From contig NZ_OZ061318.1 of the NCBI RefSeq assembly GCF_964063345.1, positions 1,550,001 through 1,614,000 on the forward strand: 64,000 bases of DNA, given 5' to 3'. Below are positions 1 through 64,000 of this stretch, piece after piece. The translations under genes and the position numbers were made by a program. The stretch is from Pseudomonas lini. GTDB taxonomy: Bacteria > Pseudomonadota > Gammaproteobacteria > Pseudomonadales > Pseudomonadaceae. Below the pieces are notes generated by a model that had not been told where the DNA came from, ran no database searches, and saw nothing but the letters and a program-made list of their open reading frames with translations. The stretch's first letter is position 1; every line of letters starts with the position of its first letter.

Positions 1-185
1 ATGTAGTGGCGCCGTTTCAGTTCGGCCAGGGCTTCACGCAGCGTGCCTCGGCTGACCTTGAATTCTTGAGCCAACTGATGTTCGCCCGGCAATAGAACGC
101 CGTCCTCCATGAGGCCGTTTTCGATGCGCCGAACAAGCTCGTCGACCACCTGTTGTTTCTTGTCAATTCGTACCGGTCTAATCAT
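1..185 (-). CDS. GntR-family regulator, N-terminal part (partial)
   Basis: Reading the minus strand from 185 gives an open frame starting MIRPVRIDKKQQVVDELVRR and running off the left edge, so only about 61 residues are present. The segment LPGEHQLAQEFKVSRGTLRE is a classic GntR winged helix-turn-helix with the recognition helix near residues 45-55. The effector-binding domain lies outside the window, so the subfamily (HutC-like is most likely) cannot be settled. It was too short for a normal ORF list. It is transcribed away from nothing visible on its right except a repeat and the 3' end of araH, so a role in arabinose control is possible but not shown. Confidence 0.75.
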   Translation of the reverse strand, partial: MIRPVRIDKKQQVVDELVRRIENGLMEDGVLLPGEHQLAQEFKVSRGTLREALAELKRRHY

Positions 186-267
186 GTACACCTCGGGTGT
201 ACCGTCATAGCTGAAACGGTTCAGGGTGAGCAAGGGATATTTTGTGAAAGTGGGTGAAGGATCCTCC

Positions 268-381
268 AAATGATCATTCCCATGCGCAGCAAAGGAATGC
301 CTCAATGGACGCTCTGCGTCCGCTGTTGGGACGCGGAGCGTCCCGGGCTGCATTCCCACGCAGAGCGTGGGAACGATCGGT
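268..381. repeat. Pseudomonas intergenic palindromic repeat
   Basis: Between the GntR start and the end of araH lies a compound of nested inverted repeats: TGATCATTCCCATGCGCAGC near 271, GGACGCTCTGCGTCC near 307-321, GACGCGGAGCGTC near 330 and TTCCCACGCAGAGCGTGGGAA at 353-373. From memory this combination is a dispersed intergenic repeat of fluorescent pseudomonads, distinct from the REPIN type found elsewhere in this window. It has no coding potential that looks real. It may act as a transcription terminator or mRNA-end structure for araH. Confidence 0.6.
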
Positions 382-406
382 TACAGCCCATTCCCACAAG
401 GGAAAA

Positions 407-1381
407 TCAGCGTTGTTTCAACCGGTCAATCACCACCGCCAGCAGCAAAATCGAACCGCGGATCACGTACTGATAAAACGTATCGATATTCTTCAGGTTC
501 ATCGCATTCTCGATGATCGCCAGAATCAGCACCCCGGCAATCACATGCCGAATCATCCCGATCCCGCCACTCAGCGACACCCCGCCGAGCACGCAAGCCG
601 AGATCACCGTCAGCTCAAAACCCTGGCCAATCATCGGCTGACCGGACGTCATGCGCGACGCCAGAATCACCCCGGCCAATGCCCCAATCACACCGTGCAC
701 GGCAAAGATAATGATCTTGGTCCGATCAACGTTCACCCCGGCCAGCAACGCCGCCTCCTGGTTACCGCCGATGGCCATGGTGTTGCGCCCGTAGGTGGTG
801 TAATTCAGCAACCAACCGAAAAACAGGAAGCAAACGATGGTGATCAGAATCGGCACCGGCACGCCGAACAACTGACCGTTACCGAAAACGAAGAACTGTT
901 CCTGTGAAACGCCCACCGCTTTACCGTTGGCAAAAATGTAAGCCAGGCCACGCACGATCTGCATCGTCGCCAGCGTGGTGATCAACGCATTGACCCGCAG
1001 CTTGGCGATCACGATCCCATTGATCAGCCCGACAATCAGCCCCATCACCAGCGCTGCACTCACGCCGAGGAACACGCTGTCGGTGTCGCGCATTACCACT
1101 GCCGCAACCACGCCGGCGCAGGCAATCACCGAGCCCACCGACAAGTCGAAATGCCCGGACGCCAGGCAATACAACATGGTGCACGCGGCAATCCCGGTAG
1201 TGGAAATCGCCAGGCCCAGGCCGCGCATGTTCAGCGGCGACAGGAAGTTGTCGATCAGCAAGGTGCAGAGCACGAAGATCCCGACGGCCGCCAGCAACAT
1301 CACCCAGTCATCGAGAAAGCGCCGCAGGTCCAGAGGTTTTCGCGGGGTTGGCAAAGCGTTGTTTTGGACGGTCATAGTCAC
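407..1381 (-). CDS. araH: L-arabinose ABC transporter permease AraH
   Basis: A 324-residue inner-membrane permease of the ribose/arabinose class (BPD_transp_2). It is hydrophobic throughout, with about 8-10 membrane segments, and shares long stretches with E. coli AraH as I remember it, for example NALITTLATMQIVRGLAYI, TYGRNTMAIGGNQEA and ILASRMTSGQP. The start is a GTG at 1381; an in-frame ATG follows two codons later. It lies three bases after araG and forms the membrane channel through which AraF-delivered sugar is pumped using ATP hydrolysis by AraG. Substrate assignment to L-arabinose rests on similarity of all three subunits. The call is firm for the family and good for the sugar. Confidence 0.93.
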   Translation of the reverse strand: MTMTVQNNALPTPRKPLDLRRFLDDWVMLLAAVGIFVLCTLLIDNFLSPLNMRGLGLAISTTGIAACTMLYCLASGHFDLSVGSVIACAGVVAAVVMRDTDSVFLGVSAALVMGLIVGLINGIVIAKLRVNALITTLATMQIVRGLAYIFANGKAVGVSQEQFFVFGNGQLFGVPVPILITIVCFLFFGWLLNYTTYGRNTMAIGGNQEAALLAGVNVDRTKIIIFAVHGVIGALAGVILASRMTSGQPMIGQGFELTVISACVLGGVSLSGGIGMIRHVIAGVLILAIIENAMNLKNIDTFYQYVIRGSILLLAVVIDRLKQR

Positions 1382-1384
1382 CTC

Positions 1385-2929
1385 TCAGTTCGCCACGTCG
1401 GCGGCGCGTTGGCGTGGCAACGCCAGTTGCAGCAGGTTGGATTCATTGGCTTGTTCGCGGGTCAGTTCGCCGCGCATCGCGCCTTCGCAGAGCACCAGGA
1501 TGCGGTCGGAAATGCCCATGACTTCCATCAGGTCGCTGGACACCACAATCACCGCGATGCCGCTGGCCGCCAGGTTATGGATGATCTGGTAGATCTCGGC
1601 TTTTGCACCGATGTCGATGCCCCGGGTGGGCTCGTCGAGCAGCAGGACTTTCATTGGCATCGACAGCCAGCGACCGAGAATCGCCTTCTGCTGATTGCCG
1701 CCAGACAGGTACATGATTTTCTGCGCCGCGTTGGGCGTCTTCACCTTCAGCGCCTTGATCTGCTTGTCGGCATTGTCCTTTTCCCACAAGCCGCGCAACA
1801 GGCAACCGAAGGTGGAATGGGCGCCGCGAGCGCTGATATTGATGTTCTCGGCGACGCTGGCCAGTGGCAGGATGCCCTCCTTCTTGCGGTCTTCGGGACA
1901 CAACAGAATCCCCGCTGCGATGGCATCGCGGGGCGAATGCAATTTCAGTTCACGACCGCGCAGTTCCAGGCGCCCGGCGGTGTTGCGCGTCAGCCCGCTG
2001 AGCATCCGGAACAGCTCGGTGCGCCCGGCCCCGACCAGGCCGAACAGCCCGAGTATTTCACCCTTGTGCGCCTCGAAACTCACCGGCTCGCGCAAGCCTG
2101 GCCCTAGCAACCTATCGACCTTGAGCGCCACAGCGCCACGGGGACGGCTGCGGTAATCGTAGATATCCTGAATGTCACGACCGACCATGCACGTCACTAA
2201 CTGATCATGGGTCAGCGCGCTCATGTCCTCGAAGGTGCGCACGAAGCGACCGTCCTTGAACACCGTCACCGCGTTGCAGATGCGGAACACTTCTTCCATG
2301 CGATGGGAGACGTAAAGCACCACTTTGCCTTCGTCGCGCAGGCGCCCGATGATCGCCATCAAGCGATCGATTTCCCGTGCCGACAGGCTGCTGGTAGGTT
2401 CGTCGAACGCGATCACATGCGCGCCACGGGACAACGCCTTGGCGATTTCCACCAGTTGCCGCTGGCCGAGGGACAAGCGCCCGACCTTCTCTTGCGGATC
2501 GATTTCATCGGCCAGGCCTTTAAGGCAGGCCAATGCCTGTTGCCGCAAAACGCCGCGATTGATCAGGCCGAAACTCGCCGGCAGATGGCCGAGAAACAGG
2601 TTCTCGGCCACGGTCATTTCCGGCACCAGGTGCAGCTCCTGATGGATCACCGCGACCCCGCTGCCAATGCTGTCGGCGGTGGACTTGAACACCCTCTTCT
2701 GCTCGCCGATCTGCAGATCGCCGCTGCTCGGCGTGTAAGCACCGCCGAGGATTTTCAGCAGCGTGGATTTACCGGCGCCGTTCTCGCCCATCAAGGCGTG
2801 AACCTGCCCCGGATGGGCGACGAAGCTGATACCGTCCAGCGCCTTCACCCCGGGAAAAGTTTTGCCGATTGCGTTGAAGCGCAGGCTGCCGCCAATGCTC
2901 TGTTGATCTGTCTGTACTTGTGCGTGCAT
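1385..2929 (-). CDS. araG: L-arabinose ABC transporter ATPase AraG
   Basis: A 514-residue sugar ABC ATPase with two nucleotide-binding domains in one chain. Domain 1 has Walker A GENGAGKST (residues 48-56), signature LSLGQRQ and Walker B VIAFDEPTSSL. Domain 2 has a degenerate Walker A (GLVGAGRTE), signature LSGGNQQK and Walker B VLLLDEPTRGID, the usual asymmetry of the RbsA/AraG/XylG family. It energises import through AraH. The gene is followed almost directly by araH and preceded by araF at a 66-base gap, indicating one transcript. Size is close to that of E. coli AraG. Confidence 0.95.
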   Translation of the reverse strand: MHAQVQTDQQSIGGSLRFNAIGKTFPGVKALDGISFVAHPGQVHALMGENGAGKSTLLKILGGAYTPSSGDLQIGEQKRVFKSTADSIGSGVAVIHQELHLVPEMTVAENLFLGHLPASFGLINRGVLRQQALACLKGLADEIDPQEKVGRLSLGQRQLVEIAKALSRGAHVIAFDEPTSSLSAREIDRLMAIIGRLRDEGKVVLYVSHRMEEVFRICNAVTVFKDGRFVRTFEDMSALTHDQLVTCMVGRDIQDIYDYRSRPRGAVALKVDRLLGPGLREPVSFEAHKGEILGLFGLVGAGRTELFRMLSGLTRNTAGRLELRGRELKLHSPRDAIAAGILLCPEDRKKEGILPLASVAENINISARGAHSTFGCLLRGLWEKDNADKQIKALKVKTPNAAQKIMYLSGGNQQKAILGRWLSMPMKVLLLDEPTRGIDIGAKAEIYQIIHNLAASGIAVIVVSSDLMEVMGISDRILVLCEGAMRGELTREQANESNLLQLALPRQRAADVAN

Positions 2930-2995
2930 AAACCCACCTCATCACACCGGTCAGGCAACCCCGTCGCCAGGGCTGCCGATGAAATCAACCGCGCC

Positions 2996-4000
2996 TCAGT
3001 TCCACAGGCCGATCTTTTCCAGTTCCTGCTTGAAGTTGTCGCGCGTGATCAGCGTAACGTCGTCCATCGCGGTGTATTTCGGCGGTTCTTTGCCGGTGGT
3101 GACCCACTCATACATCATGCTCGCGGTGTTGTAGCCCTCGATGTGCGGGCTCGGCAGCATCGAGCCGAAGAAGCCGCTGTTGGGCTTCTTCAGTTCGCCG
3201 ATAGCATCGGTGCCGTTGATGCCGATGCCGATCACGTTGGCCGCGGCAAAACCGGCGCTTTCGGTGGCGCGCACGCCGCCCAGCACGGTGTTGTCGTTCA
3301 TGCCGCCAATGATCAGGTTTTTCGCCGCACCCGGAAGCTTCACCAACGCCGAGTTGGTGGCGTCCATGCTGCCCGGTACGTCGAGGGTTTTCAGCGCCGA
3401 GAAGAGGATGTGGTCTTTCGGTATACCGGCTTCTTCCAGCGCTTTGACAGAACCGTCAGTACGTTTCTTACCGGTGTCGAGTTCGTTGTAGGTGTTGATC
3501 ACAGCGTAAGTGTCTTTCCAGTCCCAGCCGCGTTTCTTCGCTTCGGCGGCCATGGCGGCGCCCTGCTTCTGGCCGACTTCGAAGGCTGCCATGCCGAGGT
3601 ACGGCACGTGCTCCATGAATTTGCCACTGGCATCGACGAAACGGTCATCGACGGCGATCACTTTCAAACCGTTGAGCTTGGCCTTGGCCATGATGGCCGG
3701 GCCGAGGGAGACGTCCGGCGGGCAGATCACGAAGCCCTTGGCGCCGTTGGCCGCCAGGCTGTCGATGGCCGAGAGGGTTTTCTCGCCATCAGGCACGGCG
3801 ATTTTGATGACGGTGAAGCCCTTGTCCTTGCCGGCCTTTTCGGCGAAGGCCCATTCGGTCTGGAACCAGGGCTCTTCCGCTTGCTTGACCAGAAAACCGA
3901 TCTTCACTTCCTCGGCCGCCAGCAACGTACTGCTCAGGCTGACCGCGGTAACCGCCAAAGCGGCACAGCACAGGGAACGGATCCCACGACGACGTTTCAT
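2996..4000 (-). CDS. araF: L-arabinose-binding periplasmic protein AraF
   Basis: A 334-residue periplasmic sugar-binding protein. A basic start and hydrophobic stretch end at SSTLLAAEE, a likely Sec signal peptide cut near residue 29. The mature part begins VKIGFLVKQAEEPWFQTEW and contains IKIAVPDGEKTLSAIDSLA, IGGMNDNTVLGGVRATES and VTLITRDNFKQELEKIG, all close to E. coli AraF as I recall it. It captures the sugar and hands it to AraH. As first gene of araFGH it should be made in excess. A strong AGGAG precedes the start (positions 4007-4011, read on the minus strand), and a candidate operator for the local GntR lies about 80 bases upstream. Confidence 0.95.
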   Translation of the reverse strand: MKRRRGIRSLCCAALAVTAVSLSSTLLAAEEVKIGFLVKQAEEPWFQTEWAFAEKAGKDKGFTVIKIAVPDGEKTLSAIDSLAANGAKGFVICPPDVSLGPAIMAKAKLNGLKVIAVDDRFVDASGKFMEHVPYLGMAAFEVGQKQGAAMAAEAKKRGWDWKDTYAVINTYNELDTGKKRTDGSVKALEEAGIPKDHILFSALKTLDVPGSMDATNSALVKLPGAAKNLIIGGMNDNTVLGGVRATESAGFAAANVIGIGINGTDAIGELKKPNSGFFGSMLPSPHIEGYNTASMMYEWVTTGKEPPKYTAMDDVTLITRDNFKQELEKIGLWN

Positions 4001-4074
4001 AAGCTGACTCCTTGTTATTTTTTTTGAGCGTTATTTGAAAGCCAATACAGCGGTCGAAGCATGCAGCTAATAGT

Positions 4075-4093
4075 CATATCGTATGATGATTGG
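4075..4093. promoter_or_regulatory. Candidate GntR operator upstream of araF
   Basis: The intergenic stretch between the dehydrogenase gene and araF contains CATATCGTATGATGATTGG. Its core TATGATGATT is identical to the minus-strand reading of a site upstream of the FCD-type GntR regulator at 7093-7109. FCD-GntR proteins bind short dyads of this kind and commonly control both themselves and their transport genes. The site sits about 80 bases upstream of the araF start, consistent with promoter overlap. This is an inference from sequence sharing only. Confidence 0.5.
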
Positions 4094-4130
4094 ATTTCAG
4101 GCGTAGCTTCGCGCTTGAAACTCGGGTTAT

Positions 4131-4949
4131 TCAGTCGTGGTACATGACCGAGCGCCCACCATCGATGGTGATGCATGAAGCGTTAATGAACGGCGCTTCA
4201 TCGCTGGCCAGGAACACAGCAGTCATCGCCACTTCAATCGGCTGGCCGATACGCCGCGGTGGATGCAGGTCGAAGGCCCGTTGACGTTCGGCATGGGGGT
4301 CGGCAAAACCGTTCCAGTAATCGACGTTCAGTTGGGTTTCGATATAGCCCGGCGCGATGGCGTTGACGCGAATGCCTTTGGGTGCGTATTCGATGCCCAA
4401 GGCGCGGGTCAGGCCGAGCAAGCCATGTTTGGCCACCGGGTACGGGAAGCAGCCCGGAATGATGTGGGTGGAGTGGGTCGAGGCGATGTTGATGATGCTA
4501 CCGATGCCCTGCTCGATCATTTGCGGCAACACGGCTTTGCAGCCATACCAGGCGCCGTCCAGGTCGATGGCGAAGCAGCGACGCCAGTCTTCTTCGGTCA
4601 TTTCCAGCGGATCGCGGAACACGTTGACCCCGGCGCAATTGACCAACACGTCAATCCGGCCGTGAAGTTCGATGGCCAATCTGGCCATGGCGTGCAGATC
4701 TTGCTGACGCGACACATCGGCCTTGATCGCCACCACATCCGCGCCTTGTTCACGCCAATGCGCCGCGACTTTCTCGACTTTCTCGGCTTGGACATCGCTG
4801 ATGATCAGCTTGGCCTGCTGAGAAGCGAAGGTTGCAACAATCGCTTCGCCGATACCTTGAGCGGCGCCGGTCAGCAGCACGACCTTGTTTTTCAGGCGCT
4901 CACCCTTGGGCGGTTCGGGCACCGGTGGCAAGGAAAGAGGTTCAGCCAT
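4131..4949 (-). CDS. SDR-family sugar dehydrogenase
   Basis: A 272-residue classical short-chain dehydrogenase/reductase. It has the cofactor motif TGAAQGIG (residues about 27-34), NCAGV, a catalytic serine in NIASTHS and the YPVAK active-site tyrosine/lysine pair, and ends with the usual IDGG segment. An extra proline-rich stretch of about 16 residues precedes the Rossmann fold. Flanked by araFGH and an SMP-30 lactonase, it most likely oxidises L-arabinose (or a related aldose such as L-fucose or D-galactose) at C1 to the lactone, the first step of the non-phosphorylating pathway. The exact substrate and NAD/NADP preference cannot be read from the sequence. Confidence 0.85.
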   Translation of the reverse strand: MAEPLSLPPVPEPPKGERLKNKVVLLTGAAQGIGEAIVATFASQQAKLIISDVQAEKVEKVAAHWREQGADVVAIKADVSRQQDLHAMARLAIELHGRIDVLVNCAGVNVFRDPLEMTEEDWRRCFAIDLDGAWYGCKAVLPQMIEQGIGSIINIASTHSTHIIPGCFPYPVAKHGLLGLTRALGIEYAPKGIRVNAIAPGYIETQLNVDYWNGFADPHAERQRAFDLHPPRRIGQPIEVAMTAVFLASDEAPFINASCITIDGGRSVMYHD

Positions 4950-5212
4950 GGATCAACACTCCTGTTCGAAGGCACGACGAAAACCGGGCATCTGTCGATG
5001 TCCGGTCAAAAAGCTGTTGGGAATAGGCAGGCAGGCGTGAAAACGCCCGGGCGCCGAAGCACTGACTCCGTAATGGAGTGCGGTGGAATATCGCTGCATC
5101 ACTTCACCTGTTTTGTTTTTTTAAGTGTGAGTGCGTGTAACTGATGGGGCCGACTATAAACCCGACCACCAGATAATCTCAATATATAATTTTACGTCCC
5201 ATATTTTGGGAT

Positions 5213-6088
5213 TTATCCAGCAAACCGCTGACAAGCTTTTCCGGGCACATCCACTCGAATCGATAACAGCGCGCCGTCCAACGGATGATTGAGCGGGCTT
5301 GCGGCGCTGGTGATGTACAGGGTTTTGAAGTCTTCGCCTCCGAACACGCAACTGGTGGGACGGCTGACCGGCAGTTCGATCACCCGATCCACATAGCCGT
5401 CCGGGTTCAGCCTGAGCAGACAACTGCCATCCCAACGGGCATTCCATAGATAGCCCTCGGCATCCATCGCCGAGCCATCGGGGCCGCCACGTTCATGGGG
5501 GCCAAGCCAGACATAGGCGGTGTCCAGGTTGCCGTCGGTATGGATGAAATGCCGGTAAAGCGTGCTGTCGAGGCTGTCGGCGAAATACAGGGTTGTGCCG
5601 TCATCGCTCCACAGCAACGTGTTGGGAATACCTAATCCTCGAAGCAGCGGCGTGACCCGAGCATCGCGGTCGATGCGAAACAGGCCACCGGAGCGGCGCA
5701 CGACGGGTAAATCTTCGCCCTGCTCACCGATGTTGTTTTGCATGGTGCCCAACCAGAGTCGGCCCTGGGCATCGCAGCGAGCTTCGTTGGGGCGATTGCC
5801 GGGTTGCGGATCGGCGACGCAGAACAAGGTCAGCCGAGGTTCCAGGCCTGGAGAATCCAGATCCAACCGATAAACCCCACTGCTCAATGTCACCAGGGCA
5901 TCGCCGCTTTCGCAGGGGATGAACGCGGACACGGGCTCCGGCATCTGCCAGATTTGCACATTGGCGCCGATCAGCCTGAGCGCTTGTTTACCGGCGATAT
6001 CTACCCAATACAGCGCTTGGGTCGGTGCATCCCAGAACGGGCCTTCGCCGAGTTGCGCACGGTGTCCGGTAACCGCAGTCCACGTCAT
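5213..6088 (-). CDS. SMP-30/gluconolactonase family lactonase (L-arabinolactonase-like)
   Basis: A 291-residue six-bladed beta-propeller of the SMP-30/gluconolactonase/LRE family. Visible marks are LGEGPFWD with the metal-binding glutamate near residue 13, NRPNEARCDAQGRLWLGTM, GLGIPNTLLWSDDG and GPDGSAMDAEGYLWNA, which hold the usual Asn/Asp metal ligands. The start at 6088 was chosen because GGAGG precedes it; a longer frame to 6295 would translate a REPIN and is rejected. It should hydrolyse the aldonolactone made by the neighbouring dehydrogenase. Downstream enzymes (arabinonate dehydratase and later) are not in this window. Confidence 0.85.
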   Translation of the reverse strand: MTWTAVTGHRAQLGEGPFWDAPTQALYWVDIAGKQALRLIGANVQIWQMPEPVSAFIPCESGDALVTLSSGVYRLDLDSPGLEPRLTLFCVADPQPGNRPNEARCDAQGRLWLGTMQNNIGEQGEDLPVVRRSGGLFRIDRDARVTPLLRGLGIPNTLLWSDDGTTLYFADSLDSTLYRHFIHTDGNLDTAYVWLGPHERGGPDGSAMDAEGYLWNARWDGSCLLRLNPDGYVDRVIELPVSRPTSCVFGGEDFKTLYITSAASPLNHPLDGALLSIRVDVPGKACQRFAG

Positions 6089-6149
6089 GAAACCTCCTGT
6101 CTTTTTGCTTTTATGTGGAAGCGAGCCTGTATAAGTTAAAACGCAGAAC

Positions 6150-6243
6150 CCTGTGGGAGCGTGGCTTGCCCGCGAAGAACGATAACGCGTAATACCTGAA
6201 AAACCGCGGTGCATTTTTCGCGGGCAAGCCACGCTCCCACAGG
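6150..6243. repeat. REPIN (paired REP palindromes)
   Basis: Two 27-base arms, 6150-6176 and 6217-6243, are perfect reverse complements (core GTGGGAGCGTGGCTTGCCCG) separated by 40 bases. A third, partial copy (CCCGCTCCCACAGGG) follows at about 6284-6298. This is a typical REP doublet of fluorescent pseudomonads, non-autonomous and mobilised by RAYT transposases encoded elsewhere. It separates the lactonase gene from the regulator gene and could weaken read-through. Confidence 0.9.
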
Positions 6244-6309
6244 ATTCTCGTCGCTCAAATTTCTTACTTACCGGCGCCACACAGCCCGCTCCCACAGGGT
6301 TCTTTATTG

Positions 6310-7026
6310 TCAGCTAGCCTTCTTGTCGGCCATGACCTGGGGGTAGAAGCGTTTGATCGCCAGGTCCGCGTTATCGATCAGGGTCATGCAAGCCCATACC
6401 CCCCGCGCGGCATCCCGGGCGGCGATGGCGTCGGCCATGTCTTTGTGGATAGGCAAGGTGCGGCGCAGTTCGTCCGGGTCGGCGGCAGACACTTCGAAAG
6501 ACACTGCCAGCAACGCGCCAAGGGCCGGAACCATTTGTTCGATGAATTGATTGTGGCTGGCGGCGAGGATGCACTCGTGGAAGAACTGGTCGGCACGGTT
6601 GTAATCGATGCCGCTGTGCACTGCCCGTTCCAGCGCGTTATAGGCCTGGAGTACGGCTTGCACTTGTTCCACCGTCGCCCGCTCGCAGGCCCAGCGCACC
6701 GCCATGGGTTCGATGGTGCGGCGCAGGTCGAGCAAGTCGTCGACGAAGTTTTCCGGTAAGCCGCTGCGCGATAGCCAGCCAACGACTTGCGGATCGAAGA
6801 GATTCCAGCGCCGCACCGGCAATACGCGTGTGCCGACCTTTGGCCCGACTTCGAGCATGCCTTTGGCCACCAGGGTTTTGATGGCTTCGCGGATGACCGT
6901 ACGACTCACACCGAGCTGCTCGCCCAGATCGGCTTCGACCTTGATGGTTTCGCCGGGCTTTACCTGGCCGGCAGCGATCCAGCACCCCAGCCAGTCGACC
7001 GTCGACGCATGAAAACTGCTGGACAT
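6310..7026 (-). CDS. GntR/FCD-family transcriptional regulator
   Basis: A 238-residue regulator. The winged helix-turn-helix (residues about 15-75) includes LGEQLGVSRTVIREAIKTLV, and the C-terminal FCD ligand domain (about 95-225) carries metal-site residues in the DQFFHECILAASHN and LPIHKDMADAI regions. The start at 7026 follows GAGGTG; the longer reading frame begins in promoter DNA. Being first of the minus-strand arabinose genes, with a dyad just upstream shared with araF, it probably represses them until an aldonic acid or sugar ligand binds. The ligand is unknown. Confidence 0.88.
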   Translation of the reverse strand: MSSSFHASTVDWLGCWIAAGQVKPGETIKVEADLGEQLGVSRTVIREAIKTLVAKGMLEVGPKVGTRVLPVRRWNLFDPQVVGWLSRSGLPENFVDDLLDLRRTIEPMAVRWACERATVEQVQAVLQAYNALERAVHSGIDYNRADQFFHECILAASHNQFIEQMVPALGALLAVSFEVSAADPDELRRTLPIHKDMADAIAARDAARGVWACMTLIDNADLAIKRFYPQVMADKKAS

Positions 7027-7092
7027 GGGCACCTCGTCGACCAGTGATAAAAAACAAACGACACAAAGCCGTTCGCGATGGATGTCTACGCT

Positions 7093-7109
7093 AATCATCA
7101 TATGATTGG
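7093..7109. promoter_or_regulatory. Candidate GntR operator upstream of its own gene
   Basis: AATCATCATATGATTGG lies 67 bases upstream of the regulator start. It contains a near-dyad AATCAT/ATGATT, the half-site form common for FCD-GntR regulators, and its reverse complement shares TATGATGATT with the site at 4075-4093 upstream of araF. Position suits autoregulation. No binding data are available. Confidence 0.5.
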
Positions 7110-7269
7110 GTGTCAATTGGATTATCAGCTGCCCCGCCAATATGGACATGGCTGTTCGTCCGAATCCTGCCCGAAGCGCTTTGATCCCATCCACTTTGTA
7201 AACTACGGTTAGCCGCAGCAGATCGGGCAGTCAGCGATCTGCTCCCCTTCAAATCCGCTATTGATAGGT

Positions 7270-8148
7270 ATGAACATGGACATGGATGCGTCTACGAAAT
7301 ACCCCATTGTGTTGGTTCACGGTCTTTTCGGCTTCGATAAAATCGCCGGTTATCCCTACTTCTTCGAAATCGAGGAAGCCCTGGAACGCGCCGGCGCCCA
7401 GGTGTTTGCCGTGAATATTCCAACCGTCAACGGTAATGAGGAACGCGGCGAAAAACTGCTCGAACACGTCAACCGCATTTTGCTGGAAACCGGAGCTGCC
7501 AAGGTCAATCTGATCGGCCATAGCCAAGGCCCCTTGGCCGCACGTTACGTAGCAGCGCTGCACCCGGAAAAGGTTGCGTCGGTCACGTCTGTCAGTTGCC
7601 CCAATCATGGCTCCGAGATTGCCGACCAATTGCATAAGGCACTGACGCCCGGAGAGTTGCCCGAAGCGTTCGTATTAGCTTTGTTAAGCGCAGTCGGCAC
7701 CTTCATTTCGTTGATCAGTGGCCACCCGGAAAATCCCGTGGACCCTCAAGCGGCGTTCGAATCGCTGACCAGCGCAGGATTGGCTGCCTTCAATCGCAAG
7801 TACCCGCAAGGGATGCCAAAGGTTTGGGGCGGGGAAGGCAACGAAGTTGAAAACGGCGTGTATTACTACTCCTGGAGCGGGATCGTGCAGAAGTTCCAAA
7901 GCCTGCAACTCCTCGACCCTACCCATTTGAACTGTAAAGTGCTGTCGAAATTATTTTATAAAGAGAAGCACGCCAACGATGGACTGGTCGGTCAATACAG
8001 CTCGCATCTGGGCAAAGTGATCCGCTCGGATTACCCCATGGACCATTTCGACGCAGTCAATCAGATGGCCGGGATCAACAGTTGGAACGTGAGCCCGGTC
8101 ATGCTCTACCTTGAACATGCCGCGCGACTCAAGAGCAAAGGTTTGTAA
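7270..8148 (+). CDS. Family I triacylglycerol lipase, no signal peptide
   Basis: A 292-residue alpha/beta-hydrolase. The oxyanion motif VHGLFGFD is at residues 16-23 and the nucleophile Ser85 is in GHSQG. Asp237 (HANDGLVG) and His259 (DHFDAVNQ) complete the likely triad. This pattern is the family I true lipase type. No signal peptide is present and no Lif foldase gene is nearby, which resembles the Proteus/P. fragi-like group that exports without a Sec signal or stays in the cell. An upstream TTG at 7261 could also start the frame; the ATG at 7270 is preferred. It is the only plus-strand gene in its neighbourhood and ends at a bidirectional terminator. Confidence 0.88.
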
Positions 8149-8154
8149 GCCCAT

Positions 8155-8190
8155 AAAAAAACGGCCCGTTGCAATAACGGGCCGTTTCGT
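8155..8190. terminator. Rho-independent terminator, bidirectional
   Basis: AAAACGGCCCGTTGCAATAACGGGCCGTTT forms a strong GC stem with A-rich and T-rich flanks. It sits between the convergent lipase and DUF1285 genes and can serve both strands. Confidence 0.85.
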
Positions 8191-8207
8191 TTCCAGCGCT
8201 CAGCCCC

Positions 8208-8768
8208 TTACGGCTCAAGCCCGATAGGGAAGAATTCGCCTCCGCTCCACACGCCCAGCCAACGCTGCCCGTCAATTTCACGGGTCACCGCCAGCTCCAC
8301 CAATTGGTAGAACACATTGCGGTGAATCAGCGCTTCAAGGTTGGTGCGCACATGCACGTACGGCGCGGGTTCCTGAGTTACCGGATCGATCACTACACGC
8401 ATAGGGTGCTCGGCGCCGGCATCGGCCGTTTCATCGACGTTGGTGGTAAAGCGCAAGACCTGAGCTTCACCCTCGCCTTCGACCTCTACGGCAATCGCCA
8501 CGAACGGCGCATCGTCGACCTTGATGCCAACCTTTTCGACCGGGGTAATCAGAAAGTAATCATCGCCATCGCGGCGCATGATGGTGGAGAACAGCTTGAC
8601 CATCGGCTTGCGCCCGATCGGCGTGCCCAAGTAATACCAGGTGCCGTCGCGGGCGATGCGCATGTCGATATCGCCGCAGAAGTCGGGATTCCACAAGTGG
8701 ACCGGCGGCAAGCCTTTGGTTTTGGGGATTTGCCCCAACAGGTCGTTGGCTTTTTGCGGGCCACTCAT
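8208..8768 (-). CDS. DUF1285-family protein
   Basis: A 186-residue soluble protein that I recognise as the DUF1285 family (all-beta, two similar halves), found across proteobacteria. Segments such as [35 protein letters not shown] (read in parts) with the G-D-I-D-M-R-I pattern are typical. No catalytic motif, signal peptide or membrane segment is visible. It lies 16 bases downstream of a lipoprotein gene on the same strand, so the two are probably co-transcribed. Function unknown. Confidence 0.8.
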
Positions 8769-8784
8769 GGCGTTCTCCTTTGAA

Positions 8785-9390
8785 TTACTGGTCGCTGAGC
8801 CCCAGCAGGCTACGAGCGTATTGCTCCAGCGGCGGGCCCAGCAAGTCTTCTGGCTTGTTGTCGTGGAACGTCAGTAAACCGCCACGACTCTTGATACGTG
8901 CAGTATCAATCAAATACTGGGTGCTGGTCTCGATCAACATGATCTGAATCACGCCGTTGTCGATGCCAAGGCGATCCACGTGTTCCTGGTCGAGCCATTC
9001 GTCCGAGTTGCCGATGCGGTCGTCGGCTTTGGCGAAACGCGTGTAAAGCAGGTAATGGGCACCAGCGGCACGGGCTTCGCCCATGGCAGCGTCGAGGCCT
9101 TCCGGCGCGCGGGCGCGGCGGACCATCGGGAAATATTCGATAAAGCCGTTGAAGGCCTCTTCGGCCACCACGTTAGGACGCGGGTAGGCACTGCCCGGCG
9201 GCGCGAAGGCACCCTGGGCGATGTAGATGAACGAGTCCGGCTGAATGCGGAAGTTATTCACACGACGGCTGTCGCTGTGGTCCAGCAGGCCCGCGTCGCT
9301 CATGTGGTAGCGAGTCCCTTCAGCCATATCGCTGACATTCATGCAGCCACCAAGCGCCAAAACGGCCAGCAGCAAAACCAGGCTACGCAT
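8785..9390 (-). CDS. DUF4823-family lipoprotein
   Basis: A 201-residue lipoprotein. The N-terminus [20 protein letters not shown] is a signal with lipobox LGGC, giving a lipidated cysteine at residue 16. The rest matches the DUF4823 family as I recall it: a compact domain built round [18 protein letters not shown] and [17 protein letters not shown]. The residue after the lipidated Cys is Met, not Asp, so outer-membrane sorting is likely. It is the first gene of a two-gene unit with the DUF1285 protein. Function unknown. Confidence 0.8.
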
Positions 9391-9509
9391 CCTACCCTCC
9401 AGAGGCCGGTGACGGAAAACCGGCGAATGGCCATGGGATGCAGCTTTTGCGCCAGCTCAACGTGCAGGGGGGTGTGTCAGTTGTTTTTGGGGGTGAATGG
9501 AGGATAGCT

Positions 9510-9600
9510 ATCGCGGGCAAGCCACGCTCCCACAGGTCATGTGTCGAATGTGGAAACTACGGCTGACAGATGACCTGTGGGAGCGTGGCTTGCCCGCGAT
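9510..9600. repeat. REPIN (paired REP palindromes)
   Basis: Arms at 9510-9539 and 9571-9600 are perfect reverse complements over 30 bases, with the same core as the copy at 6150. The spacer is 31 bases. It lies directly downstream of moaA. Confidence 0.9.
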
Positions 9601-9609
9601 GAGGCCCGA

Positions 9610-10578
9610 TCAGCCGCCGATGATTTTCATGATGGTCGCGCCACCGGAGAACGCCACTTCCTGCTTGTCTCCCAACGCCTTAACCAACAGTCGCTGCAGC
9701 GCCGGCAGCGCCTGATGACGAGGCTTGTCCAGCAAGTCGCCGACATAGTGGCGATTGCTCGACGACAGGCAGCCATGCAGCCAACCAGTGGACGACAAAC
9801 GTAGACGCGAACAGGTGCGGCAAAACGGAACGCTTTCGTTGGCGATCACGCCGAAGTGGCCCAGCCCCGGAATCTGGTAACGCACCGCCGTGGCATCGAC
9901 CGGCGCATCGGCCTGAAGGTACTCGTAGCGCTCACCGATCAGGCTCAGCAACTGCTGAAGGCTGACGAACTGCTGCAGGAAGGCGTTGGAGTCGCTGGCC
10001 AGGTGGCCCATGCGCATCAACTCGATGAAGCGTAACTCGTAGCCGCGCTCCAGGCAGTAGTCGAGCAACGGCATCACCTGATCCAGGTTCTGCCCACGCA
10101 ACGGCACCATATTGACCTTGATCTTCATGCCGGCTGCGGCGGCCTGGTCCATGCCGTCGAGGACGGTCGCCAGATCGCCGCCGCGCGCAATGCTGCGAAA
10201 AGCGCTGGCATCCAGGGTATCGAGGGAAACGTTGATGCGCCGAATGCCGGCGTCCACCAGTAGCGGCAGCTTCTTCGCCAGCAACTGACCATTGGTGGTC
10301 AGGCTGATGTCCGCCAGGCCCATCTGCCCGACGGCGGTCATGAAGGCTTCGAGTTTGGGACTGACCAGTGGCTCGCCACCGGTAATGCGCAAACGCTCGA
10401 TGCCCGCCGCCTCGATCAGATAGGCCACGCCGCGTGCCATGGCCTCCGCCGACAACTCATCCTGCGCAGCCACCAGCCGCTTGCCGTTGGGCACGCAGTA
10501 GGTACAAGCGTAATTGCAGGCTGAGGTCAGACTGATCCGCAAATTGCGAAAACGCCTGCCTTGACGGTCAACGATCAT
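9610..10578 (-). CDS. moaA: GTP 3',8-cyclase MoaA
   Basis: A 322-residue radical SAM enzyme for the first step of molybdenum cofactor synthesis, converting GTP to 3',8-cyclo-GTP. The N-terminal cluster motif CNYACTYC binds the SAM [4Fe-4S] cluster, ITGGEPLV is the SAM-binding stretch, and CRTCSRLRLSSTGWLHGC supplies the C-terminal cluster. The protein ends in the conserved GG dipeptide needed for catalysis. No other moa genes are adjacent, so it is an isolated copy. Cofactor supply links it functionally to the molybdenum hydroxylase operon at 29396-33757. Confidence 0.95.
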   Translation of the reverse strand: MIVDRQGRRFRNLRISLTSACNYACTYCVPNGKRLVAAQDELSAEAMARGVAYLIEAAGIERLRITGGEPLVSPKLEAFMTAVGQMGLADISLTTNGQLLAKKLPLLVDAGIRRINVSLDTLDASAFRSIARGGDLATVLDGMDQAAAAGMKIKVNMVPLRGQNLDQVMPLLDYCLERGYELRFIELMRMGHLASDSNAFLQQFVSLQQLLSLIGERYEYLQADAPVDATAVRYQIPGLGHFGVIANESVPFCRTCSRLRLSSTGWLHGCLSSSNRHYVGDLLDKPRHQALPALQRLLVKALGDKQEVAFSGGATIMKIIGG

Positions 10579-10717
10579 GGATCACTCCGGCGAAAGAAGA
10601 TTCGAACGCGCAAAACTTGACTCACAAATCAAGTTTTAGCAAGCCCTATGCCTGAGTATATTCCTGCGGTACTGCGCCATGTAGCTAAATCATGGCGCAA
10701 TAAGGCAACTGAATGGT

Positions 10718-11356
10718 TCAGCTGCTCGGCGTGTCGGTATCGCGCTTGCGCTTGTTGCCCATGCGCACGCCGATGTCCATCAGGAACTGGAAGAAACCTT
10801 CCTGATCTTCCAGCACGTTGCTCCAGAACGGCGAGTGATACAGCGCCACGGCGCCGTGCACCAGCGCCCAGGCCGCGCAGTAATGGAAGTAAGGCGGCAC
10901 GTCTTCAAGCTTGCCTTCGCTGATCCGACCCTTGATCAGCAGGGTCAGGCGTTCGAAGTTCGAGGCGCGGATCTTGTGCAGTTCCTCGACCATCTCCGGC
11001 ACCTGGTTGCCCTTGACCACCTTTTCTTCCAGGCGATCGAACAACCGATAGCGTTGCGGATCGCGCATGCGGAATTCGAAGTAGGCCCGGGACAGGGCTT
11101 CCTTGTCCTTATCGACATCGGCCGAATGCAACAGCTCGTTCAAATCGCGCTCGTAATCGAGCATCAGGCGCAGATAGATCTCCGCCTTGGATTTGAAGTG
11201 CTTGTAGATCGTGCCTTTGCCGATACCGACGGCATCAGCAATCATCTCGACGGTGACACTGTCTTCACCTTGGTCGAGGAACAGCTTGAGCGCGGTATCG
11301 AGAATTTCTTGCTCGCGGCGACGAAACTCACGGACCTTACGAGGTTCTTTATGCAT
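10718..11356 (-). CDS. TetR-family transcriptional regulator
   Basis: A 212-residue TetR regulator with the DNA-binding helix-turn-helix near residues 30-55 (VTVEMIADAVGIGKGTIYKHFKSKAEIY) and an all-helical ligand domain. It occupies the position of P. aeruginosa PA2957 in the conserved block next to rgsA and tatD. The highly charged ends (MHKEPRKVREFRRREQ and GNKRKRDTDT) are notable. Its ligand and targets cannot be inferred here. Confidence 0.85.
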   Translation of the reverse strand: MHKEPRKVREFRRREQEILDTALKLFLDQGEDSVTVEMIADAVGIGKGTIYKHFKSKAEIYLRLMLDYERDLNELLHSADVDKDKEALSRAYFEFRMRDPQRYRLFDRLEEKVVKGNQVPEMVEELHKIRASNFERLTLLIKGRISEGKLEDVPPYFHYCAAWALVHGAVALYHSPFWSNVLEDQEGFFQFLMDIGVRMGNKRKRDTDTPSS

Positions 11357-11567
11357 AAGAAAAGGTCTGTAGGGGTCAAAATTCGAAGCCGCGTATTATG
11401 CCTAACTTACGCCAAAATGCACGGATCATCCGACCATATATGTGTTTCTTGATGAATTCGCACACCCTCGCCGGTTGATGAGAACTCAACCGAAGCGCGC
11501 GTATTCCAAATTTGTTTAAAAACCCGACCAGCTAAACTGGACTCGGCGCAATACTGATCAATACTTC

Positions 11568-11689
11568 AACTGTCGGCGAGGCATCTCCCCCAAGTGTCGC
11601 GCCGATGAAGGTACCAAAGGATTGCGTGCCTTTGTTTTACTCCTAATGGTCTTAACCCGGATTCACCCCCCAGAACCCGGGTTTTTTTT
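11568..11689 (+). ncRNA. rgsA: Small RNA RgsA (P16)
   Basis: The 383-base gap between the TetR gene and tatD holds no ORF but ends in a clear plus-strand terminator. By position next to tatD and by size this is RgsA, the RpoS- and Gac-dependent sRNA I recall from this place in Pseudomonas. Two RpoS-like -10 boxes are visible: CAATACT at 11559-11565, giving about 120 nt, and CTAAACT at 11532-11538, giving about 145 nt. The first agrees better with the reported RgsA length of about 122 nt. The 5' end is therefore approximate. Confidence 0.75.
11653..11689 (+). terminator. Terminator of RgsA
   Basis: AACCCGG and CCGGGTT pair across a 15-base C-rich loop and are followed by eight T residues on the plus strand. 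This forms the 3' end of the sRNA and faces tatD. Confidence 0.85.
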
Positions 11690-11739
11690 GCCTGCGATTC
11701 AGCGACCAAAAACCCCACAGGCTGCGATCTTTTCTAACG

Positions 11740-12531
11740 TTACACCGATGCCCTGACGTGCGCCAACGGGAATAAACGCTTGAAATTATCGGTGGTCTGC
11801 TCGGCAAATCGCTCGTAGGACTCGCCTCGCAACATTGCCAGAAATTCCGCTACCTCACGCACGTATTGCGGCAGGTTCGGTTTGCCGCGATAAGGGATCG
11901 GCGCCAGGTACGGCGAGTCGGTTTCAACCAGCAACCGGTCAGCTGGCACCTTGCTGGCCACATCCCGCAGGGCATCGGCATTGCGAAAAGTGACAATACC
12001 GGACAAGGAAATGTAATACCCCATGTCCAGCGCAGCCCTGGCCATCTCCCAGTCTTCGGTGAAGCAATGCAGCACGCCCGCCTGAGGCAGTGCCGCTTCG
12101 CGCAGCAGCTCAAGGGTATCGGCCCGCGCGCCACGGGTATGGATGATCACCGGTTTGCCGGTCTGTTGCGCCGCTTGCAGGTGCAGGCGGAACGATTCCT
12201 GCTGCAACGCTGCCGCTTCCGGCTCGTAGTGATAATCCAGACCGGTTTCACCAATCGCCACCACTCGCGGATGATTGAGTTCGCGCAACAGCCAATCCAG
12301 CGCCGGTGCGGCACCCGGCTGCACATCGAGTGGATGCACGCCGACCGAACAGTCGACATCGTCGTAACGTTCGGCCAGGGCTTTGACGTCGGCGGCGTTA
12401 TCGGCGCTGACGCCAATGCACAGAAAGTGCCCTACCCCGCGCGCACGGGCCGCATCGAGCGCAGCATCCAGAGAGCCGTCGTGGGCGGTGAGGTCGAGGC
12501 GATCAAGGTGACAATGGGAATCTACGAGCAT
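11740..12531 (-). CDS. TatD-family metal-dependent hydrolase (DNase-like)
   Basis: A 263-residue TIM-barrel hydrolase of the TatD/YcfH family. Metal-binding motifs are the opening VDSHCHLD (residues 3-10), GETGLDYH with the conserved Glu, VIIHTRGA, LHCFT and VETDSPYLAP. Such enzymes act as Mg-dependent 3'-5' exonucleases on DNA or RNA. It lies 14 bases downstream of pilZ in the holB-pilZ-tatD run, an arrangement kept across pseudomonads (PA2959 position). Confidence 0.9.
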   Translation of the reverse strand: MLVDSHCHLDRLDLTAHDGSLDAALDAARARGVGHFLCIGVSADNAADVKALAERYDDVDCSVGVHPLDVQPGAAPALDWLLRELNHPRVVAIGETGLDYHYEPEAAALQQESFRLHLQAAQQTGKPVIIHTRGARADTLELLREAALPQAGVLHCFTEDWEMARAALDMGYYISLSGIVTFRNADALRDVASKVPADRLLVETDSPYLAPIPYRGKPNLPQYVREVAEFLAMLRGESYERFAEQTTDNFKRLFPLAHVRASV

Positions 12532-12545
12532 AAAAGGACTGCAAC

Positions 12546-12902
12546 TTACATCGTATGAGTGGGACGGTCGGACTTCAGGGCTCCGGCCAGATGGGTTTCG
12601 ATTCGACTGCGCGCGGTGTTGTCGCCTTCGTTGAATTGCACGCCAACCCCGGCGGCGCGGTTGCCCTGGGCACCTTTGGGGGTGATCCAGGTGACCTTGC
12701 CGGCGACCGGAATCTTTTCCGGTTCATCCATCAGGTGCAGCAACATGAAGACCTCATCGCCCAACTTGTAGCTTTTGTTGGTCGGGATAAACAGGCCACC
12801 ATTCTTGATGAATGGCATGTAGGCCGCGTAGAGCACGGCCCTGTCCTTGATGGTCAGGGACAAGATGCCGTTGCGCGGCCCCGGACTGACAGGTTCATTC
12901 AT
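12546..12902 (-). CDS. pilZ: Type IV pilus protein PilZ
   Basis: A 118-residue PilZ-domain protein, the same length as P. aeruginosa PilZ. The start at 12902 was chosen because GGAGGT lies just before it; the extra four codons of the longer frame are that ribosome site. The canonical c-di-GMP motifs RxxxR and (D/N)xSxxG are absent, as in the founding PilZ, which does not bind c-di-GMP well but acts with PilB and FimX in pilus assembly. It sits between holB and tatD, probably in one operon. Confidence 0.9.
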   Translation of the reverse strand: MNEPVSPGPRNGILSLTIKDRAVLYAAYMPFIKNGGLFIPTNKSYKLGDEVFMLLHLMDEPEKIPVAGKVTWITPKGAQGNRAAGVGVQFNEGDNTARSRIETHLAGALKSDRPTHTM

Positions 12903-12934
12903 ACTGACCTCCATTTCGGATGATCAGAGTCTAG

Positions 12935-14555
<1,621 letters not shown>

Positions 14556-14565
14556 TTAATCAGAG

Positions 14566-15786
14566 TCATTGCGGGCTTTGCGGCGCGGGCGCATCCGCTT
14601 CGGGTGCTGGCGCAGGTTCTTGTGCAGGCTCTAGTTCTTGTACAGAGTCTTGCCCGGAATCTTGCGGCGCTACTGGCGGCATTTCTTCGATCGTCGTGTC
14701 GGGCGAAGCTGCCGGGATTGGCGCCTGAGCATCCTCAGTCGGCGGCGTAACAGTCGGCGCAGGGCTGGAACGGTAATCGGCACGTCGATTGATCTGGAAC
14801 TCGCGCACCGCATTGTTGTGGGCGTCCAGATCATCGGAGAACACGTGGCTGCCATCACCGCGCGCGACAAAATACAGGCTGTTGCCGTCCGCCGGATTCA
14901 ATGCCGCATGGATCGCTTCGCGGCCCACCATCGCAATCGGCGTCGGCGGCAGGCCAGCAATCATGTAAGTGTTATACGGCGTCGGCTCCTTGAGATGAGC
15001 GCGGGTCAACTTGCCATTGTAACGGTCACCCAGACCGTAAATCACGGTCGGATCAGTCTGCAACAGCATGCCCATTTCCATGCGCCGCACGAACACGCCG
15101 GCGATCTGCCGACGCTCCTGCGGCACACCGGTTTCCTTTTCCACCAGCGAGGCCATGATCAGCGCCTGATAGGGCTCGGTGTAGGGGACGTCGGCAGCGC
15201 GCTGGTTCCATTCCTTGGCGAGAACCTCGTCGAGGCGGTCGTAAGCTTTCTTGAGCAGATCGGCGTCGGTCATGCCCCGCACGAAACGATACGTATCGGG
15301 GAAGAATCGCCCCTCGGGGAAAATCCCGTTGTGCCCGAGCTTATCCATCACTTGGCTGTCGCTCAGACCATTGAGGGTCTGCTCGAGTTTTTCATCCTTG
15401 GCCAAGGCTGCGCGAACCTGATGAAAATTCCAGCCTTCGACCAGCGTCAGGCTGTACTGCACCATTTCTCCGCGCTTCCACAGGTCGATCAGCCCGTTGA
15501 CTGTCATACCGGGCACCATGCGGTATTCGCCGCTGTGCAACGGTTGCCCTGCCAGATTAAAGCGCCAATACACACGCAGCCAGAAAGCGTCTTTGATGAC
15601 GCCATCGGCTTCGAGTCGAAGGAAGGTGCGGTTCGGCGTAGTGCCTTTGGGCACTTCCAGCAGCTCTTCCTGGGCGATATTCAGCGGCTGTTCCAGCGCC
15701 GAATCGATTTTCCAGGCGCAAGCGCCCGCCAACAGCCCCGCCAGAACCAATCCGGTTTCCAGCAGCAGCAAGAATTTACGTCTCAC
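14566..15786 (-). CDS. mltG: Endolytic murein transglycosylase MltG
   Basis: A 406-residue YceG-family enzyme that cleaves nascent peptidoglycan in the periplasm. One N-terminal membrane segment (residues 5-25) is followed by a LysM-like part and the catalytic domain, with the conserved glutamate in ASLVEKETG and the TDPTVIYG stretch. The C-terminal 60 or so residues are a Pro/Ala/Glu-rich low-complexity tail not needed for the fold. It is three bases from pabC, as in most gammaproteobacteria (pabC-mltG-tmk-holB). Confidence 0.94.
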   Translation of the reverse strand: MRRKFLLLLETGLVLAGLLAGACAWKIDSALEQPLNIAQEELLEVPKGTTPNRTFLRLEADGVIKDAFWLRVYWRFNLAGQPLHSGEYRMVPGMTVNGLIDLWKRGEMVQYSLTLVEGWNFHQVRAALAKDEKLEQTLNGLSDSQVMDKLGHNGIFPEGRFFPDTYRFVRGMTDADLLKKAYDRLDEVLAKEWNQRAADVPYTEPYQALIMASLVEKETGVPQERRQIAGVFVRRMEMGMLLQTDPTVIYGLGDRYNGKLTRAHLKEPTPYNTYMIAGLPPTPIAMVGREAIHAALNPADGNSLYFVARGDGSHVFSDDLDAHNNAVREFQINRRADYRSSPAPTVTPPTEDAQAPIPAASPDTTIEEMPPVAPQDSGQDSVQELEPAQEPAPAPEADAPAPQSPQ

Positions 15787-15789
15787 GAA

Positions 15790-16605
15790 TCAAGCATCCA
15801 GTAGCGCACGAGCAATGGTTTGGAGTTTACGGGTGAGCGGCCCAACCGGCCAGCTCAGTGCCGCATAGGCACGCACCGGCCAAACGCCATACACGCTGTT
15901 GCAGACAAAGACCTCGTCAGCCCATTGCAGCTGCTCAAGGGTGATATCGGTGATTTGCGTGGGAATCCCCAATGACTCGGCTTGAAACAATAATTCGGCA
16001 CGCATCACGCCCGCCACGCCACAGCGTTTGAGATCGGCCGTAACCAGCACGCCATCGCGCACCAGGAACAGATTGCTGAACACGCCTTCGATCACCCGCC
16101 CGGCCTGATCCAGCATCAAACCTTCGGCATGCTCGGTGTCCTGCCATTCGGAACGGGCGATGACCTGCTCCAGACGATTCAGATGTTTGAGGCCGGCGAG
16201 CAATGGCTGTTGTGAAAGCCGTGTCGCACAAGGAAACAGCCGAATGCCCTGCTCCGCATGAACAGCCGGATAAGCAGCAGGAGGATTGCCTTGCAGAATA
16301 CGTCGAGCCTGAGCCGAGGGATCGGCGGCATAACCGCGCAGGCTATCGCCACGAGTGAGGATGAGTTTGAGCACGCCCTCGCCCAGCGCGGCGGCATAGG
16401 CCAGCAGCTCCGCGCGGATCAATTCATGATCAGCGGCAATCGCCAGGCGCGAACAACCCTGCGCCAGACGCGACAAATGTCGATCCAGCAGCAGCGGCTG
16501 CCCGCTCTTGACTGCGATGGTCTCGAACAGACCATCACCGTAAGCCAGGCCGCGATCCTTCAGCGACAAAGCGTCAGCCGGTTGACCGTCGACCCAGCTG
16601 TCCAT
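15790..16605 (-). CDS. pabC: Aminodeoxychorismate lyase
   Basis: A 271-residue PLP fold-type IV enzyme producing 4-aminobenzoate for folate. LKDRGLAYGDGLFETIAV is the conserved N-terminal part, HLNRLEQV contains the catalytic lysine, and VIEGVFSNLFLV and CGVAGVMR are PLP-phosphate regions. The start codon shares one base with the fabF stop, so the two genes are translationally coupled. Confidence 0.94.
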   Translation of the reverse strand: MDSWVDGQPADALSLKDRGLAYGDGLFETIAVKSGQPLLLDRHLSRLAQGCSRLAIAADHELIRAELLAYAAALGEGVLKLILTRGDSLRGYAADPSAQARRILQGNPPAAYPAVHAEQGIRLFPCATRLSQQPLLAGLKHLNRLEQVIARSEWQDTEHAEGLMLDQAGRVIEGVFSNLFLVRDGVLVTADLKRCGVAGVMRAELLFQAESLGIPTQITDITLEQLQWADEVFVCNSVYGVWPVRAYAALSWPVGPLTRKLQTIARALLDA

Positions 16606-17849
16606 CAGTCAGCGAACCGGCGGAACACCAGCGAGCCATTGGTACCGCCAAATCCGAAGGAGTTGGACAGCACCACGTCGATATCCATGCCACGCGCGGT
16701 GTGGGGTACGAAGTCGAGGTCGCAGCCTTCGTCCGGCTCATCGAGGTTGATGGTCGGCGGTGCTACCTGGCTGTTGATTGCCAGTACGCTGAAAATCGCC
16801 TCGACCGCGCCCGCCGCACCCAACAGGTGACCGGTCATGGATTTGGTCGAACTGACCGCCAGCTTGTAGGCGTGATCGCCGAACACGGATTTGATCGCAC
16901 AGGCTTCGGCGAGGTCGCCCGCCGAGGTCGAAGTGCCGTGGGCGTTGATGTATTGAACCTGATCGCCATTGATCTTCGCATCACGCAAGGCATTGGTGAT
17001 GCAACGCGCAGCACCCGCGCCATCGGCCGGTGGCGAGGTCATGTGGTAAGCATCGCCACTGGTGCCGAAACCGATCAGCTCGGCGTAGATGGTCGCGCCA
17101 CGGGCCTTGGCGTGCTCCAGTTCTTCGAGCACCAGTGCACCGGCGCCGTCGGACAGCACGAAGCCATCACGGCCCTTGTCCCATGGACGGCTGGCACGGG
17201 TCGGCTCGTCGTTGCGGGTCGACAATGCGCGGGAGGCACCGAAGCCACCCATGCCCAGACCACACGCGGCCATCTCGGCACCACCGGCGATCATCACGTC
17301 GGCTTCGTCGTACATGATGTTGCGTGCCGCCATGCCAATGCAGTGCGTACCGGTGGTACACGCCGTGGCGATGGCGTAGTTAGGTCCCTGTGCCCCCAGA
17401 TGGATGGACAGGAAACCGGAAATCATATTGATGATCGAACCAGGCACAAAAAACGGAGAGATCCGTCGCGGGCCGGAATCATGCAGCGTACGGCTGGTTT
17501 CTTCGATATTGGTCAGACCGCCAATACCCGAGCCCATGGCCACGCCAATCCGCTCGCGGTTAGCGTCGGTGACCTCAAGACCTGCGTTACGCACGGCTTG
17601 AAAACCTGCAGCCAGACCGTACTGAATGAACAGGTCGAGTTTGCGAGCTTCCTTGACCGACAGGTATTCCTCGACATTGAAGCCCTTTACCGAACCGCCA
17701 AAACGGGTGGAATAGGCAGAAAGGTCGGTGTGTTCGATCAGACCAATGCCACTGCGGCCAGCCAGAATGCCCTGCCAGCTGCTCGGCACATCCGTGCCCA
17801 GTGGCGACAACATACCCATACCGGTGACTACGACGCGTCTACGCGACAC
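16605..17849 (-). CDS. fabF: 3-oxoacyl-ACP synthase II FabF
   Basis: A 414-residue condensing enzyme for fatty acid elongation. The catalytic Cys is in [10 protein letters not shown], and the two His are in [11 protein letters not shown] and [14 protein letters not shown]. The start is a GTG at 17849 after AAAGGAG; the ORF extends 11 codons further but those run through the ribosome site. It is separated from acpP by a hairpin terminator, so it may be expressed at a lower level than acpP. Confidence 0.96.
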
Positions 17850-17894
17850 AGCACTCTCCTTTTTCAAATGACGACTTTGCATCAGGCCTAAAGA

Positions 17895-17929
17895 AAAAAC
17901 CGCACGCCATGATGGCAGTGCGGTTTTTC
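17895..17929 (-). terminator. Terminator between acpP and fabF
   Basis: AAAAACCGCAC and GTGCGGTTTTT form an 11-base stem with loop GCCATGATGGCA, followed by T residues when read on the minus strand. It lies just after acpP and before fabF, and probably makes most transcripts end after the abundant acpP message with partial read-through. Confidence 0.85.
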
Positions 17930-17957
17930 CATGACAGCGAGCAACGATTACAAGCTA

Positions 17958-18194
17958 TTAAGCCTGATGGTTAGTAACGTAATCGATTGCGGCTTGTACA
18001 GTAGTGATCTTCTCAGCTTCTTCGTCAGGGATTTCGGTCTCGAATTCCTCTTCCAGAGCCATCACCAGCTCAACGGTGTCAAGGGAGTCGGCACCCAGGT
18101 CTTCAACGAAGGACGCAGTGTTGACCACTTCTTCTTCTTTAACGCCCAGTTGCTCAGCAACGATTTTCTTGACGCGCTCTTCGATGGTGCTCAT
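17958..18194 (-). CDS. acpP: Acyl carrier protein
   Basis: A 78-residue acidic carrier protein. Ser37 in GADSLDTVE receives the 4'-phosphopantetheine arm that carries growing acyl chains. The helical pattern and length are standard. A strong promoter lies upstream and a terminator downstream, consistent with its very high expression. An AGGAG is found at minus-strand 18203-18213. Confidence 0.98.
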
Positions 18195-18246
18195 ACCTTG
18201 TTTTCACTCCTAATGGACAAATTCAGGCAGCTGGCCGGTGGGTAAG

Positions 18247-18274
18247 TGTATAGAAAGACTTTTCAGTTTTTCAA
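18247..18274 (-). promoter_or_regulatory. Sigma-70 promoter of acpP
   Basis: On the minus strand TTGAAA (18269-18274) and TATACA (18247-18252) are spaced by 16 bases, a near-consensus sigma-70 promoter. It predicts a start near 18240 and a leader of about 46 bases. The -35 box lies inside a palindrome (TTTCAGTT/AACTGAAA). Confidence 0.65.
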
Positions 18275-18385
18275 CTGAAAGCTTCACTCCTCAAACCCGG
18301 CGACCCTCTGTCTATAAATAGATTGCAGCTTTATAACGGATTTTAGACAGCTCGTATGACATTTTTTTGAAGCAATCCGTCACAT

Positions 18386-19129
18386 TTAACTCATGTACAT
18401 CCCGCCGTTCACCGGGATTGTAGCCCCAGTAACGTAAGCCGCACCGTCGGATGCAAGAAAAGCGACCACAGACGCGATCTCTTGAGCTTGCCCCAGACGA
18501 CCCAGCGGAATCTGCGTCTGCAAGGCTTCTCGCTGCGCCTCGGGCAGTTCACGGGTCATATCGGTGTCGATGAACCCAGGGGCCACCGAGTTTACCGTAA
18601 TCGAACGCGAACCGACTTCACGCGCCAGTGCACGGCTGAAACCTTCCAGACCGGCCTTGGCGGCAGCATAGTTTACTTGGCCTGCGTTGCCCATGGCACC
18701 CACAACCGAACCAATACTGATAATTCGTCCCCAACGGGCTTTGGTCATGCCGCGCAAAACGCCCTTGGACAGGCGGAACAGACTGTTCAGATTGGTATCG
18801 ACGACGTCATGCCATTCGTCATCTTTCATGCGCATCATCAGGTTATCGCGGGTGATACCGGCATTATTGACCAGGATCGCCGGCGCACCGAATTGCTCCT
18901 GAATGCTCGCCAACACGGCCGCCACGGACTCGTCGCTGGTGACATTGAGTTCCAGGCCAGTGCCCTGAATACCATTTTCTTTCAGGGTCGCAGCGATACG
19001 CTCAGCCCCCGAAGCGGAAGTCGCGGTGCCGATAACAATGGCACCCTGACGACCCAATTCCAGAGCGATAGCCTGGCCGATACCACGGCTGGCACCGGTG
19101 ACCAATGCAACTTTACCTTGCAGGCTCAT
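18386..19129 (-). CDS. fabG: 3-oxoacyl-ACP reductase FabG
   Basis: A 247-residue SDR reducing 3-oxoacyl-ACP with NADPH. Motifs: TGASRGIG (residues 12-19), NNAGITRDNLMMRMKD, catalytic Ser in SIGSVVG, and YAAAKAG. The start at 19129 follows a GGAGA; the longer frame adds 11 codons overlapping fabD. It is 16 bases after fabD. Confidence 0.97.
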   Translation of the reverse strand: MSLQGKVALVTGASRGIGQAIALELGRQGAIVIGTATSASGAERIAATLKENGIQGTGLELNVTSDESVAAVLASIQEQFGAPAILVNNAGITRDNLMMRMKDDEWHDVVDTNLNSLFRLSKGVLRGMTKARWGRIISIGSVVGAMGNAGQVNYAAAKAGLEGFSRALAREVGSRSITVNSVAPGFIDTDMTRELPEAQREALQTQIPLGRLGQAQEIASVVAFLASDGAAYVTGATIPVNGGMYMS

Positions 19130-19145
19130 GCAAGCTTCTCCTTGT

Positions 19146-20084
19146 TCAGGCCAGCGCTGCACGGGCGGCAGCGAAAGCGTCTGGGGTATTGAGGTTAGAG
19201 GTCGACACGCCTTCGGCGCAACGTTTGTTCAAACCGGCAAGTACTTTGCCAGGGCCGCATTCGACCAGTTCGGTCGCGCCCTTGGCTGCCAGCGCCTTGA
19301 CCGACTCGACCCAGCGTACAGGCTTGTAGAGCTGTTCGAGCAGATCGCGCTTGAGGGTTTCCAGATCCGCCGGCACATTGGCGCTGACGTTCTGTACTAC
19401 AGGAATCTGCGGCGCCTGCCAGTCGATCGCGGCGATCGACTCGGCGAACCGCTCGGCGGCTGGGCGCATCAATTCGCAATGGGACGGCACGCTGACCGGC
19501 AATGGCATGGCGCGCTTGGCGCCACGTGCCTTGCAGCCTTCGATGGCGCGCTCGACCGCAGCCTTGGCGCCAGCGATGACTACCTGGCCCGGGGAGTTGA
19601 AGTTCACCGCGCTAACCACTTCGCCTTGTGCCGCTTCGGCACAGGCTGCCAGCACATCGGCGTCTTCCAGACCAAGGATTGCGGCCATGCCGCCCTGCCC
19701 GGCCGGAACAGCCTCTTGCATCAACTGACCGCGACGCTCTACCAGCTTCACCGCGTCGCCCAGGCTCAGACTGCCTGCAGCCACCAGGGCGCTGTATTCG
19801 CCCAGGCTGTGACCGGCAACGTAAGCCGGACGCGCACCGCCTTCAGCCAGCCACAGGCGCCACAAGGCGATTGAGGCGGTCAGAATGGCCGGCTGGGTTT
19901 TATCGGTTTGATTGAGTTGTTCTTCCGGCCCTTGCTGGGTCAGTGCCCACAGGTCGTAACCCAGAGCATCGGAAGCTTCTTTGAATGTTTCGAGGACCAC
20001 CGGATGTTGCGCGCCCAACTCGGCCAGCATGCCGAGGGACTGCGAACCCTGTCCTGGAAAGACGAATGCGAGGGAAGCAGACAT
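19146..20084 (-). CDS. fabD: Malonyl-CoA:ACP transacylase FabD
   Basis: A 312-residue acyltransferase loading malonate onto ACP. FPGQGSQ near the start, catalytic Ser in GHSLGEYSAL (about residue 92), and the His of VPSHCELM are the expected active-site pieces. It lies 124 bases after plsX and just before fabG. Confidence 0.97.
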   Translation of the reverse strand: MSASLAFVFPGQGSQSLGMLAELGAQHPVVLETFKEASDALGYDLWALTQQGPEEQLNQTDKTQPAILTASIALWRLWLAEGGARPAYVAGHSLGEYSALVAAGSLSLGDAVKLVERRGQLMQEAVPAGQGGMAAILGLEDADVLAACAEAAQGEVVSAVNFNSPGQVVIAGAKAAVERAIEGCKARGAKRAMPLPVSVPSHCELMRPAAERFAESIAAIDWQAPQIPVVQNVSANVPADLETLKRDLLEQLYKPVRWVESVKALAAKGATELVECGPGKVLAGLNKRCAEGVSTSNLNTPDAFAAARAALA

Positions 20085-20208
20085 GTAACAAGCCCCTAAT
20101 GATCTTGTCGTCGGAGAATGACGTCCCGTTTCTGGAACGCAAGAAACTCACAGTTGGATGGCCCATTGAACTGAGCGGTCACATTTAAGCATTGTCCGAC
20201 GAAAACGC

Positions 20209-21219
20209 CTAAGGCAACAAATCTTCCAGGCGCCCGTGAAGCCGTTCCGGCAGGTTTTCCTGGATCTCGATCAACGCGCGCTGAATCGCACTCTGAAAAC
20301 CCTGCACCCCCGCCGAACCGTGGCTTTTCACGACAATTCCCTGCAAACCGAGGAAACTTGCGCCGTTATGACGTGCCGGCGCCAGTTCGGCCTGCAAGCG
20401 TTTCATCAGCGGCAGCGCCAATGCGCCCACCACTTTCGACGCGAGATTTTTCTTGAACAACGCCTCAATGCGCCCGGCAATCATGGTCGCCAGACCTTCG
20501 CTGGACTTGAGCAGGATATTGCCGACAAAGCCGTCACACACCACCACATCCGCTTCGCCACGGTACAAACCGTCACCTTCGACAAACCCGATGTAGTTGA
20601 TGCCGCGAGCACTCTGCAACAAGGTGGCCGCCAGCTTGACCTGCTGATTGCCCTTGATGTCTTCAGTGCCGATGTTCAGCAATGCGACCCTTGGGCGAAC
20701 GATGCCCAGGGTTTCTGCCGCGACCGAGCCCATCACGGCAAACTGCAATAAGTGCTCGGCGCTGCAATCGACATTGGCACCCAGATCGAGCAACTGGCAA
20801 TAGCCCTTCTGCGTCGGAATGGCCGCGATCATTGCCGGCCGATCGATGCCCGGCAAGGTCCTGAGCACAAACCGTGACAACGCCATCAGCGCACCGGTAT
20901 TACCCGCACTGACGCAGGCCTGGACCTTGCCGTCTCGCAACAACTCCAGCGCCACGCGCATCGACGAATCGGGCTTGCCGCGCAAGGCCTGGGCAGGCTT
21001 TTCGTCCATGGTGATGACTTCGGACGCCGGCGCAATCGACAGGCGCGCGCGATCCACAGCCGATTGGCTGGCGAGCAGTTCTTCAAGAAGGGAGGGTTGA
21101 CCGACGAGGGTCAGGTGCAGCGAGGGCGTAGCAGACAGACAAGCAAGGCTGGCCTGAACAATGCTGCGGGGACCGAAGTCCCCGCCCATTGCGTCAATCG
21201 CGATGACTTGAGCGGACAA
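20209..21219 (-). CDS. plsX: Phosphate acyltransferase PlsX
   Basis: A 336-residue enzyme converting acyl-ACP to acyl-phosphate for phospholipid synthesis. It starts [14 protein letters not shown], as in all PlsX proteins, and has DLGANVDC and [15 protein letters not shown]. The gene is three bases after rpmF, the widely kept yceD-rpmF-plsX arrangement. Confidence 0.96.
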
Positions 21220-21222
21220 GGA

Positions 21223-21405
21223 TTACTCGTCAGCGCCCTTGTCGATCACTTTACGGCCACGGTATACGCCTTCTGGCGATACGTGGTGACGCAGGTGAAC
21301 TTCACCGGTGGTTTTTTCTACAGACAGGGTGCTAGCCTCGAGAGCGTCGTGCGAACGACGCATGTCACGGGCAGAGCGGGATTTTTTGTTCTGCTGAACA
21401 GCCAT
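21223..21405 (-). CDS. rpmF: 50S ribosomal protein L32
   Basis: A 60-residue basic protein starting [20 protein letters not shown], typical of L32. The zinc cysteines found in some L32 forms are absent, as in the gammaproteobacterial type. It lies between yceD and plsX, coupling ribosome and lipid synthesis. Confidence 0.97.
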
Positions 21406-21418
21406 AATTGATTAACTC

Positions 21419-21946
21419 CTAAACGTTTGGGTCACGCTTTAACTGCGCCAATACACTGAACGGGTTGGACCGCGTTACCTCGTCCTCGCTCGGTTCGGGC
21501 TCATCGAGACCCGCCGGCTGCTGGCATTCTTCCGGATGATGAGCAGGCACAATGGGCAAGGCGAGCAGAAGCTCCTCCTCGATCAGTGACTGCAGATCCA
21601 AAGGATCTTCGCCCAGTTCCAGCACGTCATAACCTTTCGGCAACGACTGGGTATTCGCACCCTCCTTCACCACAGCATAACTGCATTCGCTATGGATCGG
21701 CAGGGTGACCAGCTCAAGACAACGCTGGCAAACCATTTTGACTTCGGTGTCGATAAAGCTGTGAATTACCACAGATTTACGTTCATCTCGTTCAAAAACG
21801 AATTTAGCCTGCACCGTACCGACAGTATCGGAAAGCGGGTCGCAGAGTCTCTCCAAATCGGCCAGCAGCAGTTCACCTTGAAGGGTGGTGCCACGGTCAG
21901 CCAATTTGCGCGGGTCAACGTGAGGTGGAATCGGGTCATTCAACAT
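21419..21946 (-). CDS. yceD: YceD/DUF177-family 23S rRNA accumulation protein
   Basis: A 175-residue acidic protein of the DUF177 family. The CQRCLELVTLPI motif with two cysteines and the C-terminal ENPFSVL-like stretch (here SNPFSVLAQLKRD) are characteristic. In E. coli it is needed for normal 23S rRNA amounts. It is the first gene of the yceD-rpmF-plsX unit, divergent from maf across 105 bases. Confidence 0.92.
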   Translation of the reverse strand: MLNDPIPPHVDPRKLADRGTTLQGELLLADLERLCDPLSDTVGTVQAKFVFERDERKSVVIHSFIDTEVKMVCQRCLELVTLPIHSECSYAVVKEGANTQSLPKGYDVLELGEDPLDLQSLIEEELLLALPIVPAHHPEECQQPAGLDEPEPSEDEVTRSNPFSVLAQLKRDPNV

Positions 21947-22051
21947 AGGCGCAGCATTATAGGGATGCCCCCAGCCATGTCAAAGGAAATTCAGCCCTGT
22001 CCGTCACTTGCAAGCCTCGCTAGAATTCGCGCCTGCTCTTTGGAGATGCGC

Positions 22052-22630
22052 ATGCTGCCTTTATTACTCGCTTCAAGCTCGACCTATCGCCGGGAATTGC
22101 TGGCCCGCTTGCAGCTGCCGTTCACCTGCAGCTCGCCGGATATCGACGAAAGCCATCGCCCCGACGAGTCAGCCGCCGAACTGGTAAAGCGCCTCGCCGA
22201 AGAAAAAGCCCGCGCACTTGCCGGCAGTCATCCAGCCCATCTGATCATCGGCTCGGATCAGGTCGCCGTACTCGGCGAGCGGATTATCGGCAAACCTCAC
22301 ACTTTCGAAAAGGCCCGCGAACAACTGCTGGCATCCAGCGGCGCCAGCGTGACCTTCCTGACCGGCCTGGCAGTGCTCAATAGCCAGACCGGCCACTGCC
22401 AGGTCGACTGCGTGCCCTTTACCGTACACATGCGCACACTCGACGCAGCGCGCATCGAACGCTACCTGCGCGCCGAACAGCCCTATGACTGCGCTGGCAG
22501 CTTCAAGGCCGAAGGTTTGGGGGTGAGCCTGTTTCAAAGCACCGAAGGCCCTGACGCCACCAGCCTGATCGGCCTGCCGTTGATTCGCTTGATCGATATG
22601 CTGTTGGTTGAAGGTGTACAAATACCCTGA
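22052..22630 (+). CDS. maf: Maf-family nucleotide pyrophosphatase
   Basis: A 192-residue house-cleaning NTP pyrophosphatase. MLPLLLASSSTYRRELL holds the conserved SxSxxR motif, ESHRPDES and IIGSDQVAVLGERIIGKP hold the catalytic acidic residues, and CAGSFKAEGLG closes the site. The start at 22052 is six bases after GGAG; an ATG two codons earlier is possible and the much longer open frame upstream is antisense to yceD. The sequence resembles the YceF type. Confidence 0.93.
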   Translation: MLPLLLASSSTYRRELLARLQLPFTCSSPDIDESHRPDESAAELVKRLAEEKARALAGSHPAHLIIGSDQVAVLGERIIGKPHTFEKAREQLLASSGASVTFLTGLAVLNSQTGHCQVDCVPFTVHMRTLDAARIERYLRAEQPYDCAGSFKAEGLGVSLFQSTEGPDATSLIGLPLIRLIDMLLVEGVQIP

Positions 22631-22638
22631 AGACAAAA

Positions 22639-22659
22639 AACCGACCACGCAGGTCGGTT
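22639..22659. terminator. Terminator between convergent maf and sppA
   Basis: AACCGACC pairs with GGTCGGTT around a short loop; A-rich sequence precedes and T residues follow. It can end transcripts from both sides. Confidence 0.75.
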
Positions 22660-22678
22660 TCTGTATGCATCCAGGCAA

Positions 22679-23668
22679 TCAGCGCAACGACGGACCCTGA
22701 AAGCCCATCCACATCGCCAAATGCTCAGCCACACTGGCGCCGAGCTTTTTCGAGAAGCGATCGAATGGCGATTCCTCAACAGTGAAATCCACCAGTTCTT
22801 TCTCGCCGATCACATCACGCGCAACCGAACTGGCATTGCCCAGACCATCGATCAAGCCCAGCGACAGCGCCTGCTCGCCGGACCAGACCAGCCCGGAGAA
22901 CAGCTCCGGATGATCTTTATCCTTCAGACGATCACCACGGCCCTTCTTGACGCTGCTGATGAACTGCTGATGAGTGGTATCGAGTACGCTCTGCCAGAAC
23001 TGGGTTTCCGCGGGCTTCTGCGGCTGGAACGGATCAAGGAATGATTTGTGCTCGCCAGAGGTGTAGGTACGACGCTCGACACCCAACTTCTCCATGGTCC
23101 CGACAAAACCGTAACCGGCCGCCGTCACACCAATGGAACCCACCAGGCTCGCCTTGTCGGCGTAGATCTGATCCGCCGCGCTAGCAATGTAATAGGCACC
23201 GGAAGCGCCCAGATCCGAGATCACCGCATAAACCTTGGTATCCGGATTCAAGCCGCGCAAACGACGGATCTCGTCGTAGACATAACCCGACTGCACCGGA
23301 CTACCGCCCGGGCTGTTGATCCGCAGAATCACACCCTTGACCTTCTTGTCCTCGAAGGCTGCACGCAGACTGCCGACGATATTGTCGGCACTGGCCGGCT
23401 CTTTGTCGGCAATCATACCCGTCACATCGATCAGCGCCGTGTAGCCAGAGCCGAGGCTCGCGCCTTTCTCCATGCCTATCAGCGGCGATAACAGAATCAA
23501 CGCGCCGAGCAGGTACAAAAAAGTCAGCGACTTGAAGAATATTCCCCAGCGACGGGACCGGCGCTGCTCCTGCACACCAGCCAGCAGGGTTTTTTCCAGC
23601 AGCTTCCAGCTTTTCTCGTCACCGCTTTCCGCACTCGCCTTGGCGGGCGCCTTCCATTCGTCGGTCAT
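22679..23668 (-). CDS. sppA: S49-family signal peptide peptidase SppA
   Basis: A 329-residue inner-membrane serine peptidase, short SppA form. After about 45 charged residues comes one membrane segment (SLTFLYLLGALILLSPLIG), then the S49 domain with RINSPGGSPVQSG, the catalytic serine in DLGASGAYYIASAAD and the lysine in YTSGEHKSFLDPF. It degrades cleaved signal peptides. The start at 23668 was chosen because the extra 23 codons overlap the HAD gene end. Confidence 0.9.
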   Translation of the reverse strand: MTDEWKAPAKASAESGDEKSWKLLEKTLLAGVQEQRRSRRWGIFFKSLTFLYLLGALILLSPLIGMEKGASLGSGYTALIDVTGMIADKEPASADNIVGSLRAAFEDKKVKGVILRINSPGGSPVQSGYVYDEIRRLRGLNPDTKVYAVISDLGASGAYYIASAADQIYADKASLVGSIGVTAAGYGFVGTMEKLGVERRTYTSGEHKSFLDPFQPQKPAETQFWQSVLDTTHQQFISSVKKGRGDRLKDKDHPELFSGLVWSGEQALSLGLIDGLGNASSVARDVIGEKELVDFTVEESPFDRFSKKLGASVAEHLAMWMGFQGPSLR

Positions 23669-23694
23669 GCCATGTACCCCAGCAAAAAAACCAA

Positions 23695-24357
23695 TTAGAC
23701 CCGCTGATTCAGCCAGGCGTGCAACTCTGAAAAACAATCAATGGCCAGTCTCGGCTCAAATAGCTTCAAGGCGTCGATCGATTGAGCGCCATAGCTGACC
23801 GCCACTGAGTCCATGCCCGCATTACGCGCCATCTGCAGGTCGAACGACGAATCGCCGACCATCAGCGCCTGCTCCGGACGAACCTCGCAATGGGCGAGAA
23901 TCTGCTCAAGCATCAGCGGATGCGGCTTACTGGCGGTTTCGTCAGCAGCACGAGTGATATCGAAATAATCTTCCCAGCCGTGAGACTTAAGCACCCGATC
24001 CAGCCCACGACGAGCCTTGCCGGTCGCCACTGCCAGATGATACCCCTCGACACGAAACGCTTCGAGAGACTCGATAACGCCCTCAAACAGTGGCGAAGGC
24101 ACGGCCTCCGCCGCAATGTAGTGATCCGCATAGTGCTGACGGAATGCCATTAGCTCGGCGTCGCCAATCTCGGGATACAGCGTGCGAATCGCTTCCGGCA
24201 AGCCCAGACCGATAATGCCTTTGACAGCAAAATCATCACGCAACTGAAAACCGGACCGCTCGGATGCAACATGCATCGCCTCGACAATCCGACCAATGGA
24301 GTCAGCGAGCGTGCCGTCCCAATCGAAAATCAGCAGCTTGTAATCAGTAGGGCGCAC
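23695..24357 (-). CDS. HAD-family hydrolase (phosphoglycolate phosphatase-like)
   Basis: A 220-residue HAD superfamily phosphatase with nucleophile motif [10 protein letters not shown] (Asp at about 11 and 13), motif II VATGK, motif III lysine in [10 protein letters not shown] and motif [17 protein letters not shown]. It overlaps rluC by 14 bases and precedes sppA by 26. Substrate is unknown; Gph-like enzymes act on phosphoglycolate and similar small phosphoesters. Confidence 0.9.
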
Positions 24358-25306
24358 TCAATCGCTCCACGGTTTTGGCCCACATCTCGTCGACCGGCGC
24401 CTGCAACTTGAGCTCGCCACCATCAGGCAGCGGCACGGTCAACATGTAGGCATGCAGGAACAGGCGCTTGCCACCCAGATCACGAATCTCTTTGCTGAAG
24501 CCCTCATCGCCGTACTTGGTATCACCAGCGATGCAATGCCCCGCATGCAGAGTATGGACGCGAATCTGGTGAGTGCGGCCGGTGATCGGCTTGGCTTCGA
24601 TCAAGGTCGCGAAGTCGCCAAAACGACGCAGGACCTTGAACACGGTCACAGACTCCTTGCCCTCCTCCTCGTCGACCTCGACCATGCGCTCGCCGGAGCG
24701 CAGATTGCTCTTGCCGAGCGACGCCCGGACTTGCTTGATCGAGGCCGCCCAGTTGCCACGGACCAGCGCCATATAGCGCTTATCGACGCCATCGCCGCGC
24801 AATGCCGTGTGCAAGTGGCGCAACATGCTGCGCTTCTTGGCGATCATCAACAGGCCGGACGTATCACGGTCGAGACGGTGAACCAGTTCGAGCTCTTTGC
24901 AATCGGGACGCAACTGACGAAAGGCTTCGATCACCCCGTAAGTCAGGCCGCTGCCGCCATGAACCGCAATGCCGCAAGGCTTGTTGATCACGATCAGCGC
25001 CTTGTCTTCGTAGACAATCGAGGCCTCGAGCCGCTGCAACAAACCCTGGGCCAATGGCACAGGCTCGTCACGCTCAGGCACGCGAACCGGCGGCACGCGC
25101 ACGATATCGCCCGCCTGCAGCTTGTATTCGGGCTTGATCCGACCTTTGTTCACCCGCACTTCGCCCTTGCGCAAAATGCGGTAAATCAAGGTCTTGGGCA
25201 CGCCTTTGAGCCGAGCGAGAAGGAAGTTATCAATACGTTGGCCGGCATATTCCGGCGAGACCTCCAGCAGTTGTACGGCTGGGGTCGAAGGGGCAGTAGT
25301 TGTCAT
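24344..25306 (-). CDS. rluC: 23S rRNA pseudouridine synthase RluC
   Basis: A 320-residue pseudouridine synthase. An S4 RNA-binding domain (residues about 18-80, [22 protein letters not shown]) precedes the catalytic domain with [15 protein letters not shown] holding the catalytic Asp, and [10 protein letters not shown]. It is divergent from rne, the usual rluC-rne arrangement of gammaproteobacteria. Confidence 0.95.
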
Positions 25307-25335
25307 GGCGTGGATGATAACAATTTTTTATGGAA

Positions 25336-25364
25336 TTGAAGCACTTAATCATTGCTGCTATAGT
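25336..25364 (+). promoter_or_regulatory. Sigma-70 promoter of rne
   Basis: TTGAAG (25336-25341) and TATAGT (25359-25364) are spaced by exactly 17 bases on the plus strand. This predicts transcription from about 25371, leaving a leader of about 640 bases before the rne start codon. No competing gene lies between. Confidence 0.75.
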
Positions 25365-25370
25365 CGCGAA

Positions 25371-26007
25371 CGCCGCCAAAAGCGGCCTGGACAGCGGAAC
25401 AACGGTCAAAAACCGGCCCTGACCAACGCAATTCACCAGGACGCGAGGCCGTCCTACGGGGCTTTCGCTACGTAACGGTGGAGTTTGCAGTTGTAACGAG
25501 CGCAGGTGACATAAGGCCTGAATCATGCCGCAAAGCAGAGTTTTCACTCGCCTTCCGAGCAAATATTCACGGCCAGTTCACAAAGTGCAGTCAGCTGCGA
25601 ACGACCCCGAGCGAACGCTTCGGAAACACCGCCTAAATTAGCCATGATGCGTGACTTCCCCTTTCGGAGCTCACGGTAAATGCCAACCCGCTGCGGATTC
25701 TGCGCGCGGCAGCACCCGAATTATCAGGGATACGTGTAGGGTGGAGATGCACAACCGCTGGACTGTGTAGCAATAGGCTTTATCAAGACGCTTCATCTCG
25801 TCCACAGCCGCCGGTTGATTCCTCCTCCTGACTGAGTGCTTAAGTAGCCACAGCAAGCAGGACGCGTACGTCGCGATGAAGGCCCACATTGGCCGGACCT
25901 CGCTGGACACGGGAATGGCCAACCACTCCCGACGCACCTGACACCGACCATGAGAAGTCGTGTGTGCCGAACGCCGTTTCCGGCAGCCCGGAAACCGACG
26001 GTACTAC
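25371..26007 (+). ncRNA. Long rne 5' leader (rne-II type autoregulatory element)
   Basis: There are about 700 bases between rluC and rne without a convincing ORF, yet with a near-consensus promoter at its start. RNase E controls its own mRNA through a structured leader in E. coli, and a Pseudomonas-specific leader structure called rne-II has been described by comparative genomics. Position and clade fit that element. Local G/C-rich inverted segments (for example around 25375-25400 and 25520-25560) support structure, but I could not fold it, so the boundaries within the leader are not determined. Confidence 0.65.
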
Positions 26008-29000
26008 ATGAAAAGAATGCTGATTAACGCAACTCAACCCGAAGAGTTGCGTGTTGCACTGGTAGATGGCCAGCGCCTCTACGACCTGGACATCGAATCC
26101 GGTGCACGCGAGCAGAAGAAGGCCAACATCTATAAAGGCCGGATTACTCGCATCGAACCAAGCCTTGAGGCTGCCTTTGTCGATTTCGGCTCTGAGCGCC
26201 ATGGCTTCCTGCCCCTCAAAGAAATCTCCCGCGAATACTTCAAGAAAGCCCCCGAAGGCCGCGTCAACATCAAGGACGTCCTGAGCGAAGGCCAGGAAGT
26301 CATCGTTCAGGTCGAAAAAGAAGAACGTGGCAACAAGGGCGCCGCCCTGACCACCTTCATCAGCCTGGCCGGTCGTTACCTGGTTCTGATGCCGAACAAC
26401 CCGCGTGCCGGCGGTATCTCCCGTCGCATCGAAGGTGAAGAGCGCAACGAACTGCGTGAAGCCCTGAACGGTCTGGTTGCCCCGGCCGACATGGGTCTGA
26501 TCGTTCGTACTGCCGGCCTTGGCCGCAGCAGCGAAGAAATGCAGTGGGACCTCGACTACCTGCTGCAACTCTGGACCGCCATCAAAGAAGCTTCGCTGGA
26601 TCGTTCCGCGCCGTTCCTGATCTACCAGGAAAGCAACGTGATCATCCGCGCCATCCGCGATTACCTGCGCCAGGACATCGGCGAAGTGCTGATCGACAGC
26701 GTTGAAGCCCAGGACGAAGCCCTGACCTTCATCCGCCAGGTGATGCCGCAGTACGCCAGCAAAATCAAACTGTACGAAGACAGCGTTCCGCTGTTCAACC
26801 GTTTCCAGATCGAAAGCCAGATCGAAACCGCTTTCCAGCGCGTCGTCGAACTGCCTTCCGGCGGCTCCATCGTTATCGATCCGACCGAAGCCCTGGTGTC
26901 CATCGACATCAACTCGGCGCGCGCCACCAAAGGCAGCGACATCGAAGAAACCGCCCTGCAGACCAACCTTGAAGCTGCCGAAGAAATCGCCCGTCAGTTG
27001 CGCTTGCGCGACATCGGCGGCCTGATCGTCATCGACTTCATCGACATGACCCCTGCCAAGAACCAGCGCGCCGTGGAAGAGAAAGTCCGCGAATGCCTGG
27101 AAGCCGACCGCGCTCGCGTGCAAGTCGGTCGCATCTCGCGCTTCGGCCTGCTGGAAATGTCCCGTCAGCGCCTGCGTCCATCGCTGGGCGAAAGCAGCGG
27201 CATCGTCTGCCCGCGTTGCAACGGCACCGGCATCATCCGTGACGTTGAATCGCTGTCGCTGGCGATCCTGCGCCTGATCGAAGAAGAAGCCCTGAAAGAC
27301 CGCACCGCCGAAGTTCGCGCACAAGTGCCGATTCCGGTTGCAGCTTTCCTGCTCAACGAAAAACGCAACTCGATCACCAAGATCGAACTGCGCACCCGTG
27401 CCCGCATCGTCATTCTGCCGAACGATCACCTCGAAACGCCGCACTTCGAAGTTCAGCGTCTGCGCGATGACAGCCCGGAAGCCAGCATCAACCAGTCCAG
27501 CTACGAAATCGCCGCTGCCGCTGCCGAAGTCGAAGAAGTCCAGCCAGCCGCCGCGACCCGCACCCTGGTTCGCCAGGAAGCCGCGGTCAAGACCGCTCCG
27601 GCCCGTGCCAACGCGCCGGTTCCGACCGAAGTCGCCGCTGCTCCGGTGGCTGCACCAGTTGCCGTAGCCCCAGAGCCAAGCCTGTTCAAAGGCCTGGTGA
27701 AGTCTCTGGTAAGCCTGTTTGCAACCAAGGAAGAGCCTGCTGCGCCGGTTGTGGTTGAAAAGCCAGCCACCGAACGCCCTGCTCGCAACGAAGAGCGTCG
27801 TAACGGCCGTCAGCAGAGCCGCAACCGTAACGGTCGCCGCGATGAAGAGCGCAAGCCTCGTGAGGAACGTGCACCGCGTGAAGAACGCGCACCACGTGAG
27901 CCACGCGAAGCCCGCGAAGAAGCTCCAGTAGTTGCCCAGGAACGCGCTCCGCGTGAAGAGCGCGCACCACGCGCCCCTCGTGAAGAACGTGCACCGCGCG
28001 CCCCGCGTGAAGATCGCAAGCCACGTGGCGAGCGTGAAGAACGTCCGGTTCGTGAACTGCGCGAGCCTCTGGATGCCGCTCCGGCCGCCGCTGCCAACGC
28101 TGAAGAGCGTCCAGCCCGTCAGCCGCGTGAAGAACGTGCTCCACGCCCACCGCGTGAAGAACGTCAGCCACGTACCGAGCCAGCCGCTGCTGCCGTTGCT
28201 GAAGAAGAGTTGACCACCAACGAAGAGCAACTGCAGGAAGACGGTCAGGAAGGCGCCGAAGGCGATCGTCCACGCCGCCGCTCCCGTGGCCAGCGTCGTC
28301 GCAGCAACCGTCGTGAGCGTCAACGCGATGCCAACGGCAACGTGATCGAAGGTTCGGAAGAGTCCGAATCGGCTGAAAACGCCGAAGTGCCAAGCGCTGC
28401 CGATCTGGCCGCCGGCCTGGCTGTTACCGCAGCCGTTGCCAGCTCCGTGATCAGCGCACCTGCTGAAGCACAAGCCAACGAGCAAGCTGAACGCGCCACT
28501 GCCGCCACGCAGGAAACCGCTCCGGTTGAAGCTCCAGTGGTTGAAGCGACCACGCCGGTGGAAGTCACTGCTTCTCCGGAAATCGAAGTGGCACCGGTTC
28601 GCGAGGCCCAGCCTGAAGTTGAAGCTGCCGCTGAGCCGGCCGTCGTCGCTGAACCGGTAGTTGCTGCAGAGCCTGTGGTTGAAGCGCCGGCTGAACCGGC
28701 CCGTGAAGTTCGCGAAGAACAAACCGCGTTCAACTGGGTCGCCGAGCCACCTGTAGCGGTCGAAGCTCCAGCGCCAGTCGCTGAAGCCCCGGTTGCTGAA
28801 GCCATGGTCTCCGAGCCAGTGGTTGCTGCTGCCGAGCCTGCTCCAGCAGTTGTTGAAGCGTCGGTTGTTGCCGAAGAGGCTGCACCGGTGGCCGAAGCCG
28901 CCCCTGCCAGCGCTCTGACCCCAAGTGGCCGTGCGCCGAACGACCCCCGTGAAGTACGTCGTCGCAAGCGTGAAGAAGAGCGTCTGCAGAAGGAAGCCGA

Positions 29001-29205
29001 ATTGGCTGCCACTGCTGCTCCGGCCGCCGTTGAGCCAGCACCGGTTGTTGCTGAAGTTGTCGAGGCAGCCCCTGCCCCGGTCGCTGAAGTCGATGCCGAG
29101 CCAGTTGAATCGGTGATCGACGAAGCACCGCGCTCCGTTCAGGAAGCGGTAGAGCAACACGAGCAAGCCCAGGAAAAAGAGCACGAGCCTAAACCTCTCG
29201 TCTGA
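26008..29205 (+). CDS. rne: Ribonuclease E
   Basis: A 1065-residue endoribonuclease, the scaffold of the RNA degradosome. The catalytic half has an S1 domain (about residues 35-120), the metal-binding aspartates in [15 protein letters not shown] and VIDFIDM, and the Zn-link cysteines in CPRCNGTG. The C-terminal half is unstructured: an arginine/glutamate-rich repeat (about 611-725), then long Ala/Pro/Val/Glu stretches, and a conserved [19 protein letters not shown] segment. The start at 26008 matches [22 protein letters not shown] of other RNase E proteins. A strong terminator follows. Confidence 0.96.
27842..28180 (+). repeat. Degenerate tandem repeat in rne encoding EERAPR units
   Basis: This part of rne encodes many imperfect copies of a unit such as PREERAPR, written by variants of CGTGAAGAACGTGCACC. 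It forms the arginine-rich RNA-binding region of the RNase E scaffold. Copy number probably varies between strains. Confidence 0.8.
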
Positions 29206-29220
29206 TTCCATCGGGTACTA

Positions 29221-29258
29221 AAAAGCCCCGCCTGGTGATCCAGGCGGGGCTTTTTTTA
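29221..29258 (+). terminator. Terminator of rne
   Basis: AGCCCCGCCTGG pairs with CCAGGCGGGGCT around TGAT, followed by seven T residues. It is among the strongest terminators of the window. Confidence 0.95.
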
Positions 29259-29293
29259 TGTCCGTTGTAACGCCGGAAAACCGCGTTACCGTT

Positions 29294-29390
29294 CATCGCG
29301 GGCAAGCCACGCTCCCACAGGTTTTGTGTCGTTCAGAAAAGATTATGCTAGACGCAAAACCTGTGGGAGCGTGGCTTGCCCGCGATGGCG
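29294..29390. repeat. REPIN (paired REP palindromes)
   Basis: Two REP arms of about 33 bases, beginning at 29294 and ending near 29388, are reverse complements of each other with the same core as the copies at 6150 and 9510. The element lies between the rne terminator and the molybdenum operon. Confidence 0.9.
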
Positions 29391-29395
29391 GTGTG

Positions 29396-29989
29396 TCAGG
29401 CAAATACTAATGCATCAGGCACATCCACATCCCACAACACACCCGGATCCTGCACCACCACCTCAACCACCCTCGCCTGTGCGAACAGCGACTTGGCGCC
29501 GTGATCACCGGACAACGCCATCAACCCTGGACCAAAGCTTCGCCCGAACCCCACCGGATGCCCATATTGCCCCTCATGCACCGGCACGCTGATGGCATCC
29601 TCGGCAATATTCGCAACAACCTGTTCAATGCTCGACGGCAAGATAAACGGCATATCCCCCAGCATGATCAGCCAGCCACCGAGTTGCGAGCACGCCGCCA
29701 CACCCGCCGCAATGCTGTCGCCCAGACCGGTCGACTCGATCCGCACAATCTCGCAACCATAGGCCTGAGCCATGCGAATCACTTGCGGGCGATCCGCCGT
29801 GGTCACCAGCACGCGCTTCTCAAGCGCGGCCGGCAGATTCACCAGCACCTGCTCGATCATCGAATGCACGGTGACGCCGTCACGACCGGTGCAGTCCACC
29901 AGCAGCTTGTCCTTGTCATCACCCGCTACCTGTCGAAACCGACTGCCCTGCCCCGCGGCCACTACGATAACGCCGATGGGGTCGCTCAT
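29396..29989 (-). CDS. MobA-like molybdenum cofactor nucleotidyltransferase
   Basis: A 197-residue NTP transferase of the MobA/MocA type. It begins VIVVAAGQGSRF, a slightly altered LAAGxxxR nucleotide-binding motif, has DKLLVD, TGLGDSIAAGV and LGDMPFIL with the metal-binding Asp. In operons of this type it attaches CMP to molybdopterin for xanthine-dehydrogenase-family enzymes. It is the last gene of the four-gene unit and overlaps xdhC-like by four bases. Confidence 0.87.
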   Translation of the reverse strand: MSDPIGVIVVAAGQGSRFRQVAGDDKDKLLVDCTGRDGVTVHSMIEQVLVNLPAALEKRVLVTTADRPQVIRMAQAYGCEIVRIESTGLGDSIAAGVAACSQLGGWLIMLGDMPFILPSSIEQVVANIAEDAISVPVHEGQYGHPVGFGRSFGPGLMALSGDHGAKSLFAQARVVEVVVQDPGVLWDVDVPDALVFA

Positions 29990-30969
29990 ACGCCCTCCTG
30001 CAACGGCCTCTTCTGTTTCAGCTCGACGCCGTTCTTGATCGCCACAATTTCGGCCAGCAGCGACAAGGCGATTTCCGCCGGTGTATGGCTGCCGATGTGC
30101 AAACCGATCGGGCCGTGCAACCGCTCGATGGCCTGTTGTGACAAGCCTAGCTGAGCCAGATTGTCCCGGCGCTTCTGGCTGTTAACTCGCGAACCCAGTG
30201 CACCGACATAAAACGCCTTGGAGTCGAGCGCCGTGAGCAGCGCCATGTCATCCAGCCGTGGATCGTGGGTCAGCGCGACAATGGCCGTGCGCTCGTCGGT
30301 CTGGATGCTCAGCACCGCTTCGTCGGGCATGCCCGGGACGAAGCGACCGTGTTGCTCTTCCCAGCCGTAGACGAACTCGGTGCGCGGATCGCAGATCAGC
30401 ACTTCGAAATCCAGCAGTCGGGCCATTTCGGCAACGTACCGCGACAATTGGCCAGCACCGATCAGCAACAGCCGCCAGCGCGGACCATAAATGGCGCGCA
30501 AGGCCTGGCCGTCGAACACCAACGCATCCGTCTTGTTCGCCGACTGCAAAACCACTTCACCGGTCGCCAGATTCAGCTCACGCGCCACGATTTCATGGGC
30601 CTCGCAGCGCGTCAGCAATTCGGCAACCCACGCCGGATCGCCGACGCGCTCTTCGGTCAGGCGCAATGTGCCGCCGCACGGCAAACCAAACCGTGCGGCC
30701 TCCTCCCGGGTGACGCCATAGGTAATCAATTGCACCGGCGGCCCATCGGCCGGGATACGGCCATCGTGCAGCCGGGCAATCAGGTCATCCTCGACGCAGC
30801 CACCGGACACCGAGCCAATCACCACGCCGTCTTCACGCAAAGCCAGCATGGCACCAGGTGCCCGGGGCGCGGTGCCCCAGGTCTGGACCACGCTGTACAA
30901 CATCACCCGCTGACCGGCGCGACGCCATTCCAGCACGCTGCGCAGGACATTCAGGTCGACGCTGTCCAT
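29986..30969 (-). CDS. XdhC/CoxI-family maturation factor
   Basis: A 327-residue XdhC-family protein. The N-terminal CoxI part contains SVVQTWGTAPRAPGAMLAL and SVSGGCVEDDLI, and the C-terminal Rossmann domain has LLLIGAGQLSRYVAEMARLLDF. XdhC proteins bind molybdenum cofactor, promote its sulfuration and insert it into the large subunit. The start shares one base with the stop of the large-subunit gene. Confidence 0.92.
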   Translation of the reverse strand: MDSVDLNVLRSVLEWRRAGQRVMLYSVVQTWGTAPRAPGAMLALREDGVVIGSVSGGCVEDDLIARLHDGRIPADGPPVQLITYGVTREEAARFGLPCGGTLRLTEERVGDPAWVAELLTRCEAHEIVARELNLATGEVVLQSANKTDALVFDGQALRAIYGPRWRLLLIGAGQLSRYVAEMARLLDFEVLICDPRTEFVYGWEEQHGRFVPGMPDEAVLSIQTDERTAIVALTHDPRLDDMALLTALDSKAFYVGALGSRVNSQKRRDNLAQLGLSQQAIERLHGPIGLHIGSHTPAEIALSLLAEIVAIKNGVELKQKRPLQEGV

Positions 30970-33290
30970 CAGGCTTGCGCCTTCTGCCAGCCTTGCAGTT
31001 GATAACGCACGGGCAGGTTACGAATGCGCTTGCCGGTGGCGGCGAAGATCGCGTTGCACAGCGCTGGCGCAATCGGCGGCACGCCCGGCTCACCGACCCC
31101 GCCCAATGGCACATCGCCCGGTGGCGTGACCAGATGCACGGCGACTTCCTTCGGCGCCAGGGACATGCGCGCCACCTCGTACATGTGGAAATTGTCCTGC
31201 TGGACCTTGCCGTCCTTGAAGCTGATTTCCCCCAACACCGCGTTGCCCAGGCCCATGACGCAGGCGCCTTCGAACTGCGAGCGAATACGCTCGGGGTTGA
31301 TCTGCGGGCCGCAATCCACGGCGATATCGGCTTTGTGCACGATCAACGTGCCATCGTCTTTGACTTCCACCTCGATCACCGCCGCCACATAAGTGACAAA
31401 ACTATAGTGCACCGCCAGGCCCAAGCCTCGTCCCTTGGGCAACTCACGCCCCCAACCGGCCGCTTTGGCGGCGGTTTCCAGCACGGTGCGCATCCGTGCG
31501 GTATCGATTGGATAACGCTCGGGAGATTCGCCGTAGTTCCACTCTTCACTCAAGGTGCGCGGATCGATCGATCTGTCCGGGCCGAGCAGTTTGATCTGGT
31601 ATTTGAGCGGATCCTGGCCAGCCTTGTGGGCCAGTTCATCGACAAAGCTCTGAATCGCAAAACCGTGGGGAATGTTAGACACCGAGCGATACCAGCCGAC
31701 CCGGGTATGGACCGCCGCTTCAGGATTTTCCAGACGCACGTTGGGGATCGCGTAAGCCATGTTGGTAAAGCCCATGCCCAGCTCGAAAGCCGCCTCATGG
31801 TTCATCCCCGGCGCGAACAGCGCGGTGATACTTGGCGCCACTGTGCGGTGCAGCCAGCCGGACGGCAGGCCGTCCTTGTTCAGGCTGGCCTTCAGGTATT
31901 CGGCCGACACGGTGTGGAAATAGGAGTTGTGGATGTCATCTTCACGGGTCCATTGCACCCGCACTGCCTTGTCCGGGAACTCCTTGGCCAGGATCGCCGC
32001 TTCAACGACGAAGTCCGGTTTGGATTTGCGCCCGAAACCGCCGCCGAGCAAGGTGACGTTGAGCGTGACGTTATCGAATGGAATGCCGAGGCGCTCACCG
32101 ATCCGTTCACGGGTGACTTGCGGGGCCTGGCTTGGGGCCCACGCTTCGCATACGCCTTCCTTGAAGCGGGCGATAGCGACCATCGGTTCCATTGGCGATT
32201 GCGCCAGGTGCGGCAGGTAGTAAGAGGCTTCGAGGGTGCTGTCGGCGCTGCTCATGGCCTGGTCGATGCCGCCGGTATTGCGCACCACTTTGCCGGGCTT
32301 GAGGGACGCGGCTTCGAGTTCCTTGCGGTAGGCGATCGAGTCATAACTGGCGTTGGGGCCGTCATCCCACTCGATTTTCAGCGCCTCGCGGCCCTTGATC
32401 GCTGCCCAGGTATTGCTGGCTACCACGGCCACACCGCCCAGAGGCTGAAACTCTGACGGCAATGGACGGCTTTCGATTTGCAGAACCTTGATCACGCCCG
32501 GGACTTTCATCGCGGCGCTGGCATCGAAGGATTTGACCTTGCCGCCGTAGACCGCTGGACGCGCGATGGTAGCGAATAGCATGCCCTCGAAGTGCACATC
32601 GGCGCCGTAGACCGCGCGACCATTGACGATGTCCGCACCGTCGATGGCCTTGGTGCCTTCCTTGCCGATGTAACGAAATTCCGAGGGCTGCTTGAGCCGC
32701 AGACTGTCGCGGGCCGGCACCGCCAGTGCACCGGCAGCAGCGGCCAAGGCGCCGTAGCCCAGTTCACGACCGGTCGGTTGGTGAATGACTTTATGCAGCT
32801 GCGCACGGCACTCGCTGACCGGCACTTTCCACTGCGCGGCGGCGGCTTGCTCAAGCATGGTCCGCGCGGCAGCACCGCAACGGCGCATCGGCTCGTACCA
32901 GTGACGCATGCTGCGCGAACCGTCGGTGTCCTGGTTGCCGAAACGCACTTCGTCGCCCGGCGCCTGTTGCACTTTGACCAGCGCCCAATCGGCCTCCAGT
33001 TCATCGGCCACTACCATGGTCAGGCTGGTGCGCACGCCCTGGCCCATTTCCGAGCGGTTGCAAACCACGGTCACGCTGCCATCGGCGGCAATGCTGACGT
33101 AAACCTTAGGATCATCGATCCAGCCGTTGGGCATGCCGTCAGCGCCGAACTTCTTGTCTTTCTCGGCGGCAAGCGCGTCCTGCCAGCCCCAACTGGCTGC
33201 CAGCACCAGCGCACTGGTGGCGCCCACGCCTTTGAGGAAACCGCGGCGGCTGAGGTTGCTCAGCGCAAAGTCATTGGGTAGCTGGCTCAT
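30969..33290 (-). CDS. Molybdopterin-binding large subunit, xanthine oxidase family (IorB-like)
   Basis: A 773-residue catalytic subunit of the isoquinoline 1-oxidoreductase/aldehyde oxidase type. A twin-arginine signal ([23 protein letters not shown]) near residues 12-35 indicates folded export to the periplasm. The molybdopterin domains include [31 protein letters not shown] and [19 protein letters not shown] with the catalytic Glu (VGEPG). It partners with the [2Fe-2S] subunit encoded just upstream. No cytochrome c subunit is present in the operon. Substrate unknown (aldehyde or N-heterocycle). Confidence 0.92.
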
Positions 33291-33757
33291 GCCTTGGCCT
33301 CCTTCAGGTGAGTGGATGCCTGGCGGATGGCGGTCTTGATCCGGTTGTAGGTGCCGCAACGGCAAATGTTGCCGACCATCGCCTCTTCAATCTGCTCGTC
33401 GCTGGGGTTCGGGTTGGTTTTCAGCAATGCGGTGGCCGACATGATCTGCCCGCCCTGGCAGTAACCGCACTGGGCCACGGCGCTGTCGAGCCAGGCTTGC
33501 TGGACGACTTTGCCAACCGGGTCAGCGTGCAGGTTATCGATGGTGGTGATGTTCTGGCCAACTACCGAGCCGATTGGCGTGATGCAACTGCGCGCAGGCG
33601 CGCCGTCGATATGTATGGTGCAGGCGCCACACAGGCCCATGCCGCAGCCGAATTTGGTGCCGTTGTAACCGGCCACGTCACGGATCGCCCAGAGCAGCGG
33701 CATGTCCTCGGTGACATCGAGTTGATGATCTTGTCCATTGAGTTTCAGGGTAATCAT
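33287..33757 (-). CDS. [2Fe-2S] small subunit (IorA-like)
   Basis: A 156-residue iron-sulfur subunit with two clusters: plant-type GCGMGLCGACTIHIDG with a further Cys in RSCITP, and the C-terminal helical domain CGYCQGGQIMSA...NICRCGTYNRI. The start at 33757 gives MITLKLNGQ, as usual for the family. It overlaps the large-subunit gene by four bases. It has no signal and would be carried out by the Tat signal of its partner. Confidence 0.93.
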   Translation of the reverse strand: MITLKLNGQDHQLDVTEDMPLLWAIRDVAGYNGTKFGCGMGLCGACTIHIDGAPARSCITPIGSVVGQNITTIDNLHADPVGKVVQQAWLDSAVAQCGYCQGGQIMSATALLKTNPNPSDEQIEEAMVGNICRCGTYNRIKTAIRQASTHLKEAKA

Positions 33758-33936
33758 GGGCACGCCCGCATAGTTATAGAGGTTATGGGGTCGAGCAATC
33801 TGCCGCGTGGGTTCCTTCACGCAGATCGACTCAGGCTAATGGGCTCTCTTATGCGGACGGCAACGTCTGCACCGGGCCTTTGGTGGAGCAAATGCTTGCA
33901 TCGTTAGGTCGCTAAGTTAACTCAGCATTAACAAAA

Positions 33937-33969
33937 AAGCCCTGCACATCTGAAGATGTGCAGGGCTTT
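33937..33969 (-). terminator. Terminator after murB
   Basis: AAAGCCCTGCACATCT and AGATGTGCAGGGCTTT make a 15-16 base stem with a very short loop; T residues follow on the minus strand. It ends the exbB-to-murB operon. Confidence 0.9.
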
Positions 33970-33993
33970 GGAATCAGCCGTGAAAGCGTAGCC

Positions 33994-35013
33994 TCAATAC
34001 CGATTGGGCTCCATTTCCAGGTCGACGTGGAAACGTTCTGAAATGTCTTTCTGGATGCGTTGCGCCAGATTCAACAATTGCAGGCCCGTTGCGGTGCCGT
34101 AGTTGACCAGCACCAGTGCCTGTAATTTATGCACACCGGCATCACCGTCGCGAAAGCCTTTCCAGCCGGCCCGTTCGATCAGCCAGCCCGCCGCCAGTTT
34201 CATTTGCCCGTCAGGTTGCGCGTAGGCCACCAAGTCCGGGTATTCAACTTTTAGCTGTGCGACCAATGCCGCTGGCACCAAGGGGTTCTTGAAGAAGCTG
34301 CCGGCATTGCCGAGCACCGCCGGGTCCGGGAGTTTTTCGTTGCGAATGCTGCATATGGCCTGGCTGACATCGGTAGGCGTCGGGTGATCAATGCCCAGCG
34401 ACGTCAGGCGCTGGCGAACCGGCCCGTATTCCAGGTGCAGGTGCGCGGTACGCGTGAGGGTGAAACGCACCCGCAGGATCAACCAACGCCCCGGCTCCTG
34501 TTTGAACAGGCTGTCACGGTAGGCAAAGTTGCACTCGGCCAGCGTGAAGTCCCGCAACTCGCCGGTTTGCCGATCAAGGGCCGTCAGGCCGGCAAAAACG
34601 TCTTTTATCTCGACGCCGTAAGCGCCGATATTCTGCATCGGTGCCGCGCCCACAGTGCCGGGAATCAGGCTGAGGTTTTCCAGCCCCGACAACCCTTGCG
34701 CCAAGGTGTGTTGCACAAACGGATGCCACGGCTCGCCCGCCTCGGCTTCGATCACCACCTGGTTGCCGTCATCGCTCAGTAGGCGAATCCCCCGCGTGGC
34801 CATGCGCAGCACCAGTGCCTGGACATCAGCGGTCAGCAGCAAATTGCTGCCACCACCGATCACCAGCACGAGCACATCATGCTCCACCCCGTACGTCAGG
34901 GCTTCGCGCACGTCGGCATCGCTATGGGCCTCGGCAAACAGCCGGGCCTGAACATCCACGCCAAAGCTGTTGAACGGCTTGAGCGATACCAGCGGATGTA
35001 CCTGCAAACTCAT
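33994..35013 (-). CDS. murB: UDP-N-acetylenolpyruvoylglucosamine reductase
   Basis: A 339-residue FAD enzyme for peptidoglycan precursor synthesis, type I (E. coli-like) by length. FNSFGVDVQARL, VLVIGGGSNLLL, LSLIPGTVGAAPMQNIGAYGVEI and NAGSFFKNPLV (with the catalytic Ser) are visible. It overlaps ptpA by four bases and ends the operon before a strong terminator. Confidence 0.96.
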   Translation of the reverse strand: MSLQVHPLVSLKPFNSFGVDVQARLFAEAHSDADVREALTYGVEHDVLVLVIGGGSNLLLTADVQALVLRMATRGIRLLSDDGNQVVIEAEAGEPWHPFVQHTLAQGLSGLENLSLIPGTVGAAPMQNIGAYGVEIKDVFAGLTALDRQTGELRDFTLAECNFAYRDSLFKQEPGRWLILRVRFTLTRTAHLHLEYGPVRQRLTSLGIDHPTPTDVSQAICSIRNEKLPDPAVLGNAGSFFKNPLVPAALVAQLKVEYPDLVAYAQPDGQMKLAAGWLIERAGWKGFRDGDAGVHKLQALVLVNYGTATGLQLLNLAQRIQKDISERFHVDLEMEPNRY

Positions 35014-35474
35014 AACCGGCCCTTCAATTCGATTACCAGCAGATCGCTGGCGCGCTCGATCAGGTCCAGTACCTGTTCGAAACCCTGGTCGCTGTCGTGA
35101 TAAGGATCCGGCACTTCATCGATTTCCGACTGGAAGCGACGCAGGAACAGGTCCAGCTCGGCCTTGCCCTTGGCCGGTTGCAGGGCCTTGAGGTGACGCA
35201 GGTTGCTGTTGTCCATCGCCAGAATCAGGTCGTAGGTGGCGAAATCGGCGCGGCTGACTTGCTGAGCGCGCTGGGCGGACAAGTCGTAGCCGCGCAGTTT
35301 CGCCGCGGCCTGGCTGCGCTTGTCCGGGGGCTTGCCGACGTGCCAGTCACCGGTGCCAGCGGAAGCCACCTCGACTTGATCGGCCAGCCCCGCCTCACGC
35401 AGTTTGTGCCGCAACACGCCTTCGGCCGTGGGGGAACGGCAGATATTGCCCAGGCAGACGAACAGAACCCGCAT
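35010..35474 (-). CDS. Low-molecular-weight protein-tyrosine phosphatase
   Basis: A 154-residue phosphatase. The P-loop VCLGNICRSPTAEG holds nucleophile Cys7 and Arg13, and VPDPYHD holds the general acid. It is fused in order between kdsB and murB with one- and four-base overlaps, the PA2978 position. The cellular target is unknown; relatives act on capsule or LPS tyrosine kinases. Confidence 0.94.
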   Translation of the reverse strand: MRVLFVCLGNICRSPTAEGVLRHKLREAGLADQVEVASAGTGDWHVGKPPDKRSQAAAKLRGYDLSAQRAQQVSRADFATYDLILAMDNSNLRHLKALQPAKGKAELDLFLRRFQSEIDEVPDPYHDSDQGFEQVLDLIERASDLLVIELKGRL

Positions 35475-36238
35475 CAGGCCTCCAGCAAGCGACGAACGCG
35501 CTCGAGGTCTTCAAGGGTATCGACACCGGTGGGCGGCGCGATCAGCGCATCGGCAACGTGAATCCGTACACCGTGCCAGAGCGCCCGCAGTTGCTCCAGA
35601 GACTCGGTGTTTTCCAGCCAGCACGGGCCCCAAGTGACGAAGTCATGCAGAAAACCGGCGCGATAGGCATAAATGCCGATGTGGCGGCGATACGGCACCC
35701 CTTCCGGCAATTGCTCGCGGCTCTTGGCGAACGCGTCGCGAGCCCACGGCAAGGTGGCACGACTGAACGTCAGCGCCAGGCCATTGAGGTCGCTGACCAC
35801 CTTGACCACGTTGGGATTGAACAGGGTTTCCACGTCTTCGATCGGCTCGGCCAGGGTGGCCATGCGCGCTTCGGTGTGGGCAGCCAGGTTAGCGGCGACC
35901 TGATCGATCACGCTCGGTGGAATCAATGGCTCGTCGCCCTGAACGTTGACCACGATAGCGTCCGGGGCCAGGCCCAGTTTCGCCGCGACTTCGGCCAGAC
36001 GGTCAGTGCCGGAATTGTGGTCTTCGCGAGTCAGCACCACTTCGGCGCCAAAGCTTTTGCAGGCCTCAATGATACGCACATCGTCGGTGGCCACAACTAC
36101 GCGCTGAGCGCTGCTTTTGCTCGCCTGTTCCCAGACGTGCTGGATCATCGGCTTGCCGGCGATCAGCAGCAGAGGTTTGCCCGGCAGACGGGTGGAGGCA
36201 TAGCGCGATGGAATGACAACGGTAAAGGCTGTGGTCAT
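35474..36238 (-). CDS. kdsB: CMP-KDO synthetase
   Basis: A 254-residue cytidylyltransferase activating KDO for LPS core. It starts [17 protein letters not shown], has [21 protein letters not shown] and the YAYRAGFL and EQLRAL stretches typical of KdsB. It overlaps the Trm112-like gene by four bases. Confidence 0.96.
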
Positions 36239-36420
36239 TTATCCAGACGCTCGTCAGTGGTCAGGGTGCGCGCTTCACTTTCGAGCATCACCGGGATGCC
36301 GTCGCGAATCGGGTATGCGAGGCCAGCGCCCTTGCTGATCAGCTCGGTTTTGTCGGCGCTGAGCTTGAGCGGACCTTTGCAGATCGGGCAAGCGAGAATA
36401 TCGAGCAATTTGGTGTCCAT
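36235..36420 (-). CDS. Trm112/YcaR-family small protein
   Basis: A 61-residue protein [19 protein letters not shown]..., with a CPIC half zinc site; the second cysteine pair is missing, as usual in the proteobacterial forms. The start at 36420 follows a GGGAA and matches relatives. It sits between lpxK and kdsB as in P. aeruginosa and E. coli (ycaR). Role unproven. Confidence 0.92.
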
Positions 36421-36445
36421 GAACATTCCCTGGATAGAAACGGAG

Positions 36446-37456
36446 TTAAGGCAAAAGACGAGCCGGCAACAGGCGTATCAGCTGCGTATCGAACCAGGCC
36501 ACGAAGGCCGGCGATGGCGCAGCATCGACCGCCAGGTACCACCAATCGGCTGCGGCGAAGGCACGGCACTTCACCGCGTCCTTTTCCGTCATCACCACTG
36601 GCAATGACGGTGTGAAATTCAAGGCCTGCACGCTGTACTCCGCGTGGTCGGCAAATGCATGCGGCACTGGCCGCCAGTGTAGCGTTTCGAGGGTCGTGAA
36701 GAAACGCTGGGGATTGCCAATCCCGGCGACGGCGTGAAGGGCCTGGCCTGCGGGGAAGTGGTCGAGAGGCCGGCGTTCGCCGCTTTGCAGATTGACCAGC
36801 GCGGTGGGTTGCAGCTGGAAGGCAAAACCGTCGATGCGGTCGGCCGCGGCGCCGTTATAAAGCACCGCATCGACGCTTTGCAGACGCTCGATCGGTTCGC
36901 GCAACGGCCCGGCCGGCAGGCAACGCTGGTTGCCCAGCCCCCGGGCGGCATCGATCAGCACCAGTTCCAGGTGCCGGGCCAGCCGATAATGCTGCATGCC
37001 GTCGTCAGAGAGGATCAGGTCCAGCGGCTCACTCGCCAGCAAGGCTTTGACTGCACTGCTGCGGTCCGGGTCGATCATCAGCGGCACGCCGGTGCGCTGG
37101 ACGATCAATAACGGTTCATCACCCGCCACGTCCGCGCTTTGATCCGCCTTGACCCGCCACGGCAATTGCGCAGGTTTGGCGCCGTAACCACGGCTGACCA
37201 CGCCGACCCGCAGCCCGCTGCGCTGGCAATGCTCGATCATCCACAGAATCAGCGGCGTCTTGCCGGTACCGCCGACCGTGATGTTGCCGACCACAATCAA
37301 CGGCACCGGCGGTTGGTAGATCTCGCCCTCGCCGGCCAAAAAGCGCTCGCGCTTGCCGGTGACCACGCGCCGATACAGCCATTCCAGAGGCTGCAACAGC
37401 TTCAGCGCCGGATGGCCTTCGTACCACGCAGCGAGCAATCGATCGGACATGGCCAT
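36446..37456 (-). CDS. lpxK: Tetraacyldisaccharide 4'-kinase
   Basis: A 336-residue membrane-associated kinase of lipid A synthesis. The P-loop is [12 protein letters not shown], with [15 protein letters not shown] and the [10 protein letters not shown] motif. The start codon shares a base with the exbD stop; an ATG two codons in is the alternative. It lies in the exbB-exbD-lpxK-trm112-kdsB order. Confidence 0.95.
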
Positions 37457-37884
37457 CAGGACGCCGGCGCCGCCTCGACAGTGGTCATGCGCAAGTGACT
37501 GAAGCCGAGCTTGCCGGCAGCGTCCATCGCAGTGATGACGGACTGATGGGGGGTCTTGCCATCGGCGCTGATGGACAATGGCAAGTTGGTGTCGCCATTG
37601 GATTCTTTCTGCAGCGCTTCCATCAGGCTGGTCAGGTCATTCTTCGGCAACAACTGGTTGTTCACGGAGAACGCACCTTCGGCGCTGATGGCGATGTCCA
37701 GTTGCTTGGCCTGCTGGTCCTCGGCCGGGGAACCGCTGACCGCTTCCGGCAGGTCGACGCGCAACTGGGTTTCACGGGTGAAGGTGGTGGTCACAACGAA
37801 AAACAGCAGCAGGATAAACACCACGTCGATCAACGACGCGAGGTTGATGTCTATCGTTTCCCGTGGTTTACGACGGAATTTCAC
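37456..37884 (-). CDS. exbD: ExbD/TolR-family biopolymer transport protein
   Basis: A 142-residue protein with a single N-terminal membrane helix ([21 protein letters not shown]) carrying the conserved Asp that conducts protons, and a periplasmic domain. With the ExbB-type protein it forms a proton-driven motor that powers TonB- or Tol-like proteins. It overlaps exbB by four bases. No tonB gene is adjacent. Confidence 0.92.
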
Positions 37885-38516
37885 GCTTTACCCTCAGCCA
37901 GATCCACGTCGCGGTCACCCTGCACTACCTCGACCAGCTTGATCGCTTCCTGCTCCATGCCCACCACCAGTTCATCGATCCGGCGTTGCAGGAAACGGTG
38001 GAAGAACACGGCCGGGATACCGACCATCAGACCGGCGGCGGTGGTGATCAGCGCTTTGGAAATACCACCGGCCAATACGGCGGCATTGGTGCCCATGCCC
38101 GTGCCCATGAACGCACTGAAAATATCGATCATGCCCAGCACCGTACCCAGCAGCCCCAACAATGGGGCCATGGCGGCGATGGTGCCGAGGGCGTTGATGT
38201 AGCGCTCGAGCTCATGAATCACCCGCGCTGCGGCCTCTTCGATGCACTCTTTCATGATCTCGCGACCATGCCTGGAGTTCGCCAGACCGGCGGCCAGGAT
38301 CTCGCCCAACGGAGAGTTGGCGCGCAGTTCCTTGAGTTTTTCTTTATTGAGTTGTTTGTCCTTGATCCAGACCCAGACTTGCCCGAGCAAATGCTCCGGG
38401 GTCACGCGGCTGGCACGCAGGGTCCACAGACGCTCGGCGACGATCGCCATGGCGGCGATGGAACTCAGAATGATCGGCAGCATCATCCAGCCGCCGGATT
38501 TGACCAATTCCCACAC
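37881..38516 (-). CDS. exbB: ExbB/TolQ-family proton channel protein
   Basis: A 211-residue membrane protein with three hydrophobic segments and the MotA/TolQ/ExbB domain (ALGTIAAMAPLLGLLGTVLGMIDIF, then GGISKALITTAAGLMVGIPAVFF). It is first of the operon leading to lpxK, kdsB and murB. This genomic form belongs to the orphan ExbB-ExbD pair placed with comEC in many proteobacteria, which has been linked to LPS transport. Confidence 0.92.
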   Translation of the reverse strand: MWELVKSGGWMMLPIILSSIAAMAIVAERLWTLRASRVTPEHLLGQVWVWIKDKQLNKEKLKELRANSPLGEILAAGLANSRHGREIMKECIEEAAARVIHELERYINALGTIAAMAPLLGLLGTVLGMIDIFSAFMGTGMGTNAAVLAGGISKALITTAAGLMVGIPAVFFHRFLQRRIDELVVGMEQEAIKLVEVVQGDRDVDLAEGKA

Positions 38517-38612
38517 AGTGACAGTCCCCTCGAAAAGTGCGCCACTCTAACATAGGGGGTGGACGCACCGAAGACCGCGATGTCGCATCCGGTCGGGCTT
38601 CAATAGTTCGGG

Positions 38613-40847
38613 TTACTGGCTGGAGGGTGGCGGACCGCGCCAGAAGCGCCGTTCTTGAAGCATCGTCCACGGCGGCTTGAAGCGTCCCAGTTGCAGACGA
38701 ATGGCACCTTGTTCGGCGCTGTCATAGATCACCACACCGCGCTTTTGATACCGCGCCACGATTGTGGGATGGGGATGACCGAAAGAATTGCCGTTACCAC
38801 GGGAGATCAACACCGCTTTAGGTTGCAAGGCGCTGAGCAATGCCATCGAAGACGAACTGCGACTGCCATGGTGCGGGGCCTGCAACCAATCCGTCGGCAC
38901 CGCCAATGGACCGTCGAGCAGCGCCCGTTCGGCTGCGGCATCGATGTCACCGGTCAGCAGCAATCGCTCGCCGTTGGCCTCGATCTGCAACACGCAGGAT
39001 TTCTGATTGCTGTCGCTGGCAGACGGCCACTGCCAGAGTTGAAACTTCACCCCGTCCCAAGTCCATTGCTGACCGCTCTCGCAGCCCTCGGCGTGCAATT
39101 CGTCTGGCAAGCCCAAGTGATCGCCACTCAGTACTTGCTTCACCGGTATTCCATTGGCAATTGCACGCGCACCGCCGGCGTGATCGGCATCGGCATGGCT
39201 GATCAGCATCAGATCGAGGCCGTTCACCCCCAGTTTGCGCAATGACGGCAGCACCACCCGCTCACCCAGGTCGATATCGCCGAACCGTGGCCCGGCGTCA
39301 TACAGCAAGGTGTGATGGCGGGTACGCACCAGGATTGCCAAACCCTGACCGACATCCAACTGCCAGACCTCGGCCATGCCTTCAGGCAATGTGTGCCGGG
39401 GCGGAAAAACCAGTAACAGCAACATCGGCCAACCCAACGGGCGCAACGGCACGCCTTGCGGCAATAACAGCAGAAAGGCTCCCAACATGCCGAGCGCCCA
39501 TACCCACAACGGGACCGCCACCGGCACCCACGCAGGCAATTGCCCGGCTATCAACGCCAACCCCTTGAACAGAAGGTCGATCAGACCGCCGGCCAACCAT
39601 AGCAATCCTTCGCCCACATAAGGAACGGGCAACAACAGTGTCCCGAGCAAGGCCGGCGGCAGGACCACCAGACTGATCCAGGGCACCGCCAGCAAATTGG
39701 CCAGCGGCCCGCTGAGACTGATCGGCAACCCCAGCACCAACAGCAGCGGGCACAGACCGATCGCGATCAGCCATTGGGCGCGAGTCCAGGTTTGCCACCA
39801 GCGCCACGCCCCCAATCGTCCGCCAAAAGTGAAAATCAGCACCGCTACCGCCGCAAAGGACAACCAGAAACCCGGTTGCAGGCTCGCCAACGGGTCCAGC
39901 AGCAAAACACCGTCAAGCGCCAGCAACAGCGGCCACCATGCGCCGAGGTGACGAAACCGTAGTCGCCACAACAGCACCAGACCGATCATCAGGCAGGCCC
40001 GCCGCACCGGCACTTCGAAGCCGGCCAGCAGCCCATAACCGAGCGCCGCCGCGAACGCCAGTCCGCACGCCCATGGCAGCCACGGCAAACGCTTGGGCCA
40101 TAAGCCGTAACGCGCCAACCCGGCAATCAACAGATACACCACTCCCGCCAGCAAACCGATGTGCTGCCCGGAAATCACCAATAGATGCACGGTGCCGGTG
40201 TCTTGCAGCACCTGCCAGTCCTCACGACTCAACCCGGCGCCATCCCCCAGCACCAACGCCGTCAGCGCCCCCGTTCGCCCTTGGGCATCCACGGCCTGCA
40301 AACGCTGACGGATGCTGTCACGCCAGGCCCACTGCGCTTCCATCAGTCGCTGGCCATCTTTGACGGTGCCGGTGGCGCCGATGTGCCGGGCCAGTAACCA
40401 GGCGTCGTAATCGAACGCATGCGGATTGAGCAACCCGACGGGACGCTTCAATTTCACGGCCAGTCGCCAACGCTCGCCGCCGTTGACGGGCGGCCCGCCA
40501 TACCAGGCCAGGCGCAGGTGCCGAGGCAGTCTGGTGCGACGCGACTGACTGTCCGTCAGTTCAAAACGCACCACATTCTCGGCCTGTTGCGGTAACCCGG
40601 TCACACGACCTTCGACCCAGCGAGTCTCGCCATCAAGATTCAGCGCCAGGCGATCATTCAGCGCCCACTGTGCATTGGCGCCCGCCCAACTCAAACCGAA
40701 CAACAAAAATGCCAGGGGAAAGGTGCGAAACGGCAGCAACATCAATCCCACTGTCGGCAGCAACAGCCACCACCCCGCCGGCGGTAATACCGGTAAAAAG
40801 CGCAGGGCCAGCAGACCCAACGCCAGCGCCATCATCCCTGTGCGCAT
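38613..40847 (-). CDS. comEC: ComEC/Rec2-family DNA uptake channel
   Basis: A 744-residue membrane protein. Many hydrophobic segments, an N-terminal OB-like part (DUF4131 region), the Competence domain (ALVLGDGAGLSREDWQVLQDTGTVHLLVISGQHIGLL, in parts) and a C-terminal metallo-beta-lactamase domain with HADADHAGG and PHHGSRSSSS. It would pass single-stranded DNA into the cytoplasm. It looks intact. Competence in this group is not well established, so activity is uncertain. Confidence 0.94.
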   Translation of the reverse strand: MRTGMMALALGLLALRFLPVLPPAGWWLLLPTVGLMLLPFRTFPLAFLLFGLSWAGANAQWALNDRLALNLDGETRWVEGRVTGLPQQAENVVRFELTDSQSRRTRLPRHLRLAWYGGPPVNGGERWRLAVKLKRPVGLLNPHAFDYDAWLLARHIGATGTVKDGQRLMEAQWAWRDSIRQRLQAVDAQGRTGALTALVLGDGAGLSREDWQVLQDTGTVHLLVISGQHIGLLAGVVYLLIAGLARYGLWPKRLPWLPWACGLAFAAALGYGLLAGFEVPVRRACLMIGLVLLWRLRFRHLGAWWPLLLALDGVLLLDPLASLQPGFWLSFAAVAVLIFTFGGRLGAWRWWQTWTRAQWLIAIGLCPLLLVLGLPISLSGPLANLLAVPWISLVVLPPALLGTLLLPVPYVGEGLLWLAGGLIDLLFKGLALIAGQLPAWVPVAVPLWVWALGMLGAFLLLLPQGVPLRPLGWPMLLLLVFPPRHTLPEGMAEVWQLDVGQGLAILVRTRHHTLLYDAGPRFGDIDLGERVVLPSLRKLGVNGLDLMLISHADADHAGGARAIANGIPVKQVLSGDHLGLPDELHAEGCESGQQWTWDGVKFQLWQWPSASDSNQKSCVLQIEANGERLLLTGDIDAAAERALLDGPLAVPTDWLQAPHHGSRSSSSMALLSALQPKAVLISRGNGNSFGHPHPTIVARYQKRGVVIYDSAEQGAIRLQLGRFKPPWTMLQERRFWRGPPPSSQ

Positions 40848-40983
40848 AAGCCCGTCCTTGAGAGTCCCCTCCCTAGGCTTAGCCGGTCCGCCGCACGTCT
40901 GTCGTTATCAATTGTCACAAAGTCTGAATGGGCGGTTCGTAGAATCCAGACATACTTGCCGCCTGAACCGACCGAGAAGCCTT

Positions 40984-41499
40984 ATGCCCCGGCGCTTATT
41001 CAAACGTTACATGCCAGATCCGACCAGCATCAGGGAACACAAATCCTTACGCTTTCTCGGCACCCTGCTGCATGACCCGAACCTCTGGCACCTCAATCGC
41101 CACTCCGTCGCACGGGCCATGGCGGTCGGTTTGTTCGCGGCGTTCCTGCCCATCCCGTTGCAGATGCTGTTGGCGGCCATCCTTGCGATTGTGGTGCGCG
41201 GCAACATGCCGATTGCCGTCAGCCTGGTCTGGCTGACCAACCCGATCACCATGCCGGCGGTGTTCTTCTGCACTTACCAGACCGGTGCCTGGTTGATGGA
41301 TGTTCCCGCCCGCAGCCTGCCGGATGAGTTGACCTGGGAATGGATCAGCGGCGAACTCTCGACGCTGTGGCAGCCGTTTTTGCTTGGTTCGGTGGTGACG
41401 GGGCTGGTGCTGGGCGCCCTCGCTTATTGCCTGACCATGATGTACTGGCGCTGGTGGGTTGGGCGGCAGTGGAAGCGGCGTAAGCAAAGTCGAATGTGA
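40984..41499 (+). CDS. DUF2062-family membrane protein
   Basis: A 171-residue protein with a basic N-terminus (MPRRLFKRYMPDPTSIREH) and three or so membrane segments. GLFAAFLPIPLQMLLAAILAIVVRGNMPIAVSLVWLTNPIT (read in parts) is the DUF2062 signature. The start at 40984 avoids the antisense part of comEC. It is divergent from comEC, the PA2985 position. A terminator follows. Function unknown. Confidence 0.88.
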   Translation: MPRRLFKRYMPDPTSIREHKSLRFLGTLLHDPNLWHLNRHSVARAMAVGLFAAFLPIPLQMLLAAILAIVVRGNMPIAVSLVWLTNPITMPAVFFCTYQTGAWLMDVPARSLPDELTWEWISGELSTLWQPFLLGSVVTGLVLGALAYCLTMMYWRWWVGRQWKRRKQSRM

Positions 41500-41505
41500 G
41501 TAAGC

Positions 41506-41539
41506 AAAACGGCCTCCAATGCGGAGGCCGTTTTTTTTG
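41506..41539 (+). terminator. Terminator after the DUF2062 gene
   Basis: AACGGCCTCC and GGAGGCCGTT pair around AATGC, followed by a run of T residues. Confidence 0.92.
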
Positions 41540-41556
41540 CGGTGTCTGGGCTGACG

Positions 41557-41652
41557 TCATCGCGGGCAAGCCCGCTCCCACAGGGATCTGTGTCGTTCAC
41601 AAATAATGTGGCCAACTCAAATTCACTGTGGGAGCGGGCTTGCTCGCGAAGC
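41557..41652. repeat. REPIN (paired REP palindromes, variant)
   Basis: Arms near 41559-41584 and 41625-41650 form an imperfect inverted pair (GGGCAAGCCCGCTCCCACAG and its near complement with one G-to-C type change, GCTTGCTCGCGA). The core differs from the other copies (CCCGCTCCC in place of CACGCTCCC). It lies exactly where two conserved gene blocks meet. Confidence 0.85.
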
Positions 41653-41669
41653 AGGCGACTCGGTCTTCC

Positions 41670-42449
41670 TTAGGTACGCATCCCGCGACCACTCACCAGC
41701 AACCGCGCACAACCGATATACAGCACAACGGTCGCAATGAGCATGAAGGCGATCGCCACGCTGATCTTGATATCCGACACACCGAGGATGCCGTAACGGA
41801 AAGCGTTGACCATGTGCAACACCGGGTTGGCCAGCGACACGGTCTGCCAGAATGGTGGCAACAAACTGATCGAGTAGAACACCCCGCCCAGGTACGTCAA
41901 CGGCGTCAGCACGAATGTCGGGATGATCGAAATATCATCGAAGTTGCGCGCAAATACCGCGTTGATGAAACCCAGCAGCGAGAAGATCGTCGCCGTCAGC
42001 ACCACCACCAGAACGGTCACGCCCAAGTGATGCACCTGTAAATGAGTGAAAAACAGCGACAGCAGGGTCACGATGATCCCGACCATCAACCCGCGCAGCA
42101 CGCCACCCAGGGTATAGCCGATCAGAATCGTATGCGGTGACACCGGCGACACCATCAATTCTTCGATGGAACGCTGGAACTTGCTGCCAAAAAAGCTCGA
42201 CACCACGTTGCCGTAGGAGTTGGTGATCACCGACATCATGATCAGCCCCGGCACGATGTACTCCATGTAGGTGAAACCACCCATGTCACCGATCTGCCGG
42301 CCAATCAGATTGCCGAAGATCACGAAGTACAGAACCATGGTGATGGCCGGCGGCAGCAGCGTCTGCGGCCAGATCCGGGTGAAGCGCTTGACCTCACGGT
42401 AGACGATGGTATTGAGGGCAACGAGGTTAGGTTGCAGCTCGGAACTCAT
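41670..42449 (-). CDS. ABC-2 type exporter permease (YadH-like)
   Basis: A 259-residue integral membrane protein of the ABC-2 class with six hydrophobic segments. The YIVPGLIMMSVITNSYGNVVSSFF and LSFL-like GGVFYSISLLPPFWQ stretches are typical. It overlaps the ATPase gene by four bases and together they form an exporter of unknown cargo, the PA2811-PA2812 pair. Confidence 0.92.
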   Translation of the reverse strand: MSSELQPNLVALNTIVYREVKRFTRIWPQTLLPPAITMVLYFVIFGNLIGRQIGDMGGFTYMEYIVPGLIMMSVITNSYGNVVSSFFGSKFQRSIEELMVSPVSPHTILIGYTLGGVLRGLMVGIIVTLLSLFFTHLQVHHLGVTVLVVVLTATIFSLLGFINAVFARNFDDISIIPTFVLTPLTYLGGVFYSISLLPPFWQTVSLANPVLHMVNAFRYGILGVSDIKISVAIAFMLIATVVLYIGCARLLVSGRGMRT

Positions 42450-43378
42450 ACCGCCACCTTCGACAGATTCTTCTCCACCAGGGACACGAACAACTCCTCG
42501 AGGCGATTGGTTTTGTTACGCAGGCTCAACACTTCGATGTTCTGCTGCGCCAATTGGGTGAACAGCGCGGTAATGCCCATGGCCTTGTCGACCTGAACTT
42601 CCAGGGTATGGCTGTCGATCAGTTTGGTTGGGTAGCCGAGCAACTGTGGGGCTACTTGCAACGTGTTCTTCATATCCAGCAGGAAGGTTTCGACATGCAG
42701 TTGGCTGAGCAACTGTTTCATGCTGGTGTTCTCGACAATGGTGCCGTGGTCGATGATGCCGATGTTGCGGCACAACTGCTCAGCCTCTTCCAGATAGTGG
42801 GTGGTGAGGATGATGGTGATGCCTTTTTTGTTCAGTTCGGTGAGGAAGGTCCACATCGAGCGACGCAATTCGATGTCTACCCCCGCCGTCGGTTCGTCGA
42901 GGATCAGCAGGCGCGGTTCGTGAACCAGCGCACGGGCGATCATCAGTCGGCGCTTCATGCCGCCGGACAGGGAGCGCGACGGCACATCGCGCTTGTCCCA
43001 CAGGCCCAATTGGGTCAGGTACTGCTCGGCACGTTCCTTGGCGATTTTCGGCGGAATGCCGTAGTAACCGGCCTGGGTCACGACAATGTCGAAGGTTTTT
43101 TCGAACTGGTTGAAGTTGAATTCCTGAGGCACCACGCCGATGGAGCGCTTGAGTTGCGCAGGATTCTTGTCCAGGTCGTGACCGAAGATGTTCACGGTGC
43201 CGCTGGTCTTGTTTACCAGGGTCGAGAGAATGCCGATGGTCGTGGATTTGCCGGCGCCGTTGGGGCCGAGCAAGGCGAAAAAGTCACCTTCGGCGACGTC
43301 CAGATCGATACCACTCAAGGCCTGGAAACCGTTGCCGTAGGTTTTGGTTAGCTGCCGGATGGACAGAGCGGAACTCAT
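42446..43378 (-). CDS. ABC exporter ATPase (YadG-like)
   Basis: A 310-residue single-domain ABC ATPase with Walker A GPNGAGKST, signature LSGGMKRR, Walker B LLILDEPTAGVD and switch His in LTTHYLEEAE. The start at 43378 (MSSALSIRQL) is preferred to an upstream one. The C-terminal 80 residues form the extra domain usual in YadG-type exporters. Confidence 0.93.
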   Translation of the reverse strand: MSSALSIRQLTKTYGNGFQALSGIDLDVAEGDFFALLGPNGAGKSTTIGILSTLVNKTSGTVNIFGHDLDKNPAQLKRSIGVVPQEFNFNQFEKTFDIVVTQAGYYGIPPKIAKERAEQYLTQLGLWDKRDVPSRSLSGGMKRRLMIARALVHEPRLLILDEPTAGVDIELRRSMWTFLTELNKKGITIILTTHYLEEAEQLCRNIGIIDHGTIVENTSMKQLLSQLHVETFLLDMKNTLQVAPQLLGYPTKLIDSHTLEVQVDKAMGITALFTQLAQQNIEVLSLRNKTNRLEELFVSLVEKNLSKVAV

Positions 43379-43511
43379 ATCGGATTTACGCACCAAGAAG
43401 GGAAGAAAGGAATAAATAAGGGCGGGCGGCGAGCAATGCAACCGCGGCGCACGAGCGCAATGGTGCTTGTCGCTGCCGCACAAGTACAGTCAAGCGTGTC
43501 GATAGTGAGTA

Positions 43512-44135
43512 TTAAGTCAACGCGGTCATGACGGCTTTGCGATATGCCGGACGCTGTTTCAGGCGCTCGTACCAGGCCTGCAGATGAGGCTGCGGCGCAC
43601 GCTCGATCGGCATCTCGAACCAGGCATAAATGAAACTGCCCAGGGGAATGTCGCCCATGCCGATTTCATCGCCGGACAGGTACGGTTTGGCCGCCAACGC
43701 TTGATCGGCCATCGACAGCAGACCGTCGCATTCCTTGATCGCAGCCTTGATGGCCGGCCAGTCCTGCTGGTCTTCCGGGGTGCGCAATACGCCCCAGAAC
43801 ACCGTGCGGAACGGGGTGGCAAAACTTGAGGTGGTCCAGTCCATCCACTTTTCGGCAGAGGCGCGGGCCTGCAGGTCTGTCGGGTACCAGGCAGTACCAC
43901 TGGCATGCCGGGCCATCAGATAACGGACGATGGTGTTGGATTCCCACAGCACAAAACCGTCGTCTTCAATCACCGGCACACGGCCGTTGGGATTCATCGC
44001 GCGGTACTCAGGCGTGTCGACCACGCCAAAGGCCCCGCCGGCGTCGATGGCTTCATAGGTCAGGCCCAGTTCTTCGGCGGCCCATAACGGCTTCCTGACA
44101 TTCGACGAATTTTTCCGACCCCAGATCTTCAGCAT
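43512..44135 (-). CDS. Glutathione S-transferase
   Basis: A 207-residue GST. The N-terminal thioredoxin-like domain begins LKIWGRKNSSNVRKPLWAAEELG with the likely catalytic Ser, and NGRVPVIEDDGFVLWESNTIVRYL binds glutathione. The helical C-terminal domain contains MADQALAAKPYLSGDEIGMGDI, the N-capping box. It resembles the beta/Ure2-like class. It follows the PA2813 position; substrate unknown. Confidence 0.92.
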   Translation of the reverse strand: MLKIWGRKNSSNVRKPLWAAEELGLTYEAIDAGGAFGVVDTPEYRAMNPNGRVPVIEDDGFVLWESNTIVRYLMARHASGTAWYPTDLQARASAEKWMDWTTSSFATPFRTVFWGVLRTPEDQQDWPAIKAAIKECDGLLSMADQALAAKPYLSGDEIGMGDIPLGSFIYAWFEMPIERAPQPHLQAWYERLKQRPAYRKAVMTALT

Positions 44136-44178
44136 GACCGCCCCTTTTTGGATGAATGCGCAGGCAGCATACGCCGGA

Positions 44179-44838
44179 TCAGGCGCGACTCAAATCGCTC
44201 TGCATGTCACCCAGCAGCACCGGCAGTTGCTCGCTGAACAGGTGCGGATAGCACTTTTCCAGGTGTTCGAAAAAGAACGCTTCAGGCACATCGGTGAACT
44301 GGCCGTGATCGATCAAGTACTCCATCAACTGCTCACCGTCACGATTGAAGGGGTGGAACACGCTGTCGTTGATCCCATCGAACTCCAGCGGCGCGACATT
44401 GAACAGTTCGCAGAGTTGTTGATTGAACGCTGGGGTGGCTTTGACCCAACGATCGTTCAGATACAACTCGGTATAACCGTGCATGGCAAATACATCGCTT
44501 TTGAGCAACTCGAGTAGACGCGGCGTCGACAGGTGATTACGCACATCCGCCAGACCGATACGCGCCGGGATCCCGCAATGCCGGGCTGCACCTGCCAGCA
44601 GCGTGGCCTTGGGCACGCAATAACTCTCCCCCGCCGCCAGCGCATAGCTGCCGCGCAAGGTCTCTGGATCGCGACTGAAGGTGTAAGGGTTGTAGCGCAC
44701 GGCCTCGCGCACCGCGTAATAGAGATTGATTGCCTGTTCCAGTGGATCGCGCCCGGCGCCACGATGTTTTTCGGCGAACTCCACCACCGAGGGGTGGTCA
44801 CTATCGATGAAGCGGCCGGGGCTCAGACATGCGTGCAT
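44179..44838 (-). CDS. Transglutaminase-like protein
   Basis: A 219-residue cytoplasmic protein with a transglutaminase core. Cys74 (SYCVPKATLLAGAARHCGIPAR) and His120 (HGYTELYLNDRW) are placed as in the family, but the usual Asp of the triad after the tryptophan is not obvious (VKATPAF). No signal peptide is visible. It may be a peptidase or amidase-like enzyme. It corresponds to the PA2814 position, divergent from fadE. Confidence 0.85.
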   Translation of the reverse strand: MHACLSPGRFIDSDHPSVVEFAEKHRGAGRDPLEQAINLYYAVREAVRYNPYTFSRDPETLRGSYALAAGESYCVPKATLLAGAARHCGIPARIGLADVRNHLSTPRLLELLKSDVFAMHGYTELYLNDRWVKATPAFNQQLCELFNVAPLEFDGINDSVFHPFNRDGEQLMEYLIDHGQFTDVPEAFFFEHLEKCYPHLFSEQLPVLLGDMQSDLSRA

Positions 44839-45086
44839 GGGAACAATCTCCTGGGGGAAGACACGAGTCTAGCGACAGCTTCAGCACAGAGATAACGACG
44901 TTTCGGCCAAATGTCAGCGCTTGCTGCCCTATTTACCTAAGCGTTCAACCGCCCCACCTTCGAAATAGCTGACGAATTTCAGCCGTTGCTTCCTACACAC
45001 TCAGACTCATGCTCTACCCCCCACTTTTATGGATGCCGTCTAAGCTCTGAAAGTGGTTTTGCCCCTGGCTTCATGGAGAATTGAAT

Positions 45087-47534
45087 ATGTTGCTGTTGTG
45101 GATACTGGTTCTGGTGGTCGGGATTGCCTACCTGGCACATCGCCGCACTGCGGCTCTGCCCGCCTTGGGCATCATTGCCGCCTATCTTCTGGCGATGGGC
45201 ATCTTCAGCCATGCCCCCGTCTGGCTCCTGCTGATTTTCTGGGTGATGCTCGCGGTCGTGACCGCTTTCCTGTTGCTGCCGGATCTGCGCCGAAAACTCT
45301 TCACTGCGCCAATATTCGGCTGGTTTCAAAAAAACCTGCCACCGATGTCACAAACCGAACGTGAAGCCATTGAAGCCGGCACGGTCTGGTGGGACGGCGA
45401 GCTGTTCAGCGGCCGCCCGGACTGGAACAAGCTGCTGGCCTATCCAAAAGCGCAGCTGAGCGAAGAGGAGCAAGCCTTCATCGATGGCCCGACCGAAGAG
45501 CTCTGTGCCATGGTCAGCGATTGGCAGATCAGCCAGTTGATGGATCTGCCGCCCAAGGCTTGGGATCACATTAAACAACATGGCTTTTTTGCCCTGATCA
45601 TCCCCAAAGAGTACGGCGGTAAAGGCTTCTCGGCCTATGCCCACTCCCAAGTGGCGATGAAACTGGCCACCCGCAGCGGCGACCTGGCCTCGACCGTCAT
45701 GGTGCCCAATTCCCTCGGCCCGGCGGAACTGCTGCTGCATTACGGCACCGACGAACAACGCAATCATTACCTGCCACGGCTGGCACGCGGCGACGATATT
45801 CCCTGCTTTGCCCTGACGGGTCCGATGGCGGGCTCCAACGTCGGCGGGATGACCGACACCGGAGTGATCTGCAAAGGTGAATGGGAAGGCAAGGAAACCC
45901 TCGGCCTGCGCCTTAACTGGGAAAAACGCTACATCACCCTCGGCCCGGTGGCGACCTTGATCGGCCTGGCCTTCAAGGCTTATGACCCGGACCATCTGCT
46001 AGGCGACAAAGTCGACCTGGGGATCAGCCTCGCCTTGATTCCAACCCAGACCCCCGGTGTAGAAATCGGTCGCCGTCACCTGCCGCTGGGCGCCTCATTC
46101 ATGAACGGCCCGAACTCCGGCAAGGATGTGTTCGTACCACTGGAATTCATCATCGGCGGTCAGGAGATGCTCGGTGAAGGCTGGATGATGCTGATGAATT
46201 GCCTGTCAGTCGGGCGTTCCATTTCGCTGCCTGCCATCGGTACCGCTGCGGGTAAGTTCACCAGCCTCGTGACGGGCCAATACGCGCAGGTTCGCGAACA
46301 ATTCAACGCACCGCTGTCCGCCTTCGAAGGGATTCAGGAAGCACTGGCGCGGATCGCCGGCAGCACCTGGCTGATGGACAGCGCACGGATGCTCACCGCG
46401 AACGCGGTCGACCTCGGCGAAAAGCCGTCGGTACCCTCGGCGATTATCAAATACCACCTCTCCGAACGCGGCCGCGAATGCATCAGCCACGCCATGGATG
46501 TTCACGGCGGCAGGGCCATCATCATGGGCCCGAACAACTACCTGGCGCGTAGCTGGCAAGGTGCACCCATTTCCGTCACGGTCGAAGGTGCGAACATCCT
46601 GACACGCAACTTGATGATCTTCGGCCAGGGCGCTATTCGCTGCCATCCGTTCGTGCTCAAGGAAATGGCCCTCGCCCATCGCGAAGACAAACAACAGGCA
46701 CTGGTCGAGTTCGATGCACTGCTGCTCGACCACATTGGTTTTGCCGTGTGCAACGCCGCCAGCACCCTGGTGCTGAACCTCGGGTTCGGGCATTTCGAAC
46801 ACATGCCCGGGGACAAGCTCAGCCAAGGCTATTTCCGCGCCCTCAACCGTCAGGCCGCGGCATTTGCCCTGCTTGCAGACCTGAGCATGATGCTGCTGGG
46901 CGGTGATTTGAAACGTCGCGAACGGCTGTCCGCACGTCTGGGCGATGTACTCAGCTACCTGTATCTGGCCTCCGGCGCACTCAAGCGTTATCACGATCTC
47001 GATTCGCCCGAGCATATGCACCCGCTGTTCGCCTGGGCCATGGAAGAGAGCCTCGGCCAGTCCGAACGTGCGCTGGACGAACTGCTGACCAACTTCCCGA
47101 ACAAGGTACTCGGATGCCTGCTGCGGGTGATGGTGTTCCCGTTCGGTCGTCGCCACAGGGGCCCGTCGGACAGACTGGCGTCCAACGTCGCAGCCGTCAT
47201 CGGCCGTCCCAAGGGCGATCCAACGCTTGAAGAGTTACTGGGGGGCTGCTATCGCCCGCAATCGCCAGAGGATTCGGTCGGCGCCCTGCAGCACGCTTGC
47301 GATTTGCTGAACACCGCCAAGCCGCTACAGAAAAAACTCAATACGGCGCTGAAAAGTCGCCAGGTCAAACCCACTGTCGGAGAAACTGCCATCGATGCCG
47401 CCCTGGAGGCTGGCGTCTTGCAACCGGTTGAGGCCCAAAGCTTGCGTGAAGCGGAAGTGGCGCGACGCAAGGTGATCGATGTCGATGATTTCGACCCAAA
47501 GGAGCTGGTATTGGCCAAAGGCAAGGTCCGCTGA
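45087..47534 (+). CDS. fadE: Acyl-CoA dehydrogenase FadE
   Basis: An 815-residue long FadE-type dehydrogenase for the first oxidation of beta-oxidation. Two or three N-terminal hydrophobic segments (residues 1-60) precede the flavin domain with TGPMAGSNVGGM and the C-terminal domain typical of FadE (DUF1974). The start ATG at 45087 follows GGAGAA. The upstream gap with the transglutaminase-like gene is divergent. No clear PsrA operator was recognised there. Confidence 0.94.
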   Translation: MLLLWILVLVVGIAYLAHRRTAALPALGIIAAYLLAMGIFSHAPVWLLLIFWVMLAVVTAFLLLPDLRRKLFTAPIFGWFQKNLPPMSQTEREAIEAGTVWWDGELFSGRPDWNKLLAYPKAQLSEEEQAFIDGPTEELCAMVSDWQISQLMDLPPKAWDHIKQHGFFALIIPKEYGGKGFSAYAHSQVAMKLATRSGDLASTVMVPNSLGPAELLLHYGTDEQRNHYLPRLARGDDIPCFALTGPMAGSNVGGMTDTGVICKGEWEGKETLGLRLNWEKRYITLGPVATLIGLAFKAYDPDHLLGDKVDLGISLALIPTQTPGVEIGRRHLPLGASFMNGPNSGKDVFVPLEFIIGGQEMLGEGWMMLMNCLSVGRSISLPAIGTAAGKFTSLVTGQYAQVREQFNAPLSAFEGIQEALARIAGSTWLMDSARMLTANAVDLGEKPSVPSAIIKYHLSERGRECISHAMDVHGGRAIIMGPNNYLARSWQGAPISVTVEGANILTRNLMIFGQGAIRCHPFVLKEMALAHREDKQQALVEFDALLLDHIGFAVCNAASTLVLNLGFGHFEHMPGDKLSQGYFRALNRQAAAFALLADLSMMLLGGDLKRRERLSARLGDVLSYLYLASGALKRYHDLDSPEHMHPLFAWAMEESLGQSERALDELLTNFPNKVLGCLLRVMVFPFGRRHRGPSDRLASNVAAVIGRPKGDPTLEELLGGCYRPQSPEDSVGALQHACDLLNTAKPLQKKLNTALKSRQVKPTVGETAIDAALEAGVLQPVEAQSLREAEVARRKVIDVDDFDPKELVLAKGKVR

Positions 47535-47634
47535 TCCGGCGGACCGTGTGTCTTGCATGGGGCTCTTTAATATGTGAAAAGGGGCGCAGGAGCTTTATAC
47601 TCCCGCGCCCGTTTTGCTCTTGAGGACTTATCTC

Positions 47635-48042
47635 GTGTCCAATGTCGTTGCCGATCATCTCGTCTTGCTCGACCACCTGCGCAGCATCCTGGTCGCCGTA
47701 GGTGAGGCCGAACAGGTTCCCGAAGAAAGCCATGCCTTGTTCCTGGAGCGCTTCGACGAACTGCTGGCGTCACTGCCGATCGAGCCGATCGAAAGCCAGT
47801 ACCTGGGCCAGGACATCCTGACGCAGGTCATTTCCCGTTATCCGCAAATCGCCCACCTGATTCCACGGGATCTGCTGTGGTACTTCGCCGGCGACTGCCT
47901 GCACTACCTGTCCGACGAAGAAATCGACTTGTACCAGGCGCTGGAAGAGCGCCGCTTCGAAGCCGAACAGAACGACGAACCGTTCGACTGGAATCAGGAA
48001 AAACAGCTGCTGGCGATGTCGAACCAGGACAGCAAGCACTGA
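47635..48042 (+). CDS. Conserved small acidic protein (PA2816/PA2817-type)
   Basis: A 135-residue acidic protein reading VSNVVADHLVLLDHLRSILV..., ending in DQDSKH-like residues. The GTG start at 47635 is eight bases after TGAGGAC. It lies 100 bases downstream of fadE and matches a conserved Pseudomonas protein found beside fadE, as far as I remember. No membrane segment, signal or catalytic motif is visible; the helices suggest a small regulatory or binding protein. Function unknown. Confidence 0.82.
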   Translation: MSNVVADHLVLLDHLRSILVAVGEAEQVPEESHALFLERFDELLASLPIEPIESQYLGQDILTQVISRYPQIAHLIPRDLLWYFAGDCLHYLSDEEIDLYQALEERRFEAEQNDEPFDWNQEKQLLAMSNQDSKH

Positions 48043-48061
48043 TCCCACAGTCAGTAATGCA

Positions 48062-48097
48062 AAAGGCCCGCATGGTTGAACATGCGGGCCTTTTTTT
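48062..48097 (+). terminator. Terminator after the small acidic protein gene
   Basis: AAAAGGCCCGCATG and CATGCGGGCCTTTT pair around TTGAA and are followed by T residues. Confidence 0.93.
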
Positions 48098-48134
48098 GTG
48101 GCATTGCCGAGTGATGTGGTGGTTCGAAGTTAGT

Positions 48135-48224
48135 CTTCGCGGGCAAGCCTCGCTCCTACAGGTTGGTGTCATACGTTATGGCGCGAACGACATAAACCTG
48201 TAGGAGCGAGGCTTGCCCGCGAAG
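48135..48224. repeat. REPIN (paired REP palindromes, TAGGAGCGAGG variant)
   Basis: Arms 48135-48164 and 48195-48224 are perfect reverse complements over 30 bases with a 30-base loop. The core reads TAGGAGCGAGGCTTGCCCGC, a sister class of the GTGGGAGCGTGG copies elsewhere in the window. Confidence 0.9.
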
Positions 48225-48231
48225 AGGCCCG

Positions 48232-49230
48232 TCAGAGCAACCCATCACTCTCGGGTAATTCATACTCCGCCGCGACCTTGCCCAATGCACCTGGCTTGCC
48301 CGGCCTGCTCAAGGTTGGCTCCTTCTCCAGACATTCCACCAGATAGTCGATAAGCACCCGTAACTTGGGCGGTAGATAGCGGGTTGGCGAATGCAGCAGC
48401 CAGGCGCCTCCGTGGTAGGAGGCCAGAAAAGTCCAGTCCGGCAGTACCTGCACGATCAGCCCTTGTTCCAGCGCATAACGGGCGGTGAAGTACGGCAAGC
48501 TGCCGATTCCGATGTGTTGCAATACCGCGCCCAGTCGCACGCCCGTGTGATTGGCGGCATAACGTCCGCGTACGCCGACGGTCACGGCTTTGCTGCCTTT
48601 CTTGAATTTCCAGCGTGCATCGCTCGGAGTTTCGCCCAGATAGATGCAGCTGTGGTTAAGCAAATCATGGGGATGAGTCGGGGTGCCGTGTTCGGCCAGG
48701 TACTGCGGCGTTGCGCAGAGCAAATGATCGATGGTCAGCAACTGCCGCCCCACCAGCCCTGCAGGCGGTCGGTCGGTAATACGGATCGCCAGATCGACGT
48801 TGTCGTCGATCAGATCCACCTGACGGTCCTCGAGCAACAACTCCACATTCACTTTGGGATAGCGTCGCAGAAATTCCGGCATGTGCGGATGAATCACGAA
48901 TCGCCCGACAGCTTTGGGCACGCTGACGCGCACCAGCCCTTCCACTTCATGGGTGAACTGACCGCTGATTTCCATCACTGACTTCGCTGCGCTGACCATC
49001 TCCTGGCAACGCTTGAACACCTCTTCACCACCGTCGCTCAGGCGCAGCTTACGCGTGGTTCGTTGCAGCAGCCGCGTGGCGAGCGCCTTCTCCAGCCGCG
49101 AAATGCTGCGACTCACCGCCGAGGGTGAAGAGCCCAATTGACGCGCCGCTTCGGAGAAACTGCCAGTCTCGACAACCTTGACGAAAATCGCCATTTCACC
49201 GAGCAGCGGCAGGGGAAGATTTATGCTCAC
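48232..49230 (-). CDS. LysR-family transcriptional regulator
   Basis: A 332-residue LysR regulator. The helix-turn-helix covers residues 20-60 (GSFSEAARQLGSSPSAVSRSISRLEKALATRLL), followed by an effector domain starting near residue 95. It is divergent from the AlaX-like gene across 90 bases and so is the likely regulator of the AlaX-oxygenase-LysE group. It belongs by pattern to the CrgA/DhcR-like subgroup that controls efflux and stress genes. Ligand unknown. Confidence 0.9.
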   Translation of the reverse strand: MSINLPLPLLGEMAIFVKVVETGSFSEAARQLGSSPSAVSRSISRLEKALATRLLQRTTRKLRLSDGGEEVFKRCQEMVSAAKSVMEISGQFTHEVEGLVRVSVPKAVGRFVIHPHMPEFLRRYPKVNVELLLEDRQVDLIDDNVDLAIRITDRPPAGLVGRQLLTIDHLLCATPQYLAEHGTPTHPHDLLNHSCIYLGETPSDARWKFKKGSKAVTVGVRGRYAANHTGVRLGAVLQHIGIGSLPYFTARYALEQGLIVQVLPDWTFLASYHGGAWLLHSPTRYLPPKLRVLIDYLVECLEKEPTLSRPGKPGALGKVAAEYELPESDGLL

Positions 49231-49320
49231 AGCGCAACAGTCCTTTGATGATTGAACGGATTATCACGCAATTCCACGGTTCATATAATAAAAATAGAAA
49301 CTTTAATAAGAGCATGGAAT

Positions 49321-49947
49321 ATGACGCTTCGCCTCTTCTTCCATAATGATGAGCTCAAGGCCAACGTGGAAGTCCTGGAATGCACACCCCAGGAGAACGA
49401 ATTCGCTGTGGTACTGCGCGCCACATTGTTTCATCCCCAAGGCGGCGGGCAACCCTGGGATACCGGCTGGATCGGCGAAAGCCAGGTGCTGCGCGTGGTT
49501 CAGGACCCGGACCGGATCATCCACTTCGTCGACCACCCGGTAAAACTCGGCATGATCCAGATTCGGGTCGACGAGCAACGACGCCAGTTCAACACGCGCA
49601 TGCATTCGGCGGGTCACCTGATTGGTCACTTCGTCCAGGCGATGGGCTGGATGCCGATCAAGGCTCATCACTGGCCGGATGAAGGACGTGTCCAGTTCAA
49701 GCCGGCTGAAAGCGCGCAGGAGGTCGATGCCCAGACGATTCAACACGGCATCAAGCAATGGATCGCCCATGACCTGCCGCGCCTGACGTCGTTGCGCGAA
49801 GGCGCCCGGGAAATCGGTTTCGGTGAACTGCCCGCCTACGGCTGCGGCGGCACCCATGTACGGAGCCTGAAGGATTTGGGCACGGTCACGATCGCTTCCC
49901 TTTCACAAAAAAAGGGAACGCTGTCAGTCCACTACAGCGTGGATTGA
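49321..49947 (+). CDS. AlaX-type alanyl-tRNA editing protein
   Basis: A 208-residue free-standing homologue of the AlaRS editing domain. His95 and His99 (HSAGH) and Cys175/His179 (CGGTH) form the zinc site expected for AlaX. The N-terminal half resembles the C-Ala/editing barrel part HPQGGGQPWDTG. Such proteins deacylate tRNA-Ala mischarged with Ser or Gly. It has no aminoacylation domain. Start at 49321 avoids a longer frame across the promoter. It precedes an oxygenase and a LysE exporter, which suggests a specialised amino-acid substrate. Confidence 0.88.
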   Translation: MTLRLFFHNDELKANVEVLECTPQENEFAVVLRATLFHPQGGGQPWDTGWIGESQVLRVVQDPDRIIHFVDHPVKLGMIQIRVDEQRRQFNTRMHSAGHLIGHFVQAMGWMPIKAHHWPDEGRVQFKPAESAQEVDAQTIQHGIKQWIAHDLPRLTSLREGAREIGFGELPAYGCGGTHVRSLKDLGTVTIASLSQKKGTLSVHYSVD

Positions 49948-50039
49948 GCATTTGGGCGATGTCGGCCCCGTCATAGCCTGACGCCGGGGGAACCTGCATT
50001 CGCGGGTTCTGTTGACTATCGATAGATGGACCTAAAAAC

Positions 50040-50810
50040 ATGATGCTTGACGTCGAGCGTCTCGATGAGACGTGCATACAAAAACTGGCCAACGAAGAAG
50101 TCCTCGCCATTCGCGTCAAAGGCTTGTTGTCTGGGCCGCTGGCGATCCAGATTGGCGACAAGATCCTCGCCCCCGGCTTCGAAGGCTACATCAACGCGCC
50201 GAGCATCGGTCGCATTGGCATGGCGTTTTATGAAGCGGAAAACCAGCCGCTGCTGATCGAGGATTACTTCGAGCGCGCCACCAGCAATATCGCCGAATTG
50301 CGCAGCCGTTGTGCGCCCTACTCCTCTCCTGTCGATACGTTGCGCTGCATGCTCGACGAGTCCTGGCCGGCGGGGGCGCATCTGGAAAATCTCTACGGCC
50401 GCAAGATGTATGTGGGGTTGTCCCGGGTCGTTAAACCCGGGGTGTGCTTCCTCGCCCATCACGACATTTTCGCCAAGGATGCCCCCGACAGCTTCCAGGC
50501 CAAAAGCCTGGAAGCGCAGTTCGCCTGCAATGTTTACTTGAACATGCCGACCGAGGGCGGCGCGTTGCAGATGTGGGATCACGACATTTCCCCGGACCAG
50601 TTCGACGAAATGCGTGGCGACAGTTACGGCATCGACCCGGCCTTGCTCGGCCCTCCGACCCTGGAAATTCGTCCTGAGCCAGGTGATTTCATCATGTTCA
50701 ATTCGCGCTGCATGCACTCGGTGACACCGGGTGTGGACGACCCGCGATTGAGCCTTTCCTTCTTTGTCGGCTATCGCGGCAATGCTTCACCCCTGACTTT
50801 CTGGAGCTGA
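50040..50810 (+). CDS. 2-oxoglutarate/Fe(II) oxygenase-like protein
   Basis: A 256-residue protein with a double-stranded beta-helix pattern. An H140-x-D142 pair (AHHDIF) and distal His226 (CMHSVTPG) can form the iron triad, and Arg236 in RLSLSFF is placed to bind 2-oxoglutarate. Size and the position of the first iron motif recall the free-amino-acid halogenase/hydroxylase family around BesD, where halogenases have Gly in place of the Asp, so hydroxylation is the more likely outcome here. This relation is from memory. It lies 92 bases after the AlaX gene and one base before lysE-like. Confidence 0.75.
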   Translation: MMLDVERLDETCIQKLANEEVLAIRVKGLLSGPLAIQIGDKILAPGFEGYINAPSIGRIGMAFYEAENQPLLIEDYFERATSNIAELRSRCAPYSSPVDTLRCMLDESWPAGAHLENLYGRKMYVGLSRVVKPGVCFLAHHDIFAKDAPDSFQAKSLEAQFACNVYLNMPTEGGALQMWDHDISPDQFDEMRGDSYGIDPALLGPPTLEIRPEPGDFIMFNSRCMHSVTPGVDDPRLSLSFFVGYRGNASPLTFWS

Positions 50811-50811
50811 G

Positions 50812-51450
50812 ATGTTTTCGAATTACCTGGGCGAGTTTCTGGCGCTGGCAACGATCCACTTTCTGGCCGTGGTTGCTCCCGGACCGGACTTCGCCGTGAC
50901 CATCCGCCAAAGCGTACGTTTCGGCCGCTTAGTGGGGATTTGCACGGCGCTGGGCATCGGCGCGGGCATTTCCGTGCATGTGCTTTACACCTTGCTCGGC
51001 GTCGGCGCGCTGATGCACACCACGCCCTGGTTGTTGACGGTGGCCAAGGTTGTGGGGGGCGCCTACATTTTGTACCTCGGCGTGAGCTTGATACGCAGCA
51101 AACCAAAATCGGCAATTGAAGGCGACAAGGGTGCAGAAGCGTCAGCTGAACGACAGACCTTGTTCAAGGCCTTCAGCACGGGGTTTCTGACCAACGCCAC
51201 CAACCCCAAGGCCACGCTGTTTTTCCTGGCGATCTTCACGACCATCATCAGCGCCACGACGCCGCTGCAGATTCAGGCGCTGTACGGGCTGTGGATGTGT
51301 TTCGTGAATGCCTTGTGGTTTGTGATCGTGGCGCTGTTTTTTTCCAGCGCCCGGGTGCGATTGCTGTTCATGCGCATGGGGCACTGGTTCGAACGAACCA
51401 TGGGGGTGATCCTGATTCTGTTCGCTGGCCGGTTGATTCTGTCGATGTAA
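50812..51450 (+). CDS. LysE/RhtB-family amino-acid exporter
   Basis: A 212-residue membrane protein with six hydrophobic segments and the LysE/RhtB signature VVAPGPDFAVTIRQSVRFGRLVGICTALGIG (in parts) near residue 25. It should export an amino acid or derivative by proton antiport. The start codon lies one base after the oxygenase stop, so translation is coupled. It is followed by a terminator. Confidence 0.92.
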   Translation: MFSNYLGEFLALATIHFLAVVAPGPDFAVTIRQSVRFGRLVGICTALGIGAGISVHVLYTLLGVGALMHTTPWLLTVAKVVGGAYILYLGVSLIRSKPKSAIEGDKGAEASAERQTLFKAFSTGFLTNATNPKATLFFLAIFTTIISATTPLQIQALYGLWMCFVNALWFVIVALFFSSARVRLLFMRMGHWFERTMGVILILFAGRLILSM

Positions 51451-51453
51451 AAC

Positions 51454-51490
51454 AAACGGCCCGCTCAGCTTGACTGGCGGGCCGTCGATA
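51454..51490. terminator. Terminator between convergent lysE-like and oprD-like genes
   Basis: ACGGCCCGC and GCGGGCCGT pair around a short loop (TCAGCTTGACTG). It lies between two convergent genes and may serve both. The T-tract is weak on the plus strand. Confidence 0.7.
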
Positions 51491-51517
51491 TCATTTTCTG
51501 TTCGATAACCGAGACAC

Positions 51518-52759
51518 TTACCAAAGCGCCAGGGTATAGCTGACGATCAAGCGATTCTCGTCCAGATCATTGCCAAAGTTCGAACGTACCGACGCGTTGC
51601 GCCATTTAAAGCCCAGGCCTTTCAACGTACCGTCCTGCACCACGTAAGCGATATCGGTGTCGCGCTCCCATTCCTTGCCTTCACCCGCAGCACTGCGCTG
51701 TACGTTATCCCCCGAGATGTAGCGGGTCATAAAGCTCAACCCCGGCACACCCAATGTGGCGAAGTTATAGTCATAGCGCGTTTGCCAGGAGTGTTCGTCA
51801 ACGTTGGCGAAGTCATTGATCTGCACGAAGTTGACCAAGTACGGATCACTGCGTCCGATGTACGGAAACGGATCGTCGCCGCTCATGCGCTGGTAGCCGA
51901 AGCCCAGCGCGTGGCCGCCGAGACTGTAGGTAAACATCGCACCGAGCGCCTGGTTGTCGAGGTCACGAAAGTTGCCATCTTCGATGCTGCGCGCATAGCG
52001 CACATCGCTCTTGAGCGACTGACCGGCTCCCAGATCCAGCAGGTGCACCAATCCGAGGTAGTTTTGCTGGTAGATATTTTCCAGCTTGCCGTAGCGGTAC
52101 TGCGCTGTCAGGTTCGGCAAGAATTGATAGTCAGCCCCGGCGAACTGGAACTTGTCGCTTTGCCCGCCGATGCGATTGGCCGTCATGTCCTGGTAGTCAG
52201 TGGAATCAACAAAGTTGATCTGCGCGAGTTGACCTGCCGTGAGCTTCAAACGGTCGATTTCCTGCACATTGACCAAGCCGCCCTTGAAAGTTGACGGCAA
52301 CAGGCGAGTGTCGTTGGAATTCACCACCGGATCCTTGATCTGCAACGTCCCGAGCTTCAGGGTGCTCTTGGACAAACGCACTTTGGCGGTCAGGCCAAAC
52401 TCGCCATAGCGATCTTGCGAGCCGCCCGACAAATCCGGCGGCAAGAGATTGGTGCCCGCCGTGCCGCCGCCGGAGTCCAGTTTAAAACCGGCCATGCCCA
52501 GCGCATCCAGACCAAACCCCAGCGTGCCAGCGGTATACCCGGACTCCATCCGCAACAGAAAGCCCTGTGCCCATTCCTCGGCTTTGTCTCGCGAACCGTC
52601 CTGGCGGAAATCGCGATTGAAGTAAAAGTTGCGTGCTTCCAGGCTGCCTTTACTGTCGGCAATGAAATCCGCCTGAGCGGCCGGTGCGCCGAGCAAGCTC
52701 AAGCCGAGCAATGTGCCGACCGGGAGGTACAACCGTTGGGTGGAAAGCGAATAGTTCAT
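51518..52759 (-). CDS. OprD-family outer-membrane porin
   Basis: A 413-residue porin with a signal peptide (cut after PAAQA, about residue 30). The mature part is a beta-barrel typical of the OprD/OpdK family: SKGSLEARNFYFNRDF, EWAQGFLLRMESGYTAGTLGFGLDALGM and QTRYDYNFATLGVPGLSFMTRYISGDN (in parts). The final residue is Trp after aliphatic residues, as expected for barrel insertion. It lies 120 bases downstream of the MFS gene on the same strand and probably lets the same carboxylate through the outer membrane. Confidence 0.93.
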   Translation of the reverse strand: MNYSLSTQRLYLPVGTLLGLSLLGAPAAQADFIADSKGSLEARNFYFNRDFRQDGSRDKAEEWAQGFLLRMESGYTAGTLGFGLDALGMAGFKLDSGGGTAGTNLLPPDLSGGSQDRYGEFGLTAKVRLSKSTLKLGTLQIKDPVVNSNDTRLLPSTFKGGLVNVQEIDRLKLTAGQLAQINFVDSTDYQDMTANRIGGQSDKFQFAGADYQFLPNLTAQYRYGKLENIYQQNYLGLVHLLDLGAGQSLKSDVRYARSIEDGNFRDLDNQALGAMFTYSLGGHALGFGYQRMSGDDPFPYIGRSDPYLVNFVQINDFANVDEHSWQTRYDYNFATLGVPGLSFMTRYISGDNVQRSAAGEGKEWERDTDIAYVVQDGTLKGLGFKWRNASVRSNFGNDLDENRLIVSYTLALW

Positions 52760-52878
52760 GCCTGCTCCTGTTACGGACGCGAGCGAGCCCTCTCGGGGGC
52801 GTTGCGATCGCGGCCGATGTTTGTCGATTAGCAATGGATCAGCGACGTCTGGGCAGAGCTGCCCAGACGTGTCGGGGT

Positions 52879-54174
52879 TCAGGATTCGAGTTGCCGACCG
52901 CGGGTTTCCGGCAGGCTTAACGCGGCCAGAATCACCACGCCATAGGCACCGGCAGCGAAGATTCCGATCCCCGTACCAATCGGCAACGTTTCGCTCAGCG
53001 CACCGATGAACAACGGAAACAGCGCCGCAATGGAACGCCCGGCGTTATAGCAAAAGCCCTGGCCCGAACCGCGCATGCGAGTCGGAAACAACTCGGTCAG
53101 AAAAGCGCCCATGCCAGCAAAAATGCCCGAGGCGAAAAACCCCAACGGAAAGCCCAGCCAAAGCATCCAGGTGTTGTCGATGGGCAGTTGGGTGTAGGCC
53201 AGAACGATCGCCATGGAGCCGACGGCAAACAGGATGAAGTTCTTCTTCCGGCCAATGGCATCGGTCAGTAATGCACTGGTCACATAGCCGATGTAGGAGC
53301 CGACGATCACCATCGCCAGATAGCCGCCAGTGCCGAGTACACTCAAGCCGCGCTCGGTTTTCAGGTAAGTCGGCAACCATGTGGTGATCGCGTAATAACC
53401 GCCCAGCGCGCCAGTGGTCAGCAACGAAGCGCGCAAGGTGGTACTGAGCATCCGGGGCGCGAAGATTTCAAAGAAGGCCCAACGCGAATCCTTTTCAGGC
53501 TTGGCCTTGCGCTCAATGCAGGCCTGCTCGAAGGTGTCCGACTCTTTGACCAGTCGGCGGATCACCAATACGAATAGCGCTGGCACCAACCCGATCATGA
53601 ACAACGCCCGCCAGGCCTCTTCCGGCGGCAGAAAGCTGAATAATCCGGCATAGAGCAATGCCGTAAGCCCCCACCCCAGCGCCCATCCGGCCTGCACCAT
53701 GCCCACTGCCTTGCCGCGATCCTGGGAGCGGATCACCTCGCCGATCAGCACCGCACCCGCTGTCCATTCACCGCCGAAACCAAAGCCCATCAAAGTCCGG
53801 GCCACCAGCAATTGCTCGTAGTTCTGTGCCAGTCCGCAGAGGAAAGTGAAGAAGGCGAACCACAGCACCGTCAGTTGCAAGGTGCGCACCCGACCGATGC
53901 GGTCGGACAGTATTCCGGCGATCCAGCCACCCGCCGCCGAGGCCAGCAGCGTACAAGTACCAATCATCCCGGCATCGCCCTTGGAAATGCCCCAGGTTGC
54001 GATCAGGGTCGGAATGACGAAACTCAGCATCTGTGTGTCCATGCCATCCAGGGCATAGCCGATCTTGCAACTCCAGAAGGTACGCTTTTCATTTTTCGAC
54101 AGGGGGCCGTACCAACTGAACGGGCCGGTGCGGCCCGAACCTGAAAGCACGTGGTCAGTCATGGTCTTTTCCAT
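52879..54174 (-). CDS. MFS carboxylate:H+ symporter (aromatic acid/metabolite class)
   Basis: A 431-residue transporter with 12 predicted membrane segments. DGMDTQMLSFVIPTL, SDRIGRVRTLQL (the MFS loop 2-3 motif), GFGFGGEWTAGAVLIGE and LPTRMRGSGQGFCYNAGR are typical of the metabolite:H+ and aromatic acid symporters. The start at 54174 follows GCAGGA. It is divergent from a LysR gene and precedes an OprD-type porin, so it is likely the inner-membrane uptake step for an unknown carboxylate. Confidence 0.9.
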   Translation of the reverse strand: MEKTMTDHVLSGSGRTGPFSWYGPLSKNEKRTFWSCKIGYALDGMDTQMLSFVIPTLIATWGISKGDAGMIGTCTLLASAAGGWIAGILSDRIGRVRTLQLTVLWFAFFTFLCGLAQNYEQLLVARTLMGFGFGGEWTAGAVLIGEVIRSQDRGKAVGMVQAGWALGWGLTALLYAGLFSFLPPEEAWRALFMIGLVPALFVLVIRRLVKESDTFEQACIERKAKPEKDSRWAFFEIFAPRMLSTTLRASLLTTGALGGYYAITTWLPTYLKTERGLSVLGTGGYLAMVIVGSYIGYVTSALLTDAIGRKKNFILFAVGSMAIVLAYTQLPIDNTWMLWLGFPLGFFASGIFAGMGAFLTELFPTRMRGSGQGFCYNAGRSIAALFPLFIGALSETLPIGTGIGIFAAGAYGVVILAALSLPETRGRQLES

Positions 54175-54340
54175 GGGAGTTCCTGCGGCAGCAAGCGAAG
54201 ATGACGGACACGCCTCATTATTTTTTTGTGAAGGCGTTGTCGTGGGGGGCAGACGCAGTGGCTGCGTCGTGGAGCGGATTCTTCGCGCCAAGGCCAAACT
54301 GCGTCAAACGGGAAAAAAACGAGGTTATACATAAGAAAAT

Positions 54341-54353
54341 TTGATACCCCCGG
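54341..54353. promoter_or_regulatory. Candidate LysR binding site, MFS/LysR gap
   Basis: TTGATACCCCCGG lies between the divergent MFS and LysR genes. It recurs in inverted orientation, with one change, at 55397-55409 upstream of the hydro-lyase gene. A second dyad, AGTAACAATTACT, lies at 54367-54379 in the same gap. Both are placed for control by the LysR protein encoded next to them. Confidence 0.5.
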
Positions 54354-54437
54354 CGACGAACTCTGGAGTAACAATTACTGCACCCCCACCACGGTTCTCT
54401 GTGGAAAAACAGTGAACGCCCCACCACGAGAACCGCC

Positions 54438-55385
54438 ATGAACCTCAAATTTCTCGAAACCTTCGTCTGGGTCGCACGCCTGCAAAGCTTCAGCCTTACC
54501 GCAGAGAAAATGTTCAGCACTCAGGCGGCTATCTCCAGCCGGATTGCCTCGCTGGAAGAAGAGTTGGGCCTGCGTTTGTTCGTGCGCGATTCGCGCGGTG
54601 TGTCGCTAACGCTCGAAGGTCTCAAGGTGCTCGACTACGCCGAGCAGATGCTCGAGGTTCAGCGAGCGTTGAAACACTCACTGGATAACACCAACCCGCA
54701 ACAAGGCCTGGTGCGCATCGGTGTGATGGATACGGTGATCCACACCTGGCTCAGCCCGTTGATGTCGACCTTGATGCAGACCTTCCCCGCCGTGGAAATC
54801 GAGATCACGGCCGACGCCGCACGTAATCTGTGCGATCAGTTGCAAAAGGGCTATCTGGACATCGTGTTCCAGACGGACCTGATCCGCCACGAAAGTGTGC
54901 GCAACCTCGAACTGGCGCACTACCCCATGCACTGGATCGCCGCCAGTAACTCAATCTATGCCCGCCCCTATACCTCTTTGGCCGAAATGGCCAGTGAGCG
55001 CATCATCACCTTCGTTAAGAACTCCCGGCCGCATCAGGATGTACTCAACCTGCTGCACGCCCACGGCATCAGTACGCCACGCGTCAGTTGCGTCAACTCG
55101 GTGTCGGCCATGACCCGGCTGATTCGTGACGGCTTCGGTATTGGCGCCTTGCCGGCCGCGCTGGTGGCCAAGCCCTTGGCCAGCGGCGAGCTGATTCAGC
55201 TGGAACCAGGCACTCGCTTGCCGCAGCTGGATGTCGTGGCTTCATGGCGCGCCGGCGTCGGCCTGGAATTGATCGAGAGCATCGTCGACATGAGCCGCCA
55301 GGTAGTGTCCCAATACGCTGCGGATGTCGGCCCGCTTCGAATGGTTCCGGCACCCGCTCTCAACAACCGACGGACTCTTGAATAA
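54438..55385 (+). CDS. LysR-family transcriptional regulator
   Basis: A 315-residue LysR protein with helix-turn-helix MNLKFLETFVWVARLQSFSLTAEKMFSTQAAISSRI (in parts) and an effector domain from about residue 90. It stands between the MFS/OprD unit on its left and the hydro-lyase gene on its right. The repeated TTGxTACCCCCGG motif in both flanking gaps supports control of both. The effector is likely the transported carboxylate. Confidence 0.9.
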   Translation: MNLKFLETFVWVARLQSFSLTAEKMFSTQAAISSRIASLEEELGLRLFVRDSRGVSLTLEGLKVLDYAEQMLEVQRALKHSLDNTNPQQGLVRIGVMDTVIHTWLSPLMSTLMQTFPAVEIEITADAARNLCDQLQKGYLDIVFQTDLIRHESVRNLELAHYPMHWIAASNSIYARPYTSLAEMASERIITFVKNSRPHQDVLNLLHAHGISTPRVSCVNSVSAMTRLIRDGFGIGALPAALVAKPLASGELIQLEPGTRLPQLDVVASWRAGVGLELIESIVDMSRQVVSQYAADVGPLRMVPAPALNNRRTLE

Positions 55386-55396
55386 CTTTTAGTTGT

Positions 55397-55409
55397 CCGG
55401 GGGTAACAA
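55397..55409. promoter_or_regulatory. Candidate LysR binding site upstream of hydro-lyase gene
   Basis: CCGGGGGTAACAA is the reverse complement of TTGTTACCCCCGG, matching 12 of 13 bases of the site at 54341-54353. It lies within a dyad GTTGT...ACAAC at 55392-55410, about 70 bases before the hydro-lyase start. Confidence 0.5.
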
Positions 55410-55476
55410 CATTCCTTGTTGGACGCCATCGTCATGGTTTTCTAAAAAGGCTCATCGAACCTGAAGAGATGCCGTG

Positions 55477-56280
55477 ATGAGCCAACCCATCCTGTCTTTC
55501 GAACAACTGAAGCACAGCGTTCCGCTGGCTCTGCGCCAATGCATCGCTGCCGGACAATATCAGGGCCACACCAGCGGCCTGGCCCAAGGTCGGGTGCAAG
55601 CCAATATCGTGATTCTGCCCAATGATTGGGCTAACGAGTTTCTCCGGTATTGCACGCTCAATCGGCAGGCTTGCCCGGTGCTCGACGTTACCGAACCGGG
55701 TGATCCGTATTTTCGCAATCTCGGTACAGCCATTGATATCCGCCACGAGGTGTCCCGATACAGGGTCTATCGCCATGGCGAACTGAGCGAAGAACCGTCG
55801 GATATCGAGCATTTGTGGCAGGACGATCTGGTGGCCTTCGCCATCGGTTGCTCGTTCTCCTTCGAACAACCGCTGCTGGATGCCGGCATCGCCCTCAGGC
55901 ACATCGATCTGGGGCGCAATGTCGCCATGTACCGGACGAACATAGACACCCGCCCTACCGCGCGCCTGAGCGGCAAGCTGGTGGTGAGCATGCGCCCGTT
56001 GAAGGCCGCCGCGGCGATCCAGGCGATCCAGATCACCGCACGCATGCCCAACGTCCACGGCGCACCGGTGCACATCGGTGATCCGGCGCTGATCGGCATC
56101 GATTCACTCAGCTGCCCGGACTACGGCGATGCCGTTCCAGTCGAAGCCGACGAAATCCCGGTATTCTGGGCCTGCGGTGTGACCCCGCAATCGGTGGTGC
56201 AAACTTCACGTCCGCCGCTGTGCATCACCCACGCCCCCGGCTGCATGCTGGTAACGGATGTGTGGAATAGCGCTTTGTAA
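55477..56280 (+). CDS. DUF1445-family putative hydro-lyase
   Basis: A 267-residue protein of the DUF1445 (putative hydro-lyase) family. [42 protein letters not shown] and [13 protein letters not shown] (in parts), plus [10 protein letters not shown] and [12 protein letters not shown] near the end, are characteristic. One member of the wider family is a D-glutamate cyclase, so lactam or dehydration chemistry on a small acid is likely. A start two bases-triplets earlier (GTG) is possible. It is downstream of the LysR gene. Confidence 0.87.
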
Positions 56281-56362
56281 ATGAGCGCGGGCTCGCGTGG
56301 AATAGTAATGTGAGCCTTGGATTAGACTGTTTTCAACCTGATAGGGATGCCACGGAAAAACA

Positions 56363-56920
56363 ATGAACACTGCTCAACAATCGATTCGACAGTACATAAA
56401 AGCCAAGGACGGTAACCGCCCACATTTGTTACCCCAGGCCTTTGCGCCAGACGCGATCCTGGACATGGTCGTGCACACCGGATCTATCTCGTTTCCACCC
56501 CACGTTGAAGGCCTTGGACCGATTGGCGATGTGCTGGTCAGGCGATTCGGCCAGACCTTCGAAAACGTCTATACCTTTTGCCTGGGACTCCCACCGGAAC
56601 CAGAGGCCAAAACATTCCAGTGCAAATGGCTGGTCGGCATGTCCGACAAGAGCGGCGGCGAAGTCCGGATCGGTTGCGGTCTGTATGAGTGGCAGTTCAG
56701 CCCCGAGTCGGGGCTTGTCGAGAGGCTCACAATCACCATTGAGCACATGAAAACCCTGCCGGCGACTGATCTGCACTGCATCATGGAGTGGGTATCGCAT
56801 CTGGATTACCCATGGTGCAGTTCGCAAGCGTTAGTGAACAATGTTCCTGACATAGACACCCTTGAAGAGGTGATCCAGTACCTTGCGGCCAATACTCCAA
56901 CCTGCACTTGGCAGGTGTAG
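56363..56920 (+). CDS. NTF2-like (SnoaL-type) protein
   Basis: A 185-residue protein that looks like the NTF2/SnoaL fold: an opening helix MNTAQQSIRQYIKAKDG, FAPDAILDMVVHTGSISFPP and repeated strands ending in a helical tail. It may be a small isomerase or binding protein for the product of the neighbouring hydro-lyase. It lies 82 bases after that gene on the same strand and is followed by a terminator. Function not shown. Confidence 0.75.
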   Translation: MNTAQQSIRQYIKAKDGNRPHLLPQAFAPDAILDMVVHTGSISFPPHVEGLGPIGDVLVRRFGQTFENVYTFCLGLPPEPEAKTFQCKWLVGMSDKSGGEVRIGCGLYEWQFSPESGLVERLTITIEHMKTLPATDLHCIMEWVSHLDYPWCSSQALVNNVPDIDTLEEVIQYLAANTPTCTWQV

Positions 56921-57020
56921 AGCTACACAATCAGTCGTATTCAGCTTCCTTGTCATATCCCGCCAGATGCCGTTGTTACTATTGGTCTGCATTCGAGAAG
57001 TACAAAACGGCACGCCTGAA

Positions 57021-57046
57021 AACGCCACTCAATGAGTGGCGTTTTT
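57021..57046 (+). terminator. Terminator after the NTF2-like gene
   Basis: AACGCCACTC and GAGTGGCGTT pair around a tiny loop (AAT), followed by T residues. Confidence 0.88.
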
Positions 57047-57315
57047 GGGAAATATGCAGCGCAAAACCCCAAGAAAAACTCGCGGGACCGTGAAGCACCC
57101 CTTATTTCATCAGCATCCAGCGCAATACCAATGATTGCGTGGCCTGACCGTGGCTTTCAGAAAAAAACCAGCATCTGTATCGAAAGTTTTCGTTCAAAGC
57201 GTGGCGCTTTGCCTTGGTTGAACTACCTTTCAAACAAGAAGAAGACATAACGGTTCGAAATGCCACGTTAGGTTCAGCGATCAGATAGCGAAATGGCAAA
57301 AGGAGTTACCTCACT

Positions 57316-57561
57316 ATGGTCCTGACAAGCGTTTACCGGCTCTTTGCGTTGATTGCCGGTTGCTTTTTAGGGGAGTCAGGTCGGCGAAAAGTGCCGTCTT
57401 TAGCTGCTGTTGCTTTCGAGCCCGAGCCTATAGTTCGGCTCGCCAGCTCAGGTATCTGGATCACTAAAAACCGTTATAGCGAAGGTCGCTCGTTGTTCCG
57501 TCAGAACAGCGTATTGCAGTTGCTTGCATGTAGCACCAAGGAATATTGCCGGGGCCATTAG
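57316..57561 (+). CDS. Possible small hypothetical protein
   Basis: An 81-residue open frame with an AAAGGAG eleven bases upstream. It has one short hydrophobic N-terminal stretch (YRLFALIAGCFLG) and no recognisable domain. The surrounding 740 bases between the NTF2-like gene and the pilus secretin hold nothing else I can support. It may be a chance frame or a remnant of a pilus gene such as cpaB. Low confidence. Confidence 0.25.
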   Translation: MVLTSVYRLFALIAGCFLGESGRRKVPSLAAVAFEPEPIVRLASSGIWITKNRYSEGRSLFRQNSVLQLLACSTKEYCRGH

Positions 57562-57662
57562 TCAGGGGTCTGGCGGGGTAGAGGGCCGACCAAGGCCCCT
57601 TGTAGTGATCCGAGGCAACCTAGTTAGCCTCAAAGATGGCCTATTCAGCGAGGATGCACTTA

Positions 57663-58886
57663 ATGAGCTATCGTACCGTGCCCGCTTTCAAGCGAATTAT
57701 CCATGGCCTGTTCTGGACGGGCCTCAGCGTGAACGCGGCTCAGGCCGCGCCGGCCAATTGTTCGCAACTGGACAGTTTGCCGGCAACGTTCGAGGTCGGT
57801 CAGGGACTTCAGAACGAACTGCGCGTCCCCGTCGCGGTGACACAGCTGGCAGTAGGTGACCCGAAAATTGCCGACGTGCAACCCAGCGGCAGCAACGCCT
57901 TCATACTCACGGGCCTCGCGCCGGGGGCCACCAGCCTGATGGTCTGGACCGCCTGTTCGAAAACGCCGCGCCAAAGCATGGTATTCGTCAAGGGCAAGGC
58001 CACGGCAGCGCTGACCAGCGTGTCGACGGTGCCTTCCGAAGACCCGCTTCTGCCAAGCCAGGTGCAGACTGACATCCGTTTCGTTGAAGTCAGCCGGACC
58101 AAACTCAAGGAAGCCTCTACCTCGATTTTTGGCCGCCAGGGCAACTTCCTGTTCGGCTCGCCGAGAACCTTGCCCACCATCGGCGGCATTGTCACGCCGT
58201 CGGTGCCGGTAAACAACAGCATGTTCAACCTGTCTTTTGCTACCGGTAATACTCTGGTGGCGATCAACGCGCTGGAAGGCAGCGGTTTCGCCTACACCCT
58301 GGCGCGGCCAAGCCTGGTAGCGCTCAGCGGGCAGAGTGCGAGCTTCCTGGCCGGCGGTGAAGTACCGATTCCAGTACCCAGCTCAGGTAGCGATAACGTG
58401 TCTATCGAGTACAAGGAATTCGGTATCCGCCTGACCCTGACGCCGACCATCATCGGCAAAAACCGTATCGCACTGAAGGTGGCGCCGGAAGTCAGTGAAC
58501 TGGACTTCACCAACGCTGTGAGCATCGCCGGCACCATTGTTCCGGCGCTGACCATACGCCGCACCGACACCAGCATCTCCCTGGCCGACGGCGAAAGTTT
58601 CGTCATCAGCGGCCTGATCAGTACCCGTAATAATTCCCAGGTGAACAAGTTTCCGGGGCTGGGCGATATCCCGATTCTAGGTGCGTTCTTCCGCGACAAC
58701 ACCATCAACCGTGAAGAGCGCGAACTGCTGATGATCGTTACCCCGCATCTGGTCCAGCCACTGGCTGCCAATGCACAACTACCGTCATTGCCAGGCGAGC
58801 AGCTGCGCAATTACGACCCGAATTTCTACCGCATGTTCTTCCTCGAAAATGGCGATTTCGACAGTCGCTCCGGGCTCTCGCAATGA
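57663..58886 (+). CDS. rcpA: Tad/Flp pilus secretin RcpA (CpaC)
   Basis: A 407-residue secretin. A signal peptide near residues 1-30 is followed by the pilus assembly N-terminal domain (LQNELRVPVAVTQLAVGDPKIADV) and the secretin domain with VQTDIRFVEVSRTKLKEAS and TRNNSQVNKFPGLGDIPILGAFFRD. It forms the outer-membrane pore of the Tad pilus. The start at 57663 follows GAGG; earlier ATGs lack a good ribosome site. It is shorter than some RcpA proteins. No cpaB/rcpC or tadZ gene is adjacent. Confidence 0.9.
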   Translation: MSYRTVPAFKRIIHGLFWTGLSVNAAQAAPANCSQLDSLPATFEVGQGLQNELRVPVAVTQLAVGDPKIADVQPSGSNAFILTGLAPGATSLMVWTACSKTPRQSMVFVKGKATAALTSVSTVPSEDPLLPSQVQTDIRFVEVSRTKLKEASTSIFGRQGNFLFGSPRTLPTIGGIVTPSVPVNNSMFNLSFATGNTLVAINALEGSGFAYTLARPSLVALSGQSASFLAGGEVPIPVPSSGSDNVSIEYKEFGIRLTLTPTIIGKNRIALKVAPEVSELDFTNAVSIAGTIVPALTIRRTDTSISLADGESFVISGLISTRNNSQVNKFPGLGDIPILGAFFRDNTINREERELLMIVTPHLVQPLAANAQLPSLPGEQLRNYDPNFYRMFFLENGDFDSRSGLSQ

Positions 58887-58999
58887 GCCTGAATCAGACT
58901 TGCCTCGCCCTCACTCGTACCGGTGATCTTGAACGCTTGCCAAGCCAGCTTTATTGCCATTGGCCAGGCGTTCAACGTGTTGTAGCCAGAGGACACTCG

Positions 59000-59710
59000 A
59001 TGAAAGCAGTCATTGCAATAGCGGCGACAATAATGCTCACAGGTTGTGCCAGCAATGGCCTGTCTTCGCGACCGGCTGACTGTGCCAAGCCCGCTTCGGA
59101 GCAAGAGCTGGCCCTGAGCCTGGCCGACAATATGGTCAACGAAGGCCGTTTATATGCCAGCCTGGCGAACCTGGAAGGTTTGCCCGACAGCCTGGTCCAG
59201 GTTCGCCTGCGCAAGGCTCGAGTGCTGCGCCTGATGGGGCGTAAAGACGCGGAGCCGTTGTATCAAAGCTTGCTCGGCACCTGTCTGGCCGCTGACGGGG
59301 AACATGGCCTGGGCCAGTTGGCCGCGGCCAAAAATGATTACGTCACCGCTACCACTCACCTTGAACGTGCGGTGAAGATGGCCCCCACCGACGACCGGAT
59401 GCGCAATGACCTGGGGGTGGTCTACCTCAATCAGCGACGCATCCCTGAAGCACGCTTCGAGTTCATGACCGCCATGGAACTCAAGCAGACCGATTCACTG
59501 GCGGCACTGAATATGGTGACGCTGCTGATCTATCAGGATAACTGGAAGGCAGCTTCCGAGCTCGTTACCCGCGCCAGCTTGAGTCCTCAGCAAGTCGCAG
59601 AGGCTCAGAGCCGCGCGGAAAAACTCAAGGCTTCTGCTAAAAAAGCGGTGGCTTCCGAGGGGAATCGCAGAACCGAGGTAGCCGCTGCCTCACCCAGTGC
59701 GACCAAGTAA
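59000..59710 (+). CDS. tadD: TadD-like TPR lipoprotein
   Basis: A 236-residue lipoprotein. The signal MKAVIAIAATIMLTGCASN has lipobox LTGC. TPR-like helices occur at about 60-200 (GLGQLAAAKNDYVTATTHLERAVKMAPTDDRMRNDLGVVYLN in parts). The ATG at 58883 overlaps the secretin stop (ATGA) but would bury the signal at residue 40, so 59000, preceded by AGAGGA, is chosen. TadD assists secretin assembly in the outer membrane. Confidence 0.88.
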   Translation: MKAVIAIAATIMLTGCASNGLSSRPADCAKPASEQELALSLADNMVNEGRLYASLANLEGLPDSLVQVRLRKARVLRLMGRKDAEPLYQSLLGTCLAADGEHGLGQLAAAKNDYVTATTHLERAVKMAPTDDRMRNDLGVVYLNQRRIPEARFEFMTAMELKQTDSLAALNMVTLLIYQDNWKAASELVTRASLSPQQVAEAQSRAEKLKASAKKAVASEGNRRTEVAAASPSATK

Positions 59711-59728
59711 AACGTACGAGGAGTCGAG

Positions 59729-60001
59729 ATGAATACCAAGAGGCTGTTGATCGTGTGCATGGCTTGCCTGTCCACCAGTGCCTGGGCTTTTGAACCAGGT
59801 CCCTCTTCGAAGGAGCAAAAAGGCACCGAGCAGTGGTTGGTGTTACAGAATCGCGGTGTAGTTGCCTCGCCTAAACTGCAAACCGCTTCGGCCACCGAAC
59901 GTGACCTGGCCATGCAGCGTTGGATCAATAGCTTCATCGGCGACCCGATTCCGGAGTTTTTTGACCAGGATACTGCGGGAGAGATGCCCAGCAGTAATTG
60001 A
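59729..60001 (+). CDS. DUF3613-family exported protein
   Basis: A 90-residue protein with a signal peptide (cut after SAWA, about residue 20). The body GTEQWLVLQNRGVVASPKLQTASATERDLAMQRW (in parts) matches the DUF3613 family found next to tad genes in pseudomonads. It lies 18 bases after tadD. Function unknown; its constant company suggests a role in the pilus. Confidence 0.85.
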   Translation: MNTKRLLIVCMACLSTSAWAFEPGPSSKEQKGTEQWLVLQNRGVVASPKLQTASATERDLAMQRWINSFIGDPIPEFFDQDTAGEMPSSN

Positions 60002-60012
60002 GGCGCGTCACG

Positions 60013-60083
60013 GGTTATCAGCCTCTGACATCGTCTAAAGTGGCCTGGCTGCAAAGCCGGGCTAGACGTCGTATGCAGGAAAG
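60013..60083. repeat. Direct repeat R1 (pair with R2 at 60547-60618)
   Basis: The stretch around GTGGCCTGGCTGCAAAGCCGG shares a diverged 70-base pattern with 60547-60618 (GTGGCCTGGCTAAAGAGCCAGG), including the flanking CAGCCTCTG/CGGCCTCTGG and ATGCAGGAAA/GTGCAGAAAA. The two copies bracket the tandem duplication. Confidence 0.7.
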
Positions 60084-60115
60084 CATTGAAACTATCTGAT
60101 CCTGATCGAATTACC

Positions 60116-60320
60116 CTGTAGGAGCTGCCGCAGGCTGCGATTTTTTGCTCTTCAGCGGTCGCTCGGGCGTCAAAATCAAAAGATCGCAGGCTTTGCCAGC
60201 TCCAACGTCTGACCGACGTCGGTGTTCCTTAAAGGGGTGCCTGGCAACTATTGCTTCCGCCTTGACCTGCCTGTCACCGAGCGTATCGCGACAATTAGCG
60301 CCAGGTCGTGATTAACAGAC
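60116..60320. repeat. Tandem duplication copy 1 (REP pair plus flank)
   Basis: Contains a REP-type inverted pair (GTAGGAGCTGCCGCAGGCTGCG and its near complement around 60180-60206) followed by about 100 bases from GTGTTCCTTAAAGG to GATTAACAGA. The whole is repeated with small differences at 60332-60534, a period of about 215 bases. Confidence 0.85.
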
Positions 60321-60331
60321 GTACGCAATCT

Positions 60332-60534
60332 CTGTAGGCGCTGCCGCAGGCTGCGATCTTTTGCTCTTCAGCGATCCCTCCGCCGTCAAAATCAAAAGAT
60401 CGCAGGCTTCGCCAGCTCCTACGCTTGACCGCGGTGTTCCTTAAAGGGGGTGTCTGGTAACTATTGCTTCTGCCTTGACCAGCCTATCACCGAGCGTGAT
60501 CACGGCAATTAGCGCCAGGTCATGATTAACAGAT
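60332..60534. repeat. Tandem duplication copy 2
   Basis: Second copy of the REP pair and flank described for copy 1, with about 85-90 percent identity by eye. The REP arms differ more than the flank (TAGGCGCTGCC for TAGGAGCTGCC). Confidence 0.85.
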
Positions 60535-60546
60535 GGACGAAAAAAC

Positions 60547-60618
60547 TGGGTGATCGGCCTCTGGCGTATTCCAGAGTGGCCTGGCTAAAGAGCCAGGCTC
60601 AGTCACATGTGCAGAAAA
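60547..60618. repeat. Direct repeat R2 (pair with R1)
   Basis: Diverged copy of the 60013-60083 sequence, including the small hairpin CCTGGCTAAAGAGCCAGG. It lies after the tandem duplication. Confidence 0.7.
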
Positions 60619-60631
60619 TACAGATGAAGTA

Positions 60632-60685
60632 CGAGGTGGAGCAGGCGATTGGAGTGAAGACCCTCCGCTCGCCTGCTCCACCTCG
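60632..60685. repeat. Perfect 17-base inverted repeat
   Basis: CGAGGTGGAGCAGGCGA (60632-60648) and its exact reverse complement (60669-60685) are separated by 20 bases. It lies just downstream of the convergent tadC gene. There is no T-run, so it is not a standard terminator; it could still end or stabilise the tadC transcript. Confidence 0.85.
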
Positions 60686-60729
60686 GGTTTACGCAGTACA
60701 ACAACCCTGTTCGAAATAAACACTCCTGT

Positions 60730-61692
60730 TCACTTCCCGAATGCTTTGAATACCCCGATCAAGGCGGGGCCAATGGCTATCAGAAAGAAGCTCGGCCACA
60801 GACAGAAAATCAGAGGGAATATCATCTTGGTGCCGATTTTCGCCCCCATCTCTTCGGCGGCCTGTGTACGCCGGTCACGGAACTCATCGGCATAGATGCG
60901 CAAGGTATCGGCCACGCTGGTACCAAAACGGATACTCTGCGCCAACAGGCTGACCAACCCTTGTACGTCCTCCAGCCCGGTGCGTACGGCCAATTGTTTG
61001 AGTGCCTCGGTACTGGAGATGCCCGCGCGGATTTGCGCATTGACCGTAGCCAGTTCTTCAGCCAACTCAACCTGACTGACCGACATCTCCTCTGCCACCC
61101 GCTCAATAGTCAGAGGCAAGGCCAGACCCGACTCCACGCAGACCACCATCAGATCCAGCGCATCCGGAAAGGCCGCCCGCAGCCTGCCCTGCCTGGCCTG
61201 CTTGCGCTTTCCGACATACAGCGCAGGCGCCAGCCATCCAACTGCAGCGGCTATCAACACCAACGCCAACCCCGAAATCAGAGAAAGCTTGGGGATTATC
61301 GGTAACACCAACAGCGCTACGCCAACCAACACCAGTGGCAACAACAAGCGCACCGCCCAGTACATCTGGACTGCCGACTGTGAGCGGTAACCGGCGTGCA
61401 TCAACAGGGTTTGGGTGGCGGACGTCTGAGCCGTCTCAGTCGAGCCAAAGCGTTGGCCGACCCGCTCCAGCAATAATTGCAGATTGCTCGGTGCCTCCTG
61501 CCCTGAACTCCCTGAATGACCACGCTTGATCAACGCCAGACGACGCTGCACGGGGTCCTGCAGCCCCAACAGCAGTAGCATCACGGTGATGACCGCGAGC
61601 ACTGCACTCAGACTCATCGCACCGACAAACAACAGGCGCGCCATCTCTTCATTGCCTGTTACTCGACTGAACAACCCGAGTAAATAGTCCAT
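60730..61692 (-). CDS. tadC: Tad pilus inner-membrane protein TadC
   Basis: A 320-residue T2SSF-domain protein with N-terminal and internal hydrophobic segments (LFVGAMSLSAVLAVITVMLLLLG; LVLVGVALLVLPIIPKLSLIS) and a C-terminal one. FPDALDLMVVCVESGLALPLTIERVAEEM is the family motif. The start at 61692 follows GGAGGT. It forms the platform with TadB. It is the last gene of tadA-tadB-tadC on this strand. Confidence 0.92.
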   Translation of the reverse strand: MDYLLGLFSRVTGNEEMARLLFVGAMSLSAVLAVITVMLLLLGLQDPVQRRLALIKRGHSGSSGQEAPSNLQLLLERVGQRFGSTETAQTSATQTLLMHAGYRSQSAVQMYWAVRLLLPLVLVGVALLVLPIIPKLSLISGLALVLIAAAVGWLAPALYVGKRKQARQGRLRAAFPDALDLMVVCVESGLALPLTIERVAEEMSVSQVELAEELATVNAQIRAGISSTEALKQLAVRTGLEDVQGLVSLLAQSIRFGTSVADTLRIYADEFRDRRTQAAEEMGAKIGTKMIFPLIFCLWPSFFLIAIGPALIGVFKAFGK

Positions 61693-61721
61693 GACCTGCA
61701 CCTCCACATGGCGAATAACGC

Positions 61722-62708
61722 TTAAACCTGAATCCGGATGATTTTGCGAATCCAGAAAATCCCGACCAACATGGCGCAGAAAGCCCCGATGATCAGCTTA
61801 TGTCCTAGGGGATCATTGAGCAGCATAGGCATGTAGGTGGGGCTTGTGATAACGATCCCAATGGCCAGCACGAAGGGAATGGCCACCAGTATCCAGGCCG
61901 ACATCCGCCCTTCGGCTGACAGGGTCCTGACCTTGCGCTGAAAGCGAAAACGTCCGCGGATCAGGCGACTCAAACGCTCTAGCACCTCGGTCAGATTGCC
62001 GCCGGTTTCGCGATGGATAAGGATCGAGGTGACCAGCATCATCACCGTCATGCTCGGCATGCGCTCCAGCAGGCCGAGCATGGCCCGGCGTACATCGTTG
62101 CCATAGTTGATATCGGCGAAGGTCAGGCCAAACTCATGAGCGACCGGCCCCTTGTGCTCCTCGGCGACCAGGCGCAGGGTTTCGTTGAACGGGTGCCCGG
62201 CGCGCAGAGCCCGGCACATGGCATCCAGCGCATCCGGCAGGCCTTCCTCGAACGCAGCGAAACGTTTGCCACGGTCACGAGAAATTTTCAGCAGGGGTAA
62301 CCAGAACACCCCGAAGCTCGCGAGCAGCGCCATCCACCAGACTGACGAGATTATCCAGATCGAGATGCCCACACAGGTGCTCATTAGCAGCCCGAGCAAC
62401 ATCACCCGATAAGCACGATATTCATGGCCGGCCTGCTCGATCATCTGTGTCAGGTTCGCCATAAAGGGTAACTGCTCGAGCATGGCCTCCAGTGGCGACA
62501 AGCGTGTCAGGTATTTCTGCCGCAACACCGTCTGCATGTTGGGCAAATTGTTGGCTTTCTCCAGAACATGCAGACGGCCGCGGATACGCTTGCGCATCTT
62601 GCCGGCCTCGCCGAACACTGGCACCACCACGCCCTGGGACAAAAGGAACACGGCAATAAACACCATGCCGAGGAAGATCAGAATGAATTCACCAGGAATA
62701 TGACTCAT
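61722..62708 (-). CDS. tadB: Tad pilus inner-membrane protein TadB
   Basis: A 328-residue T2SSF-domain protein with membrane segments at both ends and in the middle. [38 protein letters not shown] and [38 protein letters not shown] (in parts) are typical. The start at 62708 overlaps the tadA stop (ATGA). Confidence 0.93.
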
Positions 62709-64000
62709 GGCTGCCGCGCCTCCATCCATTCAGGCCTGAACATGTTAAGCGGCAATTCGATGCCGCGCTTGGCCAGTACATCGCGGAAGGCCGGGATCAT
62801 GCCGCTGGGGCGGTAATCGCCGAGCACTTCGCCGTTTTCGCCCATGCCTTGACGCGCAAAGGAGAAGATTTCGGTCATGGTGATGATCTCGCCCTCCATG
62901 CCGTTGATCTCCTGAACGCTGACCAGACGGCGCTTGCCATCCTCCTGACGTTCCAGCTGGATCACCACATCGATGGCCGAAGCGATCTGCTGACGCATGG
63001 CCTTGATCGGGAAGGTCGCCCCGGTCATCGACACCATGTTCTCGACCCGCCCCAGCGCATCCCGTGCGGTGTTGGCGTGAATGGTGGTCAAGGAACCGTC
63101 GTGGCCAGTGTTCATGGCGGTCAGCATGTCCAACGCCTCAGCGCCACGCACTTCGCCAATCACAATGCGGTCCGGGCGCATCCGCAGGCTGTTGCGCACC
63201 AATTCCCGCTGGCTCACCTCGCCTCGTCCCTCAATATTGCAAGGGCGGGTTTCCAGGCGCACCACATGGGGCTGTTGCAGTTGCAGTTCGGCCGAGTCTT
63301 CGATGGTGACGATCCGCTCGTTTTGCGGAATGAAACTGGACAGCACATTGAGCATGGTGGTCTTGCCGCTGCCGGTACCGCCGGAAATCAAAACGTTCAG
63401 GCGCCCGCGGACAATCGCCTTGAGCAGCAGAGCAATGGCCGGGGTTAATGTCCCCACCGAGATCAGGCTGTCGGTATTGAGCAGGTCCACCGCAAAGCGG
63501 CGAATCGACATGCTCGGACCATCGATGGCCAGCGGCGGGATAATCGCGTTGACCCGCGAACCGTCCTTGAGCCGGGCATCCACCAATGGCGAAGACTCAT
63601 CGATGCGCCGCCCCAGGCTGGACACGATGCGGTCGATGATGTTGAGCAAATGCTGATCATCGCGAAAGCGCACATCGGTCCGTTGCAGTTTGCCGAAGCG
63701 CTCGACATAGACCGAGGCAAAGCCGTTGACCAGAATGTCGGACACGCTGTGATCGGCCAGCAACGGTTCCAGAGGACCCAGGCCGAGCACCTCGTCGGTG
63801 ATCTGCTTGATGATCAACTGACGGCTGGCGGTACTCACCGGCGCCGAATGCTCATCGAGCAGGCGCTGGCAAATGTCGCGAATCTGCCGCGTGGCCTCGG
63901 CCTGTTCGAGGGAGTCCAGCAAAGACAGGTCCATGACCTTGAGCAACTGCTGGTAGATCTTTTCCCGCCACTCGGCTTCCACCGGGGTGACCTGGCTTCT
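62705..64000 (-). CDS. tadA: Tad pilus ATPase TadA (CpaF), 5' end outside window
   Basis: At least 431 residues of a CpaF-type secretion ATPase. Walker A is [14 protein letters not shown], with [33 protein letters not shown] (Walker B) and the His box [22 protein letters not shown]. The frame stays open to the right edge through codons for RSQVTP, so the GTG at 63982 is not the true start and the N-terminus is missing. It powers pilin polymerisation on the TadB/TadC platform. Confidence 0.93.

Follow-up and report, generated by a model that had tools for sequence, protein, structure and literature searches.

A LysR-linked AlaX–oxygenase–LysE gene group in Pseudomonas lini as a candidate module for making and handling an unusual amino acid

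The window analysed here is a stretch of 64,000 nucleotides covering positions 1550001-1614000 of the 6.58-Mb single-contig genome of Pseudomonas lini. It contains a four-gene group in which genes for an AlaX-type protein, an Fe(II)/2-oxoglutarate (Fe/2OG) oxygenase, hereafter OX, and a LysE-type exporter follow each other and a LysR gene points the other way (Table 1). Order and coordinates agree with a preliminary description of this DNA, which had claimed three consecutive plus-strand genes with a divergent LysR gene, and the one-base gap that it noted between OX and LysE is confirmed (OX stop codon at 50808-50810, LysE ATG at 50812). The AlaX start at 49321 agrees with aligned relatives. 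A promoter scan of the region gave one match where shuffling predicts 0.8, and taken by itself it carries no weight. The two promoter-like hexamers are conserved when the window is aligned with 16 orthologs. The conserved block GATAGATGGACCT is probably the ribosome-binding region of OX, and the 22-base block that holds it has no second match in the genome with up to three mismatches allowed. An Rfam scan found nothing within the operon; its only hits, to the Thr leader at 48038-48098, scored far under the threshold. Neighbouring genes in the window code for an acyl-CoA dehydrogenase, an OprD porin, an MFS transporter, and a second LysR protein, and one ORF has no family.

Table 1. Genes and sequence signals of the AlaX–OX–LysE locus (positions within the window)
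Feature	Position	Strand	Remarks
LysR-family regulator	48232..49230	-	GTG start; divergent from operon; PF03466 128 bits, PF00126 73 bits
Promoter-like TTATCA-N17-TATAAT upstream of AlaX	49261..49289	+	10/12 consensus bases
AlaX-type freestanding aminoacyl-tRNA deacylase, 208 aa	49321..49947	+	HxxxH (HSAGH) and CxxxH (CGGTH) metal motifs
Conserved 13-base block GATAGATGGACCT just 5' of OX start	50021..50033	+	at most 1 mismatch in 75/80 loci
Fe(II)/2-oxoglutarate oxygenase OX, 256 aa	50040..50810	+	PF13640; iron ligands H140-D142-H226
LysE/RhtC-type amino-acid exporter, 212 aa	50812..51450	+	PF01810

The AlaX protein matches solved AlaX structures (PDB 2e1b, E 1.6e-13), its fold being assigned by sequence match only. 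It scores below the cut-offs of NF040865 AlaXM (69.8 versus 300 bits) and of tRNA_SAD, PF07973 (20.8 versus 24 bits), and the AlaX proteins of two trios described below, L165 and L172, lie above the latter (36.6 and 30.4 bits). On these scores, the window protein is an AlaX relative and not a curated AlaXM. H95, G98, H99, and C175-H179 are invariant in 8/8 aligned rows. The threonine of the AlaX motif, a contact of the amino acid, is conserved in the window (T35) and replaced by Asn in Embleya, Salmonella, and S. cattleya. AlaX has been described as proofreading Ser- and Gly-tRNA(Ala) (PMC11295145). It is not the sole editing domain of this genome, since two further tRNA_SAD genes, whose frames span 898 and 652 aa, presumably encode AlaRS and ThrRS. 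The exporter matches PF01810 with 121 bits (cut-off 25.6), TIGR00949 homoserine/threonine efflux with 155 (cut-off 184), and the RhtC threonine exporter NF007591 with 96, below the cut-off of 288. As a guess, an RhtC-like exporter hints at a Thr/homoserine-like product.

OX matches the Fe(II)/2OG oxygenase family PF13640 with 38 bits (cut-off 27). The iron motif H140-x-D142...H226 is present as first described and, together with R129 and R236, which are probably the 2OG ligands, is invariant among aligned relatives (17/17 and 16/16 in two alignments). When a profile of the OX family was compared with the PDB, WelO5 was matched at E 2e-13 and entries 3w20/3w21, which we take to be SadA (PMC3665795), at E 4e-5. 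The SadA residues that bind metal and 2-oxoglutarate are given in an excerpt of that paper as H155, D157, H246, R141, and R255 (PMC3665795); the five OX residues match them by order and spacing, not by structure. Structure prediction of OX (window plus 34 orthologs, 90–99% identical) gave a mean pLDDT of 50. Against the WelO5 family PF22814, OX scored 20.5 bits (cut-off 27) and a paralog, L117, 54.1 bits, and 6/6 members of one OX-family alignment matched it at E <= 1 (best 1e-9). A match to the NCBIfam L-isoleucine dioxygenase was weak (20 bits, cut-off 500). Judged by sequence, OX belongs to a WelO5/SadA-related group, with low identity to either protein; WelO5 is a halogenase by its Pfam title, and SadA acts on N-substituted amino acids. 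OX had initially been likened to BesD-type halogenases, Fe/2OG enzymes for free amino acids, on account of similar size. This likeness was not borne out: there was no BesD chain among the PDB matches of the OX protein (to E 10) or of the OX profile (to E 1), and we dropped the putative sequence kinship on the missing match, on the relation to WelO5 and SadA instead, and on an invariant HxD in place of the HxG/A motif of these halogenases. The accompanying idea that Asp in the iron motif marks an oxygenase rather than a halogenase gained support from the same invariant HxD (16/16 OX-family rows), which predicts that OX hydroxylates. The secimide halogenase (PMC12171316) was judged unrelated.

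Other OX relatives keep varied company. In Pseudomonas, paralogs at ~35% adjoin a cyclodipeptide synthase (CDPS) gene; a crude ORF caller placed the CDPS ORF cluster in 7/16 loci, and the one member examined scored 29 versus 27 bits in Pfam and E 1.7e-56 against a CDPS in the PDB. Neighbours of CDPS-linked paralogs include MFS and TonB receptor genes, and at another locus luciferase-like genes. The relative at L203 stands before an NRPS, and a 29% relative sits in a Dolichospermum cluster that we take to be that of cylindrospermopsin, its oxygenase presumably being CyrI. Relatives beside CDPS, NRPS, and cylindrospermopsin-like genes stand in biosynthetic surroundings, which speaks for a biosynthetic module, and identify the group as small-molecule tailoring oxygenases. 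CDPS enzymes use aminoacyl-tRNA, and the tRNA-linked partners of the OX family are thus of two sorts, AlaX deacylases and CDPS. Together with the tight AlaX-OX link, this would fit a scheme in which OX modifies an amino acid esterified to tRNA, AlaX releases it like a thioesterase, and LysE exports it. If so, tRNA would be the carrier and an editing enzyme the release step, and CDPS-linked relatives would be a peptide-forming version of that chemistry. We consider such a scheme highly improbable, however, because WelO5 is carrier-protein-independent by its Pfam title, most inspected OX relatives lack AlaX, LysR-AlaX persists without OX, and SadA acts on small N-substituted amino acids according to the excerpt cited above (PMC3665795).

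We compared 398 Pseudomonas genomes and found some OX match in 107, which is full-length at >=87% identity in 81 (21 of the 33 non-ortholog OX rows are covered by 20 stretches). A gene-neighbourhood check set beforehand asked for the co-occurrence of AlaX, OX, and LysE proposed for this locus, and its conservation was upheld: AlaX lies on the same contig, 60–110 bp from OX (median 94), in 81/81 OX-ortholog genomes. The hypergeometric value for AlaX-OX co-occurrence (2e-32) ignores species relatedness and is not a probability. The order and orientation of all four genes are the same in 111/111 OX-ortholog loci (two are the window itself, and the source sets may share species); hence, the quartet is no chance grouping. 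The upstream acyl-CoA dehydrogenase gene is likewise kept in the longer of these loci, which means that part of the Pseudomonas linkage is shared gene order and that evidence from outside the genus weighs more. AlaX occurs in 187 of the 398 genomes (E <= 1e-20) versus 81 with an OX ortholog. Its presence in many OX-less Pseudomonas indicates that it also serves a purpose independent of OX, perhaps the ordinary editing of Ser-tRNA(Ala).

Outside the genus OX relatives are rare. They were found in 2/273 other genomes of a class sample, in 6/349 of a phylum sample (two of the six being the genome that holds the window and another Pseudomonas), and in 5/119, 5/142, and 2/5 genomes of samples around known relatives; viral contigs and phage records had none. 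Every non-Pseudomonas relative found at >=49% identity carries the trio. At 55–68% OX identity, the trio is present with LysR in two genomes of one other gammaproteobacterial family (L163 and L207), without LysR in another gammaproteobacterial family (L172), on a plasmid of Photobacterium sp. GJ3 (L166, accompanied by a degraded copy, L167), and on a mobilizable Acinetobacter johnsonii plasmid of 6,362 bp (L165). The last is also deposited under Achromobacter (L168) and was counted once in view of the same length, the same gene proteins, and neighbouring strain numbers. The co-occurrence thus reaches well beyond Pseudomonas, into two other families and onto plasmids. AlaX is the most divergent trio member (32–46% identity to that of the window), yet it is always present. 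In a plasmid collection, OX matched 15 records and AlaX 39, of which 9 were shared; the genes are adjacent in 7, or in 5 without near-copies (inspection covered every OX record except one from Rhodococcus). Remote OXs (28–36% identity) of Caballeronia (L169), Undibacterium (L177), and Embleya (L176) also abut AlaX, and the pair recurs in other phyla; in these three the order is the reverse of that in the trio, with AlaX directly after OX. No LysE match adjoins these three pairs, and Embleya has an MFS gene instead. Among 40 OX loci below 40% identity (L114-L129, L131-L133, L164, L169-L171, L173-L177, L179, L199-L206, and L208-L210, some of them near-copies), 37 showed no AlaX alongside. For L114-L126, L128, L132, L164, L171, and L179 the window AlaX was the sole query and a remote AlaX could be missed; L209-L210 were covered by annotation and the plasmid AlaX search only, and L205 ends 0.2 kb past OX.

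One could suppose that OX acts on something other than an amino acid, that AlaX and LysE provide ordinary tRNA quality control and export, and that the genes are linked through common regulation alone. The substrate of WelO5 is an alkaloid, the 29% relative lies in a cylindrospermopsin-like cluster, and AlaX is often found next to LysR where OX and LysE are missing. Since AlaX neighbours OX in 81/81 genomes and on plasmids of several classes, and since LysE represents an amino-acid exporter family, we nevertheless find this explanation improbable.

Besides the trio, the 6,362-bp plasmid carries only mobC, a relaxase, and an integrase-core ORF, with two more small ORFs inside the stretch annotated as relaxase in a sister record. 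With the trio as the only cargo, no further biosynthetic enzyme seems needed. That it travels alone points to a common metabolite as the substrate. Cargo of this kind, the trio alone on a plasmid, also resembles many resistance genes and would suit detoxification: OX would inactivate a toxic amino acid of neighbours, LysE expel it, AlaX clear the tRNA, and LysR sense it. The nearest genes in the window form no biosynthetic assembly line, which points the same way, as do pairs of AlaX and LysE without OX, under LysR on a 15-kb Acinetobacter plasmid (LysR-AlaX-LysE) and with another HTH regulator in Priestia (LysE-AlaX). We regard detoxification as somewhat unlikely in light of the clusters and gene histories presented below. 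AlaX without an adjoining exporter or OX was seen on the inspected plasmids of Klebsiella, Chimaeribacter, Cupriavidus, Pantoea, A. venetianus, and Vibrio.

AlaX also accompanies chlorinating enzymes. In the coronamic acid cluster of P. tremae p1 (NZ_CP066271), annotated genes for a carrier protein, a hydrolase, cmaA, a chlorinating enzyme, cmaC, and a hydrolase are followed at the end by AlaX and LysE (TIGR01762 chlorinating enzyme 556 bits, AlaX 136 bits, LysE 27 versus 25.6 bits). On the Salmonella plasmid pSA20021456.1 the order is adenylation enzyme (A domain), carrier protein, chlorinating enzyme, AlaX, EamA/DMT exporter, and thioesterase; the chlorinating enzyme scores 446 bits and AlaX 52 bits, the latter without a Pfam match at E 0.01. 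Among the 40 chlorinating-enzyme records listed (45 in total), at least 10 have AlaX within ~2 kb and one has it far off on the same record, while 29 are absent among the AlaX matches listed (40 of 65 for one AlaX query). Each of the nine Pseudomonas records in which a chlorinating enzyme was matched has an AlaX match as well. On 8/9 coronamic plasmids the AlaX match is in two pieces without a listed gene, and AlaX may therefore be dispensable there. The readable clusters that combine AlaX, an exporter, and an Fe/2OG enzyme are biosynthetic. By analogy, chlorinating-enzyme clusters with AlaX and an exporter favour, without proving, biosynthesis with self-protection over detoxification. The unusual-amino-acid module originally proposed for the locus, for production or for defence, fits the P. 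tremae and Salmonella parallels.

In an OX tree, nine trio OXs form one clade (support 100/99), and the OXs of Caballeronia, Undibacterium, and Embleya fall outside it. AlaX-adjacent OXs outside the trio clade imply either several origins of the pairing or an early one followed by frequent loss. The tree has a weak backbone and several long rows, and in a group test with ungrouped rows left out one change suffices, which does not settle the origin of the pairing. We also built a tree from LysR+AlaX, whose 63 rows comprise half of the 80 OX-bearing loci (40), the loci L163 and L207, and 21 OX-less rows, of which 20 were hand-chosen (not random) from 106 AlaX-only genomes and one is L130. OX presence changes 8 times on this tree, at least 5 of them by supported branches, and LysE is kept beside AlaX in 5/20 chosen OX-less genomes. 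At L130, OX residues 209-256 (the last 48) remain between AlaX and LysE; this remnant is a direct trace of OX loss. On an AlaX tree of 27 rows, the 'with OX' label shows 8 changes, and 206/500 shuffles were as low. Being no more clustered than shuffled labels, it indicates that AlaX and OX are without one common history.

Selection on the four genes was estimated from pairs with dS 0.05–1.2. Median dN/dS is 0.03 for LysR, 0.05 for OX, 0.07 for LysE, and 0.10 for AlaX; in OX-less genomes it is 0.06 for LysR, 0.14 for AlaX, and 0.11 for LysE (15 pairs). With values of 0.10 beside OX and 0.14 without it, AlaX seems functional in the absence of OX. Repeated loss of OX, with AlaX and sometimes LysE remaining under purifying selection, is as expected of a resistance part. 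These histories fit detoxification less well: among the three operon genes OX shows the strongest conservation, yet its loss precedes or accompanies that of LysE, which would be odd for a first-line resistance enzyme.

We therefore lean slightly towards a self-contained module, controlled by LysR, for making and handling one unusual amino acid. OX would use Fe(II) and 2OG to hydroxylate an ordinary free amino acid or one of its simple derivatives, and LysE would export the product. This product is presumably toxic: a synthetase would wrongly charge it onto tRNA, AlaX would hydrolyse the mischarged tRNA and so protect it, and the producer would keep the product out of its own proteins. Lineages without OX that retain AlaX, or AlaX and LysE, would be resistant non-producers. 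Control by LysR is putative, as are the amino-acid substrate, the tRNA that is protected, and the direction, production rather than detoxification. Four observations weigh against the module: AlaX has a life without OX, most inspected remote OXs lack AlaX, the three remote OX-AlaX pairs have no LysE beside them, and most of the chlorinating-enzyme records listed show no AlaX. The module suggests an undescribed natural amino-acid antimetabolite, or defence against one.

One close precedent is the fluorothreonine system of Streptomyces cattleya, where FthB was reportedly described by McMurry and Chang in 2017 as a fluorothreonyl-tRNA deacylase for self-protection. That system, too, directs a freestanding tRNA deacylase against one self-made unusual amino acid and includes an exporter, whereas fluorination takes another route and no Fe/2OG oxygenase is involved. 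Gene content and linkage at our locus (deacylase, exporter, and OX) match this kind of arrangement, and the corresponding roles, OX as producer and AlaX as protector, are putative. Dedicated tRNA deacylases against unusual amino acids are thus already known, namely FthB and canavanyl-tRNA deacylase, the latter from a protein family different from AlaX. FthB is related to ProXp-ST1 of the INS superfamily, as stated in an excerpt of PMC11295145, whereas the window deacylase is AlaX-like. Canavanyl-tRNA deacylase resembles AlaX as a standalone editing protein against a non-proteinogenic amino acid, canavanine, but it guards tRNA-Arg (PMC10018355), and it is not known to belong to an oxygenase-exporter unit. 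The P. tremae cluster likewise unites an Fe/2OG enzyme, AlaX, and LysE in an unusual-amino-acid pathway, but its Fe/2OG enzyme is, unlike OX, a TIGR01762 chlorinating enzyme, and its AlaX is only 28% alike and on a separate branch of the AlaX tree. Chlorinating enzymes of the TIGR01762 type are carrier-dependent. Our searches of open-licence PMC papers brought up no description of AlaX as self-protection or of this trio, though a remark on AlaX may stand in some of these papers. If our reading holds, AlaX would gain a second role in dedicated self-protection or resistance against non-proteinogenic amino acids, and AlaX with an amino-acid exporter and an Fe/2OG enzyme would become a gene signature for undiscovered antimetabolite amino acids. 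With one enzyme, one exporter, and one deacylase, the trio is small and completely testable, and its presence on a mobilizable plasmid of just 6.4 kb hints at transfer from host to host as a ready-made unit.

The spacer between the genes for the AlaX-type tRNA deacylase and the Fe(II)/2-oxoglutarate oxygenase (OX) contains a 13-base block, GATAGATGGACCT, that is conserved upstream of the OX start. Of 80 Pseudomonas loci, 75 have a copy with at most one mismatch that ends 5–8 bases upstream of this start; outside the block, the spacer is variable among the Pseudomonas loci compared. A block search did not find GATAGATGGACCT in 21 loci without OX or upstream of five non-Pseudomonas OXs. The block is probably a ribosome-binding region. 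In genome G331, OX is reduced to its last 48 residues, located between the AlaX and LysE genes.

Coordinates of the features discussed
Feature	Sequence	Position	Strand
13-base block	window	50021-50033	+
OX remnant	L130 (G331)	4001-4144	
Chlorinating-enzyme cluster	L214, Salmonella plasmid (NZ_CP030220.1)	2122-7201	
AlaX region, coronamic acid cluster	L184, P. tremae (NZ_CP066271.1)	5926-7194	

In the AlaX tree, the proteins of Embleya (L176), S. cattleya (L178) and the Salmonella halogenase cluster (L214) form one group (support 94/91). All three carry Asn in the T-x-F-H-P-x-GGG motif, where AlaX encoded beside OX and LysE has Thr; this substitution might reflect a specificity change. The compact Salmonella cluster comprises adenylation enzyme, carrier protein, chlorinating enzyme, AlaX, EamA exporter and thioesterase genes, and its content resembles that of a pathway to a chlorinated amino acid, with self-protection included. 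In the P. tremae coronamic acid cluster, AlaX is flanked by a LysE gene and a hydrolase gene, presumably cmaT. Eight other Pseudomonas plasmids have an AlaX match split in two pieces, without a listed gene.

An OX paralog (about 35%) adjoins a cyclodipeptide synthase ORF in Pseudomonas loci L115–L118, L120, L121 and L126. Such loci could represent a cyclodipeptide natural-product cluster; MFS, luciferase-like monooxygenase, TonB receptor and NMT1-like periplasmic protein genes also lie nearby in the loci tested.
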